Positions 1 to 64,000 of a stretch of 64,000 nt of DNA are shown here, piece after piece. Made by a program: the position numbers and the translations under genes. The notes under the pieces were generated by a model. It did not search any database. It was not told the origin of the DNA and was given only the letters and a program-made list of their open reading frames with translations. Each line of letters begins with the position of its first letter. Positions within the stretch are counted from its first letter, which is position 1. Source of the DNA: Serinicoccus kebangsaanensis (GTDB lineage: Bacteria > Actinomycetota > Actinomycetes > Actinomycetales > Dermatophilaceae); NCBI RefSeq assembly GCF_008919445.1, contig NZ_VSLG01000001.1, forward strand, positions 1 to 64,000. The letters run 5' to 3'.

Positions 1-30
1 AGTGTGGGAGAGTAGGACACCGCCGGACCA
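1..30 (+). rRNA. rrf: 5S rRNA, 3' end (partial)
   Basis: The window opens with the conserved 3' tip of a bacterial 5S rRNA: GTGGGAGAGTAGGACACCGC matches the closing strand of helices IV/V and I. The gene starts before the window, so only about the last 30 bases are present, and the exact 3' end is uncertain by a few bases. A strong hairpin follows at once, as expected at the end of an rRNA operon. Confidence 0.85.
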
Positions 31-36
31 CACCCC

Positions 37-70
37 CGCAAGGGCCCACCCACACGGGTGGGCCCTTGCG
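37..70 (+). terminator. Intrinsic terminator of the rRNA operon
   Basis: A perfect 15-bp G+C-rich stem (CGCAAGGGCCCACCC pairing with its complement) closes a four-base ACAC loop directly after the 5S end. No T-run follows, which is common for terminators in high-G+C actinobacteria. Confidence 0.85.
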
Positions 71-77
71 CTATACC

Positions 78-125
78 CACGTCCGTCACCGATGGACGTG
101 ACCTGACAGACTGGTCGCCGACCAG
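78..125. promoter_or_regulatory. Two inverted repeats before the first operon
   Basis: Between the rRNA terminator and the first gene lie a 7-bp inverted repeat (CACGTCC at 78-84 with GGACGTG at 94-100) and a tight palindrome, CTGGTCG-C-CGACCAG, at 111-125. No convincing -10/-35 pair was found, so the operon promoter is not placed. The palindrome has operator geometry, but no regulator is suggested by the neighbours. Confidence 0.35.
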
Positions 126-147
126 AGCGTGAGCGAGAGGACTCGAG

Positions 148-1059
148 GTGGACAGCGACCGCCCGGCATCGTCGAGGCCCGATCGTGACGACCGCCGCAG
201 CTCCCGGGCGGGCAGCCGGCCCGACCCCCGGCGCGAGCGCCGCGGGCGGGACGCGGGGTCCACCGGCCGTGGTCACCGGGGCGCGGACGAGCGCGCCGAG
301 CGGCGCCCGGACGTCCGACGGCCACCTCGGGTGCCCGAGCCGGAGCTCCCCGAGGACGCCGATGCCGGCGGCCTGGACCGCTCGCTGCGCACCGAGCTGC
401 GCACCCTGAGCAAGGAGAACGCCGAGGGGGTCGGCGGCCACCTGGTGATGGTCGGGCGCCTCCTGGACGCCGAGGACTTCGACCTGGCCCTGGCGCACGC
501 CGAGGCCGCGGCACGCAGGGCGGGTCGCGTGGCAGGCGTGCGGGAGACCCTCGGGGTGGTCTACTACCGCCGCGGCGAGTGGAGCAAGGCGCTGGCGGAG
601 TTCCGGACCGCGCGGCGACTGAGCGGCTCGCAGCACCTGCTGCCCCTCATGGCGGACGTGGAGCGCGGCCTGGGCCGGCCCGAGCGCGCGCTCGAGCTGG
701 CTGCCTCGCCCGAGGCGGCGCGGCTGGCCGCGGCCGAGCAGGTGGAGCTGGCGATCGTGGTGGCGGGGGCGCGGGGAGACCTCGGGCAGCACGCCGCCGG
801 GGTGCTGCACCTCGAGGAGCTGGCTCGCAGGAGCACCGCCACCCAGCCCTGGGCCGCCCGGCTGCGGTATGCCTATGCCGCCGCGCTGGAGGCCGACGGC
901 CAGACCGAGAAGGCGCAGGAGTGGTTCGCGCGAGCGGCCGAGGTCGACGCCCGCGCCGAGACCGATGCCGCGGAGCTCCTGGGTCGCAGCGACGAGGCCT
1001 GGGTCGTGGACCTGGGTGACGGCGAGGAGGACGACACCGGCGGGGAGCCGCCGTCGTGA
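148..1059 (+). CDS. Tetratricopeptide-repeat protein (Rv1691-like)
   Basis: Predicted cytoplasmic protein of 303 residues starting at GTG. Residues 1-90 are an Arg/Asp/Pro-rich, probably disordered tail. From about residue 95 onward helical pairs with TPR spacing appear (VVYYRRGEWSKALAEFRTAR is typical, and ALEADGQTEKAQEWFARAA is near the C-terminus). The end is acidic. It opens an operon in the same order as Mycobacterium tuberculosis Rv1691-Rv1698, where the first gene is also a TPR-like protein of unknown function. A GAGAGG stretch lies upstream of the GTG. The stop overlaps the next start (GTGA). TPRs normally mediate protein contacts; the partner is unknown. Confidence 0.85.
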   Translation: MDSDRPASSRPDRDDRRSSRAGSRPDPRRERRGRDAGSTGRGHRGADERAERRPDVRRPPRVPEPELPEDADAGGLDRSLRTELRTLSKENAEGVGGHLVMVGRLLDAEDFDLALAHAEAAARRAGRVAGVRETLGVVYYRRGEWSKALAEFRTARRLSGSQHLLPLMADVERGLGRPERALELAASPEAARLAAAEQVELAIVVAGARGDLGQHAAGVLHLEELARRSTATQPWAARLRYAYAAALEADGQTEKAQEWFARAAEVDARAETDAAELLGRSDEAWVVDLGDGEEDDTGGEPPS

Positions 1060-1886
1060 TCGAGGGGATGCTGTGCGACCTCGACGGCGTCGTCTACCGC
1101 GCGCACGAGCCGTGCGACGGTGCCGTCGAGGGGCTGGCCCGGGCGCGTGCGGCGGGCGTCCGCGTCCTGTTCATGACCAACAACGCGTCACGGTCACCCG
1201 AGGACGTCGCGGCCCAGCTGACCGATCTCGGGGTGCCGGCCGACCCGCAGGACGTCCTCACCGCGTCGGAGGTCGCCGCCGAGGAGCTCGCCAGCACCCG
1301 CCCGGACCTGCTGGCCTCGGGGGCGGTCCTGGCCGTGGGGGGACCTGGCGTCGCGGCGGCTCTGCAGGCTGCCGGCTTCCACGTCCTGGTCCCGCCCGAC
1401 CTGGCCGACGCCGACCGGCGCGCGGGAGTCCCCCCGATCGGGGCGGTCGTCCAGGGCTACGGGCCGCGGGTCGGGGTCGCCGACCTGGCGGAGGCGGCAT
1501 ACGCGATCACTGCGGGGGCGCTGTGGGTCGCGACCAACGACGACCCCACCTTGCCTACCGAGCGTGGCCAGGCGCCCGGGAACGGCTCGTTGGTCATGGC
1601 GGTCGCGCACGCGACCGGCGCCTCACCGGTGGTCGTCGGCAAGCCGCACCGGCCCGCCTACGACGTGGCGCTGCGCCGGCTGGGGCTGCCCCCGGAGGCG
1701 ACCCTGATGGTCGGCGACCGGCTGGACACCGACATCGCCGGTGCCAGGGCGGCCGGACTGCGCAGCGCGCTGGTGCTGACCGGCGTGTCCACCCGGGCGG
1801 AGGCCGACGCGGCACCGCACGAGCAGCGGCCGGACCGGGTCGCCGACACGATCCTGGACCTGTCAGATCTCTGGAGGGCGGCATGA
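1056..1886 (+). CDS. HAD-superfamily (NagD-like, class IIA) phosphatase
   Basis: 276-residue haloacid-dehalogenase hydrolase. Motif I is LCDLDGVVYR near the N-terminus (nucleophile and acid Asp), motif II is MTNNASRSP, the motif III lysine is in VVGKPHRPAY, and motif IV is MVGDRLDTDIAGA. The class IIA cap lies between motifs II and III. The syntenic mycobacterial gene Rv1692 is a glycerol-3-phosphate phosphatase that recycles glycerophospholipid polar heads, so that activity is a reasonable but untested guess; related NagD proteins act on other sugar or nucleoside phosphates. GTG start overlaps the TPR gene stop, and its own stop overlaps the next ATG. Confidence 0.9.
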   Translation: MIEGMLCDLDGVVYRAHEPCDGAVEGLARARAAGVRVLFMTNNASRSPEDVAAQLTDLGVPADPQDVLTASEVAAEELASTRPDLLASGAVLAVGGPGVAAALQAAGFHVLVPPDLADADRRAGVPPIGAVVQGYGPRVGVADLAEAAYAITAGALWVATNDDPTLPTERGQAPGNGSLVMAVAHATGASPVVVGKPHRPAYDVALRRLGLPPEATLMVGDRLDTDIAGARAAGLRSALVLTGVSTRAEADAAPHEQRPDRVADTILDLSDLWRAA

Positions 1887-2098
1887 CCGAGCACCCCGAG
1901 CCCGAGTCGCGCCCGACGACGGGCGACGACGACGTGGACGCCACGCTGCGCGACCTCGACGAGGCGCTGCGCTCGGACGAACCGGAGGCCGCCGCGGACG
2001 CGCTGGCGCAGGCGCACCGGGCGTTGCAGGCCCGGCTCAGCGACCCCTCCGCGCCGGACCGGAGCGGGTCGGCAGGAGCCGGGCCGCGTCCCGACTGA
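1883..2098 (+). CDS. Small conserved hypothetical protein (Rv1693 position)
   Basis: 71-residue acidic protein that starts at an ATG overlapping the phosphatase stop (ATGA). It has a short predicted helical core (DDVDATLRDLDEAL followed by ADALAQAHRALQARL) between disordered ends. No catalytic motif or membrane segment is visible. A small open frame occupies the same place in the mycobacterial operon (Rv1693), which supports it being a real gene. Function unknown. Confidence 0.75.
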   Translation: MTEHPEPESRPTTGDDDVDATLRDLDEALRSDEPEAAADALAQAHRALQARLSDPSAPDRSGSAGAGPRPD

Positions 2099-2100
2099 GC

Positions 2101-2958
2101 ATGCGCCTGGACCGTGCCCTGGTCGCACGCGGCCTGGTTGCCAGCCGCACGCAGGCGCAGCTCGTCATCAGGGACGGACTGGTCCGTGTCGACGGCACCG
2201 TGGCCACGAAGGCGGCGCTGGCCGTGCCGGACGACGCCGACGTGACCGTGAGCGGCTCCGGTGCCGGCACCGAGTCCGAGTGGGTGCGCCGGGGATGGGT
2301 CGGGCGCGGCGCGGTCAAGCTGGCCCACGCCGTGGACTCCTGGTCCGACATCCCGGTCCGTGACCGGCGCTGCCTCGACGTGGGGGCCTCCGCAGGCGGG
2401 TTCACCCAGATCCTGCTCGAGCGCGGCGCCGCGGCGGTCGTGGCGCTCGACGTGGGGCACGACCAGCTCGCCCCACCCCTGGCCGACGACCCGCGGGTCA
2501 CCGAGGTCTCCGGGACATCCGTCCGGGACGTGGACGCCGAGCGCCTCGGCGGGCCCTTCGACCTGCTGGTGGGCGACCTGTCGTTCATCTCGCTCCGAGT
2601 CGTCCTGCCGACGCTGGCGGCCCTGAGCCTGCCCGGGGCCGACCTCATCCTGCTGGTGAAGCCGCAGTTCGAGGTCGGCGCGCAGGCCCTGGGCCGGGGC
2701 GGGGTGGTGCGCTCGGCGGCACAGCGCGAACGCGTGCTGGTCGAGCTGGACGGGCACGCCCGCACCGCCGGACTCGCGCCACTGGACGTCCTGCGGTCGC
2801 CGCTGCTCGGAGGCTCGGGCAACGTCGAGTACCTGTGGCGGCTGCGTCGGTGCGCCCACCCGGGTCCGTGCGTGGGCCCGGAGGGCATGATGGGCTGTGG
2901 ACCGGGGCCGGCCGAAGCCGCGACCCTGCTGCGGGCCCGAGCACAGGAGGACGGATGA
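2101..2958 (+). CDS. tlyA: TlyA-family rRNA 2'-O-methyltransferase
   Basis: 285 residues. The N-terminal S4 RNA-binding domain (about residues 1-60, MRLDRALVARGLVASRTQAQ) is followed by an FtsJ-like Rossmann methyltransferase. The SAM-binding motif I is DVGASAGGFTQ near residue 93. The K-D-K-E set expected of 2'-O-methyltransferases is visible as GAVKLAHA, VGDLSF and LLVKPQFE. Mycobacterial TlyA methylates 16S C1409 and 23S C1920 and confers capreomycin sensitivity. The ATG lies two bases after the previous stop, and the stop overlaps nadK (ATGA). Confidence 0.95.
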   Translation: MRLDRALVARGLVASRTQAQLVIRDGLVRVDGTVATKAALAVPDDADVTVSGSGAGTESEWVRRGWVGRGAVKLAHAVDSWSDIPVRDRRCLDVGASAGGFTQILLERGAAAVVALDVGHDQLAPPLADDPRVTEVSGTSVRDVDAERLGGPFDLLVGDLSFISLRVVLPTLAALSLPGADLILLVKPQFEVGAQALGRGGVVRSAAQRERVLVELDGHARTAGLAPLDVLRSPLLGGSGNVEYLWRLRRCAHPGPCVGPEGMMGCGPGPAEAATLLRARAQEDG

Positions 2959-3884
2959 GCCGACGCATCATGCTGGTCACCCACCCGACCCGCTCCGACA
3001 TGCCCGAGCTCGCCGCCGTCTTCGCCGACCGGCTGGCGCAGCACGGCATCGAGGTCGAGAGCGTGCCCGAGGCCGACCCGACGCACCAGGTGGTGACGGA
3101 CAGCGAGGTCGTGGCGCTCAAGAGCCCGGTCCCCGCGCACGTCGACGCCGGGGGGTGCGAGCTGGTCGTGGTGTTCGGGGGAGACGGGACGATCCTGCGG
3201 GGGGCCGAGATCGCCCGGCCGGCCGGCACCCCGCTGCTCGGGGTCAACCTCGGCCGGGTGGGGTTCCTCGCCGAGGCCGAGCGCGACGACATCGACGCCA
3301 TCGTGGCCCGCATCGTGGACCGCGACTACCACGTCGAGGAGCGGATGACCCTCGAGGTGGACGTCCTGCACCACGGCCGCGTCGTGTGCCACAACTGGGC
3401 CCTCAACGAGGCGAGCGTGGAGAAGTCGGCGCGCGAGCGGATGCTCGAGCTCGCCGTCGAGGTGGACGGGCGACCCTTGTCCACCTGGGGCTGCGACGGG
3501 GTGGTCATGTCCACCCCCACCGGATCGACGGCGTATGCCTTCTCCGGCGGAGGACCCGTCGTGTGGCCCGACGTCGAGGCGTTGCTCGTCGTGCCGATCT
3601 CCGCGCACGCCCTGTTCGCCCGCCCCGTCGTCCTCGGTCCCGACACGCGCCTGGCCGTCGAGGTGGTCCCGCACAGCCACGTCACCGGTGTCATGTGGTG
3701 CGACGGCCGACGCACGGTGGAGCTGCCCCCGGGTGCCCGCATCGAGGTGCGGCGGTCGAGCACGCCCGTCCGACTCGCGCGACTCGGGACCGGTCCGTTC
3801 ACCGACCGGCTGGTCGCCAAGTTCGCCCTCCCCGTCTCCGGGTGGCGGGGACCGGCGGCGGACCCGCCCCGGGACCCCGCATGA
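2955..3884 (+). CDS. nadK: NAD kinase
   Basis: 309-residue cytoplasmic enzyme that phosphorylates NAD to NADP, using ATP or polyphosphate in actinobacteria. The signature FGGDGTILRGAE (GGDGT about residues 75-79) and the following NLGRVGFLAE motif are intact. The substrate motif NEASVEKSARERM and the conserved TPTGSTAYAFSGGGPVV segment also fit the family. The open frame could extend upstream, but the ATG at 2955 overlaps the tlyA stop and gives the normal family N-terminus (MSRRIMLVTHPTR). Stop overlaps recN. Confidence 0.97.
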   Translation: MSRRIMLVTHPTRSDMPELAAVFADRLAQHGIEVESVPEADPTHQVVTDSEVVALKSPVPAHVDAGGCELVVVFGGDGTILRGAEIARPAGTPLLGVNLGRVGFLAEAERDDIDAIVARIVDRDYHVEERMTLEVDVLHHGRVVCHNWALNEASVEKSARERMLELAVEVDGRPLSTWGCDGVVMSTPTGSTAYAFSGGGPVVWPDVEALLVVPISAHALFARPVVLGPDTRLAVEVVPHSHVTGVMWCDGRRTVELPPGARIEVRRSSTPVRLARLGTGPFTDRLVAKFALPVSGWRGPAADPPRDPA

Positions 3885-5668
3885 CGCTGCGGCGGATCCG
3901 GATCCACCACCTCGGGGTGATCCAGGAGGCCGAGCTCGAGCTGGCGCCCGGGCTGAACGTCATCACGGGGGAGACCGGCGCCGGGAAGACGATGGTCGTC
4001 ACCGGCCTCGGTCTGCTGCTCGGCGAGCGTGCCGACGCGGCGCTGGTGCGTGCCGGGGCCGACCGTGCGGTCGTCGAGGGGGAGGTGGACGTGCCCGACG
4101 ACCACCCCGCCGCCCGCCGGGTCGTCGAGGCCGGCGGCGACGCCTCGGACGGGGTGATCCTCGTGCGTTCGGTGGCCGCCGAGGGCCGCTCGCGGGCCAC
4201 GGTCGGTGGTCGTGGTGCCCCGGTCTCCGTCCTGGCCGAGGTGGGTGAGCACCTGGTGGCCGTGCACGGTCAGGCCGACCAGTGGAGGCTGCGGGACGCC
4301 GAGCAGCACCGGGTCCTGCTGGACGCCGCGGGTGGTGCTGCGGTGGCGTCCGCGGCCCGCCGGTATGCCGGGTGCTGGGAGGCGTGGCAGGAGAGCCGGG
4401 AGCGTCTGGTCGAGCTCACCCGGACCTCCACCGAGCGCGCCCTCCGGGTCGGTGCGCTGCGGGGTGCGCTGGAGGAGATCGAGCGGGTGGCTCCGACGGA
4501 GGGGGAGGAGGACTCGTTGCGGAGGGAGGCCGACCGACTCACCCACGCCGAGGAGCTGCGCCGGGCCGCGGAGGAGGCGCACGCCGCACTGGCCGGCGGC
4601 GACCCCGCGACCGGTGTCGCCGACGGGCCGTCCGTCGCGGGGCTGCTGGCGGACGCGACCGCGGGACTGTCCGGTGCCGCCGCGCACGACGCGCACCTGG
4701 CCGGGCTGCTGGACCGGGTGAAGGAGCTGGCCTACCTCGCCTCCGACCTGGCGCCCGACCTGGCGGCCTACGCCGCTGACGTCGAGGTCGACCCGGGGCG
4801 GCTGGACGAGGTGCACGAGCGCCGGGCCGAGCTGGGGGGCCTTTTGCGCCGCTACGGCAGCAGCACCCGTGAGGTGCTGACCTTCGCCGCGCGGTCCGCC
4901 CGGGAGCTGGAGCAGCTCGACGTGTCCGACGACGAGGTGTCTGCGTTGCGCGCCCGGACCGTCGAGCTGCGCGCCGAGGTGGCAGCCGCCGGGGTGGAGC
5001 TCACGGCTCGCCGGCGGGAGGCGGGGGACCGGGTCGCCCGGGAGGTCACCGCGGAGCTGGCCCACCTCGCGATGGGCTCGGCGACGGTGAGCGTCGACGT
5101 GGCGCACCGGCAGGCCCGACCGGAGGGTGGGGAGGAGCCGGCCGGCGCCGACGCGGAGAGCGGCGTCGTGGTGCTGGACGACGGGCAGCGGGTGCGGGCC
5201 GCGCAGCACGGTCTGGATGCGGTGGAGATCCGGCTCGCGGCCAACCCCGGGGCCCCGCCGCGCTCGGTGACCCGAGCGGCGTCCGGGGGCGAGCTGTCCC
5301 GGGTGATGCTGGCGCTGGAGCTGGTCTGCGGCGCCGGCACCGTGCCGACCTACGTCTTCGACGAGGTGGACGCCGGGGTCGGCGGCGCGGCCGCCCTCGA
5401 CCTCGGGGCCCGGCTCGCGCGGCTGGCCCGGCACGCCCAGGTCGTCGTGGTGACCCACCTCGGGCAGGTGGCCGCGCACGCGGACCAGCACCTCGTGGTG
5501 CGCAAGAGCACCGACGGCCAGGTGACCAGCAGCGGCGTGGCCGTCGTCGAGGGGAGCGCGCGGGAGGCCGAGCTCGCCCGGATGCTGGGCGGCGTGGCGG
5601 ACTCCGAGGCCGCCCTCGAGCACGCCCGGGAGCTGCTCTCCCAGCGTGCGACCATTGACGCCGGATGA
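3881..5668 (+). CDS. recN: DNA repair protein RecN
   Basis: 595-residue SMC-like ATPase involved in double-strand-break repair. The N-terminal Walker A GETGAGKTM is near residue 30, and the RecN-typical HGQ element appears as AVHGQADQWRL. A coiled-coil middle with many Glu/Arg/Leu follows. The C-terminal head has the signature AASGGELSRVMLALE and the Walker B/D-loop FDEVDAGVGG, ending with the switch histidine in VVTHLGQVAAHADQHL. ATG overlaps the nadK stop, as in mycobacteria. Length is normal for RecN. Confidence 0.97.
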   Translation: MTLRRIRIHHLGVIQEAELELAPGLNVITGETGAGKTMVVTGLGLLLGERADAALVRAGADRAVVEGEVDVPDDHPAARRVVEAGGDASDGVILVRSVAAEGRSRATVGGRGAPVSVLAEVGEHLVAVHGQADQWRLRDAEQHRVLLDAAGGAAVASAARRYAGCWEAWQESRERLVELTRTSTERALRVGALRGALEEIERVAPTEGEEDSLRREADRLTHAEELRRAAEEAHAALAGGDPATGVADGPSVAGLLADATAGLSGAAAHDAHLAGLLDRVKELAYLASDLAPDLAAYAADVEVDPGRLDEVHERRAELGGLLRRYGSSTREVLTFAARSARELEQLDVSDDEVSALRARTVELRAEVAAAGVELTARRREAGDRVAREVTAELAHLAMGSATVSVDVAHRQARPEGGEEPAGADAESGVVVLDDGQRVRAAQHGLDAVEIRLAANPGAPPRSVTRAASGGELSRVMLALELVCGAGTVPTYVFDEVDAGVGGAAALDLGARLARLARHAQVVVVTHLGQVAAHADQHLVVRKSTDGQVTSSGVAVVEGSAREAELARMLGGVADSEAALEHARELLSQRATIDAG

Positions 5669-6837
5669 GCAGCCGTCGACACCACCGCACCCCCGACCCG
5701 GACCTGCCCCTCACGGGCACGGTGCGCGTCGACGCGCGCACCAAGCGGCTGACCTCCCGTCTGCAGCCCGGCGACATCGCCGTCATCGACCACGCCGACC
5801 TGGACCAGGTGAGTGCGACCGCGCTGGTCGCCTGCCAGCCGGTGGCGGTGGTCAACGCCGCCGCGTCGACGACCGGGGCATACCCCAACATGGGGCCGCA
5901 GATCCTCATGGATGCGGGGATCCCGCTGCTCGACGTGGCGGGTCCGGAGGTGATGACCCTGGCGGAGGGCTCGCACGCGACCGTGGTGGGCGAGCAGGTG
6001 CGGGTCGACGGCGTGGTCGTCGCCGAGGCGACCCGGATGACCACGGCGATGATCGCGGACAGCCAGGAGCGCGCGCGGGACAACCTCTCCGAGCAGATCG
6101 AGGCCTTCTCGCACAACACCATGGAGTACGTCCGCGCGGAGCGGGAGCTGCTGCTCGACGGCATCGGCATCCCGACCCTGCGCACCGACTTCGAGGGGCG
6201 GTATGCCCTCGTCGTGGTCCGCGGGTACCACTACAAGGAGGACCTGCAGACGTTGCGGCCGTTCCTGCGCGAGGCGCGGCCGGTCCTCATCGGGGTGGAC
6301 GGAGGGGCGGACGCGCTGCTGGAGATGGGCTACCGCCCGGATCTCGTCGTCGGCGACATGGACTCCGTCTCCGACGCGGCGCTCACCAGCGGGGCTGAGC
6401 TGGTCGTCCACGCCTACCGTGACGGGCGCGCGCCGGGACTGGAGCGCGTGGAAGCGCTCGGGGCCACGGCCGTCGTCCTGCCCTCGCCCGGCACGAGCGA
6501 GGACATCGCGATGCTCATCGCGGACGAGCTGGGCGCCGAGCTGATCGTCGCGGTCGGCACCCACGCGACCCTGGTGGAGTTCCTCGACAAGGGTCGGCAG
6601 GGGATGGCGAGCACCTTCCTCACCCGGCTCCGCGTCGGCAGCAAGCTCGTGGACGCCAAGGGGGTCAGCCTGCTCTACCGCTCCCGGATCCCGACCGTCT
6701 CGCTCGTCTGGCTCATCCTGGCCGGCCTGGTCGCCCTGCTGGTCGCGCTCGGCGTCACCCCTGGTGGACGGGCTCTGCTCGGGGTGCTGGCCGTACGATG
6801 GGACGACGTGTGGGCTTGGATCGAGGGGCTGTTCTGA
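5665..6837 (+). CDS. steA: SteA-like cell-division/envelope protein with a thiamin-pyrophosphokinase-like domain
   Basis: 390 residues. The middle carries a thiamin-pyrophosphokinase-like fold: GVDGGADALLEMGYRPDL followed by VVGDMDSVSDAAL. The C-terminus holds one or two membrane segments (SLVWLILAGLVALLVALGV) and a short tail, so the domain is probably cytoplasmic and membrane-anchored. This is the Rv1697 family. In Corynebacterium, SteA with its neighbour SteB is required for normal cell separation through the RipC/FtsEX hydrolase pathway. It is not a genuine thiamine enzyme by context. ATG overlaps the recN stop; the next start follows after two bases. Confidence 0.88.
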   Translation: MSSRRHHRTPDPDLPLTGTVRVDARTKRLTSRLQPGDIAVIDHADLDQVSATALVACQPVAVVNAAASTTGAYPNMGPQILMDAGIPLLDVAGPEVMTLAEGSHATVVGEQVRVDGVVVAEATRMTTAMIADSQERARDNLSEQIEAFSHNTMEYVRAERELLLDGIGIPTLRTDFEGRYALVVVRGYHYKEDLQTLRPFLREARPVLIGVDGGADALLEMGYRPDLVVGDMDSVSDAALTSGAELVVHAYRDGRAPGLERVEALGATAVVLPSPGTSEDIAMLIADELGAELIVAVGTHATLVEFLDKGRQGMASTFLTRLRVGSKLVDAKGVSLLYRSRIPTVSLVWLILAGLVALLVALGVTPGGRALLGVLAVRWDDVWAWIEGLF

Positions 6838-6839
6838 TC

Positions 6840-7907
6840 GTGATCGACTTCCGCTACCACCTCGTCTCGCTGGTCGCGGTCTTCATCGCCCTGGCGATCG
6901 GGATCGTGCTGGGGGCCGGGCCGCTGCGCGAGGGCATCTCGGAGACGCTGGACGACGAGGTGGCCCAGCTGCGGACCGAGCGCGCCGAGCTGCGCGGCCA
7001 GCTGGAGGTGCAGTCGAGGCACGCCACGGCCAAGGACGAGGCGGTGGACCTGCTCAGTCCCCGGGGGGTCGCGGGCACCCTCAACGGGACCAGGATCGCT
7101 ACCGTGCTGCTGCCCGGGGCGGACCGCAACCACGTCGCCCTGCTGGAGGACCGGGTCGCGGACGCGGGCGGGGCCCTGGTGCTCCGGGTCGAGGTGGACG
7201 ACTCGCTCGAGGAGGGCCAGGTCGACCAAGCCGTCGTCGACGACCTCGCCGGGCGGCTGGCCCTGCCGGAACCACGCGAGGGGGACCAGCCGACCATCGG
7301 CGCCGTCCTCGCCGCCTCCCTCGTCGGAGCGGACCGCGAGGGTGAGGTGGGCGCCTGGCTGGCGGCCGGTGAACGCCTCCAGGACGAGGGCCTGGTCGAC
7401 CTCGCGTGGCAGGACGTCCAGGCCCAGGTGACGGACCGCCGACCACCGGACGTGCTCCTGCTCGTGGGCGGTGGGCTGTCGGCGGCAGCGCTGGCCGAGG
7501 AGGACCCCGAGCTGGAGAGGGTGCTGGAGGTGCGCCAGGACCTCGTGGCCGGGATCGCCGGCCTGGAGCATCCGCTGGTGATCGCCTCGGCGGGCGCCGA
7601 GGTGGACGCCCTCGCCGAGGGCGGTGGGCAGGACGGGTTGGTGCGGGCCGTCCGGGATGACGGCCGGCTCAGCGACGAGGTCTCGACGGTCGACGACCTG
7701 GAGGCCGCCAGCGGTCGAGCCGCCGCGGTGCTGGCCCTGGCCTGGGAGCTGCAGGGTGAGGCGGGCCACTACGGCCTCGGCGACGGGTCCGAGGCGCCCG
7801 TCCCCGCCCCGCCACCGCTGCGACTGGCATCCGGCCCCGGCGCAGGCGCGGAGCCCGCTGCGACCGAGCCGGTCCCGGACGACTCCGCCGCCACCACGGC
7901 ACCGTGA
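6840..7907 (+). CDS. steB: SteB/MctB-family envelope protein (copper transporter family)
   Basis: 355 residues from the GTG at 6840. The frame is open further upstream, but this start gives the family N-terminus MIDFRYHLVSLVAVFIALAI, a single membrane anchor, with GAGGGG-like purine bases upstream. After the anchor comes a coiled region (DDEVAQLRTERAELRGQLEV) and a large probably extracytoplasmic domain, ending in a Pro/Ala/Thr-rich tail. The family includes Rv1698, described as MctB (copper efflux) and as the SteB counterpart in Corynebacterium. Position after steA is conserved. Stop overlaps the next GTG. Confidence 0.87.
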   Translation: MIDFRYHLVSLVAVFIALAIGIVLGAGPLREGISETLDDEVAQLRTERAELRGQLEVQSRHATAKDEAVDLLSPRGVAGTLNGTRIATVLLPGADRNHVALLEDRVADAGGALVLRVEVDDSLEEGQVDQAVVDDLAGRLALPEPREGDQPTIGAVLAASLVGADREGEVGAWLAAGERLQDEGLVDLAWQDVQAQVTDRRPPDVLLLVGGGLSAAALAEEDPELERVLEVRQDLVAGIAGLEHPLVIASAGAEVDALAEGGGQDGLVRAVRDDGRLSDEVSTVDDLEAASGRAAAVLALAWELQGEAGHYGLGDGSEAPVPAPPPLRLASGPGAGAEPAATEPVPDDSAATTAP

Positions 7908-8701
7908 GCGGCTCCCTGCCCGCGTCGATCCTGGTCGGCGCCGCTGCGGCGGCAGTGGCCACCGGCGTGCGGTGGGCCGACCGGCGTGGCCGACTCCCCG
8001 GCGGCGGCGAGCGGTGGGTCCGGCGCAACCACCTCGGCCGCGAGGTCACCCTCATCGAGGGGGTCGCGCTGGGGGCAGGCATGGGGCTCCCGCTGCTCGC
8101 CGTCGACCCCCCTGCCGCCGGCGCGGTGCTGCTGGCCGGCACGGCGGGCGCCCTCGACGACCTCGGGGGTCGTCCGGACGTGAAGGGGCTGCGCGGCCAC
8201 CTGGGTGCGTTGCGCCGGGGGGAGGTGACGACCGGCGTGGTCAAGATCGCGGTGCTCTGCGGAGCCGGACTGGCCTCCGCGGTGGCGCTCGACCGGCATA
8301 CCGGCCTGCGCGCGGCCACCCTGGCGGCGGCCGGTCTGGTCGCCGGCGGTGCCAACCTGGCCAACCTGCTGGACCTGCGGCCCGGACGTGCGCTCAAGGT
8401 CGGGCTCCTCGTCGCCGTGCCGCTCGCGGCCCGACGGGCCAGCGCCGCCGGCGCCCTGGGCGCGACCGCGGTGCTGCTGCCGGACGACCTGCGCGGACGC
8501 ACCATGCTGGGCGACACCGGGGCGAACGCCCTCGGTGCGGCCTTGGGTGTGGCTGCGGCGCGCAGCCTGTCCCCCTCCGGTCGATGGTCCTGGTTGGGGG
8601 TGGTGCTGGCCCTCACGCTGGTCAGCGAGCGGGTCAGCTTCACCCGGGTGATCGAGTCGACGCCGGTCCTGCGGGAGCTGGACCGGTGGGGCCGACCGTG
8701 A
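7904..8701 (+). CDS. MraY/WecA-like polyprenyl-phosphate sugar-1-phosphate transferase (short form)
   Basis: 265-residue polytopic membrane protein with roughly eight hydrophobic segments. Residues typical of the phospho-N-acetylhexosamine transferase superfamily are kept: the Asp pair in AGALDDLGG (D85, D86), KGLRGHLGALRRGEVTTG, NLANLLDLRPGR (N154, D157) and GDTGANALGAALG (D204). Such enzymes load a sugar-phosphate on undecaprenyl phosphate at the inner face of the membrane. It is clearly shorter than MraY or WecA (about 320-360 residues), and the usual N-terminal His/Pro/Gly-Gly region is replaced by NHLGREVTLIEG. It sits between steB and a MurJ-like gene, all with overlapping codons. Donor sugar unknown; not the housekeeping MraY, which belongs in the dcw cluster. 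Confidence 0.8.
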   Translation: MSGSLPASILVGAAAAAVATGVRWADRRGRLPGGGERWVRRNHLGREVTLIEGVALGAGMGLPLLAVDPPAAGAVLLAGTAGALDDLGGRPDVKGLRGHLGALRRGEVTTGVVKIAVLCGAGLASAVALDRHTGLRAATLAAAGLVAGGANLANLLDLRPGRALKVGLLVAVPLAARRASAAGALGATAVLLPDDLRGRTMLGDTGANALGAALGVAAARSLSPSGRWSWLGVVLALTLVSERVSFTRVIESTPVLRELDRWGRP

Positions 8702-10335
8702 GCGACCACGGCCCCAGCGCCCGGCTGCTCGGTCAGGGCCTGCTGGCGGCGGCGGGGGTGGTGGCGGTGACGACGCTGCTCGCCAGGGTGGCCGGGCTGG
8801 CCCGGTGGCTGGCCTTCTCCGAGGCGGTCGGCACCACCTGCGTCGGGCAGATCTACGTGACGGTCAACCAGGTGCCGAACGTGCTCTTCGAGGTGGCCGC
8901 GGGCGGTGCCCTGGCGGCGGTCGCGGTGCCCCTGGTGTCCCGGCGCCTGCAGCAGGGGCAGGACGACCTCGCCGACCGGACCGCGTCAGCCCTGCTGAGC
9001 TGGACCCTCCTGATCCTGCTGCCCCTGACCCTCCTGGTCGCGTCGCTCGCCGGACCCGTCTCGGCGGCGCTGCTGTCCACGTCGGACGACCTGGCCTGCG
9101 CCCCGGAGGACGTGGCCCGGACGGGCCGCCTGATGCTGCTGCTCTTCGCCCCGCAGATCCTGCTCTACGGCATCGGGATCGTGCTCTCCGGTGTGCTGCA
9201 GGCGCACCGTCGTTTCCTGGCCGCGGCGGTGGCGCCGCTGCTGTCCAGCGTGGTCGTCATCGCCGTCTACCTCCTCTTCGGGGCGACGGTGGACCCGCAG
9301 GCACCGCTGGGCGAGCTGTCCGGACAGGCCCTCGTCCTGCTGGCCGGGGGCACCACCCTGGGCGTGGTGGCGCTCAGCCTCCCGCTCGTCCTGCCGACCC
9401 TCCGGGCGGGAGTGCGCTGGCGTCCGACCCTCCGCTTCCCGGACGGGACAGGTCGGATCGCCGGTGCCCTGGCCCTGGCGGGTCTGGTGACTGTGGGGGC
9501 TCAGCAGGTCTTCACCGTGGTGGTCCTGCTGGTGGCGAACAGCACCGGCGTCGGCGGCGTGACCGTGTGGACCTACGCCCAGACGATCTACCTGCTGCCC
9601 TACGCGGTGCTCGTGGTGCCCCTGGCCACCGCTGCCTTCCCCCGACTGACGGGAGAGCCGGCCGCAGCGCGCCGGACCCTGCGACGCACGGCGCTGGGCA
9701 TCACGGTCAGCGCGGTGGCCGGCGCGGCAGCACTCGTCGCCGCGCGACGCGAGGTCGGGACGGTCTTCCTCGTCCTGGACGCGGGAGCGGACGGAGCGGG
9801 TCGGGAGGCGCTGTCGGCGCTGCCCTGGGCGCTGGCGGCCCTCGCGCCGGGCCTGGTCGGCTTCGCCCTCCTCGCGCTGCTGACCCGTGCCCTGTATGCC
9901 GTGCACCGTCCGGGACCGGCGGCCGCGGGAGCGGGCGCGGGCTGGCTGGTGGCCGCCCTGGTCGCGGTCCTCGGCGCCGGTCCGGCCGCCGCGGAGGGCG
10001 TCAGCGGGGTCCTGCTCCTGCTGGCGCTGTCCTCGAGCGCGGGGATGCTGCTGTCCGGACTGGTGCTCGTCGTCCTCACCCGGCGTGCCTGGGGCCCGTC
10101 CAGCCTGCAGGGGCTCGGGCGCTCCCTCCTCGTCGCCGTCGCGGGCGCGGCGGTCGCCGTCACCCTCGCCGAGCTCCTTCCCCTGCACCCGGAGGGCATG
10201 GGTGGCGCGATCCTGGTCGGAGCACTGCGGGGACTGACGGGGATGGCCGGCGTCGCCGCCCTGGTCGCCGCCCTGGACCGCGACTCCTGGGCGCTCGTGC
10301 GCGCACGGCTGCTGCGGCGACGGGGCGGTGGCTGA
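8698..10335 (+). CDS. MurJ-like lipid-linked oligosaccharide flippase (MOP superfamily)
   Basis: 545 residues with about 14 hydrophobic segments. The N-terminal half has the MviN/MurJ pattern: TTLLARVAGLARWLAF, then VPNVLFEVAAGGALAAVAVP (the PN..R/FE..GA region) and QILLYGIGIVLSGVLQAHRR. MurJ flips lipid II; relatives flip other polyprenyl-linked glycans. The usual actinobacterial murJ lies elsewhere on the chromosome, so this is probably a second copy devoted to the product of the adjoining transferase and glycosyltransferase, which is an inference. GTG overlaps the previous stop; eight bases overlap the next gene. Confidence 0.85.
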   Translation: MSDHGPSARLLGQGLLAAAGVVAVTTLLARVAGLARWLAFSEAVGTTCVGQIYVTVNQVPNVLFEVAAGGALAAVAVPLVSRRLQQGQDDLADRTASALLSWTLLILLPLTLLVASLAGPVSAALLSTSDDLACAPEDVARTGRLMLLLFAPQILLYGIGIVLSGVLQAHRRFLAAAVAPLLSSVVVIAVYLLFGATVDPQAPLGELSGQALVLLAGGTTLGVVALSLPLVLPTLRAGVRWRPTLRFPDGTGRIAGALALAGLVTVGAQQVFTVVVLLVANSTGVGGVTVWTYAQTIYLLPYAVLVVPLATAAFPRLTGEPAAARRTLRRTALGITVSAVAGAAALVAARREVGTVFLVLDAGADGAGREALSALPWALAALAPGLVGFALLALLTRALYAVHRPGPAAAGAGAGWLVAALVAVLGAGPAAAEGVSGVLLLLALSSSAGMLLSGLVLVVLTRRAWGPSSLQGLGRSLLVAVAGAAVAVTLAELLPLHPEGMGGAILVGALRGLTGMAGVAALVAALDRDSWALVRARLLRRRGGG

Positions 10336-11473
10336 CGTGCGGATCCTCCTCGTGACGGCCCTGGTCGGTGGTGGGGTCGGACGGCACGTGCGCCAGCTCG
10401 CGGAGCAGCTGGTCGGACGCGGGCACCGCGTCATCGTCGCCTGTCCCGACCAGGTGGCGGTGGACTTCGAGATGGAGCGGACCGGGGCGCACGTCGTCGC
10501 CGTCGAGCTGGGCACCTCCGGCCCCCGGGAGGTCTGGGCCGCTCAGCGCCGGCTGCGTGCGCTGATCCGCGGCGCCGACGTCGTGCACGCCCACGGCATC
10601 CGGGCCGGGGCCGCCGCCGCGGTGGCCGGCGCACTCCTCCGCTCGCGGCCGGGTCTGGTGGTGACCTCGCACAACGCTCCTCCCGCCGGCGCCGCGGCTG
10701 CCGTCTACGGCGCGCTGGAGCTGGTGGTGTGCCAGGGGGCAGATCTCGTCCTCACCGTCTCCGCGGACCTCGCCGACCGGGCGCGGCGACGGGGGGCCCG
10801 GGCCACCGCGATGGCCGTCGTCCCGTCGTCCACCGCTGCGCCCGCGAGCGACCGCGACCGAGCACGTGCCCGGGTCGCCCTGCATCGGGAGCTCGGTCTG
10901 GACGAGGAGGTCCCGCTCGTGCTCTTCGCGGGCAGGCTCGCGGCGCAGAAGCGGGTCGACGCCGTGGTCCGCGCGCACCACACCTTGCCGGTCGGTGCCT
11001 CCGCCCCTCGACCGGTGCTGGTCGTCGCGGGGGACGGCCCGCTGGAGCGCACGCTGCGTGCGCTGGCCGCGGAGGGGCCCGGCGAGGTGCGCTTCCTCGG
11101 GCACCGGGACGACATCCCCGAGCTGCTCGCGGGCGCCGACGTGGTCGTCTCGTCGGCGGTGTGGGAGGGCCAGCCGCTGGTGCTCCAGGAGGCCCTCGCG
11201 GCGGGTGCCCCCGTCGTGGCCACCGAGGTCGGCGGGACGGCCGCGCTCCTCGGCGACGCCGGGCTGCTCGTGCGCGGCGACGGCGACCACACCCAGGTCG
11301 CGGCCTCGGTGGCGACCGCCGTCTCCGGGCTGCTCGCCGACCCGGCAGCCCGTGCGGCCATGACCGAGCGCGCCCGGGCCAGGGCCGCGCGGCTGCCCAC
11401 CACGGAGGACGCCGTGGCCGCCGTGCTCCAGGCATACCGCAGCGTCGCCGGGGGGCGCGGCCCTCGTCGCTGA
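10328..11473 (+). CDS. Glycosyltransferase family 4 protein
   Basis: 381 residues, GT-B fold. The N-terminal acceptor domain begins LLVTALVGGGVGRHVRQLAE with the glycine-rich loop, and the donor half contains LFAGRLAAQKRVDAV and VVAGDGPLERTLRAL. The E-x7-E nucleotide-sugar motif is present in SAVWEGQPLVLQEALAAGAP, followed by VVATEVGG. It is likely cytoplasmic or membrane-associated. Last gene of the overlapping operon from 148; downstream of the membrane transferase and flippase it may extend a polyprenyl-linked glycan. A start at 10337 is possible; 10328 gives the better N-terminus. Donor and acceptor unknown. Confidence 0.88.
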   Translation: MADVRILLVTALVGGGVGRHVRQLAEQLVGRGHRVIVACPDQVAVDFEMERTGAHVVAVELGTSGPREVWAAQRRLRALIRGADVVHAHGIRAGAAAAVAGALLRSRPGLVVTSHNAPPAGAAAAVYGALELVVCQGADLVLTVSADLADRARRRGARATAMAVVPSSTAAPASDRDRARARVALHRELGLDEEVPLVLFAGRLAAQKRVDAVVRAHHTLPVGASAPRPVLVVAGDGPLERTLRALAAEGPGEVRFLGHRDDIPELLAGADVVVSSAVWEGQPLVLQEALAAGAPVVATEVGGTAALLGDAGLLVRGDGDHTQVAASVATAVSGLLADPAARAAMTERARARAARLPTTEDAVAAVLQAYRSVAGGRGPRR

Positions 11474-13845
<2,372 letters not shown>

Positions 13846-13866
13846 GTTCCACCGGCTCCCACCGGC

Positions 13867-13887
13867 GAGCACATCGGCGCTGTGCTC
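13867..13887. terminator. Small bidirectional hairpin between convergent genes
   Basis: GAGCACA and TGTGCTC form a 7-bp stem around a seven-base loop between the Nudix gene and the convergent membrane protein gene, touching the latter's stop codon. Weak by itself, but correctly placed for a shared terminator. Confidence 0.5.
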
Positions 13888-14749
13888 AGAGGGGTATGAC
13901 GGTGGCGCCCAGCAACCAGGTGAGGAGCTGCCACGCGATCACGCTCAGCGAGCCCCACCCGAGGAGACCGAGGAATCCGTAGCCGCCTCCCGAGCGCCGG
14001 TCGGCCGCCGGCGCGCGGTGGTCCCGCCACCCGCCGACCTCCCAGACGGCATACGCCAACGCCCCCAGTCCAGCGGGCAGGCCGATCAACCAGAACCAGA
14101 ACCACCGGTTGCCGTGCCGGGGAGCCGGTCCGAAGAGCACCAGGGCCAGCGTGCCGCCGGCCAGGACCAGCCCCAGCAGACCGTGTGCCCGCACCACGGG
14201 GCTCTGTGCGTGCACCGCGACGGTGGACGGCAGTCCGCTGGTCAGCAGGTCTTCCTGGATCCACTCGACCTCCGACTCCACCCAGGACCCCCAGCTGCTC
14301 ACGCTTGGGGCGATACGGTCCGGCACCACCAGGCGTGGGCGTGAGCCCTCGACGGTGTAGACCACGGAGGTCGAGCCGAGATGCAGCTCGTCCATCGGTG
14401 CCGGACTCAGACTCTGTCCCGTCCACCACCGGGTTGGCGACGAGCCCGCCAGACCGGGTCGCTGCTGCACGAGCGCCACGCTGCTCACCCTCCCGTGCGA
14501 CAGGTCGTCAGCTGCCCGGGTCAGGTTGACCATATGGAAGCCCCCCACCAGCGACAGCACCACGTGGGCCACCCAGAGAAGGGTGACGGCGACGGCACCG
14601 ACCGGGCGCATCCACCGTGCGGCGCCCGTGGCGCGACCACCAGGCAGCCTGCTGCCCCGTGATGTGCCGGGGGAAGACGCGCCGGAGGCATACCCCGATG
14701 CCTGCCCCTCGTCCCGCGCAACCGCGCGCGCGTCCCGCCCTCGACCCAT
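13886..14749 (-). CDS. Hypothetical membrane protein, about four membrane segments
   Basis: 287 residues, ATG at 14749. After a basic Gly/Arg/Ser-rich N-terminus (about 45 residues) there is a membrane segment (VGAVAVTLLWVAHVVLSLVG), a 110-residue probably external loop with Trp/Ser/Val-rich strands, and then three hydrophobic segments (GLLGLVLAGGTLALVLFG, FWFWLIGLPAGLGALAYAVW and a C-terminal SLSVIAWQLLTWLLGATVIP). No family was recognised. It stands alone on the minus strand between pyrG-nudix and aspS, and its codons are less extreme in G+C than its neighbours, which may indicate acquisition or weak expression. Confidence 0.75.
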   Translation of the reverse strand: MGRGRDARAVARDEGQASGYASGASSPGTSRGSRLPGGRATGAARWMRPVGAVAVTLLWVAHVVLSLVGGFHMVNLTRAADDLSHGRVSSVALVQQRPGLAGSSPTRWWTGQSLSPAPMDELHLGSTSVVYTVEGSRPRLVVPDRIAPSVSSWGSWVESEVEWIQEDLLTSGLPSTVAVHAQSPVVRAHGLLGLVLAGGTLALVLFGPAPRHGNRWFWFWLIGLPAGLGALAYAVWEVGGWRDHRAPAADRRSGGGYGFLGLLGWGSLSVIAWQLLTWLLGATVIPL

Positions 14750-14827
14750 GCCTCAGGATGGCACGGCGTCCTTCTACCAGCAGGTCGACGGCCCGCCTCC
14801 TGGTCCTGACCGCCGGTCACCGACCCG

Positions 14828-14833
14828 TAGACT
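14828..14833 (+). promoter_or_regulatory. -10 box of aspS
   Basis: TAGACT lies about 230 bases before the aspS ATG, so the mRNA would begin near 14840, just before the T-box structure. The rest of the gap between 14750 and the -10 box shows nothing else recognisable. Confidence 0.6.
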
Positions 14834-14843
14834 GGGCGCTGTT

Positions 14844-15003
14844 CCCGGGGCGGCGTGACGAGCCGCGGGTCCGGCGCGACGGCATACACCGGCCGCGCGG
14901 GACCACCCGAGGCACCGCGCGTCCGGCGTCACCGACGAGAGGCCGAGGAACCCCTCGGCAAAGGTGTGGTGGCACCGCGACCTGGCCCCCGCCCACACCT
15001 CCC
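14844..15003 (+). ncRNA. T-box leader of aspS with an ultrashort stem I (tRNA-Asp sensor)
   Basis: All parts of a T-box RNA can be drawn. Stem I is short: CCCG 14844-47 with CGGG 14866-69, a GGG bulge, then CGGC 14851-54 with GCCG 14862-65, closing a GTGACGA loop that holds the Asp codon GAC (14857-59). A stem II-like pairing is CGCGCGG 14894-900 with CCGCGCG 14915-21. Stem III is GCCGAGG 14942-48 with CCTCGGC 14953-59. The antiterminator-type helix pairs GGTGTGG 14963-69 with CCACACC 14993-99 and GCG 14977-79 with CGC 14990-92, leaving the canonical 7-base bulge TGGCACC (14970-76). TGGC is complementary to the GCCA end of tRNA-Asp. No terminator precedes the gene, and CACCTCCC (14996-15003) can partly pair with the GAGAGG ribosome binding site, so control is probably translational, as in actinobacterial ileS T-boxes. 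Confidence 0.88.
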
Positions 15004-15061
15004 GGGCTGCCTTCGCGTCAGGGCAGCGTCCCTGCGCGGACCGACCCGAGAGGAATCGCTC

Positions 15062-16879
15062 ATGCTGCGCACGCACGACGCCGGGGCCCTGCGCCCCGAG
15101 CACGTCGGATCGACCGTCACCCTCACCGGCTGGGTGGCCCGACGCCGCGACCACGGCGGTGTCGCCTTCATCGACCTCCGCGACGCCAGCGGCGTCGTGC
15201 AGGTCGTCGCCCGCGACGAGGTGCTCACCGGGACCGCCCACGACCTGCGCAGCGAGTACTGCGTCAAGGTGGTCGGCGAGGTGACCGCCCGCGCCGACAA
15301 GGACGTGAATCCCGAGCTGCCGACCGGCGGGATCGACGTCGTCGCCGCCGAGATCGAGGTGCTCAGCGAGGCGGCGCCGCTGCCGTTCCAGATCGACGAG
15401 CGGGTCAGCGTGGGCGAGGAGGCGCGGCTGCGGCACCGCTACCTGGACCTGCGCCGTCCCGGTGCCAGCTCGGCCGGCGCGAACCTGAGGCTGCGGTCCA
15501 AGGTCAACGCCGCGGCACGCAACCTGCTCGCCGAGCGTGACTTCGTCGAGGTCGAGACGCCCACCCTGACCCGCTCGACCCCGGAGGGCGCGCGCGACTT
15601 CCTCGTCCCGGCGCGGCTGCAGCCGGGCAGCTGGTATGCGCTCCCGCAGTCCCCGCAGCTGTTCAAGCAGCTGCTCATGGTCGCGGGGATGGAGCGCTAC
15701 TACCAGATCGCCCGGTGCTACCGGGACGAGGACTTCCGCGCCGACCGCCAGCCGGAGTTCACCCAGCTGGACATCGAGATGAGCTTCGTCGAGCAGGACG
15801 ACGTCATCGAGCTCGGCGAGGCGATCGCGGCGGCCGTGTGGCGCACCATCGGGGTCGAGCTGACCACGCCCTTCCCCCGGATGACCTACGCCGAGGCGAT
15901 GCGGCGCTACGGCAGCGACAAGCCGGACCTGCGCTTCGACCTCGAGCTCACCGAGTGCACCGACTTCTTCGCCGACACACCCTTCCGGGTGTTCCAGGCC
16001 GACTACGTCGGTGCCGTCGTGATGCCGGGCGGTGGCAGCCAGCCGCGACGCCAGTTCGACGCCTGGCAGGAGTGGGCCAAGCAGCGCGGGGCCAAGGGCC
16101 TGGCCTATGTCACCGTCGCGGAGGACGGCACCCTGGCCGGACCGGTCGCCAAGAACCTCTCGGACGCGGAGCGCGAGGGTCTGGCCGCCCACGTCGGGGC
16201 GCGGCCCGGTGACTGCGTCTTCTTCGCCGCCGGAGCCACCAAGCCGTCCCGGGCTCTCCTGGGCGCGGCGCGGCTGGAGATCGCCCGCCGGTGCGAGCTG
16301 GTCGACGAGGACGCCTGGAGCTTCCTGTGGATCGTCGACGCGCCGCTCTTCGAGCCGGCGTCCGAGGCGGTCGCGGCGGGAGACGTGGCCGTGGGTGCGG
16401 GAGCCTGGACCGCGGTGCACCACGCCTTCACCTCGCCCAAGGCCGAGTTCCTCGACAGCCTGGAGTCCGACCCGGGCGCCGTCCTCGCCTATGCCTACGA
16501 CCTGGTGTGCAACGGCAACGAGATCGGCGGTGGGTCGATCCGTATCCACCGACGGGACGTGCAGGAGCGGGTCTTCGGCGTCATGGGACTGTCCCCCGAG
16601 CAGGCGGAGGAGAAGTTCGGCTTCCTGCTCGAGGCGTTCAAGTTCGGAGCGCCGCCGCACGGCGGCATCGCCTTCGGATGGGACCGGATCGTCGCGCTCC
16701 TGGCCGGGACGGACTCCATCCGCGACGTCATCGCCTTCCCGAAGTCGGGTGGCGGGTTCGACCCGCTCACGGCAGCACCGGCCCCCATCACCGTCGAACA
16801 GCGCAAGGAGGCAGGCGTGGATGCCACGCCCGAGCCGGCGACGACCGAGGCGGTCGACGGGTCGGGGAGCCCGGCCTGA
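15062..16879 (+). CDS. aspS: Aspartyl-tRNA synthetase
   Basis: 605-residue class II synthetase of the bacterial type. The N-terminal OB-fold anticodon-binding domain ([20 protein letters not shown]) is followed by the catalytic core with motif 2 ([20 protein letters not shown]), the bacterial GAD insertion (about residues 300-410) and motif 3 ([15 protein letters not shown]). ATG at 15062 has GAGAGG nine bases upstream. Expression is likely governed by the T-box leader, which would raise AspRS when tRNA-Asp is uncharged. The frame is open further upstream, but the conserved N-terminus starts at this ATG. The next gene follows after one base. Confidence 0.97.
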
Positions 16880-16880
16880 C

Positions 16881-17438
16881 ATGGGCGCCGTCGACCCGTT
16901 GGCCTGGGTCGCCCCCACGGCCGTGGTCACGGGTGACGTCAGCATCGGCCCCGGCAGCAGGGTGCTCGCCGGGGCAGTGCTGCACGGCGACCTCGGGCCG
17001 GTCCGGATCGGTGCCGACGTGCTGGTGATGGAGAACGCGGTGCTGCGTGGGCGGGCGAACCATCCGTTGACGATCGGCGACGCGGTGCTGGTCGGTCCGC
17101 ACGCGCACCTCAACGGCACGGTGGTCGAGGACGAGGTGTTCGTGGCCACCGGCGTGTCGATGTTCCCCGGCTCCCGGGCGGGGCGGGGCAGCGAGCTGCG
17201 GATCAACAGCGTGCTGCACGTCAACTCGAGGCTGGAGCCGGAGAGCGTCGTGCCGATCGGGTGGATCGCGTCCGGAGATCCCGCTCAGCTGTTCTCGCCG
17301 GACCAGGCGGAGGAGTGGTGGCAGGTGCAGGAGGGACTGGACTTCCCGGGCACGGTCTACGGCGTGCCGCGCGGGACGTCCATGCGGGAGATCATGCGGC
17401 GCCAGTGCCAGGTCTTCGGTCCCCAGGAGGCGGACTGA
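16881..17438 (+). CDS. Left-handed beta-helix protein, gamma-carbonic-anhydrase-like
   Basis: 185 residues built mainly of hexapeptide repeats (APTAVVTGDVSIGPGSRV through VEDEVFVATGVSMF). Histidines in RANHPLTIGDAVLVGPHAHL occupy the positions of the metal ligands in the YrdA/CaiE/gamma-carbonic-anhydrase group, so a metal site is plausible; true carbonic anhydrase activity is often absent in this group. A C-terminal helical tail (DQAEEWWQVQEGLDFPGTVY) follows. The ATG is one base after the aspS stop, implying co-transcription. Precise role unknown. Confidence 0.85.
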   Translation: MGAVDPLAWVAPTAVVTGDVSIGPGSRVLAGAVLHGDLGPVRIGADVLVMENAVLRGRANHPLTIGDAVLVGPHAHLNGTVVEDEVFVATGVSMFPGSRAGRGSELRINSVLHVNSRLEPESVVPIGWIASGDPAQLFSPDQAEEWWQVQEGLDFPGTVYGVPRGTSMREIMRRQCQVFGPQEAD

Positions 17439-17449
17439 CGCTCGTGCCG

Positions 17450-17504
17450 AGTGGCCCAGTTCGGTCGGGGACTGGCCCGCCCGCGCCGACCGGAGTGGGC
17501 CACT
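17450..17504. terminator. Large imperfect palindrome between convergent genes
   Basis: AGTGGCCCAGTTCGGTCG (17450-67) is nearly the reverse complement of CGACCGGAGTGGGCCACT (17487-504), differing at two positions, and would form a long hairpin with a 19-base loop. It fills the gap between the beta-helix gene and the minus-strand GNAT gene and is best read as a bidirectional terminator. Confidence 0.7.
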
Positions 17505-17516
17505 GGGCGACGTGCG

Positions 17517-18293
17517 TCAGCCTCGCGGGGCGAGCATCCGCGAGTGCCAGGCGCGCGCGGTGCGGTAGCCCAGCCCCGCATACAGCCGACGAGCCGCGTC
17601 GTTGTCGCTGAACATCCCGAGCGTGCACACCCCGTGCGCCTCCAGCGCCCACCGGGTGAGCGCCGCGCTGACCACCCGGGCCAGCCCCGCGCCACGGCGC
17701 TCGACCGCCGTCACGATCCCGGCGAGGTGGGGTATGCCGGTGGCCTCGAGCTCGGCACCGCCGATCGCGATCAGCTGACCGGACTCGTCACGCAGCCCGA
17801 CCCAGCGGTGGACCCGACCGGTCCCGACCTCGGTCCAGACCCGCGGGTTGTTCGCCCGGGTGAACTCCTCCAACTCGACAGCGTCCCGACCGTCGTCGAG
17901 GGGTATGACGTCGCGCTCGCGGGCGTCGACGTCCGGCAGGGTGGTGGTCCACATCCACTCCCAGTCGCCACCGTCACCCAGGTCCAGGACCCGGTGCGCG
18001 ACCGCGGCGTGCTCCTGCGGCACGGAGACCGATCGTGAGCCGAGGCGTCCGAGGTGCTCCCCGTCGCGCAGCGCCACTAGCGCGGCGGCCATCCGGTCGG
18101 GCTCGTCGACCGCAGGCATACCGGCGCGCAGCGGCGCGACCCAGAAGCCCGGTCGGTGACCCGTGCGCTGCACCAGGGCCACCCCCTGGTGCAGCCACAC
18201 CTCGCCCGGCAGCGGGTCCGGCAGCGCCCACCGCACCCAGGGGTCACCGCCGGAGAGCGCCAGCAGGTCGGCGTGCCGGGTCAGTCGGTCCAC
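17517..18293 (-). CDS. GNAT-family N-acetyltransferase
   Basis: 258 residues from a GTG at 18293. The C-terminal half is a GNAT fold: strand [20 protein letters not shown], the acetyl-CoA loop [20 protein letters not shown] (Q/R-x-x-G-x-G/A form) and [20 protein letters not shown]. The N-terminal 120 residues are a second alpha/beta region, possibly a degenerate GNAT repeat. Substrate unknown. Only 18 bases separate its start from the divergent rarA start, so both mRNAs must have very short or no leaders, and neither shows a ribosome binding site. Confidence 0.87.
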
Positions 18294-18298
18294 GGGGT

Positions 18299-18304
18299 TA
18301 GCCT
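18299..18304 (+). promoter_or_regulatory. -10 box of rarA, leaderless
   Basis: TAGCCT ends seven bases before the rarA GTG, giving a leaderless transcript. It lies within the 18-base gap between two divergent start codons, so the two promoters must overlap each other's coding start. No comparable TANNNT box was found for the minus strand. Confidence 0.55.
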
Positions 18305-18311
18305 GGCACCC

Positions 18312-19688
18312 GTGTCCGACCTGTTCACCTCTGCCCAGACCACGGGCGACGCCAGCGGTGCGCTGGTCGCGCCGCTCGCGGTCCGGATGCGACCGCAGCA
18401 GCTGGACGAGGTGGTCGGCCAGCGGGAGGCGCTGCGACCGGGGTCTCCGCTCCGCCGCCTGATCGAGGGCGCCGCAGGTGCGGCAGGGCCGCTCTCGGCG
18501 ATCCTCTGGGGGCCTCCGGGCACCGGCAAGACCACCCTCGCCCATCTCGTGGCGCAGGCGGCCGACCGCACCTTCGTCGAGCTGTCCGCCGTGACCGCCG
18601 GGGTCAAGGACGTGCGGGCGGTGATGGACCACGCCGTGCAGGAGCGGTCGCTGCACGGGCGCCAGACCGTCCTCTTCCTCGACGAGATCCACCGGTTCAC
18701 CAAGGCCCAGCAGGACGCCCTGCTGCCCGGCGTGGAGAACCGCACGGTGATCCTCGTGGCGGCCACGACCGAGAACCCCTCCTTCTCGATCATCGCGCCG
18801 CTGCTGTCCCGGTCCGTCCTGGTCACCCTGAGCTCGCTGGACGACGACGACGTGCGCGACGTCATCTCCCGCGCGCTGACGGACGAGCGCGGTCTCGCGG
18901 GCGCCTACACGCTGGGGGAGGAGGCGACGGAGCACGTCGTCCGGATGGCGGGCGGGGACGCCCGACGCGCACTCACCACGCTGGAGGCGGCCGCCGGTGT
19001 CGCCGCGGACGAGCGGCCTGCCGGGCGCGAGGACGACGTGACCGACATCGCGCTCGCCCAGGTGGAGCAGGCCATGGCGCAGGCGGCGGTCCGCTACGAC
19101 CGTGCGGGCGACCAGCACTACGACGTCGCCAGCGCCTTCATCAAGTCGATGCGGGGCTCGGACGTCGACGCCGCGCTGCACTACCTCGCGCGCCAGCTCG
19201 AGGCCGGCGAGGACCCACGGTTCATCGCCCGCCGGATCCTCATCGCCGCCAGTGAGGACGTCGGCATGGGCGACCCGACCGCGTTGCAGACTGCGGTCGC
19301 CGCCCTGCACGCCGTCGCCCAGATCGGGATGCCCGAGGCCCGGATCATCCTCGCCCAGGCCGTGGTGCACAACGCGCTGGCGCCGAAGTCGAACGCCGCC
19401 TACTCCGCCGTCAACGCCGCGATCGCTGACGTGCGGGCCGGCAAGGGCGGCCCGGTGCCGCCGCACCTGCGGGGGACGGGGTATGCCGGTGCCGCGCGGC
19501 TCGGGCACGGCGAGGGGTACCACTACACCCACGACGAGCCGGCCGGGGTGGGGGAGCAGCAGTTCCTCCCGGACGACCTCGTCGGGGCCGACTACTACCA
19601 GCCGACGAACCGTGGCTGGGAGGAGCGCCTGGGCCCCCGCTGGCGTGAGCTGCGCCGGATCATCCGCGGGGAGCCGGGCGGGGACTGA
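18312..19688 (+). CDS. rarA: Replication-associated recombination protein RarA (MgsA)
   Basis: 458-residue AAA+ ATPase of the clamp-loader-like RarA/WHIP family, acting at stalled replication forks. Walker A is [15 protein letters not shown], Walker [10 protein letters not shown], sensor 1 [10 protein letters not shown], and the arginine-finger region is [10 protein letters not shown]. The C-terminal tetramerisation part includes [20 protein letters not shown] and [12 protein letters not shown]-like sequence ([12 protein letters not shown]). The open frame extends upstream, but GTG at 18312 gives the family N-terminus (SDLFTS...[17 protein letters not shown]) and matches the leaderless promoter. 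Conserved position before alaS. Confidence 0.96.
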
Positions 19689-19714
19689 CGGCATACCCGC
19701 CGGCGGCGGTCGTC

Positions 19715-19720
19715 TAGAGT
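19715..19720 (+). promoter_or_regulatory. -10 box of alaS
   Basis: TAGAGT about 33 bases before the alaS ATG. A ribosome binding site GAGGAGA (19744-19750) sits just before the start. The short leader leaves no room for a T-box like that of aspS. Confidence 0.55.
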
Positions 19721-19752
19721 GGATCAGTCCCGATCCGCCTCGTGAGGAGACC

Positions 19753-22439
<2,687 letters not shown>

Positions 22440-22443
<4 letters not shown>

Positions 22444-22976
22444 GTGGTCACCACGGGACACCGCCGGAGGGGCCGGCCGGTGTCCTGCTGGGGATCGACG
22501 TCGGTGAGACCCGGGTGGGGCTCGCCGCCTCCGACGCGCTCGGCCTGCTGGCGCACCCGGTCGCCACCCTGAGACGGGACCACGAGCACGAGACCGACCT
22601 GGAGCGCATCGCCGAGGAGGCGCGGGCCCGGGACGCCTCGACGGTCGTCGTCGGCCTGCCGCGGTCCCTGGACGGGCAGGAGCGGGTGGCTGCCGCCCGC
22701 GCCCGCAGGTACGCTGAGCGGCTGCAACGGTGCCTGGAGGTGCCGGTCCGTCTCTGGGACGAGCGGCTGACCACGGTCGATGCCCACCGGACGCTGCGCA
22801 GCAGCGGCGTTCCTGGCCGAGACCAGCGTGGCGTCGTCGACCAGGCGGCGGCCGTGCTTATCCTCCAAGCAGCTCTGGACGCTCGCCGAGCCGGCCGCCC
22901 TGTCGGCTCATCCCTCAAGGCGAGGAAACCCCGGGCCCGACGGTCTCGCGACCCTGACGCGAAGGACGCCACATGA
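22440..22976 (+). CDS. ruvX: RuvX/YqgF-type Holliday-junction-resolvase-like protein
   Basis: 178 residues with an RNase H fold: [17 protein letters not shown] (first acidic residue), [12 protein letters not shown], and [14 protein letters not shown] (second acidic site), then [14 protein letters not shown]. The family processes pre-16S rRNA and was also proposed as a Holliday junction resolvase. A basic tail ([11 protein letters not shown]) ends the protein. The GTG at 22440 overlaps the alaS stop; the stop overlaps mltG. The alaS-ruvX-mltG-aroE order is standard for actinobacteria. Confidence 0.93.
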
Positions 22977-24217
22977 GCCAGCCGCCTCCGGACGACTGGG
23001 ACGAGCACGACCGGCATGCCGCCGAACGCTTCGACGACGACGTGCTGGGCCTGCGCGGCGAGCGGCACCACGACGAGTGGCTCGCCGACCACGTCATGGC
23101 CACCGACGAGCTGGAGGAGGAGACCTTCCGCCCGCGTCGGCGACGTCAGGGCAGCCCGGTGCTCAGGGGCCTGGCGCTCGCCGTGGCGGCGGTCGTCGTC
23201 GTCGTCGCGTCCGTCTTCGCCTTCGGGTCCGTCCGGTCCATGCTTCCCGACCTCTCCGGTGGTGAGCAGGTGGACACCACGGACTACGCAGGGGAGGGCA
23301 GCGGCGAGGTGATGGTCGAGATCCCGGACGGTGCAGCCGGGGCGCAGATCGCCGAGATCCTGGCCGAGGAGGACGTCGTCGGCTCCGTCGCCGCCTTCAC
23401 CACCGCGCTGCAGGCGAACCCCGACGCGGCCGCGATCCAGCCCGGCACCTACCGGATGGCCAACCAGATGAGCTCCGAGGCGGCCCTCTCCCGGCTGCTC
23501 GACTCGCAGTTCCGCGAGTTCAGCGGGGTGACGGTCCGCGAGGGGCTCTGGGTGGCCGAGACCTTCGAGGTCCTGGCCGAGGGCACCGACCACGAGGTGG
23601 CGGACTACGAGGCGGTGGACCCGGCCTCCCTGGACCTTCCGGAGGCGGCGCAGGGGGAGCTCGAGGGCTTCCTCTTCCCCAGCACCTACGAGTTCGGCCC
23701 GGAGAGCACGCCGGAGCAGCAGCTGCAGACCATGATCGACCAGGGCCAGCAGGTCTACGCCGACATCGGCATCCCGGACGAGGACCTGCGCGAGGTGGTC
23801 ATCAAGGGCAGCATCGTGCAGGGAGAGGGCCAGTTCGCCGAGGACCTGCCCAAGATCGCCCGGGTGATGGAGAACCGCATCGAGGGCAACTCGGAGACCG
23901 ACGGCTTCCTGCAGATGGACTCCACGGTGCACTTCATCTTCCAGGAGCGCGGTCGCGCCGGGACCACCGAGGAGCAGCGCTCGGACGACAGCCCCTACAA
24001 CACCTACGTGCATCCGGGGCTGCCCCCGGGCCCGATCAACTCGCCCGGCGAGGACGCCCTGCGGGCGGCCTACGAGCCCGAGCAGGGCGACTGGGTCTAC
24101 TTCGTCACGGTCAACCCCTCCACCGGCGAGACCAAGTTCGCCGAGACCTACGAGGAGCACCTCGTCAACCAGGACGAGTTCCTCCAGTGGTGCGAGGACA
24201 ACCCGGACCAGTGCTGA
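22973..24217 (+). CDS. mltG: Endolytic murein transglycosylase MltG
   Basis: 414 residues. An acidic/basic cytoplasmic N-terminus (about 60 residues) precedes one membrane segment (GLALAVAAVVVVVASVFAFG) and an extracytoplasmic YceG domain with a LysM-like first part. The family motif YNTYVHPGLPPGPINSPG is intact. The catalytic glutamate region reads KGSIVQGEGQFAED, with Gln where many homologues have the first Glu of SIVEKE; similar forms occur in actinobacteria, so activity is still expected. It cuts nascent glycan strands and so sets their length. ATG overlaps the ruvX stop; aroE starts before its stop. Confidence 0.93.
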   Translation: MSQPPPDDWDEHDRHAAERFDDDVLGLRGERHHDEWLADHVMATDELEEETFRPRRRRQGSPVLRGLALAVAAVVVVVASVFAFGSVRSMLPDLSGGEQVDTTDYAGEGSGEVMVEIPDGAAGAQIAEILAEEDVVGSVAAFTTALQANPDAAAIQPGTYRMANQMSSEAALSRLLDSQFREFSGVTVREGLWVAETFEVLAEGTDHEVADYEAVDPASLDLPEAAQGELEGFLFPSTYEFGPESTPEQQLQTMIDQGQQVYADIGIPDEDLREVVIKGSIVQGEGQFAEDLPKIARVMENRIEGNSETDGFLQMDSTVHFIFQERGRAGTTEEQRSDDSPYNTYVHPGLPPGPINSPGEDALRAAYEPEQGDWVYFVTVNPSTGETKFAETYEEHLVNQDEFLQWCEDNPDQC

Positions 24218-25044
24218 CCCGGGCCGCGGTCGTCGGCTCACCCGTCGGCCACTCGCTGTCCCCGGTGCTGCACCGCGCCGCCTACGCGTCGCTCGGCCTG
24301 ACCGACTGGACCTACGACCGCGTCGACGTGGCCCGTGGTGCCCTGGCCGGGCACGTGGGCCGGCTGGGGCCCGAGTGGGCCGGCCTCTCGGTGACCATGC
24401 CGGGCAAGGAGGAGGCGCTCGCGCTCGCCGCCACCGCGACGGAGGAGGCGCGGTCCGCCGGCGCCGCCAACACCCTCGTCCGGCGGCAGGCGGGATGGCA
24501 CGCGGAGAACACCGACGTGCCCGGTCTCGCCGCGGCCATCCGGGAGACCGGGCTCGACCGGGCCGAGCGTGCTGTCGTGCTCGGTGGGGGCGCGACCGCG
24601 AGGTCGGCGATCCTGGCCCTGCACTCGATGGGTGCCGCGCAGGTCACCGTCTGCGTGCGCGACGACGTCCGGCGCCCGACCCGGGACCTGCTGGAGCGGC
24701 TGCGGCTCGACACGCGGATCCGGCTGCTCGCCGACGGCATACCGCTCGGAGACGGCGAGGTCGTCGTGAGCACCCTGCCCGGCGACGTCCCGTCGCCGTC
24801 CCTGCGGCCTCCCGCCGCGGGGGCAGACCTGCCGGTCCTCGTCGACACCTGCTACCTCCCGTGGCCCAGCGCCTTCAGCGCCTCGGTCGGGTCGGAGCTG
24901 GCGGGTAGGGTCGCGGTCGTGAGGGGAACACGCATGCTGCTGCACCAGGCCGCCCACCAGGTCGAGCTGATGACCGGCCGACCCGCGCCGGTCGCGGCCA
25001 TGGACGACGCCCTGTCGGCCCACCTGGCCACCGAGGGAGCCTGA
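24211..25044 (+). CDS. aroE: Shikimate dehydrogenase
   Basis: 277 residues from a GTG overlapping the end of mltG by seven bases. The substrate-binding motif GSPVGHSLSPVLHRAAY, the catalytic Lys in SVTMPGKEEAL (K of the PGK motif), AANTLV and ENTDVPG are all present, with an NADP-binding VVLGGGATARSAILAL loop. It reduces 3-dehydroshikimate to shikimate. It stands before a prepilin peptidase and aroC-aroK-aroB, giving four of the shikimate-pathway steps in one run. An upstream GTG in the same frame would make the N-terminus unusually long. Confidence 0.95.
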   Translation: MLTRAAVVGSPVGHSLSPVLHRAAYASLGLTDWTYDRVDVARGALAGHVGRLGPEWAGLSVTMPGKEEALALAATATEEARSAGAANTLVRRQAGWHAENTDVPGLAAAIRETGLDRAERAVVLGGGATARSAILALHSMGAAQVTVCVRDDVRRPTRDLLERLRLDTRIRLLADGIPLGDGEVVVSTLPGDVPSPSLRPPAAGADLPVLVDTCYLPWPSAFSASVGSELAGRVAVVRGTRMLLHQAAHQVELMTGRPAPVAAMDDALSAHLATEGA

Positions 25045-25764
25045 GTGACCGAGCTGGTGCTGCCCTCGGTCGTCGCGGTCGTCGTCGCGGCGCTGGGCAT
25101 CCCCGTCGCGCGGTGGCTGGAGCAGACGACCTACCGCAAACCGGACGAGGTCGACGAACCCTCGCCCGGACGGCGCTGGTGGGTGCCGGTGGCCCTGGGC
25201 CTGTCCTGCGCTGCCGTGCTGCACCGCGTCTGGCAGGTGCCGGACCCGGCGGTGCCCGGCTGGCCGGTGGCCCTGGTGCTCAGCATCACCCTGCTGCCAG
25301 TCACCCTCGCGTGCGTCTGCCTGGCCGCCATGGACCTCGACGTGCACCGTCTCCCGGACCGGATCATGTGGCCGACGATGGGCCTGCTGGGCCTGGGTCT
25401 GCCCGTCGCCGCCCTGGTCGGTGGCGGCGCCGAGCCCCTGCTGCGGGCCCTGCTCGCCGGGGTGAGCGCGGGCGGGTTCTATCTCCTCATCGCGCTGCTC
25501 TCGCTGGCCCGCGGGTCGCTGGCCCTGGGGCTCGGTGACGTCAAGCTCGCCGTCGTCCTGGGAGCCGGGCTGGGCTGGTTCGGGTGGCCGGAGGCGATCC
25601 TGGGCATCTACGCCGGCTTCCTCGTCGGAGGACTCTTCGCGCTGGGGCTGCTGGTGGGTCGGAAGGTCCGCTGGAAGGGGCACTTCGCCTACGGGCCGGC
25701 GATGATGCTGGGCGCCCTCCTGGGTCTGCTGGTCGGGCCCGGGATGCTGACCGGCCTGTCCTGA
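25045..25764 (+). CDS. Type IV prepilin peptidase (A24 family)
   Basis: 239-residue polytopic membrane protein. The two catalytic aspartates lie in [12 protein letters not shown] and in [14 protein letters not shown] (GxGDxK motif). There are six or seven hydrophobic segments. It lacks the N-terminal Cys-rich methylase domain of long PilD proteins, which is usual in Gram-positives. A prepilin peptidase gene is also found between aroE and aroC in mycobacteria (Rv2551c), and its substrate genes (tad/flp pili or competence pseudopilins) are not in this window. Starts with GTG directly after the aroE stop. Confidence 0.9.
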
Positions 25765-25820
25765 ACCCACGCCGCCGTGCGGCCGCGGGACGGCCGGACC
25801 TGCGTGGGAGGATGGCGGCC

Positions 25821-27083
25821 ATGCTGCGTTGGTTGACCGCTGGTGAGTCGCACGGACCTGCCCTCACCGCCGTGATGGAGGGCCTGCCCGCCGGGGTGCG
25901 GGTGGAACGATCGGCGGTGGAGGCCGCCCTGGCGCGGCGACGGCTCGGCTACGGCCGAGGGGCGCGGATGAGCTTCGAGGCGGACCGGCTGCACTTCCTC
26001 GGAGGTCTGCGGCACGGTGTCTCGCTCGGCTCCCCGCTGGCCCTGCAGATCGAGAACAGCGAGTGGCACAAGTGGGAGGCGGTGATGGGACCCGAGCCGG
26101 TCGCGGGGGAGGCGCTGCAGGGGTCCGACGACGTGGGCGCGCCGCAGGAGCTCGCGCGCAACCGGCCCCTGACCCGGCCCCGCCCCGGCCACGCGGACCT
26201 GGTCGGGATGACGAAGTACGGCTTCGACGAGGCCCGCCCGGTGCTCGAGCGGGCCTCGGCCCGGGAGACGGCGGCGAGGGTCGCGCTCGGTGCCGTGGCC
26301 GCGGCCTTCCTGCAGCAGGCGGTCGGGGTCCGGCTGGTCTCGCACACCGTGAGCATCGGACGGGCCGGGCTCCCCGGTGCGGACGCCGACGCGCCGGACG
26401 AGACGCACCTGCCGCGCGCCGAGGACGTCGACCGGGTCGACGCGGACCCGGTCCGCACCCTCGACCCCGACCTGTCCGCGGCGATGGTGGCCGAGGTCGA
26501 TGCGGCCAAGAAGGACGGCGACACCCTGGGCGGGGTGGTCGAGGTGCTCGCCTACGGACTCCCTCCGGGCCTGGGATCGCACGTGCACTGGGACCGCCGC
26601 CTGGACGCCCGGCTGGCGGGTGCCCTCATGGGCATCCAGGCGATCAAGGGGGTCGAGGTCGGCGAAGGCTTCCGCACCGCCGCGCGCCGGGGCAGCCAGG
26701 CGCACGACGAGATCGACCGGGACGAGGCCGGGCTCATCCGCCGTGCCACGCTGCGCAGCGGCGGCACCGAGGGCGGGATGAGCACCGGCGAGGTGCTGCG
26801 GGTGCGCGCCGCGATGAAGCCGATCTCCACCGTGCCCCGCGCGTTGCGCACCGTCGACACGGCCACGGGGGAGCCGGGCACCGCCATCCACCAGCGCTCC
26901 GACGTCTGCGCGGTGCCCGCCGCCGGAGTGGTGGCGGAGGCGATGGTCGCCCTGGTGCTGGCGGACGCGGTCCTGGAGAAGTTCGGGGGCGACTCCGTGC
27001 CCGAGGTGGCCCGCAACCACGCGGCATACCTCGCCGCCGTCAGCGAGCACCAGCGGACCCCGGCGACGGAGCCGGCGCGATGA
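25821..27083 (+). CDS. aroC: Chorismate synthase
   Basis: 420 residues. The family signatures [44 protein letters not shown] and [15 protein letters not shown] are intact. It uses reduced FMN to convert EPSP to chorismate. Two ATGs compete (25812 and 25821); 25821 is chosen because GGGAGG at 25806-11 is correctly spaced for it and it yields the usual N-terminus. Stop overlaps aroK (ATGA). Confidence 0.97.
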
Positions 27084-27586
27084 CCGGGCCGGTCGTGGTC
27101 CTGGTCGGGCCGCCCGGAGCCGGCAAGTCCACCGTCGGCGCGGTGCTCGCGGACCGCCTCTCGGTGCGGCTGCACGACACCGACGCCGCGCTGGAGGCCG
27201 CGCAGGGCAGGTCGATCAGCGACATCTTCGTCGACGACGGGGAGCCCGCCTTCCGGGCGATGGAGCGGGCCGAGGTGCTCCGCGCGCTGCAGGAGGAGGA
27301 CGGGGTCCTGGCGCTGGGTGGCGGCGCGGTCATGCAGACCGAGGTGGCGCAGGCGCTCCAGGCCGGGGAGCACCCCGTGGTCTTCCTCGACGTCAGCATC
27401 GCCGACGCCTCGGCCCGGGTCGGGTTCGACGCCTCGCGGCCGCTGCTGCTGGTCAACCCCCGCGCGTCCTGGACCCGGCTGATGAACGCTCGACGGCCGA
27501 CCTACGAGGCGGTCAGCGGGCTGCGGGTGGACACCGCGGGGCTGACCGCGGACCAGGTCGCGGACGAGGTGATGGCGTGGTTGTGA
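27080..27586 (+). CDS. aroK: Shikimate kinase
   Basis: 168 residues. Walker A is [18 protein letters not shown], the shikimate-binding DTDAALE and [10 protein letters not shown] follow, and the LID arginine region is [14 protein letters not shown]. It phosphorylates shikimate at O3 using ATP. ATG overlaps the aroC stop, and its stop overlaps aroB, so the three enzymes are translationally coupled. Confidence 0.96.
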
Positions 27587-28668
27587 GCACCCACCGGACC
27601 ATCGCGGTGGGCGGCTCCCAGCCGTATGCCGTGCGGATCGGGGCCGACGCGCTCACCCGGCTGGGGGAGCACGCCGGCGCCGTCCCGGGGCGCAAGGTGC
27701 TGCTGGTCCACCAGAGCGGGCGGGAGCCGCTGGCCGAGGAGGCCGCCGCGACGCTGCGCGCCGCCGGTGCCACGCCGGTGCTGGCCGCCGTCCCGGACGC
27801 CGAGGCCGCCAAGGACGTCGGTGTCCTCGCCGACCTCTGGCGCCGGCTGGGCCAGGAGGGGTTCACCCGCTCCGACCTGGTCGTGGGGATCGGAGGAGGG
27901 GCCACCACCGACCTCGCGGGCTTCGTCGCCGCCAGCTGGCTCCGCGGGGTCGACGTGGTCCAGCTGCCCACCTCGCTGCTCGCCGTCGTCGATGCGGCCG
28001 TCGGCGGCAAGACCGGGATCAACACGGCGGAGGGCAAGAACCTCGTCGGCGCCTTCCACCCGCCGGTCGAGGTGCTCTGCGACCCCGCCTGGCTGGGCAC
28101 CCAACCGCGCGCGGACTACGCCTCCGGGCTCGCCGAGGTCATCAAGTGCGGGTTCATCGCCGACCCCACCATCCTCGACCTGGTCGAGGCGGACCCGGCG
28201 GCCGCCACCGACCCGACCGGGCACCCGGCGCTGGCGCTCGACCTGATCGCGCGGGCGGTGCAGGTCAAGGCCGACGTCGTGGCCGCGGACCTCACCGAGT
28301 CGTCGCTGCGGGAGATCCTCAACTACGGGCACACCTTCGCCCACGCGATCGAGCAGGTCGAGCACTACACCTGGCGGCACGGCGACGCCGTCGCGGTCGG
28401 CATGACCTACGTCGCCGAGCTCGCCCGCCGAGCCGGCCGGATCGACACCGACCTCGCCGAGCGGCACCGTCGCGTGCTCACCTCGGTGGGCCTCCCTACG
28501 GCATACCTGCCGGGGCGGTGGGAGGAGCTGCGCGCCGTCATGGGGCGGGACAAGAAGTCGCGCGGCTCGACGCTGCGCTTCGTCGTGCTCGAGGGGCTGG
28601 GCCGCCCCGCACGGCTGGAGGGGCCGACCGAGGAGCAGCTGCAGGAGGCCTACGCGGCGGTCAGCTGA
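27583..28668 (+). CDS. aroB: 3-Dehydroquinate synthase
   Basis: 361 residues. NAD-binding GIGGGATTDLAGFVAASWLR, the catalytic LPTSLLAVVDAAVGGKTGIN and the zinc ligands (Glu in SGLAEVIKCG, His in LNYGHTFAHAIE and RHGDAVAVGM) are present. It converts DAHP to 3-dehydroquinate. The GTG at 27583 overlaps the aroK stop; a GTG two codons earlier is also possible. Only three bases separate it from the convergent glutamate-synthase-like gene. Confidence 0.97.
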   Translation: MSTHRTIAVGGSQPYAVRIGADALTRLGEHAGAVPGRKVLLVHQSGREPLAEEAAATLRAAGATPVLAAVPDAEAAKDVGVLADLWRRLGQEGFTRSDLVVGIGGGATTDLAGFVAASWLRGVDVVQLPTSLLAVVDAAVGGKTGINTAEGKNLVGAFHPPVEVLCDPAWLGTQPRADYASGLAEVIKCGFIADPTILDLVEADPAAATDPTGHPALALDLIARAVQVKADVVAADLTESSLREILNYGHTFAHAIEQVEHYTWRHGDAVAVGMTYVAELARRAGRIDTDLAERHRRVLTSVGLPTAYLPGRWEELRAVMGRDKKSRGSTLRFVVLEGLGRPARLEGPTEEQLQEAYAAVS

Positions 28669-28671
28669 CCG

Positions 28672-30249
28672 TCAGTGGGAGGCCGTGGCCGAGGGCTCCG
28701 CCGAGCCGCCGTGCGGGGCGGCCAGCATCAGCCGGTGCAGCTCGCGGTCCTGCTCCCGTGAGGGCAGCCCCCACTCGGGCGAGTCGTAGCCCACCTGCTG
28801 CCACAGCGGCGTCGCCTGCCGCTGGCCGAGCAGGATCTCCACGCTGTCGCCCCGGATCAGGGCCGGGTGGACGACCCCGCAGGCCTCCGCCAGCTTGAGC
28901 ATCTCCCGGCGCCAGGACCTCAGGTAGTTGGCGGCGCGGACCGACTTCAGGTCAGGGTCCAACCCGCGGGTGAGCCAGGGGTTCTGCGTGGCGACGCCGG
29001 TGGGGCAGTGGTCGTCGTGGCACCGCTGCGCCTGGATGCACCCGATCGACAGCATCGCCTCCCGCGCGACGTGGCACAGGTCGACCCCGAGCGCGAAGGC
29101 GACGGCCGCGTTGGTCGGCAGCCCCAGCTTGCCGCCGCCGACGAAGACGACGTCGCCCGCGATGCCGCGGCGGGCGAACTCGGCATACACACGGGGGAAG
29201 CCGACCCGGAACGGCAGCGCGACCGAGTCGGCGAACGGCAGCGGAGCGGCGCCGGTGCCGCCCTCGCCGCCGTCGACCGTGATGAAGTCCACACCGCGGT
29301 CGTCGGTGACCATCGCCTCGGCCAGCTCGCTCCACAGGCGCTGGTCACCCACGGCCGACTTGATCCCGACCGGGAGCCCCGTCTCGGTCGCGAGCAGCTC
29401 CACGAAGTCGAGCATGCTGTCGATGTCGGAGAACTCCGCGTGCCGGCTGGGGGAGTGGCAGTCCCGGTCCTGCGCGATCCCGCGGATGGCCGCGATCTCG
29501 TCGGTGATCTTGTCCTTGGGCAGCAGCCCGCCGAGCCCCGGCTTGGCGCCCTGCGACAGCTTGACCTCCAACGCCCGGACCGGGTTGGCCGCGACCAGGT
29601 CCTTGAGCCGGGCCAGGTCGAACCGCCCGCGCTCGTCGCGGCACCCGAAGTAGGCCGTGCCGATCTGGAAGATCAGGTCCGCCCCGTGCTGGTGGTGGAC
29701 GCTGATCCCGCCCTCCCCGGTGTTGTGCAGCGCGCCGGCCTCCCGGCAGCCGCGGTTCAGCGCCTCGACCGCGGGACCGGAGAGCGAGCCGTAGCTCATG
29801 GCGGAGACGTTGATCGCCGACCGCGGACGGAAGGCGTGCGCGCGTCCCCTGGCGTGGCCCAGCACCTTGGCGCACGGAAGGTCGGTGGACTCCCCGGCGT
29901 GCGGGAGGACGGCCGGGGCGACCTCGGCGAAGGTGGCGTGCTTGAGGATGGCGTAGCCCTCGTCGTGCTCGACGTCGTTGTCGGTGCCGAAGCCGAAGTA
30001 GGGGTTCTGCTGCTTGCTGCTGGCGTAGACCCAGCGTCGCTGGTCCCGGCTGAACGGCCGCTCCTCGTTGTCCCCGGCCACGATGTACTGGCGCAGCTCG
30101 GGCCCGATCTTCTCCACGGCGTACCGCGCGTGCCCGATGACCGGGAAGTTGCGCAGGATCGCATGCTTCTTCTGCAGCAGGTCGTGCGCGGCCAGGGCCG
30201 CCAGACCGGCGGCGGGGAGGGCGGCCGCGAGACGGGTCCACGAAGTCAT
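28672..30249 (-). CDS. FMN-binding glutamate-synthase family protein
   Basis: 525 residues starting at ATG 30249, after an AGTGAGG ribosome binding site. A short hydrophobic N-terminus (about residues 7-22) could be a membrane anchor. The core is a glutamate-synthase alpha/beta barrel: [55 protein letters not shown] (FMN phosphate) and [19 protein letters not shown], whose three cysteines fit a [3Fe-4S] cluster. There is no amidotransferase domain and no small subunit nearby, so it is a stand-alone member of a family of uncertain reaction, not assimilatory GltB. A CRP-like site lies just upstream. Confidence 0.9.
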
Positions 30250-30270
30250 GGCCTCACTGTGCCGCATCGA

Positions 30271-30286
30271 CGTGACGCAGGTCACG
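30271..30286. promoter_or_regulatory. CRP/GlxR-like operator
   Basis: CGTGA-CGCAGG-TCACG is a perfect 5-bp dyad with six central bases, matching the actinobacterial CRP/GlxR consensus (T/C)GTGA-N6-TCAC(A/G). It is 22 bases upstream of the glutamate-synthase-like start and about 27 bases upstream of the efp -10 box, so it could act on either divergent gene. Confidence 0.6.
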
Positions 30287-30312
30287 CCGACGGGCCGGGG
30301 CCGGCGCGCGGG

Positions 30313-30318
30313 TAGACT
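30313..30318 (+). promoter_or_regulatory. -10 box of efp-nusB
   Basis: TAGACT about 56 bases before the efp GTG; the leader ends with the ribosome binding site AAGGAAG (30358-64), nine bases from the start. Confidence 0.6.
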
Positions 30319-30373
30319 CGGTGAGGTTGACCACCTGAACGCGCCGACGGCATACCGAAGGAAGACACACGAC

Positions 30374-30934
30374 GTGGCAAGCACGAACGACCTGAAGAAC
30401 GGCATGGTCCTGGACATGGACAACGGGCTGTGGCAGGTGCTGGAGTTCCAGCACGTCAAGCCCGGCAAGGGCCCTGCCTTCGTCCGGACCAAGCTGAAGA
30501 ACGTCCTGACCAACAAGATCGTGGACAAGACGTTCAACGCCGGCACCAAGGTGGAGACCGCGACGGTGGACCGGTCGGACTACCAGTACCTCTACAACGA
30601 CGGCACCGACTTCATCTTCATGGACGAGAAGACCTACGAGCAGGTGCCGGTGAGCCCCGAGGCGATGGGCGAGGCCGCGAGCTACCTGCTCGAGAACAAC
30701 CGGGCCATGATCGCCCAGCACGAGGGCCGGGTGCTCTACGTCGAGCTGCCGCCGTCCGTGGTGCTGGAGATCACGCATACCGACCCGGGCCTGCAGGGCG
30801 ACCGCTCCACCGGCGGCACCAAGCCGGCGACCCTCGAGACCGGCGCCGAGATCCAGGTCCCGCTCTTCCTCGAGACCGGCACCAAGGTCAAGGTGGACAC
30901 CCGCGACGGTTCCTACCTGGGCCGCGTGAACTGA
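30374..30934 (+). CDS. efp: Translation elongation factor P
   Basis: 186 residues, three beta-barrel domains: KOW-like N-terminal domain ([20 protein letters not shown]), OB domain and C-terminal domain ending [17 protein letters not shown]. The tip loop reads [11 protein letters not shown], with the Lys that enters the peptidyl-transferase centre. Actinobacterial EF-P usually works without the YjeA/EarP type of modification. It relieves stalling at polyproline. GTG at 30374 is supported by the ribosome binding site and the conserved N-terminus. nusB follows after three bases. Confidence 0.97.
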
Positions 30935-30937
30935 GCC

Positions 30938-31351
30938 GTGGCGGCACGCACCCGGGCCCGCAAGCGGGCTCTGGAGCTGCTGTTCGAGGCCGAGCAGCGT
31001 GGGGTCAACGTCGGTGAGCTGCTGGAGCAGCGGATCGAGACGCCGACCACGCAGCACGCACTGCCCGACTACACGGTGGAGATCGTGCGCGGCGTGCTGC
31101 AGCACTGGTCGCAGATCGAGGAGATCCTCACCACCTGGTCGCAGGGGTGGAGCCTGGAGCGGATGGCCGCGGTGGACCGCGCGGCGCTGCGGGTCGGCAC
31201 CTGGGAGATCCTCTGGAACGACGAGGTGCCGGACATGGTGGCCGTCTCCGAGGCGGTCGAGCTGGTGCAGCGGATGAGCACCGACGACTCTCCCGGCTTC
31301 GTCAACGGCCTGCTCGCCCGGATCTCCGAGCTCAAGCACACCCTCATCTGA
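30938..31351 (+). CDS. nusB: Transcription antitermination factor NusB
   Basis: 137-residue all-helical RNA-binding protein: ARTRARKRALELLFEAEQRG at the N-terminus, GWSLERMAAVDRAALRVGTW and the C-terminal SPGFVNGLLARISELK. It binds boxA with S10 for rRNA antitermination. GTG start; efp-nusB is a standard actinobacterial pair. In Streptomyces the next gene is bldD, whereas here a repeat array begins at the stop codon. Confidence 0.96.
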   Translation: MAARTRARKRALELLFEAEQRGVNVGELLEQRIETPTTQHALPDYTVEIVRGVLQHWSQIEEILTTWSQGWSLERMAAVDRAALRVGTWEILWNDEVPDMVAVSEAVELVQRMSTDDSPGFVNGLLARISELKHTLI

Positions 31352-31483
31352 CCGGCCGCACGGTGTGCGTCGACCGGCCGCACGGTTTGCGTCGACCGGC
31401 CGCACGGTTTGGGTGGACCGGCCGCACGGTTCGGGTGGACCGGCCGCACGGTTTGGGTGGACCGGCCGCACACTTTGCGTGGA
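31352..31483. repeat. Six tandem copies of a 22-bp repeat (left array)
   Basis: Six head-to-tail units of exactly 22 bp start one base after the nusB stop, at 31352, 31374, 31396, 31418, 31440 and 31462. Each opens with CCGGCCGCAC; units 2, 3 and 5 continue GGTTTG, and the last six bases vary between CGTCGA and GGTGGA. Unit 6 is the most diverged. A partial unit (CCGCACCGTGG) trails into the stop of the minus-strand gene. No spacers, so not CRISPR. The same unit returns inverted at 32678-32743. Confidence 0.95.
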
Positions 31484-31495
31484 CCGCACCGTGGT

Positions 31496-34341
<2,846 letters not shown>

Positions 34342-34345
<4 letters not shown>

Positions 34346-35676
34346 GCACCACACCACCCCTGCTCATCACGGGAGCCGACATCGAGGGGGAGGGAGCCGG
34401 TGACGTCCTCGTCGTCGACGGCACGATCCGCGCCGTGGGCGCCGACGCCGCCGCCGAGGCACCCCAGGACACCCAGCGCCTCGACGCCGACGGGCTGGTA
34501 CTGCTGCCCGGCCTGGTCGACCTGCACACCCACCTGCGCGAGCCCGGGCGGGAGGACGCCGAGACGGTCGAGTCAGGCTCGCAGGCTGCCGCCGTCGGCG
34601 GCTTCACCGCGGTGCTGGCGATGGCCAACACCACCCCGGTCACCGACTCGGCCGAGGTCGCCGAGACGGTCCTCGACCTGGGCCGTCGCGCGGGGTATGT
34701 CGACGTGCACCCGGTCGGCGCGGTCACCAAGGCGCTGGCCGGGGAGGAGCTGGCCGAGCTGGGGCTGATGGCGCGGTCCCGCGCACGGGTACGCGTCTTC
34801 TCCGACGACGGGAGGTGCGTGCACGACGCGCGGCTGATGCGCCGTGCCCTGGAGTACGTCAAGGCGTTCGACGGGGTGGTGTCGCAGCACGCGCAGGACC
34901 CCCGGCTGGCCGACGGCACGGCGTGCTGCCACGAGGGCGAGCTGTCCGGGCGGCTCGGGCTGCCCGGCTGGCCCGGCGTCGCCGAGGAGACGATCGTCGC
35001 CCGCGACGTCATGCTGGCCAGGCACACTGGCTCACGGGTGCACGTCGCGCACGTCTCCACGGCCGGCAGCGTCGAGGTCGTGCGCTGGGCCAAGGCGCAG
35101 GGGATCGCCGTCACCGCGGAGGTGACGCCGCACCACCTCATGCTGACCGAGGACGAGCTGGTCGGCTACGACCCGACCTTCAAGGTCAACCCGCCGCTGC
35201 GGCCGAGCGAGGACGCCCTGGTGCTGCGCCAGGCGCTCGCCGACGGCACCATCGACGCCGTGGCGACCGACCACGCCCCGCACGTCCGCCAGGACAAGGA
35301 GCACGCCTTCGCGGACGCCGCCTTCGGGATGCTCGGGCTGGAGACCGCGCTGCCGGTGGTGTCCACGGTGATGGTCGCGGAAGGCCTGATGACCTGGTCC
35401 GACGTGGCGCGCACCATGTCGACGACCCCCGCGCACATCGCCCGGCTGACCGACCAGGGCCAGGGCGTGGTCGCCGGTGCTTCGGCCCACCTCACGCTCG
35501 TCGACCCCACCCGCACCCACACGGTGGACCGGACGCTCTCGCGCTCGCTCTCCCGCAACAACCCCTGGCACGGGCGGACGCTCACCGGCGCCGTCCACCT
35601 GACGATGCTGCGAGGCCGGGTGACCGCGAGGAAAGGTCTGGTGTGGGGAAACACCACCGAGGAGAGCGACCAGTGA
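34342..35676 (+). CDS. pyrC: Dihydroorotase (type I)
   Basis: 444-residue amidohydrolase. Metal ligands appear in [14 protein letters not shown] (HxH), then the [10 protein letters not shown] and TPHHLML histidines and ATDHAPH (Asp). It closes carbamoyl-aspartate to dihydroorotate. GTG start overlapping pyrB, with AAGGAGA upstream. In Streptomyces a small membrane PH-domain gene follows pyrC; here carA follows directly through a GTGA overlap. Confidence 0.97.
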
Positions 35677-36875
35677 CGATGACGACCGAGCCCGCGCTGC
35701 TCGTCCTCGAGGACGGCCGGACCTTCCACGGCGAGGCCTACGGCGCCCGCGGCCGCACCGTCGGCGAGGCGGTCTTCTGCACCGGGATGACCGGATACCA
35801 GGAGACCCTGACCGACCCGTCCTACCACCGCCAGGTCGTGGTCATGACCGCTCCGCACATCGGCAACACCGGCGTCAACACCACGGACATGGAGAGCCAG
35901 CGCATCTGGGTGGCCGGGTATGTCGTCCGCGACCCGGCCATCCGTCCGTCCAACTGGCGCTCCCAGGGTGACCTCGAGGACGCGCTGACCGACGCCGGGG
36001 TGGTCGGCATCAGCGGTGTCGACACCCGGGCCATCACCCGTCATCTCCGCGACCGCGGGGCGATGCGGGTCGGCATCTTCTCCGGGGAGTCCGCGCAGGC
36101 CGCGCCCGCAGAGCTGCTGCGCACCGTCACGCAGACCCCGCGGATGGCGGGCTCCGCGCTGGCCGCCGAGGTCTCGACCGAGGAGGCGTATGTCGTGTCC
36201 CCGCCCGAGGGGACGCCGACCAGGTTCCGGGTCGCGGCCCTCGACCTGGGGATCAAGGGGATGACGCCCGCCCTGATGGCGCGCCGCGGGATCGAGGTGC
36301 ACGTGCTGCCCAGCCGCACCACCGTCGAGGAACTGCTCGTGCTGGAGCCGGACGGCGTCTTCTTCTCCAACGGACCGGGCGACCCGGCCACCGCCGAGCA
36401 CGAGGTGGAGCTGCTGCGCGGCGTGCTGGACCGGGGCATACCGTTCTTCGGCATCTGCTTCGGCAACCAGCTGCTGGGGCGGGCCCTGGGCCTCGGGACC
36501 TACAAGCTGGCCTTCGGGCACCGCGGCATCAACCAGCCCGTGCTGGACCGCACCACCGGCAAGGTCGAGGTGACCAGCCACAACCACGGCTTCGCCATCG
36601 CCTGGCCGGAGGGGGTGCCGACCGACGAGCAGGTCGACACGCCCTACGGGCGGGTGCGTTGCGACCACGTGGCCCTGAACGACGACGTCGTGGAGGGCCT
36701 GGCCTGCGTGGACGTGCCCGCCTTCAGCGTGCAGTACCACCCCGAGGCGGCCGCCGGCCCGCACGACGCGGAGTACCTCTTCGACCGCTTCGTCGACCTG
36801 CTCGAGCGGCACGCCTCCGAGCCGGGCGCCGACGCCGCCCCGTCCACCCCCGGTCCCACCCAGCAGGAGTCCTGA
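35673..36875 (+). CDS. carA: Carbamoyl-phosphate synthase small subunit
   Basis: 400 residues. The N-terminal CPSase domain ([20 protein letters not shown]) is followed by a class I glutamine amidotransferase with the nucleophile in [15 protein letters not shown] and the His/Glu dyad in VQYHPEA. It supplies ammonia to CarB. GTG at 35673 is preferred because GAGGAG is eight bases upstream and it overlaps the pyrC stop; the ATG at 35679 is the alternative. Confidence 0.96.
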
Positions 36876-36877
36876 GC

Positions 36878-40222
<3,345 letters not shown>

Positions 40223-40232
40223 GGCCCTGGGG

Positions 40233-41030
40233 ATGACGCGCGCCGGCACCGCCACCCACCCGTCCCCGGTGGTGGAGGCCCAGGTGATGCTCACCAGGGC
40301 CAGCGGCGCCTATGACGTGCTGAGCCTGTCGGTGCCGCCGGCTCCGATGTGGGAGCGGACCCGCCCCGGACAGTTCCTCGTGCTGCCGGGCGACCCGGCC
40401 CGCGGTCGGACGCTGCCGTCGCTGCTGTGGGTGGCCGGGGTGAGCGTGGACCGGATCCACGGCACGACGGTGGACGTGGTCGTGCCCGCCGGCCACCCGC
40501 TCGGAGCCGCGCAGGAGCAGCGGCTGCTCGGCCCGTTGGGGCGCGGCTTCGGGCTGCCCGCCGAGCCGGTCCCGGCCCTGGTGGCCGGGCACGAGGCCGC
40601 CGTCACGCCGTTGCGGTGGCTGGTCTCCCAGCTGCGGGACCGGGGGAGCAGGGTGGACGCGGTGCTGTCGGCCGACGACCCGGACCGTCACCTCGAGGTC
40701 GGAGCCCTGCGTCGGCAGGCCGCCTCGGTGGTGCTGACCACGGGCGCCCACCTGGAGCGTGCCGTGACCGACCGGCTGGACGCCGAGCCGGAGCTCGCCG
40801 TCGTCTTCGCCGCCGGGTCCCGGCCCCAGGTGCGGGCGGTGGCGGCGGCCGCCCGCCGGGCCGGCCGGGCGGTGCGCGTGGCCGCGCTGGACCTGGCCGA
40901 GCCGGTGCTGTGCGGCACCGGGATCTGCGGCCAGTGCGACGTGCCGGTCGACGGCGGCGCGCGGATGCTGCGCGCCTGCCTGGAGGGCCCGGTGGTGCCG
41001 GGGGAGTGGCTCGTCGATGCAGCGGGGTGA
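40233..41030 (+). CDS. PyrK-like iron-sulfur flavoprotein subunit, divergent
   Basis: 265 residues, ferredoxin-reductase fold related to the electron-transfer subunit of type 1B dihydroorotate dehydrogenase. The C-terminal [2Fe-2S] ligands are intact: C227-x4-C232-x2-C235-x13-C249. The nucleotide side is altered: the glycine-rich NAD loop is VAGHEAAVTPLRWL instead of a GG-G-APL form, and the FAD motif RP-S is RTLPSLLW. ATG at 40233 gives the better N-terminus; an upstream ATG overlaps carB. It overlaps the PyrD-like gene by 14 bases, which suggests a working pair. Confidence 0.75.
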   Translation: MTRAGTATHPSPVVEAQVMLTRASGAYDVLSLSVPPAPMWERTRPGQFLVLPGDPARGRTLPSLLWVAGVSVDRIHGTTVDVVVPAGHPLGAAQEQRLLGPLGRGFGLPAEPVPALVAGHEAAVTPLRWLVSQLRDRGSRVDAVLSADDPDRHLEVGALRRQAASVVLTTGAHLERAVTDRLDAEPELAVVFAAGSRPQVRAVAAAARRAGRAVRVAALDLAEPVLCGTGICGQCDVPVDGGARMLRACLEGPVVPGEWLVDAAG

Positions 41031-41838
41031 GGAGCTGCCACGGGTGTGGATCGCGCCCGGCGCGGTCGACGACGTGCGCGGGCTGCTGCGGTTCGGGTCG
41101 CTGGACCGGCTGCTGGTGCCGGTCGGCCCGGTCGTCGCCGAGCACGCCGGCGCGGCCGCTCCCGGTCCGGCCCTGGTCCACGGTCCGGGGCCGGGAGGGG
41201 TGGAGCACGACGCCGCCCGCGGCATACCTCTGCTGGAGGCCGTGGACCGGCTGCGCTGGTGCGCGACCCGCGGGCTGCGGACGGTGGTGGTCGTGCGCGG
41301 ACAGACGCCCTCGGAGCCGGCGGCCCTGGCCGGGAGGCTGTGCCGTGGTCTCGAGGGTGACGCGGTGGGCGCCGTGGAGGTGGACCTGCGTGCCGCGGAC
41401 GACCAGCAGGCTCTCAAGGTGATGGCGCGGCTGCGCGAGGAGACGCCCCGCGACCTGCTGCTGCTGGCCCGGCTGTCCGCGCTCCAGGCCGACCTGGTGG
41501 GTGTTGCCCGCGGTGCGGTCGCCGGCGGTGCCGGTGCCGTGGTCGTGTGCGGGTCGGTGCCCCTGGGCCGGGGGCGGTGGTGGTCCGGGCCGTCGACCGG
41601 CGCGATCTCCCGGTCCGGGGTGCAGGCGCTGGCGCAGGCGGCGCAGGAGCAGCGGTGGCCGCCGGTCCCGATGGTCGCGGCCGGGGGCGTCCACGACCCG
41701 GACAGTGCCGACGCCGCCCTGGCGGCCGGGGCCGTCGCGGTCCAGCTCGGCACCGCGCTGTGGGCCGACCCGACCGTGCTGTGGAGCGTGGCCGCGCACC
41801 TCGAGGGCCGAGGCGATCCTGCGGACCGGACCGGATGA
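41017..41838 (+). CDS. Dihydroorotate-dehydrogenase-like protein with degenerate active site
   Basis: 273 residues, recognisable as a PyrD-type barrel mainly by its C-terminal half: SGPSTGAISRSGVQALAQ and PMVAAGGVHDPDSADAALAA followed by GAVAVQLGTALWADP, which match the FMN-phosphate loops. Residues expected for catalysis are missing: the N-x-S-C-P-N segment is VDLRAAD, the Lys of VKLSPN is replaced (LLARLS), and the Asn of the INT strand is VVCGS. The N-terminal substrate lid is shortened. By position it should be pyrD; by sequence it may be inactive or work on something else. A quinone-type pyrD elsewhere would explain survival. Confidence 0.7.
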   Translation: MQRGEELPRVWIAPGAVDDVRGLLRFGSLDRLLVPVGPVVAEHAGAAAPGPALVHGPGPGGVEHDAARGIPLLEAVDRLRWCATRGLRTVVVVRGQTPSEPAALAGRLCRGLEGDAVGAVEVDLRAADDQQALKVMARLREETPRDLLLLARLSALQADLVGVARGAVAGGAGAVVVCGSVPLGRGRWWSGPSTGAISRSGVQALAQAAQEQRWPPVPMVAAGGVHDPDSADAALAAGAVAVQLGTALWADPTVLWSVAAHLEGRGDPADRTG

Positions 41839-41857
41839 AGACAAGGATGGTGTCGTC

Positions 41858-42721
41858 GTGACCGAACAGCCGAAGAGCTCCTCCCGCCCCGTACCCGACC
41901 GGTTCGGGGTCAGGCTGGCCGAGGCGATCCGCTCGCGCGGACCGCTGTGCCTGGGCCTGGACCCGCACACCGGGCTGCTCGAGCTCTGGGGCCTGCCGGA
42001 CACCCCCGCGGGTGTCCGTGAGTTCTGCTCGCTCGCCCTCGAGGGCGCGGCGCCGACCTGCGCCGCGGTCAAGCCGCAGTCCGCGTTCTTCGAGCGGCAC
42101 GGGTCCGCCGGGGTGGCTGTGCTGGAGGAGGTCCTCGCCGCGTGCCGCGAGCGCGGCCTGCTCACGGTGCTCGACGTCAAACGGGGCGACATCGGCTCCA
42201 CCATGCTCGGGTATGCCGAGGCATACCTGGGCGACGGCTCGCCGCTCGCGGCGGACGCGCTGACGCTGAGCCCCTATCTCGGCTACGAGTCGCTGCGTCC
42301 GGCCCTCGACCTGGCCCGCCAGACCGGGCGGGGAGCCTTCGTGCTGACCCGCACGTCGAACCCCGAGGGCACCCAGGTGCAGGGGTGCGGCCGGCCGACC
42401 GTGGCGGAGCAGGTCATGCGGGAGGTGCACCGGGAGAGCGCCGGCCAGGAGCCGTGCGGCGACGTCGGGATGGTCCTCGGCGCCACGGTCGACCTGGTCG
42501 CCGAGGGCCTGCGCGTCGAGGACTCGCCGGCGCCGGTCCTGACCCCCGGGGTCGGTGCCCAGGGGGCGGACGAGCACGACGTCGCCCGGTCCTTCGGCGG
42601 GGCGCGGGGCCGGGTTCTGGTCCCGATCTCGCGCGGCATCCTCGGCGCCGGGGCGGACGCGGTCCCGGAGGCGGCTGCCCGGTGGGCCGAGCGGCTGGCC
42701 ACCGCCATGGGCTCCGACTGA
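41858..42721 (+). CDS. pyrF: Orotidine 5'-phosphate decarboxylase (type 2)
   Basis: 287 residues. The catalytic K-D-K-D region is VLDVKRGDIGSTMLGYAEAY, and other family segments are LCLGLDPHTGLL, AAVKPQSAFFE and LTPGVGAQG. This is the longer PyrF form found in mycobacteria and myxobacteria. It converts OMP to UMP, ending the operon. GTG at 41858, with AAGGATGG upstream. Confidence 0.96.
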   Translation: MTEQPKSSSRPVPDRFGVRLAEAIRSRGPLCLGLDPHTGLLELWGLPDTPAGVREFCSLALEGAAPTCAAVKPQSAFFERHGSAGVAVLEEVLAACRERGLLTVLDVKRGDIGSTMLGYAEAYLGDGSPLAADALTLSPYLGYESLRPALDLARQTGRGAFVLTRTSNPEGTQVQGCGRPTVAEQVMREVHRESAGQEPCGDVGMVLGATVDLVAEGLRVEDSPAPVLTPGVGAQGADEHDVARSFGGARGRVLVPISRGILGAGADAVPEAAARWAERLATAMGSD

Positions 42722-42768
42722 TCCCGGCGTCCCCGCGCTCACCTGCGCCGCAGCGGCCGGCTCCGGGG

Positions 42769-42798
42769 TTGGCACGGGGACTTCCGGGTCGCTATGTT
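42769..42798 (+). promoter_or_regulatory. Promoter of mihF
   Basis: TTGGCA (42769-74) and TATGTT (42793-98) are separated by 18 bases: the best two-part sigma-A type promoter in the window. About 40 bases of leader follow, ending in AAGGAGTAGG before the GTG. Confidence 0.7.
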
Positions 42799-42848
42799 CG
42801 ACCGAACCAGGGTTTCCCCTGGGCACTGGACGACGAAGGAGTAGGACC

Positions 42849-43166
42849 GTGGCCCTTCCTGAGCTGACGCCGGAGCAGCGTGCCGACGCCCTCGCCAAGG
42901 CGGCCGCCGCCCGTCGCGAGCGAGCAGCCGTGAAGAACCGCCTGAAGAACTCGCAGGGGTCCTTGAAGGACGTCATCGCCGAGGGCAAGGAGAACGACGT
43001 CATCGGCAAGATGAAGGTGTCGGCGCTGCTGGAGTCGATGCCGGGGGTGGGGCGGGTCAGGGCACGCCAGCTCATGGAGGACATCGGGATCTCCGAGAGC
43101 CGTCGGGTCCGGGGGCTGGGCGCCAACCAGGTGCACCACCTGCTCGACCACTTCAGCGGCCGCTGA
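42849..43166 (+). CDS. mihF: Mycobacterial-type integration host factor (mIHF)
   Basis: 105-residue nucleoid-associated protein: [20 protein letters not shown] start, basic helix, and an H2TH-like DNA-binding core ([20 protein letters not shown]). Unrelated in fold to proteobacterial IHF. The GTG start has a strong AAGGAG site. Its place between pyrF and gmk is conserved in actinobacteria, and it has its own good promoter. Confidence 0.96.
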
Positions 43167-43222
43167 GCACCGCACACGCGCCCGGGCCGCGGCACGCCGT
43201 CCAGGCAGGGGGTCCGAGACTG

Positions 43223-43774
43223 GTGGTGCTGGCCGGTCCGACGGCGGTCGGCAAGGGGACGGTGGCCGCCTACGTGCGCGAGCATCATCCCGACGTCTGG
43301 CTGTCGGTGTCGGCGACCACCCGTCGACCGCGGCCCACCGAGCGTGACGGGGAGCACTACTTCTTCGTCGACGACGAGGAGTTCGACCGGCTGGAGCGGG
43401 ACGGGCAGCTGCTGGAGTGGGCGACCGTCCACGGCCGCGCCCGCTACGGCACGCCCCGCGGCCCGGTGCAGGACTCGCTGCAGCGGGGGCGTCCGACGAT
43501 GCTGGAGATCGACCTGCAGGGGGCACGGCAGGTGCGCGAGGCGATGCCGGAGGCGCTCTTCGTCTTCCTGGCACCGCCGAGCTGGGAGGAGCTGGTGCAC
43601 CGGCTGGTCGGTCGAGGCACCGAGTCCGAGGAGGAGCGGGACCGCCGGCTGGAGACCGCCCGCACCGAGCTGGCCGCCGCGCAGGAGTTCGACGTGACCA
43701 TCGTCAACGACGATGTCGCCCGGGCCGCCGAAGAACTCGTATCATTGATGGTCGACCCCCGAACGAAGGACTGA
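43223..43774 (+). CDS. gmk: Guanylate kinase
   Basis: 183 residues as annotated. Walker [20 protein letters not shown]-binding [20 protein letters not shown] and [11 protein letters not shown]-type [14 protein letters not shown] are intact. The start is uncertain: from GTG 43223 the P-loop comes at residue 4, slightly short for the family, and the frame stays open back to a CTG at 43163 that overlaps the mihF stop (CTGAGC). No ATG or GTG lies between, so either the short form or a CTG start is used. It phosphorylates GMP. Confidence 0.93.
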
Positions 43775-43781
43775 GACAAGC

Positions 43782-44051
43782 GTGAGTGGAACCGGCACCA
43801 TCGCCCACCCCGACGGCATCACCAACCCGCCCATCGACAGCCTGCTCAAGCGTGCGGACAGCAAGTACGCCCTGGTGATCTATGCCGCGAAGCGCGCGCG
43901 CCAGATCAATGCCTACTACTCCCAGCTCAGCGAGGGGCTGCTGGAGTACGTCGGGCCGCTGGTCGAGGCGGACGCGACCGACAAGCCGCTGTCGATCGCG
44001 CTGCACGAGGTCGACCAGGGCAAGCTGCACACCAGCTCGCCCGAGAGCTGA
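43782..44051 (+). CDS. rpoZ: RNA polymerase omega subunit
   Basis: 89 residues: [20 protein letters not shown], then [17 protein letters not shown], the conserved contact helices with beta'. It assists assembly of RNA polymerase. GTG start with GAAGGA upstream, seven bases after gmk. gmk-rpoZ-coaBC is the usual order. Confidence 0.96.
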
Positions 44052-44086
44052 CCCACCGTCCCGAGGTGAGCGGACGGGGCGGCGGC

Positions 44087-45343
44087 ATGCGTGTGGTCCT
44101 CGGCGTCTCCGGCGGCATCGCCGCCTACAAGGCGTGCTCCGTGCTGCGGCTGCTGACCGAGGCCGGGCACGAGGTCACGGTGGTGCCGACCCGCGCCGCG
44201 CTGCGCTTCGTGGGTGCGCCCACCTGGGAGGCGCTGAGCGGCCGCCCGGTCTCCGCCGAGGTCTGGGACGACGTCCCCCAGGTGCCGCACGTGCGGCTCG
44301 GCCAGCAGGCCGACCTGGTGCTCGTGGCCCCGGCCACCGCGGACCTGCTCGCGCGCGCGGCGCACGGGCTGGCCGACGACCTGCTCACCTCGACCCTGCT
44401 CACCGCACGGTGCCCGGTCGTGCTGGCCCCCGCCATGCATACCGAGATGTGGACCCACCCGGCCACCGTGGACAACGTCCGCACCCTGCGCGACCGCGGG
44501 GTGCACGTGATCGAGCCGGCCTCCGGCCGGCTCACCGGCGCGGACACCGGACCCGGCCGGCTGCCCGAGCCCGAGGAGATCGTCGAGGCCGCCCTGGCCG
44601 CGGTGGGTCGGTCTCCCGCCCCGACCGGCGCGACGGGGGACGTCGATCTCGCCGGCCGTCACGTCGTCGTCACGGCGGGCGGCACGCGGGAGCCGCTGGA
44701 CCCGGTGCGCTTCCTGGGCAACCGGTCCTCCGGCAAGCAGGGGTATGCCGTCGCGGCCGAGGCCGCCCGGCGCGGGGCCCGCGTCACGCTCGTGAGCGCG
44801 AACGCCCAGCTGGCCGCCCCTGCCGGGTGCGACGTGGTGGACGTGCAGACGGCGCTGGACCTGGAGCGCGCCGTCACCGGCCTGGTGCAGGAGGGGGACG
44901 TGGACGCCGTCGTCATGGCGGCCGCGGTGGCCGACTTCCGCCCGGCCCACTACGCCGAGGCCAAGATCAAGAAGACTCACGGTGCCGGGGACGAGAGCGC
45001 ACCGACCATCGAGCTGGTGCGCAACCCGGACATCCTCGCGGGGCTGGTGCGGCGGCGCGACGAGACCGGCGGGCGCGACCCCTACCTCGTCGGCTTCGCC
45101 GCAGAGACCGGCGACGGCACCGGGGACGTCCTGTCGCTGGCGCGGGCCAAGCTGGAGCGCAAGGGCTGCGACCTGCTGGTGGCCAACGAGGTGGGCGCCG
45201 ACAAGACCTTCGGCCAGGATCACACCACGGTGCACCTGCTGGACCCCGGCGCCGACGAGGACGAGGTGGTCACCGTGGGTCCGGCGACCAAGGCCCACGT
45301 CGCCGAGGCGATCTGGGACCACGTCGCGCCGCTGCTTCCCTGA
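44087..45343 (+). CDS. coaBC: Bifunctional phosphopantothenoylcysteine decarboxylase / phosphopantothenate-cysteine ligase
   Basis: 418 residues. The N-terminal flavin decarboxylase (MRVVLGVSGGIAAYKACSVL; APAMHTEMW; LTGADTGPGRLPEPEE) uses the PAMH variant normal in actinobacteria rather than PAMN. The C-terminal ligase has TAGGTREPLDPVRFLGNRSS and AAAVADFRPA. Two coenzyme A steps are joined in one protein. ATG 44087 gives the family N-terminus; GTG 44066 in the same frame adds seven residues. Confidence 0.95.
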   Translation: MRVVLGVSGGIAAYKACSVLRLLTEAGHEVTVVPTRAALRFVGAPTWEALSGRPVSAEVWDDVPQVPHVRLGQQADLVLVAPATADLLARAAHGLADDLLTSTLLTARCPVVLAPAMHTEMWTHPATVDNVRTLRDRGVHVIEPASGRLTGADTGPGRLPEPEEIVEAALAAVGRSPAPTGATGDVDLAGRHVVVTAGGTREPLDPVRFLGNRSSGKQGYAVAAEAARRGARVTLVSANAQLAAPAGCDVVDVQTALDLERAVTGLVQEGDVDAVVMAAAVADFRPAHYAEAKIKKTHGAGDESAPTIELVRNPDILAGLVRRRDETGGRDPYLVGFAAETGDGTGDVLSLARAKLERKGCDLLVANEVGADKTFGQDHTTVHLLDPGADEDEVVTVGPATKAHVAEAIWDHVAPLLP

Positions 45344-45380
45344 GGTCGGCCGGGGGCCCTGGTGTGTCCCACCGCCCCCG

Positions 45381-45386
45381 TAGACT
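45381..45386 (+). promoter_or_regulatory. -10 box of metK
   Basis: TAGACT about 45 bases before the ATG. The short leader has GAAGGAG (45418-24) and no room for a SAM riboswitch. Confidence 0.6.
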
Positions 45387-45431
45387 CACCCGCGTCAGTC
45401 AGCAGCCGCTGCCCCGCGAAGGAGTCGTCCC

Positions 45432-46646
45432 ATGACCCGCCTGTTCACCTCGGAGTCCGTCACCGAGGGCCACCCCGACAAGATCTGCGACCAGATCAGC
45501 GACGCCATCCTGGACGACCTGCTCGCGCAGGACCCGCACTCGCGCGTCGCGGTGGAGACGATGGTCACGACCGGTCTGGTGCACGTCGCGGGTGAGGTCC
45601 GCACCCAGGGGTACTCCAACATCGCACAGCTGGTCCGGCAGACGATCCTGGACATCGGCTACGACAACTCGCACAAGGGCTTCGACGGGCGCACCTGCGG
45701 CGTGGAGATCTCCATCGGGGACCAGTCGATGGACATCGCCACCGGGGTCGACGACGCGGTGACGACCCGGGGCGACGACACGGCCCACCGCTACGACCAC
45801 CAGGGGGCGGGGGACCAGGGGCTGATGTTCGGCTACGCCTGCGACGACACCCCCGAGCTGATGCCGCTGCCGGCCTTCCTGGCCCACCGGCTGGCCGAGC
45901 GGCTCGCCTCGGTGCGCAAGAGCGGGGAGCTGGACTACCTCCGGCCCGACGGCAAGACCCAGGTCACCATCGCCTACGACGGCGACCGTGCCGTCCGGCT
46001 GGACACGGTCGTCCTGTCCACGCAGCACGCGCACGGCATCGATCTCGAGGACCAGCTCACCCCGGACATCCGCGAGCGGGTCATCACCCCGGTCCTGGAC
46101 GACGCGCACGCCGCGGGCGTGGAGCTCAAGACCGACGGCTACCGGATGCTGGTCAACCCCACCGGGGTCTTCACCATCGGCGGTCCGATGGGGGACGCCG
46201 GGCTGACCGGGCGCAAGGTCATCGTCGACACCTACGGCGGCATGGCACGGCACGGCGGCGGAGCCTTCTCCGGCAAGGACCCCTCCAAGGTGGACCGGAG
46301 CGCGGCCTACGCGATGCGGTGGGCCGCCAAGAACGTCGTCGCCGCGGGGCTGGCCCGCCGGTGCGAGCTCCAGGTGGCGTACGCCATCGGCTACCCGCGC
46401 CCGGTCGGCCTCTACGTCGAGACGTTCGGCACCGAGACGGTGCCCGTCCAGCGCATCCAGGAGGCGGTCACCGAGGTCTTCGACCTGCGGCCGGCGGCGC
46501 TGGTGGACCAGCTCGACCTGCTCCGCCCGATCTACCGTCCGACCGCCGCCTACGGCCACTTCGGCCGCAGCGAGGCCCCTGGCCTGGTCGACGGCTTCAC
46601 CTGGGAGCGGCTGGACCGGGTCGACGCCCTGCGCGCCGCCGTCTGA
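45432..46646 (+). CDS. metK: S-adenosylmethionine synthetase
   Basis: 404 residues. Signatures [32 protein letters not shown] and the P-loop-like [16 protein letters not shown] are intact. It makes SAM from methionine and ATP. metK before priA is the conserved actinobacterial arrangement; 22 bases separate them. Confidence 0.98.
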
Positions 46647-46668
46647 GGGCTCCGGGGGCCGGGCGTCG

Positions 46669-48759
46669 ATGACGACTGAGCAGCTGGAGCTGGTGCCGGC
46701 CCCGGCCCGGCCCCGCAGGCGCGCAGCCGGTCCCTCCTCCGAGGTGGAGCTGGCCGAGCGCGACCCGGTCGCGACCGTCCTCGTCGACACCCCGCTGGCC
46801 CACCTCGACCGGCCGTTCGAGTATGCCGTCCCGGCCGACCTCGCCGAGCAGGCGCGCCCCGGGGTGCGGGTGAAGGTGCGCTTCGCCGGGCGGGACCACG
46901 ACGGCTTCCTGCTCTCCCGGGCGAGCACGGCCGAGCACCAGGGCAGGCTCACCCCGCTGCGGTCGGTGGTCAGCCCCGAGCCGGTCCTCACCCCGGCGGT
47001 GCTCGAGGTCGCCCGCGAGGTGGCCGACCACTACGGCGGGACCCTGGCCGACACGGTCCGGCTGGCCGTCCCACCCCGGCACGCGCGCGCCGAACGGTCG
47101 GTGCCCGAGCGCCCGGCCGACCCGGGCCGTGGCCCTGCCCCGGACGCCGCGGCGGGGACCGACGCGTTCCCGGTGCCCCCGGCCACCGCCTGGTCGGGCT
47201 ACCCGGCCGGCCCGGCCCTGCTGCGCCGGCTGCGCGAGGGTGGCGCGCCCGGCGCGGCCTGGCTGGCCCTCCCCGGTCAGGGCGAGGAGCAGGACTGGCC
47301 GCGGGCCGTGGCCGAGGCGGTCGCCGCCACCGTGGCGGGCGGTCGGGGCGCGCTGGTGGTCGTCCCGGACCGGCGGGACGTCGAGCGCGTCATCGGGCCG
47401 GTGACCGCGGCGGTGGGCGAGGACCGGGTGGTGCGGCTGACCGCGGATCTCGGCCCCGAGGCACGGTATGCCGCGTTCCTGCGCGTCCTGCGCGGCCACG
47501 CACCGGTGGTCGTGGGCACCCGGGCGAGCGCCTTCGCGCCGGTGCCGTCCCTCGGCCTCGTCGTCTGCTGGGACGAGGGCGACGACCTGCACCAGGAGCC
47601 CCGCGCCCCCTACCCGCACGTCCGTGAGGTGCTCCGCCGCCGCTCCCACCGCGAGGGTGCCGGCCTGCTCGTCGCCGGGTTCACCCGCAGCGTCGTGGTG
47701 GAGCAGTGGGTCCGGCAGGGCCTCCTCGCCCCGGTGGCCGGCGAGCGCGAGCTGCTCCGGCGGGCGGCGCCCGCGGTGCTGGTGGCGGGGGAGGGCCACC
47801 AGGAGGCCCGCGACGCCGCGGCGCGCACGGCCCGGCTGCCCACGGTCGCGTGGCAGGCGCTGCGCGTCGGGCTGGAGGCCGGACGCCCGGTGCTGGTGCA
47901 GGTCCCGAGGCAGGGCTACGTCCTGGCCCTGGCCTGTCAGGACTGCCGGACCCCGGTGCGGTGCGCCCGGTGCCACGGTCCGGTTGGGGCGGGCGACCGG
48001 CAGTCCGAGGCCCGCTGCCGCTGGTGCTCCGCGGAGGTGCCGGCGGGGCAGACGTGCGTGGAGTGCGGTTCTGCGCGCCGCCGCGCCACGGGGGTGGGTG
48101 AGCGACGCACCGCCGAGGAGCTCGGTCGCGCGTTCCCCGGGACCCGGGTGATCAGCTCGGGCGGCGACCGGGTCGTCGACCGGGTGGACGACACCGCGGC
48201 GCTGGTGGTCGCCACCCCCGGGGCGGAGCCGTGGTGCCGGGCCGGGTATGCCGCCGTCGTGCTGCTCGACGGCTGGCGGGTCCTGGAGCGAGCTTCGCTC
48301 GAGGCCCAGCCGGAGGCGCTGCGACGGTGGTGCGCGGCTGCGGCCCTGCGGCGGCCCTCCGCGGGCGGTGAGGAAGGAGGCCGGCAGCGTCGCCAGGTGG
48401 TGCTGTGCGGGGTGCCCCCGCACGCGACGATCCCGGCCGTGGAGGCGCTGGTCCGCTGGGACCCGGCCTGGCTCGCGGGCCGCGAGCTGGCCGAGCGGTC
48501 GGAGCTCGGGCTGCCTCCCGCGGTCCGGCAGGCCGACCTGCTCGGTCCGGTGGCGGCGGTGGACGAGGCCGCCCAAGCGCTCGCGCGGGCCGGGCACGTG
48601 CTGCTGGGCACCGTGCCGGGCGACGACCGCGCCCGTGCCACGGTGCGGGAGGCACCCGGCACCGACCTGGCTCGGGGGGTGCGGACGCTGCGCGCCGAGC
48701 GCAGTGCGCGCAAGGCCGAGGACACCGTCCGGATGGTGCTCGACCCTGCCGATCAGTAG
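46669..48759 (+). CDS. priA: PriA-like primosomal protein N', helicase-degenerate
   Basis: 696 residues. The N-terminal 3'-DNA-binding domain (LAHLDRPFEYAVPADLAEQA and GVRVKVRFAGR) is intact. The zinc module is present (CQDCRTPVRCARC, CRWCSAEVPAGQTCVECG; eight cysteines). The helicase core is degenerate: no G-x-x-G-S-G-K-T Walker A (the region reads LALPGQGEEQDW) and CWDEGDDLHQEP replaces DEEH. Actinobacterial PriA proteins are known to lack these motifs and are presumed to act in restart without ATPase activity. Confidence 0.92.
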   Translation: MTTEQLELVPAPARPRRRAAGPSSEVELAERDPVATVLVDTPLAHLDRPFEYAVPADLAEQARPGVRVKVRFAGRDHDGFLLSRASTAEHQGRLTPLRSVVSPEPVLTPAVLEVAREVADHYGGTLADTVRLAVPPRHARAERSVPERPADPGRGPAPDAAAGTDAFPVPPATAWSGYPAGPALLRRLREGGAPGAAWLALPGQGEEQDWPRAVAEAVAATVAGGRGALVVVPDRRDVERVIGPVTAAVGEDRVVRLTADLGPEARYAAFLRVLRGHAPVVVGTRASAFAPVPSLGLVVCWDEGDDLHQEPRAPYPHVREVLRRRSHREGAGLLVAGFTRSVVVEQWVRQGLLAPVAGERELLRRAAPAVLVAGEGHQEARDAAARTARLPTVAWQALRVGLEAGRPVLVQVPRQGYVLALACQDCRTPVRCARCHGPVGAGDRQSEARCRWCSAEVPAGQTCVECGSARRRATGVGERRTAEELGRAFPGTRVISSGGDRVVDRVDDTAALVVATPGAEPWCRAGYAAVVLLDGWRVLERASLEAQPEALRRWCAAAALRRPSAGGEEGGRQRRQVVLCGVPPHATIPAVEALVRWDPAWLAGRELAERSELGLPPAVRQADLLGPVAAVDEAAQALARAGHVLLGTVPGDDRARATVREAPGTDLARGVRTLRAERSARKAEDTVRMVLDPADQ

Positions 48760-48978
48760 GCCGGAGGGTGCACCGCAGGAGCCGCTGCGGTTGACGTGAC
48801 GTCACTGCTACGGAAGTCTCAAAAGCGTAACGATCGCGTCACCGTGTGGGCACTTTAGTGGCGTGGTGGGCCCGCGCCTGTCTAAGTTGCCACTGCAACC
48901 CCCCGGCGCGTCGAAGAGAGGCGTGCGGCGGACCAGGGCGGTCCGCCGGCGTGAGACGCCCATTCACTAGGAGGAACA
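48760..48978 (+). promoter_or_regulatory. Control region of the peptide importer
   Basis: This 219-base gap, less G+C-rich than its surroundings, holds a TTGACG (48791-96) running into the palindrome GTGACGTCAC (48796-805), a TAAGTT -10-like box (48883-88), an AGTGGC/GCCACT inverted repeat (48857-62 and 48889-94), and a hairpin GCGGACC/GGTCCGC just before the gene. AGGAGG (48969-74) is the ribosome binding site. No single promoter can be fixed by eye, but the density of dyads suggests regulation. Confidence 0.45.
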
Positions 48979-50841
48979 TTGAAGATCAGGCGCGCGACCA
49001 TGGCTGTTGTTGCGGCCGGTGCCCTGGCCCTGGCCGGCTGCACGTCCGACAGCGGCACGGAGGACACCGACAACGCCGCCGAGGGTGGCGGCGGAGACGA
49101 CATGGAGGAGACCGAGGGCTCTGGTGAGGAGTCCGAGGGCGACGACATGGGCGGCGAGGAGGGCTCCACCGCGAAGGCCGACCTCGGCGAGGTCACCACC
49201 AACGACGACAACGTCTCCTTCTCCAGCGGTGCCGAGGAGTACAACGCCTACAACGGCGACACCGCGAGCACCAACTCGACCTACAACGCGGTCGTGAACA
49301 ACCAGCTCTTCGCTGGGTTCTGGTACTGGGGCACCGACGGCACGATCTACCCCAACGAGTGGTTCGGCTCCTACGAGCAGACCTCCGAGGACCCGCTGAC
49401 CGTCGAGTACACCATCTCCGACGACGCGGTCTGGTCCGACGGCACCCCGATCACCGCGAACGACTACCTGCTGACGTGGGCCTCCTCCAACCCGGAGTCC
49501 CTCGGTGGCGTCGACGCGCTGGGCTTCGACCCGGTGTCCGACACCTTCGGTCGCTACGTCCCCGAGGCGCCGGAGACCGAGCCGGGCAGCAAGACCTTCA
49601 CCATCGTCTTCCCCGAGCCCTACCCGGACTGGGAGCTGCTGGTCAGCAGCGCGCTGCCCTCGCACGTGGCCGCCGAGCAGGCGGGCATGGAGCCGGACGA
49701 GCTCGCCCAGGCCATCCTGGACGGCGAGACCGAGACGGTCGCCGAGGTGTCCGAGTTCTGGAACACCGGCTGGCTGTTCCCGAACTACCAGGTCGAGGAC
49801 GAGGCCCTGGTGCCCTCGTCCGGTCCGTACACCCTGGAGGGTGCGGCCTGGGAGAGCGGCAACCAGCTCGCGCTGGTGCCGAACGAGGAGTTCTACGGCC
49901 CGGCCCCCGCGACCGGCAACCTGGTCTTCAAGTTCGCCGCTCCGGAGACCCACGTGCAGGCGTTGCAGAACGGTGACATCAACGTCATCGAGCCGCAGGC
50001 CACGGTGGACACGCTGCAGCAGCTCGAGGGCATGGGCGACATGGTCTCGGTCGAGACCACGGCCGAGATGACCTGGGAGCACCTGGACTTCAACTTCGCC
50101 GAGAGCTCGGTCTTCAACGACGAGAACGGCGGCCTGGCCGCCCGCGAGGCGTTCGCGATGTGCGTGCCGCGGCAGAACATCATCGACAACCTCATCGCGC
50201 CGATCAACCCGGACGCGCAGATCATGAACCTGCGCGAGAAGTTCCCCTTCCAGGAGGACTACCAGGAGGTCGTCGACGCGGCCTACGACGGTCGCTACGA
50301 CCAGGTCGACATCGAGGGTGCGTCCGGCATGCTCGAGGAGGCCGGGCTGGAGACCCCGGTCGAGGTGCGGATCGGCTACTCCGCCCCGAACCAGCGGCGC
50401 ACCGAGGAGGTCGCGCAGATCAAGGCCTCGTGCGACGAGGCGGGCTTCGAGATCGTCGACGCCGGCAACCCCGACTTCTTCGAGGCCGGCGGCACGCTGG
50501 AGTCCGGTGACTGGGAGGTCGCCCTGTTCGCCTGGGCGGGCTCGGGCCAGATCGCCTCGGGTCAGCCGATCTACTCCACCGACGGTGGGCAGAACTTCGG
50601 CGGCTTCTCCAACGAGGAGGTCGACGAGGCGTGGAACACCCTGGCGAGCTCCAACGACCCCGAGGTCCACATGGAGCAGATCAAGGTGATCGAGAAGCTG
50701 CTGTGGGACAACCTGTACGGCATCCCGCTGTTCGCCCACCCGGGCGTGACCGGCTTCGACAGCACCCTGGAGAACGTCATGCCGACGTCGGTGCAGACCG
50801 GTGTCTCGTGGAACGCCGAGCAGTGGGTGCGCGCCAGCTGA
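48979..50841 (+). CDS. Oligo/dipeptide ABC transporter substrate-binding lipoprotein
   Basis: 620 residues from a TTG start, chosen because AGGAGG is five bases upstream and it yields a proper lipoprotein signal: KIRR, hydrophobic AVVAAGALALAGC with lipobox LAGC and lipidated Cys at residue 21. A 50-residue acidic Gly/Glu/Asp linker (DDMEETEGSGEESEGDDMG) precedes the family 5 binding domain (DPLTVEYTISDDAVWSDGTP is the DppA/OppA signature region). It delivers peptides to the permease encoded downstream. Starting at the ATG (49000) would remove the basic n-region. Confidence 0.93.
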   Translation: MKIRRATMAVVAAGALALAGCTSDSGTEDTDNAAEGGGGDDMEETEGSGEESEGDDMGGEEGSTAKADLGEVTTNDDNVSFSSGAEEYNAYNGDTASTNSTYNAVVNNQLFAGFWYWGTDGTIYPNEWFGSYEQTSEDPLTVEYTISDDAVWSDGTPITANDYLLTWASSNPESLGGVDALGFDPVSDTFGRYVPEAPETEPGSKTFTIVFPEPYPDWELLVSSALPSHVAAEQAGMEPDELAQAILDGETETVAEVSEFWNTGWLFPNYQVEDEALVPSSGPYTLEGAAWESGNQLALVPNEEFYGPAPATGNLVFKFAAPETHVQALQNGDINVIEPQATVDTLQQLEGMGDMVSVETTAEMTWEHLDFNFAESSVFNDENGGLAAREAFAMCVPRQNIIDNLIAPINPDAQIMNLREKFPFQEDYQEVVDAAYDGRYDQVDIEGASGMLEEAGLETPVEVRIGYSAPNQRRTEEVAQIKASCDEAGFEIVDAGNPDFFEAGGTLESGDWEVALFAWAGSGQIASGQPIYSTDGGQNFGGFSNEEVDEAWNTLASSNDPEVHMEQIKVIEKLLWDNLYGIPLFAHPGVTGFDSTLENVMPTSVQTGVSWNAEQWVRAS

Positions 50842-50898
50842 CACGCACCACCTGAGTCCGTGGCTGCGCCAGCGGCGCACCACGACCGGGACCGCGAC

Positions 50899-50928
50899 GG
50901 GGCGGGAGGGTATGCGCCCTCCCGCCCC
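50899..50928 (+). terminator. Terminator after the binding-protein gene
   Basis: Perfect 12-bp stem GGGGCGGGAGGG / CCCTCCCGCCCC with loop TATGCG, 57 bases after the stop. It would make the binding protein more abundant than the permease and ATPase, a usual arrangement for importers. The rest of the gap (50929-51021) shows nothing else clear. Confidence 0.8.
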
Positions 50929-51021
50929 TCGCACGTCTCACCCCTTCCCCCGGCTCACGCGCTCGGCGGGTGGCCGTGACACGGCCGCCGGTGTCTGTGG
51001 CCCCGACCCCTGATGAGGGGT

Positions 51022-51027
51022 TAGAGT
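51022..51027 (+). promoter_or_regulatory. -10 box before the permease genes
   Basis: TAGAGT about 53 bases before the permease GTG, downstream of the terminator, so the permease-ATPase genes may have their own promoter. Confidence 0.5.
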
Positions 51028-51079
51028 CTGCGGGCAGTCCGTCACACCGCCGTGAACCCTCACCGCAAAGGTCAGACCC

Positions 51080-52612
51080 GTGCTCCAGTTCATCCTCCGC
51101 AGGATCGCGATCTCCGCGCTGATCATGTTCCTCGGCTCCGTGCTGATGTACGTCCTCACGATCAACTCGGGAGACCCGCTCCAGGACCTGCGCGAGTCGC
51201 GGGCCGAGAACCGCGACCAGCTCATGGCCGCACGCACGGAGAACATGGGGCTGGACGACCCGTGGTGGCAGCGCTACCTGGGGTGGTTCACCGGCGTGAG
51301 CCGCTGCTTCGTGCTGCAGTGCGACCTCGGCACCGCGCGGGACGGCGCGGACGTCAACAACCTGCTGCTCTCCTCCGCCGGGGCGAGCCTGCGGCTGGTG
51401 ACCATCGCCACCTTCCTGGCCATCTTCATCGGCGTGGCCCTCGGTGTGCTGTCCGCGATCCGGCAGTACTCCGGCTTCGACTACACCATCACCTTCGCCG
51501 CCTTCCTCTTCTACTCGCTGCCGGTCTTCTGGGCCGCGGTGCTGCTCAAGGACTTCGGCGCCATCCGCTTCAACAACTGGATCGCGGACCCGGCCGTGTC
51601 GATCACCGTCACGGCGCTGGTGGCGCTGCTGTTCGCCCTGGCCGTCGCCTCGGTGCTCGGCGGCAGCCTGCGTCGACAGGTCGTCACCGGCCTGGTGACC
51701 TTCGCGGTGGTCTTCGGCCTGGTCTTCGCCTTCGACCAGGTGCAGTGGTGGGTCCAGCCGGCGCTCGGCCTGCCGCTGATCATCGTCGGTGCGGTGGCGG
51801 CGCTCGGCTTCATGCTGGTGATGACGGTCGGGCTGTCCAACCGCAAGGTGACGTATGCCGGGCTGGTCACCATCGCCCTGGGCCTGGTGTCCTACTTCGT
51901 CACCGGCCCGATCCTGGACGACCCGTCGGGATGGCTGGTCATCCTCGCCCTCACCGCCGTCACGGTCGTGGTGGGCCTGGCCGTCGGCTGGGTCATGGGA
52001 GGCTACGAGCGCCGCACCGCGATGACCGTCAGCGTCGGCACCGCGCTGGGCATGGCCTTCCTCATCTTCATGGACAAGCTGCTGCGCGGGTGGGCCGGGT
52101 TCCTGGAGCTGGCCGGCAACCGCCCGGTCAGCACGATCGGGGAGAACCGGATCATCCCGGAGCGGTTCGAGGGAGACTTCTGGGAGGGGATCTTCAACTG
52201 GGGGGTGCAGCTGGTGCTCCCCACGATCGTGCTGACCCTCATCTCGATCGCCTCCTACAGCCGGTACACCCGCGGCTCCATGCTCGAGACGATCAACCAG
52301 GACTACATCCGCACCGCGCGCTCCAAGGGGCTCTCGGACCGGGTGGTCTTCACCAAGCACGCCCTGCGCAACGCGCTCATCCCCATCACCACGATCGTGG
52401 CCTTCGACTTCGCCTCGCTGCTCGGCGGTGCGGTCATCACCGAGACCATCTTCGGCTGGCGCGGGCTCGGAGCCATGTTCCGGCTCGGCCTGGACACGGT
52501 CGATCCGAACCCCGTGATGGCCTACTACCTGGTCGCGGGAGGGGCCGCGGTGATCATGAACATGCTGGCCGACATCGCCTACGCCTCCCTCGACCCGCGG
52601 ATCCGGCGGTGA
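51080..52612 (+). CDS. Peptide ABC transporter permease, DppB/OppB type, enlarged
   Basis: 510 residues, against roughly 310-340 for DppB/OppB. The N-terminal part (FILRRIAISALIMFLGSVLM) and the C-terminal EAA loop (MLETINQDYIRTARSKGLSD, then ALRNALIPITT) are typical. Between about residues 165 and 375 lies an extra stretch with five or six more hydrophobic segments (for example VTALVALLFALAVASVLGG, LIIVGAVAALGFMLVMTVGL, LVILALTAVTVVVGLAVGW). There is no frameshift, so it is an in-frame insertion. GTG start with AAAGG upstream. Confidence 0.9.
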   Translation: MLQFILRRIAISALIMFLGSVLMYVLTINSGDPLQDLRESRAENRDQLMAARTENMGLDDPWWQRYLGWFTGVSRCFVLQCDLGTARDGADVNNLLLSSAGASLRLVTIATFLAIFIGVALGVLSAIRQYSGFDYTITFAAFLFYSLPVFWAAVLLKDFGAIRFNNWIADPAVSITVTALVALLFALAVASVLGGSLRRQVVTGLVTFAVVFGLVFAFDQVQWWVQPALGLPLIIVGAVAALGFMLVMTVGLSNRKVTYAGLVTIALGLVSYFVTGPILDDPSGWLVILALTAVTVVVGLAVGWVMGGYERRTAMTVSVGTALGMAFLIFMDKLLRGWAGFLELAGNRPVSTIGENRIIPERFEGDFWEGIFNWGVQLVLPTIVLTLISIASYSRYTRGSMLETINQDYIRTARSKGLSDRVVFTKHALRNALIPITTIVAFDFASLLGGAVITETIFGWRGLGAMFRLGLDTVDPNPVMAYYLVAGGAAVIMNMLADIAYASLDPRIRR

Positions 52613-52679
52613 GGCCCGTGCGCGTGCTACCGCATCCCGCTGACCGCCCCGCCCGCTCGACCGACCTGAGGACGCTGCG

Positions 52680-53672
52680 ATGACCGACAACCACCGTCCG
52701 GACGACCCGGAGCACACCCCGGCCGCGAGCTCGGTCGAGGAAGTCTACTCGGTCGAGAAGCAGATCGACCTGAGCCAGAAGTCCTACTCCCAGGGCCAGC
52801 TGGTCCGCCGCCGGTTCTTCCGGCACCGCGGGGCGATGGTCTCGCTCTTCGTGCTGGTCTTCATCACGGTGATGGCCTTCACCTCGATCGGCTACGGACT
52901 CATCCCGTCCTGGTGGGACAAGACCTTCTACGACGCCGGCGCCGCCGTCGACGGCGGCCGGCCCACCATGCAGCTCTGGCCCTTCCAGATCGGCGAGCAC
53001 CCGTTCGGCCAGGACACCATCGGCAAGGACTACTTCGCGCTCACCATGCGCGGGACGCAGCGCTCGCTCATCGTGGCCTTCACCGTCGGGCTGCTCTCCA
53101 CCGTGATCGGCACCCTCATCGGGGCGATCGCGGGCTTCTTCCGCGGCTGGGTCGAGGCCATCCTCATGCGGGTCACCGACCTGTTCATCATCATCCCGCT
53201 GCTGGTCCTGGCCGCGGTCGTCGGCAAGATGGCCTCCGGCATCTGGTGGCTGGCCCTCATGCTCAGCCTGCTGACCTGGACCGGCCTGGCCCGGCTGGTG
53301 CGGGGCGAGGTGCTGTCGCTGCGCGAGCGGGAGTTCGTCACGGCGGCGGAGGCGATCGGGACCGGGCCCTGGCGGATCATCTTCAAGCACATCCTGCCGA
53401 ACACCATCGGCACCATCATCGTCAGCGCCACGCTCGCGATCGCCGCGACCATCCTGCTGGAGTCGGCGCTGTCCTTCCTCGGCTACGGCGTACGTGCCCC
53501 GGACACCTCGCTCGGGCTGCTCATCTCCACCTACCAGAACGCCTTCCTCACCCGGCCCTGGCTGTTCTGGTGGCCCGGCCTGATGATCCTGGGCATCGCC
53601 CTGTCGGTGAACTTCCTCGGTGACGGACTGCGCGACGCCTTCGACCCCCGGCAGAACAGGACGGCTGACTGA
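52680..53672 (+). CDS. Peptide ABC transporter permease, DppC/OppC type
   Basis: 330 residues with a 50-residue hydrophilic N-terminus, a first membrane segment (MVSLFVLVFITVMAFTSIGY) and the core permease domain. The EAA loop is RGEVLSLREREFVTAAEAIG with HILPNTIGTIIV, and FLGYGVRAPDTSLG is typical of DppC. ATG start; its stop overlaps the ATPase gene (TGATG). Confidence 0.94.
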   Translation: MTDNHRPDDPEHTPAASSVEEVYSVEKQIDLSQKSYSQGQLVRRRFFRHRGAMVSLFVLVFITVMAFTSIGYGLIPSWWDKTFYDAGAAVDGGRPTMQLWPFQIGEHPFGQDTIGKDYFALTMRGTQRSLIVAFTVGLLSTVIGTLIGAIAGFFRGWVEAILMRVTDLFIIIPLLVLAAVVGKMASGIWWLALMLSLLTWTGLARLVRGEVLSLREREFVTAAEAIGTGPWRIIFKHILPNTIGTIIVSATLAIAATILLESALSFLGYGVRAPDTSLGLLISTYQNAFLTRPWLFWWPGLMILGIALSVNFLGDGLRDAFDPRQNRTAD

Positions 53673-55504
53673 TGACCACGACCACGCAGAGCGGCTCCGG
53701 CCAGCCGGTCTACACCGGCTCGGGCACCCCCACCGGCGACGAGGAGGTCGTCCTCGCCTTCACCGAGGTGGACGTCCGGTTCAAGACCGAGTTCGGCAGC
53801 GTGCACGCCGTCAAGGGCGTCGACCTCAGGGTGCGCCCCGGCGAGGTCGTGGCGCTGGTGGGCGAGTCCGGCTCGGGCAAGTCGGTCACGTCGATGACCG
53901 CCATGCGGCTGCTGCCGCGCAACGCCACCATCGGCGGCCAGGTCGACGTGGCGGGGCGCGAGGTGGGCCGGCTCTCGGAGTCCAACATGCGCAGGCTGCG
54001 CGGCAACGACGTGGCCATGGTCTTCCAGGAGCCGATGACCGCGCTCAACCCCGTCCTCACCATCGGGACCCAGATGGTCGAGTCGATGGAGCTGCACGGC
54101 GTCTCCCGCGGGGCGGCGGCGTGGAAGCGCGCCATCGAGCTGCTCGGCATGGTCGGCATCCCCGAGCCCGAGCGGCAGATGAGGAAGTACCCGCACGAGC
54201 TGTCCGGCGGGCAGCGCCAGCGGGTGGTCATCGCCATCGCCATCAGCTGCGACCCCAAGGTGATCATCGCCGACGAGCCCACGACGGCGCTGGACGTCAC
54301 CGTCCAGGCCGACATCCTGGACCTGCTCCGCTCGCTCAAGGACAAGCTCAACACCGGCATCCTGCTCATCACCCACAACATGGGCGTGGTGGCCGACATG
54401 GCCGACCGCGTCGCGGTGATGTTCAAGGGCGAGATCGTGGAACGCGGCACCGTCGAGGAGGTGCTGCTCCACCCCAACCACGAGTACACCAAGATGCTCC
54501 TCGGGTCGGTGCCGAGGATGGGGCACGGCCGCGGGCAGATGGACATCCGCGTCAAGGAGGAGATCGACGCGGACGCCCCCCTGGCGATCGAGCTGAAGAA
54601 CCTCGTCATCGAGTACCAGCGGCTCGGCAAGGCGCCGTTCCGCGCGGTCGACGACGTGAGCTTCGACGTGCACCAGGGCGAGATCGTCGGGCTGGTCGGC
54701 GAGTCCGGCTCGGGCAAGAGCACCATCGGCCGGTGCGCGCTGGGGCTGATCCCCGCGGCGGCCGGCGAGTTCCGCCTGCTGGGCGAGAACATCACCGGCA
54801 TGAAGCGGGGCGACCTCAAGCCGCTGCGCAAGCGGATCGGCGTGATCTTCCAGGACCCGGCCGCCTCGCTGAACCCGCGGCTGCCCATCGGCGAGTGCAT
54901 CGCCGAGCCACTGGTCGTGCACCAGGTCGGTGACCGCAAGTCGCGGGAGAAGCGCGTCTACGACCTGCTGGACGCGGTCCACCTGCCGCGCGAGGTCTAC
55001 AACCGCTACCCGCACGAGGTGTCCGGTGGCCAGCGGCAGCGGATCTCCGTGGCCCGGGCCCTGACCCTGGACCCCGAGCTGCTGGTCGCGGACGAGCCGA
55101 CCTCGGCCCTCGACGTCTCGGTGCAGGCGCGCGTGCTCAAGATCTTCGCCGAGCTGCAGGAGCAGTTCGGCTTCGCCTGCCTGTTCATCAGCCACGACCT
55201 GGCGGTCATCGACCTGCTCGCGCACAAGGTCGTCGTGCTCCAGAACGGCAAGGTGGTCGAGGCCGGACCCCGCGAGCAGATCATGGAGAACCCCACCCAG
55301 GAGTACACCCAGCGGCTCATCGCGGCCGCCCCCGTCCCGGACCCGTTGGAGCAGGGTCGGCGCCGGCGCGACCGGCACGAGCTGCTGCGGGAGCAGGGCG
55401 AGGAGGTCGTGGAGCTGAACGTCGACGCCGACCAGTTCCACCAGGCCTCCCGGGAGGCGGAGGTCGTCGAGGTCGACGGGACCGACGACCAGCCGCGCCG
55501 CTGA
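53672..55504 (+). CDS. Fused dual-ATPase subunit of the peptide importer (DppD-DppF type)
   Basis: 610 residues containing two complete ABC domains. Domain 1 has VGESGSGKSVTSMTA (Walker A), HELSGGQRQRVVIAIAISCD and IIADEPTTALDVTVQ. Domain 2 has VGESGSGKSTIGRCALG, HEVSGGQRQRISVARALTLD and LVADEPTSALDVSVQ. Both H-loop histidines are present (LLITHNMGVVAD; LFISHDLAVIDLL). In most operons these are separate dppD and dppF genes. The acidic C-terminus is family-atypical but short. Confidence 0.95.
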   Translation: MTTTTQSGSGQPVYTGSGTPTGDEEVVLAFTEVDVRFKTEFGSVHAVKGVDLRVRPGEVVALVGESGSGKSVTSMTAMRLLPRNATIGGQVDVAGREVGRLSESNMRRLRGNDVAMVFQEPMTALNPVLTIGTQMVESMELHGVSRGAAAWKRAIELLGMVGIPEPERQMRKYPHELSGGQRQRVVIAIAISCDPKVIIADEPTTALDVTVQADILDLLRSLKDKLNTGILLITHNMGVVADMADRVAVMFKGEIVERGTVEEVLLHPNHEYTKMLLGSVPRMGHGRGQMDIRVKEEIDADAPLAIELKNLVIEYQRLGKAPFRAVDDVSFDVHQGEIVGLVGESGSGKSTIGRCALGLIPAAAGEFRLLGENITGMKRGDLKPLRKRIGVIFQDPAASLNPRLPIGECIAEPLVVHQVGDRKSREKRVYDLLDAVHLPREVYNRYPHEVSGGQRQRISVARALTLDPELLVADEPTSALDVSVQARVLKIFAELQEQFGFACLFISHDLAVIDLLAHKVVVLQNGKVVEAGPREQIMENPTQEYTQRLIAAAPVPDPLEQGRRRRDRHELLREQGEEVVELNVDADQFHQASREAEVVEVDGTDDQPRR

Positions 55505-55510
55505 CCGGGC

Positions 55511-56452
55511 GTGCGCGTCGTCTTCGCCGGGACCCCCGAGGCGGCGGTCCCCAGCCTGCGGGCGCTGCTGACCTCCCGCCACGACGTGGCCGGTGTCCTC
55601 ACCCGCGCGGACGCCCGGGCAGGACGGGGCCGGTCGCTGCGACCCTCCCCGGTCCGCGAGGTCGCCGAGCAGGCGGGCATACCCGTGCTGACACCGGGCT
55701 CCCTGCGCGACCCCGAGGTGGCCGCCCGGCTCGCCGACTGGGCGCCGGAGGCCTGCCCCGTCGTCGCCTACGGGCTGTTCGTCCCGCCGGACCTGCTGAC
55801 CCAGCCCCGGCACGGCTGGGTCAACCTGCACTTCTCGCTGCTCCCGGCCTACCGCGGCGCCGCCCCGGTCCAGCATGCCCTCCGCTCGGGTGACGACGTC
55901 ACCGGCGCCGTGACCTTCCGGCTCGAGGAAGGCATGGACAGCGGCCCGGTCCTGGGTCGGCTGACCGAGACGGTGCGCCCGAGGGACACCTCCGGCGACC
56001 TGCTGGAGCGGCTCGCGCACGCCGGGGCGGGGCTGCTGGTGGCCACCCTCGACGCGCTCGAGGACGGTGTCGTCACCGCCGAGCCGCAGCCCACCAGCGG
56101 CGTCAGCCACGCGCCCAAGCTCGAGGTGGCGGACGCCCGGGTGCGCTGGAGCGAGCCGACCCTGGCGGTCGACCGGCTGGTGCGGGCCTGCACACCGGCC
56201 CCGGGCGCCTGGACCAGCTTCCGCGGGGATCGGCTGAAGATCGGGCCGGTGCAGCCGGTGACGACCGACGCAGCGCCGGAGCAGGTCCTGTCGCCGGGGG
56301 AGATCCGGGTCGGACGCTCCGAGGTGCTGGTCGGCACCGCCGGTGGCGCGGTGCGGCTGGGACAGGTGCAGGCCCAGGGCAAGCGGGCCATGGATGCTCT
56401 CGACTGGGCGCGCGGGACACGCCCCGCGCCGGGCGAGCGCTTCGATGGCTGA
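55511..56452 (+). CDS. fmt: Methionyl-tRNA formyltransferase
   Basis: 313 residues. The catalytic N-H-D set is visible in [20 protein letters not shown] and [14 protein letters not shown], and the N-terminal formyl-folate Rossmann fold begins [21 protein letters not shown]-terminal OB domain binds tRNA. GTG start six bases after the importer ATPase; overlaps rsmB by eight bases. Confidence 0.96.
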
Positions 56453-57974
56453 GCGCCGGCAGGGTCGCCCAGACCGTCCCGGAGACCGGAGGGGACCGGC
56501 ATCGGGGCGGTCGCAGGACCGGCGCGGCCCGCGGCGGAGGTCCGCGCAGACCCCGGCCGCACGTGCCCGTGAGGCGGACCCGGCGCGCTCGGTCGCCTTC
56601 CGGGTGCTGCGCCAGGTGGACACCGACGAGGCCTTTGCCAACCTCGTCCTCCCCGGAGCGCTGCGGTCCGCAGGACTGACCGGTCGGGACGCCGCCTTCG
56701 CGACCGAGCTGACCTACGGCACGCTCCGGATGCGCGGGCTCTACGACGCGGTCATCGCCGACGCCGCCAGCCGACCCATCTCCGAGATCGACAGCCCCGT
56801 GCGCACCATCCTGCGGCTCGGGGTGCACCAGGTGCTCGGGATGAGGGTGCCGGACCACGCCGCGGTCAGCGCCACCGTCGGCCTGGCGCGGGCGCAGGTG
56901 AGCCAGGGTGCCGGAGGATTCGTCAACGCCGTGCTGCGCACGGTGGCCGGGCAGGACCGGTCCGCCTGGGTGGACCGGCTCGTCGGGCCGCTCGAGGACG
57001 AGGTCGCCCGGTTGGCGCTGGAGCACTCGCACCCGGAGTGGATCGTGCGGGCGCTGCGGTCCGCCCTGCTCTCGGCGCGCGGCGCCCGCGCGCTCGAGGC
57101 CGGTGAGCTGGCTGAGCTGCTCGCCGCGCACAACTCGCCCGGGCCGCTGACGCTGACCGCGCGGCCCGGACTCGGCGCCGAGGAGGAGCTGCGGGCCGCG
57201 GGCGCGACGCCGGCCGCGGTCGCCCCGACGGCCTGGGAGCTGGGCCAGGGCGACCCCGGCCGGATCGACGCCGTCGCCGCCGGCCGGGCCGCGGTCCAGG
57301 ACGCCGGATCACAGCTCCTGACCCTGGCCCTGGCCGCCGCGCCCCTGCCCGGGACGGACGAGCGGTGGCTGGACCTGTGCGCGGGTCCCGGGGGCAAGGC
57401 CGGCCTGCTGGCCGCGCTCGCGGGGAAGCAGGGCGCGCGGCTGCGGGCCAACGAGGTGAGCGAGCACCGGGCCGAGCTGGTGCGGCACACCCTCGTCGGG
57501 CCGGTCCACGGCGGTGCCGACGTGGAGGTGACGGTGGGCGACGGCCGCGACGTGGGCGCCGCCGAACCAGCGACCTTCGACCGGGTGCTCGTGGACGCCC
57601 CCTGCACCGGCCTGGGGGCGCTGCGCCGCCGTCCCGAGGCGCGCTGGCGCCGTTCACCGCAGGACCTGAGCACGCTCGGCCCGCTGCAGCGGGCGCTGCT
57701 GGACTCGGCCCTGACGGCCACCCGCCCCGGCGGGGTGGTCGCCTACGCCACCTGCTCACCCCACCTGGCCGAGACCGAGCTGGTGGTGAGGGACGTGCTC
57801 AAGCGACGGGCCGACGTCGACCTCGTCGACGTGCGGCCGCTGCTGCGCGACCGGGACGGTGCCCAGCTCACCGGCACCGGGGACGGACCGTGGGCGCAGC
57901 TGTGGCCGCACCTGCACGGGACCGACGGCATGTTCGTGGCCCTGCTGCGGCGCCGTGACGGCTCTCTAGACTGA
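56445..57974 (+). CDS. rsmB: 16S rRNA m5C967 methyltransferase RsmB
   Basis: 509 residues. A basic disordered N-terminus (about 45 residues) precedes a NusB-like RNA-binding domain ([20 protein letters not shown] to NAVLRTV) and a SAM-dependent m5C methyltransferase. SAM motif [19 protein letters not shown]; the two cysteines are in [20 protein letters not shown] and [17 protein letters not shown] 56445 overlaps fmt. The stop codon lies inside the rpe -10 box. Confidence 0.94.
57967..57972 (+). promoter_or_regulatory. -10 box of rpe, overlapping the rsmB stop codon
   Basis: TAGACT shares its last base with the TGA of rsmB and ends six bases before the rpe ATG, so a transcript from it would be leaderless. 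GAGG in the same gap could instead serve as a close ribosome binding site on the read-through mRNA. Confidence 0.55.
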
Positions 57975-57978
57975 GGTC

Positions 57979-58650
57979 ATGGCCGAGCCCGCGACCCTGC
58001 AGATCAGCCCGTCCATCCTCGCCGCGGACTTCGCCCACCTGGCCGCCGAGCTGCGGGCGATCGAGACCGCCGACTGGGCGCACGTCGACGTCATGGACGC
58101 CCACTTCGTGCCCAACCTGACCCTGGGCGCCCCCGTGGTCGAGGCCCTGGCCAGGGTGAGCCCGGTGCCGCTGGACGCACACCTCATGATCGACGACCCC
58201 GACCGCTGGGCACCCGGCTACGCGGAGGCGGGCGCGGCCTCGGTCACCTTCCACGTCGAGGCCGCGCAGGACCCGGTCGGCACCGCCCGGGCGATCCGCG
58301 CCGCCGGTGCCCGGGCCGCCCTGGCCCTCAAGCCGGGCACGCCCTTCGCGCCGTACGCCGACCTGCTGCCCGAGCTGGACATGGTGCTGGTGATGACCGT
58401 CGAGCCAGGCTTCGGCGGCCAGTCGTTCATGGACGACCAGCTCGCCAAGGTGCGTCAGGTACGGGAGGCCGTGCGGCGGCACGGGGGCGAGATCTGGGTC
58501 CAGGTCGACGGGGGCGTGGCGCAGGACACCATCGGCCGGTGCGCCGAGGCCGGGGCCGACGTCTTCGTGGCCGGGTCGGCGGTCTACGGCGCCGACGACG
58601 TGGCCGCGGCGGTCGCGGCACTGCGCCGCGCCGCGGCCGAGGCGGTGTGA
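57979..58650 (+). CDS. rpe: Ribulose-phosphate 3-epimerase
   Basis: 223-residue TIM barrel: [29 protein letters not shown] (metal His/Asp), [13 protein letters not shown] and [12 protein letters not shown], with the phosphate loop at FVAGSAVYG. It interconverts ribulose-5-P and xylulose-5-P in the pentose phosphate pathway. fmt-rsmB-rpe is a conserved actinobacterial block. Confidence 0.97.
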
Positions 58651-58653
58651 GGC

Positions 58654-59385
58654 GTGGACCTGTGGGGCGACCTGTTCTACGCCGAGCTCTCGGTCGCGGG
58701 CTACACCATCGCCTGGCGCGAGGTCGTGGGCAACGCCTTCGGCTTCGCGTCGGCGCTGCTCGGGATGCGCCGCACCGTCTGGGCCTGGCCGGTCGGCATC
58801 ATCGGCAACCTGCTGCTCTTCACCGTCTTCATGGGGGTGTGGTTCGCCAACCCGCAGGAGCACAGCCTGTTCGGGCAGGCGGCCCGCCAGGTCTTCTTCA
58901 TCGCCACCAGCGTCTACGGCTGGTGGCGGTGGCAGCGCTCCCGCCGGACCCGTGCCAAGGGTGAGCCCGCGATCACCCCGCGCTGGGCCACGACGGTCGA
59001 GCGGACGGCATACCTCGTCGTGGCGGGTGTCCTCATCGTGCTGGCCCAGTGGGTGTTCTCCCTGGTGGGGGCCGGGTGGCCGGCGCCACGGTGGTACTAC
59101 TGGACGGACGCGTGGATCTTCGTGGGGTCGATGCTCGCCACCTATGCGATGGCGCGTGGCTGGGTCGACTTCTGGCTGGTCTGGATCGCGGTCGACCTGG
59201 TCGGGGTGCCGCTGCTGTGGCACTCGGGCTACTACCCCTCGGCCGTGATGTATGCCGTCTACGGCGGGCTCGTGCTCTGGGGCTTCGTCGTGTGGTCCAG
59301 GGCGGCGCGGGACGAGGCGCCGCAGGGTGCGGTCACGGGTGCCGGTCCCGCTCACGGTGACGCCGAGGCCGGTGCGCCGCGATGA
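58654..59385 (+). CDS. pnuC: PnuC-type nicotinamide riboside transporter
   Basis: 243 residues with about seven hydrophobic segments. Features of PnuC include EVVGNAFGFASALLGMRRTV, TSVYGWWRWQRSRR and WIFVGSMLATYAMARGWVDF. It imports nicotinamide riboside or a related vitamin by facilitated diffusion, normally coupled to phosphorylation by NadR, which is not in this window. GTG start four bases after rpe; overlaps the next ATG. Confidence 0.9.
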   Translation: MDLWGDLFYAELSVAGYTIAWREVVGNAFGFASALLGMRRTVWAWPVGIIGNLLLFTVFMGVWFANPQEHSLFGQAARQVFFIATSVYGWWRWQRSRRTRAKGEPAITPRWATTVERTAYLVVAGVLIVLAQWVFSLVGAGWPAPRWYYWTDAWIFVGSMLATYAMARGWVDFWLVWIAVDLVGVPLLWHSGYYPSAVMYAVYGGLVLWGFVVWSRAARDEAPQGAVTGAGPAHGDAEAGAPR

Positions 59386-59831
59386 GCGACACGTCCGACC
59401 CGTACGCCCCCTTCCGGCCGGTGACCGGGGCGCGGGTGGCGCGTGCGGCCGCGATCGCCGCGGTGCTGATCTTCGGGCTGATCGCCGTCCTCGGCCCCAG
59501 CTATGCCGGCGCGAGCCCGATGATGTCGCTGCTCAACCGGGTCTTCATCGGTGGTTTCGGCCTGGCGATGGGTGCCTTCCTCTGGCGGTATGCCCTGATC
59601 CGGGCCGTCCCGTCGGCGACCGGCCTGGTGGTGGTGAACCTGGTGCGACGGCACGAGCTGGAGTGGAGCCAGGTGGTGCAGGTCGGGTTCTCCAGCGGCG
59701 CGCCGTGGGTGGTGCTGGAGCTGACCGACACCGAGGAGCTCGCCGTGATGGCGATCCAGCGGGCGGACGGCCGACGGGCCCAGCAGGAGGCGTCCCGCCT
59801 GGCGGCCCTGGTGGAGCACCACCAGCGCTGA
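59382..59831 (+). CDS. Small membrane protein with a PH-like domain
   Basis: 149 residues: two membrane segments (AAIAAVLIFGLIAVLGPSYA and LLNRVFIGGFGLAMGAFLW) followed by a 70-residue beta-rich domain (LVVVNLVRRHELEWSQVVQV, VVLELTDTEELAVMAI) resembling bacterial PH domains of small actinobacterial membrane proteins. No enzymatic motif. ATG overlaps the pnuC stop. Function unknown; a link to pnuC is only positional. Confidence 0.8.
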   Translation: MSDTSDPYAPFRPVTGARVARAAAIAAVLIFGLIAVLGPSYAGASPMMSLLNRVFIGGFGLAMGAFLWRYALIRAVPSATGLVVVNLVRRHELEWSQVVQVGFSSGAPWVVLELTDTEELAVMAIQRADGRRAQQEASRLAALVEHHQR

Positions 59832-59840
59832 CCGGCGCCG

Positions 59841-60998
59841 CTACTCGGACGGGTCGATCTCGTCCTTGGTGGGTGGCACCCGGCGGCGGGCCTCGGCGGT
59901 CGTCATGCCGGAGAGCACGAGCAGGTCGACCACCGTGGAGCGGACCTGCGCCCGCAGCACCTCTGCCGACAGCCCCGCCCGGGAGTGCCCCCAGGTGGAC
60001 TGCCGGGCGAGGTGGACCAGCTCCTCCTGCGCCCCACCCAGGGGCTCGCGACGCTCCAGCTTCTCCTGCAGGACCGCGGCGGCCTCGGCCAGACCCTCCA
60101 CCATGTCGGTGTAGGAGTCCGGGACGTAGTCGCGGTCCCCGACGGCCGCCTCGGCCCGCCGCGCGAGGACGCGGACGTTGCGGATCGCCAGGTCCAGCGG
60201 CTGCAGCAGGGCCTTGATCTCCTGGACCTCGGCCCGGTGCACACCGGAGAGCAGGGGCGCCAGCCGGGCGGCGGCGGCAGCCTCGGCCGTCGTGTCCTGG
60301 AGCGCCTCCAGCTCGGCCGAGAGCCCACGGGCGGTCTGCAACGCCCGCGTCGCCCGGCCCACGTCGCGGTTGCGCAGGCTCTGGGCGGTGTCGGTCAGGA
60401 CCTCCGCGAGATGGCCGACCAGGCCGATGATCCGCTCCCGGGGCCGCTTGGTCGTGGACCGCATCGGCGCGAGCATGGCGATGACCAGGGCCACCCCGCC
60501 ACCCACCGCGGCGTCCAGCCAGCGGCTGAAGGCCTGCCCCTCGCTGGCGACCAGGGTGGTGATGATGACCCCCTGGATGCCGGCCTGCATCATGAGCAGC
60601 TGTCCTGCCCCGGCGAGGACGGCGAGGGACATGGCGACGACGCAGACCGCGAAGATCTGCCACAGCCCGGTGCCGAAGTAGTGGACAAAGAGGTCCCCGA
60701 TGCCCACGCCGATCGCGACGCCGATGGTGAGCTCGACGATCCGCCGGAGTCGGTCGCCGTAGGTGAGGCCCAGGCACACCATCGCGGTGATGGGGGCGAA
60801 GAACGGCAGCGCGTGGCCGAGCAGGTCGTGCGCGATGAACCAGGCGAGCACCGCACCCGCCGCGGCCTGCAGGATCAGCCAGGCGCGGGTGCGGAGACGG
60901 AGCAGCCGGGTCCGCGCCGCACCGGGCGTGATCTCCTCCCGCAGGGGGTCGAAGACGGCGTGGCCGGCCGCTCGGGCCTGCTCGCGGGCGCTGCTCAT
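59841..60998 (-). CDS. FUSC-family membrane protein (aromatic-acid-exporter-like)
   Basis: 385 residues from ATG 60998 (a GTG at 61016 adds six). The N-terminal half has six hydrophobic segments (AWLILQAAAGAVLAWFIAH; FFAPITAMVCLGLTYGDRLR, typical of FUSC; VVAMSLAVLAGAGQLLMMQA). The C-terminal half is a long helical cytoplasmic region (AEVLTDTAQSLRNRDVGRAT onward). Relatives export aromatic acids or are of unknown function. Convergent with the PH-domain gene, nine bases apart. Confidence 0.87.
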   Translation of the reverse strand: MSSAREQARAAGHAVFDPLREEITPGAARTRLLRLRTRAWLILQAAAGAVLAWFIAHDLLGHALPFFAPITAMVCLGLTYGDRLRRIVELTIGVAIGVGIGDLFVHYFGTGLWQIFAVCVVAMSLAVLAGAGQLLMMQAGIQGVIITTLVASEGQAFSRWLDAAVGGGVALVIAMLAPMRSTTKRPRERIIGLVGHLAEVLTDTAQSLRNRDVGRATRALQTARGLSAELEALQDTTAEAAAAARLAPLLSGVHRAEVQEIKALLQPLDLAIRNVRVLARRAEAAVGDRDYVPDSYTDMVEGLAEAAAVLQEKLERREPLGGAQEELVHLARQSTWGHSRAGLSAEVLRAQVRSTVVDLLVLSGMTTAEARRRVPPTKDEIDPSE

Positions 60999-61043
60999 GT
61001 GCTCAGTGTGGACCACGCCCCTGGGCAGTCCGGGGGGCGGCGA

Positions 61044-61700
61044 TCAGGCCGAGCGTCGGTGCCGGGCCAGCTCCGCCAGCTCGGCGTCGCCGCCGGACAC
61101 CTCGACGCGGGCCACCCGGTCCCGCCCGAAGGCATGCAGCAGCAGCTCCAGCGGTGGGCCGGTCAGCACCACGGTGCCGCGCCCGGCCGGGGGGCGCCGG
61201 AGCGCGGCGCGGCCGTACCCGGGCGCCACCGCCACGACGCCGCACGGTGCACCGCGGTAGAGCATCCGTCCCGCGGACCGCACGGTCGACCAGAGCTGAC
61301 GCTGCACCTCCTCGGGCAGGACCGTCGGCTGCCAACCGGGCTGGGCACGGACCAGGTCCTCGTGGTGGATGGCCAGCTCGGCGACGTTGACCGCCCGGTC
61401 CAGCGGTGGCAGGCGCGTCGGCCACCAGGCTGCGGGTCCCGAGCGGACCTGCTGGACGAGGGCCGCGAACGGGCGGGCCGCCACCCCACGCTGCACCTGC
61501 TCGGTGTGCCGCTGCAGGGCGGCCACCGGCAGACCGACGCCCGGGAGGGCGTCCGGCCGGGACTCACGCACCACGAGGTGGGCCAGCAGGTCGCGGACGG
61601 TCCAGGGCGGGCACAGCGTGGGGGCGTCCGGGCCCAGGTCCGTGGCGGTGGTCGCGACCAGGTCGCGGAGCAGAGCGGGGGAGTGGGGCATACCTCTCAT
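61044..61700 (-). CDS. TIGR03085-like protein (DinB/mycothiol-maleylpyruvate-isomerase fold)
   Basis: 218 residues from ATG 61700; an ATG at 61691 is an alternative. The N-terminal helical bundle has the DinB-like pattern DLVATTATDLGPDAPTLCPP, WTVRDLLAHLVVRESRPDAL, and a metal-site His in VAELAIHHEDLVRAQPGW. The C-terminal part (GTVVLTGPPLELLLHAFGR) resembles the sterol-carrier-like end of the family. Members are presumed thiol-dependent enzymes; no substrate is known. Divergent from the ABC exporter pair. Confidence 0.83.
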   Translation of the reverse strand: MRGMPHSPALLRDLVATTATDLGPDAPTLCPPWTVRDLLAHLVVRESRPDALPGVGLPVAALQRHTEQVQRGVAARPFAALVQQVRSGPAAWWPTRLPPLDRAVNVAELAIHHEDLVRAQPGWQPTVLPEEVQRQLWSTVRSAGRMLYRGAPCGVVAVAPGYGRAALRRPPAGRGTVVLTGPPLELLLHAFGRDRVARVEVSGGDAELAELARHRRSA

Positions 61701-61702
61701 CG

Positions 61703-61735
61703 AACCACGGGAAGGTGTGTCGGCGGCTCGTGGTT
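61703..61735. promoter_or_regulatory. Inverted repeat between divergent genes
   Basis: AACCACG (61703-09) and CGTGGTT (61729-35) are a 7-bp dyad in the 90-base gap between the TIGR03085-like gene and the ABC exporter. It could be an operator serving both sides; no confident -10/-35 pair was seen. Confidence 0.35.
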
Positions 61736-61790
61736 GGATAGGAGGTCGGCACACCCACCCACCTCACTCCGCCGGGAGGCCCGCTCCGCC

Positions 61791-63632
61791 ATGCCATCAC
61801 CTGCCGCCACCGCACCGGTGCCACGCCCCGTCGGCGACCGTGCCGTGCTGCGTCGGGGGCTCCGCGTGATCTGGGGCGGCATGGTCGCGCAGCGCCGCCC
61901 GGTGATGGTGGCGGTCGTGGGGTCGGTGCTGTGGGCAGCCGCGACGGTCGCCACGGCCTGGGCGATCGGCTGGCTGACCGACGAGGTCGTCGAGCCCTCG
62001 GTCCGTGCCCGCGAGGTGGAGACCGCCGGGCTCTGGATGATCTTCGGGGTGCTGGTCGCGGTGCTCGTGGTCAACGTGCTGGGCGTCATCCTGCGCCGTG
62101 TCTTCGCCACCGTGGCCGGGTTCAACCTGCAGGCCGACTACCGCCGACGGGTCACCCGCCAGTACCTCCGGCTCCCGCTGTCCTGGCACCACGCGCACCC
62201 GTCCGGGCAGCTGCTCTCCAACGCGCACGCCGACATCGAGGCGACCTGGCAGGTCTTCAACCCGCTGCCCATGGCCATCGGTGTCATCTTCATGCTGCTC
62301 ATCGCCGGGACCATGATGATCCTGGTCGACCCGCTGCTGGCGATCCTCGGCCTGCTGGTCTTCCCCGGCCTGTTCGCGGTCAACCTCGTCTTCCAACGGG
62401 TGATGTCACCACGGGTCACCCGGGCGCAGCAGCTGCGCGCCGAGGTGGCCGAGGTCGCCCACGAGTCGTTCGAGGCGGGCCTGGTGGTCAAGGCGATGGG
62501 GCGCGAGGACCAGGAGACCGAGCGGTTCCGCGTCAGGACCCATCAGCTGCGGGACTCGTTGATCCTGGTCGGCCGGACGCGCGGGGTGTTCGAGCCGGTC
62601 ATCGAGGCGATCCCCACGCTGGGGACCCTGGCCGTGCTGGGCGTCGGCACGTGGCAGGTGTCGCGCGGTGCCCTGGACGCCGCCGACGTGGTGCAGATGG
62701 CCTACCTCTTCTCGATCCTGGCCTTCCCGGTGCGAGCCCTGGGCTGGGTGCTGGCGGAGATCCCCCGCTCCGTGGTCGGGCACGACCGGGTGCAGCACGT
62801 GCTCGGGGCGCACGGGGGGATGTCCTTCGGGTCGACCGAGCTGGCGCGCACGGCGCGGCCGGCGGAGTCCGCCCTCACGGACGTGAGCTACGCGCACCCG
62901 GGGGAGGAGCGGCCCACGATCCGCGAGGTCACGCTGGACGTCGCGCGCGGCAGCACGGTGGCGCTGGTCGGACCGACCGGCTCGGGCAAGAGCACGCTCA
63001 CCAACCTGGCCCTGCGACTCGTCGACGCGGACTCGGGGTCGGTGCGGATCGACGGCGCCGAGGCGCGCCAGCTGGCCCGGGGGGAGATCCCTGCCTCCGC
63101 CTCGCTCGTGGCGCAGCAGACCTTCATGTTCGACGACAGCGTGCGCGGCAACATCACCCTGGGGGAGGAGGCCGACGACGCGTCGGTGTGGGAGTCCCTG
63201 CGCATCGCCCAGGCGGACGACTTCGTCCGGTCCCTGCCGGACGGCCTGGACACGGTGATCGGCGAGCGCGGCGGGAGCCTCTCCGGAGGTCAGCGGCAGC
63301 GGATCGCCCTGGCCCGGGCGATCTGGCGCACGCCGCGGCTGCTCATCCTGGACGACGCCACGAGCGCGGTGGACCCGTCGGTCGAGCAGGCCATCCTGGC
63401 GGGTCTGCGCGAGGCACGGGGCGGGATGACCGTGCTCGTCGTGGCCTACCGGATGGCGACCATCCTGCTGGCCGACGAGGTCGTCTACCTCGAGCGAGGG
63501 CAGGTCGTGGACCGTGGCTCGCATGCCGACCTCGTCGCCCGGTGCCGGGGCTACCTCGACCTGGTCCAGGCCTACTCCCGGGAGGCCGCCGAGCGCGCCG
63601 CGGTCACCCGGCAGGAGGAGGTGGACCGGTGA
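61791..63632 (+). CDS. ABC exporter half-transporter, first subunit, with altered H-loop
   Basis: 613 residues: six-helix exporter domain (AVVGSVLWAAATVATAWAIG; LPLSWHHAHPSGQLLSNAHA coupling region) and an ATPase domain with Walker A LVGPTGSGKSTLTNLALR, signature SLSGGQRQRIALARAIW and Walker B LLILDDATSAVDPSVEQ. The catalytic Glu after Walker B is Asp (LDDATS) and the H-loop His is Tyr553 (VVAYRMATI). Both changes mark the degenerate half of a heterodimeric exporter. The partner gene overlaps its stop. Substrate unknown. Confidence 0.93.
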   Translation: MPSPAATAPVPRPVGDRAVLRRGLRVIWGGMVAQRRPVMVAVVGSVLWAAATVATAWAIGWLTDEVVEPSVRAREVETAGLWMIFGVLVAVLVVNVLGVILRRVFATVAGFNLQADYRRRVTRQYLRLPLSWHHAHPSGQLLSNAHADIEATWQVFNPLPMAIGVIFMLLIAGTMMILVDPLLAILGLLVFPGLFAVNLVFQRVMSPRVTRAQQLRAEVAEVAHESFEAGLVVKAMGREDQETERFRVRTHQLRDSLILVGRTRGVFEPVIEAIPTLGTLAVLGVGTWQVSRGALDAADVVQMAYLFSILAFPVRALGWVLAEIPRSVVGHDRVQHVLGAHGGMSFGSTELARTARPAESALTDVSYAHPGEERPTIREVTLDVARGSTVALVGPTGSGKSTLTNLALRLVDADSGSVRIDGAEARQLARGEIPASASLVAQQTFMFDDSVRGNITLGEEADDASVWESLRIAQADDFVRSLPDGLDTVIGERGGSLSGGQRQRIALARAIWRTPRLLILDDATSAVDPSVEQAILAGLREARGGMTVLVVAYRMATILLADEVVYLERGQVVDRGSHADLVARCRGYLDLVQAYSREAAERAAVTRQEEVDR

Positions 63633-64000
63633 GCGAGCACGAGACGGAGACCTCGAGCCGCATCGACGGGCAGGCCCGGCTCGGGACCCTGGCCACCCTG
63701 CGTCGGGGACTCGAGCTGTCGCCCGAGCTGCGGACCGGGCTGCTGCTCACCCTCGTCCTGGCCGTGGTCGCCACCATCGGCCGGGTGGTCATCCCGTTCG
63801 TCGTGCAGCAGACGACGGACAACGGCATCCAGGCCGAGGGGGGGACCGACGTCGACTACGTCGTGCGCGCCATCGCGCTGGCCGCCGTGGTCGTGCTGTT
63901 CACCTCGCTCGCGCAGTATGCCGTGAACGTCCGGCTGTTCACCGCGGCCGAGTCCGGGCTGGCCACGCTGCGGCTCAAGGCGTTCCGGCACATCCACGAC
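63629..64000 (+). CDS. ABC exporter half-transporter, second subunit (truncated by window end)
   Basis: The first 124 residues are present and the gene continues beyond the window. The GTG overlaps the previous stop (GTGA), with AGGAGGAGG just upstream. It begins with a hydrophilic stretch, then the first exporter helices (LLLTLVLAVVATIGRVVIPF; YVVRAIALAAVVVLFTSLAQ), with the QQTTDNGI and LRLKAFRHIH segments typical of heterodimeric exporters. Its ATPase domain is expected downstream and should carry the competent Glu and His. Confidence 0.88.
   Translation, partial: MSEHETETSSRIDGQARLGTLATLRRGLELSPELRTGLLLTLVLAVVATIGRVVIPFVVQQTTDNGIQAEGGTDVDYVVRAIALAAVVVLFTSLAQYAVNVRLFTAAESGLATLRLKAFRHIHD

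Follow-up and report, generated by a model that had tools for sequence, protein, structure and literature searches.

A probable translational T-box riboswitch for tRNA-Asp upstream of aspS in Serinicoccus kebangsaanensis

The window, by which we mean the whole stretch of 64,000 nucleotides of Serinicoccus kebangsaanensis that was analysed, carries on its forward strand the gene aspS, preceded by a leader whose features are collected in Table 1. All the features which a preliminary description had named in this leader (a loop with GAC, a stem III and a helix with the bulge TGGCACC) are present in the sequence. The span given there, 14844..15003, is too tight: the RNA features begin at about 14841, with an outer helix P0 that the preliminary description lacked, and the expression platform extends to 15053. 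In the window leader P0 is imperfect, with one mismatch and one bulge. Words resembling TAGACT, the downstream element of our candidate promoter, are seen by eye just 5' of P0 in relatives as well, while a promoter scan returned no promoter for the aspS leader at the threshold of the tool. Stem III is flanked by AGAGG and (G/A)AA in the window leader and, as judged by eye, in most relatives, which fits the T-box motif in which RRRNG and AA flank this stem (PMC7778990).

Table 1. Features of aspS and its leader, in window coordinates
Feature	Position	Strand	Basis
Candidate promoter: CTGACC 14806-14811, 16-nt spacer, TAGACT 14828-14833	14806..14833	+	sequence inspection
P0 outer helix, 5' strand GTTCCCGGG	14841..14849	+	covariation, swap test
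P1 (stem I) hairpin GCGGC-GTGACGA-GCCGC, 5 bp	14850..14866	+	sequence; swap test, pair count
Specifier GAC (Asp codon) in the stem I apical loop GTGACGA	14857..14859	+	TGAC in relatives; tRNA-Asp anticodon GUC
Variable hairpin region P2, without S-turn motif	14867..14905	+	AGTA in 0/101 leaders
P0 outer helix, 3' strand CCCGAGGCAC	14906..14915	+	swap test, pair count
IIA/B-like pseudoknot: CGC 14916-14918/GCG 14926-14928; CGTC 14920-14923/GACG 14934-14937	14916..14937	+	pairing in 43 leaders
Stem III GCCGAGG/CCTCGGC	14942..14959	+	compensatory changes in 43 leaders
Antisequestrator: AGGTGTGG 14962-14969/CCACACCT 14993-15000; inner GCG 14977-14979/CGC 14990-14992	14962..15000	+	paired in 43/43 leaders
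T-box bulge TGGCACC; TGGC 14970-14973 complements GCCA of tRNA-Asp	14970..14976	+	conservation; tRNA-Asp sequence
Putative sequestrator, 5' strand CCTCCCGGG, sharing CCT with the antisequestrator	14998..15006	+	complementarity; swap test negative in the bacterial-aspS group
H2 hairpin of the expression platform	15012..15040	+	swap test
Putative sequestrator, 3' strand CCCGAGAGG, with Shine-Dalgarno GAGAGGA 15048-15054	15045..15053	+	8/9 positions pair with 14998-15006
aspS, bacterial-type aspartyl-tRNA synthetase (AspRS)	15062..16879	+	ATG 15062; NF001750 838 bits (cut-off 443), TIGR00459 691 bits (cut-off 374)

The bulge word GGTGGNACCGCG is common (13 copies in the genome, against 18 for its reversed control), the fold of the window leader is modestly stable when compared to shuffled sequences (z -1.84), and the GC-rich minimum free energy folds obtained from this single sequence do not show a T-box. 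The Rfam covariance search which the preliminary description had proposed gave no T-box match in the window, either at the gathering score or at E 10, and none in the genome. Hence the case rests on comparison. The preliminary description had also argued that an agreement of both specifier and discriminator with Asp is hard to obtain by chance; the agreement is there, but with so common a bulge word it is conservation which carries the case.

We searched 31 genomes of the genus, from which 30 aspS loci were retrieved. The bulge TGGNACC is found in 25 of these 30 leaders, and the five leaders lacking it belong to more distant members of the genus (AspRS 81-82% identical). The T-box core is present in 26/31 genomes, including one, G022, in which aspS runs off the contig (L065). 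The alignment of 25 genus leaders shows no variation in UGACG or in the F-box-like CGACGAGAG; in the antisequestrator helix a single position varies, from A to G, and a U-G pair is kept there.

We then counted 36 named pairs in 43 leaders of bacterial aspS genes (25 from the genus and 18 from the family's other genera; the leader of G022, being truncated, was excluded). The cells are paired in 96.0% of cases, against 91.1% in shuffled controls and 35-51% in slid controls, over which the structure is favoured as it was derived from the very sequences counted. Changes on both sides are found in 12/36 pairs, against 7.7 after shuffling (2/500 shuffles reach 12); the cells changed on both sides number 81 against 30.6, and the covariation is 0.188 against 0.098, neither value being reached in 500 shuffles. 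This means that covariation of the stems in related genomes, the lack of which the preliminary description had held to speak against its reading, does exist. The changes are concentrated in stem III, with compensatory changes in 5/7 pairs, and in P0, with both-side changes in 5/6 pairs and 86.8% of cells paired; stem I shows them in 1/5 pairs, IIA in 1/3 and IIB in 0/4. All three pairs of IIA are formed in 43/43 leaders and 93.6% of the IIB cells are paired, so that the pseudoknot covaries little because it is mostly invariant. In three leaders (L021, L023 and L025) hairpin-like inserts lie within the pseudoknot, between IIA and the F-box-like strand. The antisequestrator is fully paired in 43/43 leaders, without both-side changes in any of its 11 pairs, and the bulge is invariant. 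In a wider set, in which 144 leaders could be parsed out of 147 distinct ones, four versions of its outer helix are seen, each fully paired, in 102, 24 (with U-G), 14 (UA to AU) and 4 (UA to CG) leaders. Its apical loop, ACCTGGCCCC (14980-14989), is nearly invariant in the 43 leaders, although in T-boxes such a loop usually varies. From this comparison of sequences we concluded that the stretch 14841-15053 before aspS is very probably a T-box and that the original observation holds.

The genome gave 45 tRNA matches; among the 30 retrieved there is one tRNA-Asp gene, with anticodon GTC, discriminator G73 and no encoded CCA. Both contacts of the T-box fit this tRNA, the specifier GAC facing the anticodon GUC and the bulge UGGC facing the G73 end. 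As the tRNA-Asn of the genome also has G73, the bulge alone cannot separate the two tRNAs, while the specifier does. TGAC lies 5' of the core in 138/144 distinct leaders chosen by their antisequestrator core only, a count of presence and not of position, in which GGCG is equally frequent and to which some long-stem leaders contribute a TGAC located outside the specifier. Of all 5-mers, TGACG occurs in the most leaders (124/144). The six leaders without TGAC have a long stem I, five of them with AAGAC and one (L245) with GAAUCC; the gene downstream of the latter is presumably serS, as recognised from its N-terminus. The specifier thus agrees with the gene downstream, GAC before aspS and UCC before the serS-like gene. 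L245 itself (1500-1600) appears to be another non-Ile actinobacterial T-box, with a long stem I.

The part of the preliminary description which placed a T-box for tRNA-Asp, with GAC, UGGC and an ultrashort stem I, before aspS is strongly supported by the comparison: it has on its side the core in 26/31 genomes, TGAC in 138/144 leaders, an AspRS gene downstream at 79/80 loci (see below) and the covariation. We infer that the leader would bind tRNA-Asp and sense its charge.

The part of the leader which would read the anticodon is less ordinary. In a swap test over 98 leaders, the own strands of P0 score 6.84 against 5.50 for swapped strands (sd 0.13; the top of 60 swaps is 5.89), and for 29 distinct stems I the values are 4.17 against 3.50 (sd 0.12; top of 2000 swaps 3.93), in tests which ignore phylogeny. 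P0 rests on this test and on the pair count, as RNAalifold did not predict it. The counts for stem I are conditioned on TGAC because our P1 finder sought only hairpins holding it: 8/140 distinct leaders had no such hairpin, and 31 of the 132 others were dropped for want of a match to IIA or to the specifier context. In 101 leaders, stem I and IIA are 12-107 nt apart, with a median of 28, and AGTA, a part of the S-turn motif, is found between P1 and IIA in 0/101 by a test of the motif only. The apical loop of stem I has 7 nt in the window and, with the geometry applied to relatives, 9 nt. Given the pairing of P0 and stem I, the variable region which follows and the missing AGTA, the decoder looks like a junction, with P0 as the closing helix around stem I and a variable hairpin. 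Without an S-turn motif found, it differs from the textbook T-box of the ileS type (class III), and the claim that the leader has the same minimal design as ileS is not supported, P0 making a junction and the loop having 7-9 nt.

Part of the variable hairpin region contains, in 10/25 aspS leaders of the genus, an octamer, GGCATACC, which is abundant elsewhere. The window has 31 copies of it where 0.67 are expected (for instance at 14687 and 42210-42227). Genome-wide it is present 1764 times and its reversed control 10 times; eight further genomes of the genus have 518-2180 copies each, and three genomes from outside the genus have 14-71.

The switch may be pictured as follows. Within the junction closed by P0, the apical loop of the short stem I would offer the specifier to the GUC anticodon for pairing. 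With uncharged tRNA-Asp, the GCCA end would pair with UGGC of the bulge and stabilise the antisequestrator, which uses CCACACCU; with charged tRNA-Asp this helix would fail, and the CCUC thus freed would pair with GAGG of the Shine-Dalgarno sequence, extend the H2 hairpin and shut translation. Both the direction of the switch and the level at which it acts are read from the sequence here, and control at translation is the likely one. The CCU of the antisequestrator 3' strand begins CCUCCCGGG, which is complementary at 8/9 positions to the strand holding the Shine-Dalgarno sequence, and the stretch 14740-15120 has no terminator-like site. In 71 distinct leaders of archaeal-type aspS genes (see below), the own Shine-Dalgarno pairing scores 8.31 against 7.75 when swapped (sd 0.08; 0/200 swaps). 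In the 38 distinct leaders of the group to which the window belongs, that of bacterial aspS, it scores 5.18 against 5.47, with 200/200 swaps at or above the own value. H2 covaries in this latter group (7.61 against 5.85, 0/200, n=41), and being placed between the two sequestrator strands it would fit a scaffold keeping the anti-Shine-Dalgarno strand next to its target. Another hairpin of the platform, H1 (GGGCUGCC/GGCAGCC), was rejected, its swap test being negative (6.39 against 6.26, 18/200 swaps reaching the own value). Modelling of the window leader did not show a clean switch: the enforced sequestrator fold has -44.4 kcal/mol and the enforced canonical antisequestrator -40.1 kcal/mol, the free optimum (-44.5 kcal/mol) is an antisequestrator-like fold in which the UGG of the bulge is paired, and enforcing the antisequestrator leaves four of the six Shine-Dalgarno bases at least 95% paired. 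The unmasking of the ribosome binding site proposed in the preliminary description is therefore plausible, in view of the complementarity and of the lack of a terminator-like site, but the swaps in the bacterial-aspS group do not favour it.

A model of the RNA, R1, matches 71/186 genomes of the family, 22/396 of the order, 15/394 of the class and 3/396 of the phylum, the last three samples overlapping that of the family. Of the 71 family matches, 44 are followed by bacterial aspS and 26 by an archaeal-type AspRS gene; the last is a chance match (L098 in G097, 34 bits), which was discarded as it has no bulge. The archaeal type was identified by NCBIfam for one locus, L080 (533 bits to NF003483, aspartate--tRNA(Asn) ligase, cut-off 353), and elsewhere by identity to it, of 60-68% at 18 loci checked from the order and class samples and 67-100% at the 26 family loci. 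A scan of named genomes with the antisequestrator pattern gave 83 stretches; among the 80 listed, 79 precede an AspRS gene, with 23 loci of bacterial type, 56 of archaeal type and one contig end with the N-terminus of aspS. The record titles of such loci include Serinicoccus, Ornithinimicrobium, Flexivirga, Dermacoccus and Kytococcus, and also Microbacterium, Promicromonospora, Oerskovia and Nocardioides. The RNA is widespread in Actinomycetes. One locus (L166, QEUR01000287.1) comes from a record titled Acidobacteria bacterium; its aspS leader resembles that of Ornithinimicrobium and the record is probably mislabelled.

An archaeal-type AspRS gene is found in 26/186 family genomes (E 1e-80 or better), and in 26/26 of them the T-box precedes it by 14-149 nt on the same strand. 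The gene is found in 0/44 of the genomes whose T-box precedes bacterial aspS (hypergeometric P 4.9e-4, phylogeny being ignored). We searched 25 genomes with the AspRS of the window: 21 have the T-box on an archaeal-type gene, and a bacterial aspS (69-83% identical) is present as well in 21/21 of these, while the remaining 4/25, among them the genome of the window, have no archaeal-type gene. Both states occur within one genus, g14. The simplest reading of these sequences would be that the archaeal-type enzyme is a second AspRS under tRNA control, and that in the window genome the switch sits on the only AspRS. One genome (G298) has two copies of the T-box with archaeal-type aspS (L145 and L152).

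Rfam model RF00230 matched 2 of the 15 relatives tried, L081 with 47.2 bits (E 1.9e-7), the best of the 15, and L082 with 35.5 bits (E 1.9e-4), the gathering score of 93 not being reached. Both have a long stem I with AGUA, AGAGAG and GAA-GAC. The other 13, among which are ultrashort forms and three further leaders with a long stem I, were unmatched. The antisequestrator of L081 is identical to that of L051, a leader of bacterial aspS, and differs from that of the window at two loop positions. L081 and L082 are bridges between canonical T-boxes and the form of the window leader.

How else could these observations be explained? That the pattern arose by chance in a GC-rich leader could be suggested by the 13 copies of the bulge word and the modest folding score; set against conservation, covariation and association with AspRS genes, this has a practically negligible probability. 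Somewhat less negligible, while still very improbable, is that AspRS itself regulates its synthesis by binding a tRNA-like leader, no tRNA being the ligand. It would account for the AspRS gene downstream of nearly every listed locus; on the other hand, the same RNA lies before genes of two AspRS families which share 31-34% identity across some 300 residues, a version with a long stem I and UCC is found before a serS-like gene, and the UGGC bulge is explained by the tRNA. We considered, as unlikely, that the same T-box acts on transcription, by intrinsic or Rho-dependent attenuation, as most annotated T-boxes do (PMC7583486). The negative Shine-Dalgarno test in the bacterial-aspS group is in its favour; no terminator-like site was found, the anti-Shine-Dalgarno strand overlaps the antisequestrator, and the archaeal-type group shows better Shine-Dalgarno pairing than its swaps, which all speak for translation. 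On balance we regard the aspS leader, from its sequence and those of its relatives, as a translational T-box riboswitch for tRNA-Asp with good confidence.

The remaining alternative concerns the class. An ordinary class III T-box, similar to that of ileS, would share with our leaders the short stem I, the apical specifier, the IIA/B-like pseudoknot and the discriminator domain (PMC10482949), and its S-turn in stem II could be present in a degenerate form. This we also give a small chance only, since AGTA is found between P1 and IIA in none of the 101 leaders, this region can shrink to 12 nt, the loop has 7-9 and not 5-6 nt, and P0 encloses both stem I and P2. Our own more ambitious proposal is a tentative one, to which we give slightly less than an even chance: the RNA may form a distinct T-box class, with a junction decoder clamped by P0 and no S-turn, which would have moved between enzymes, driving in many Actinomycetes an archaeal-type AspRS as a second, inducible enzyme and, where this backup is missing, the housekeeping bacterial aspS, as in the window.

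In the papers cited here, the short T-box structures described are tRNA-Ile examples, in which the codon-anticodon pair is held by an S-turn in stem II. If a large group for tRNA-Asp, as it seems, lacks the S-turn and has a different helix closing the decoder, it would solve the same problem in a second way. An RNA placed on either of two non-orthologous AspRS genes, and never in both states within one of the 186 family genomes, would be a natural case of a regulator changing its gene. Annotation based on Rfam misses this widespread candidate regulator of an essential enzyme. What is of interest is the architecture of the decoder and the way the RNA is exchanged between two AspRS genes, rather than the existence of a T-box before aspS.

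Firmicute T-boxes before aspS are transcriptional and have a long stem I; they share with our leader their place before aspS or an aspS operon. The papers cited here mention only two cases, a T-box for histidine at hisS-aspS (PMC7927825) and, in C. acetobutylicum, a T-box at one of the aspS genes (PMC2494555). For Actinobacteria, T-boxes were reported in 12/19 genomes, 32 in all, with eighteen for Symbiobacterium, ileS being named (PMC2494555; see also PMC1262725 for T-boxes at ileS, and PMC10651847 and PMC9437257 for further T-box literature), and TBDB scanned the phylum with a class II model (PMC7778990). Among the literature matches listed, which consist of titles and abstract openings, no tRNA-Asp T-box is reported in Actinobacteria, which is weak evidence. 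When compared to the canonical form of RF00230, the leader shares the discriminator domain, as the matches of its relatives L081 and L082 indicate; unlike it, the window leader has no long stem I and is not matched by the model. The closest known systems are the class III T-boxes of ileS in Nocardia farcinica and Mycobacterium tuberculosis, where the specifier lies in an apical loop of 5 or 6 nt (PMC10482949). Our leader has in common with them its actinobacterial host, a short stem I devoid of the distal motif for the tRNA elbow (IDTM), the specifier in the apical loop, the IIA/B pseudoknot, stem III, the UGGN bulge and possibly the sequestration of the Shine-Dalgarno sequence. It differs from them in that no S-turn motif was found and the loop is larger, in the P0 helix around stem I and the variable hairpin, and in its match to tRNA-Asp instead of tRNA-Ile.
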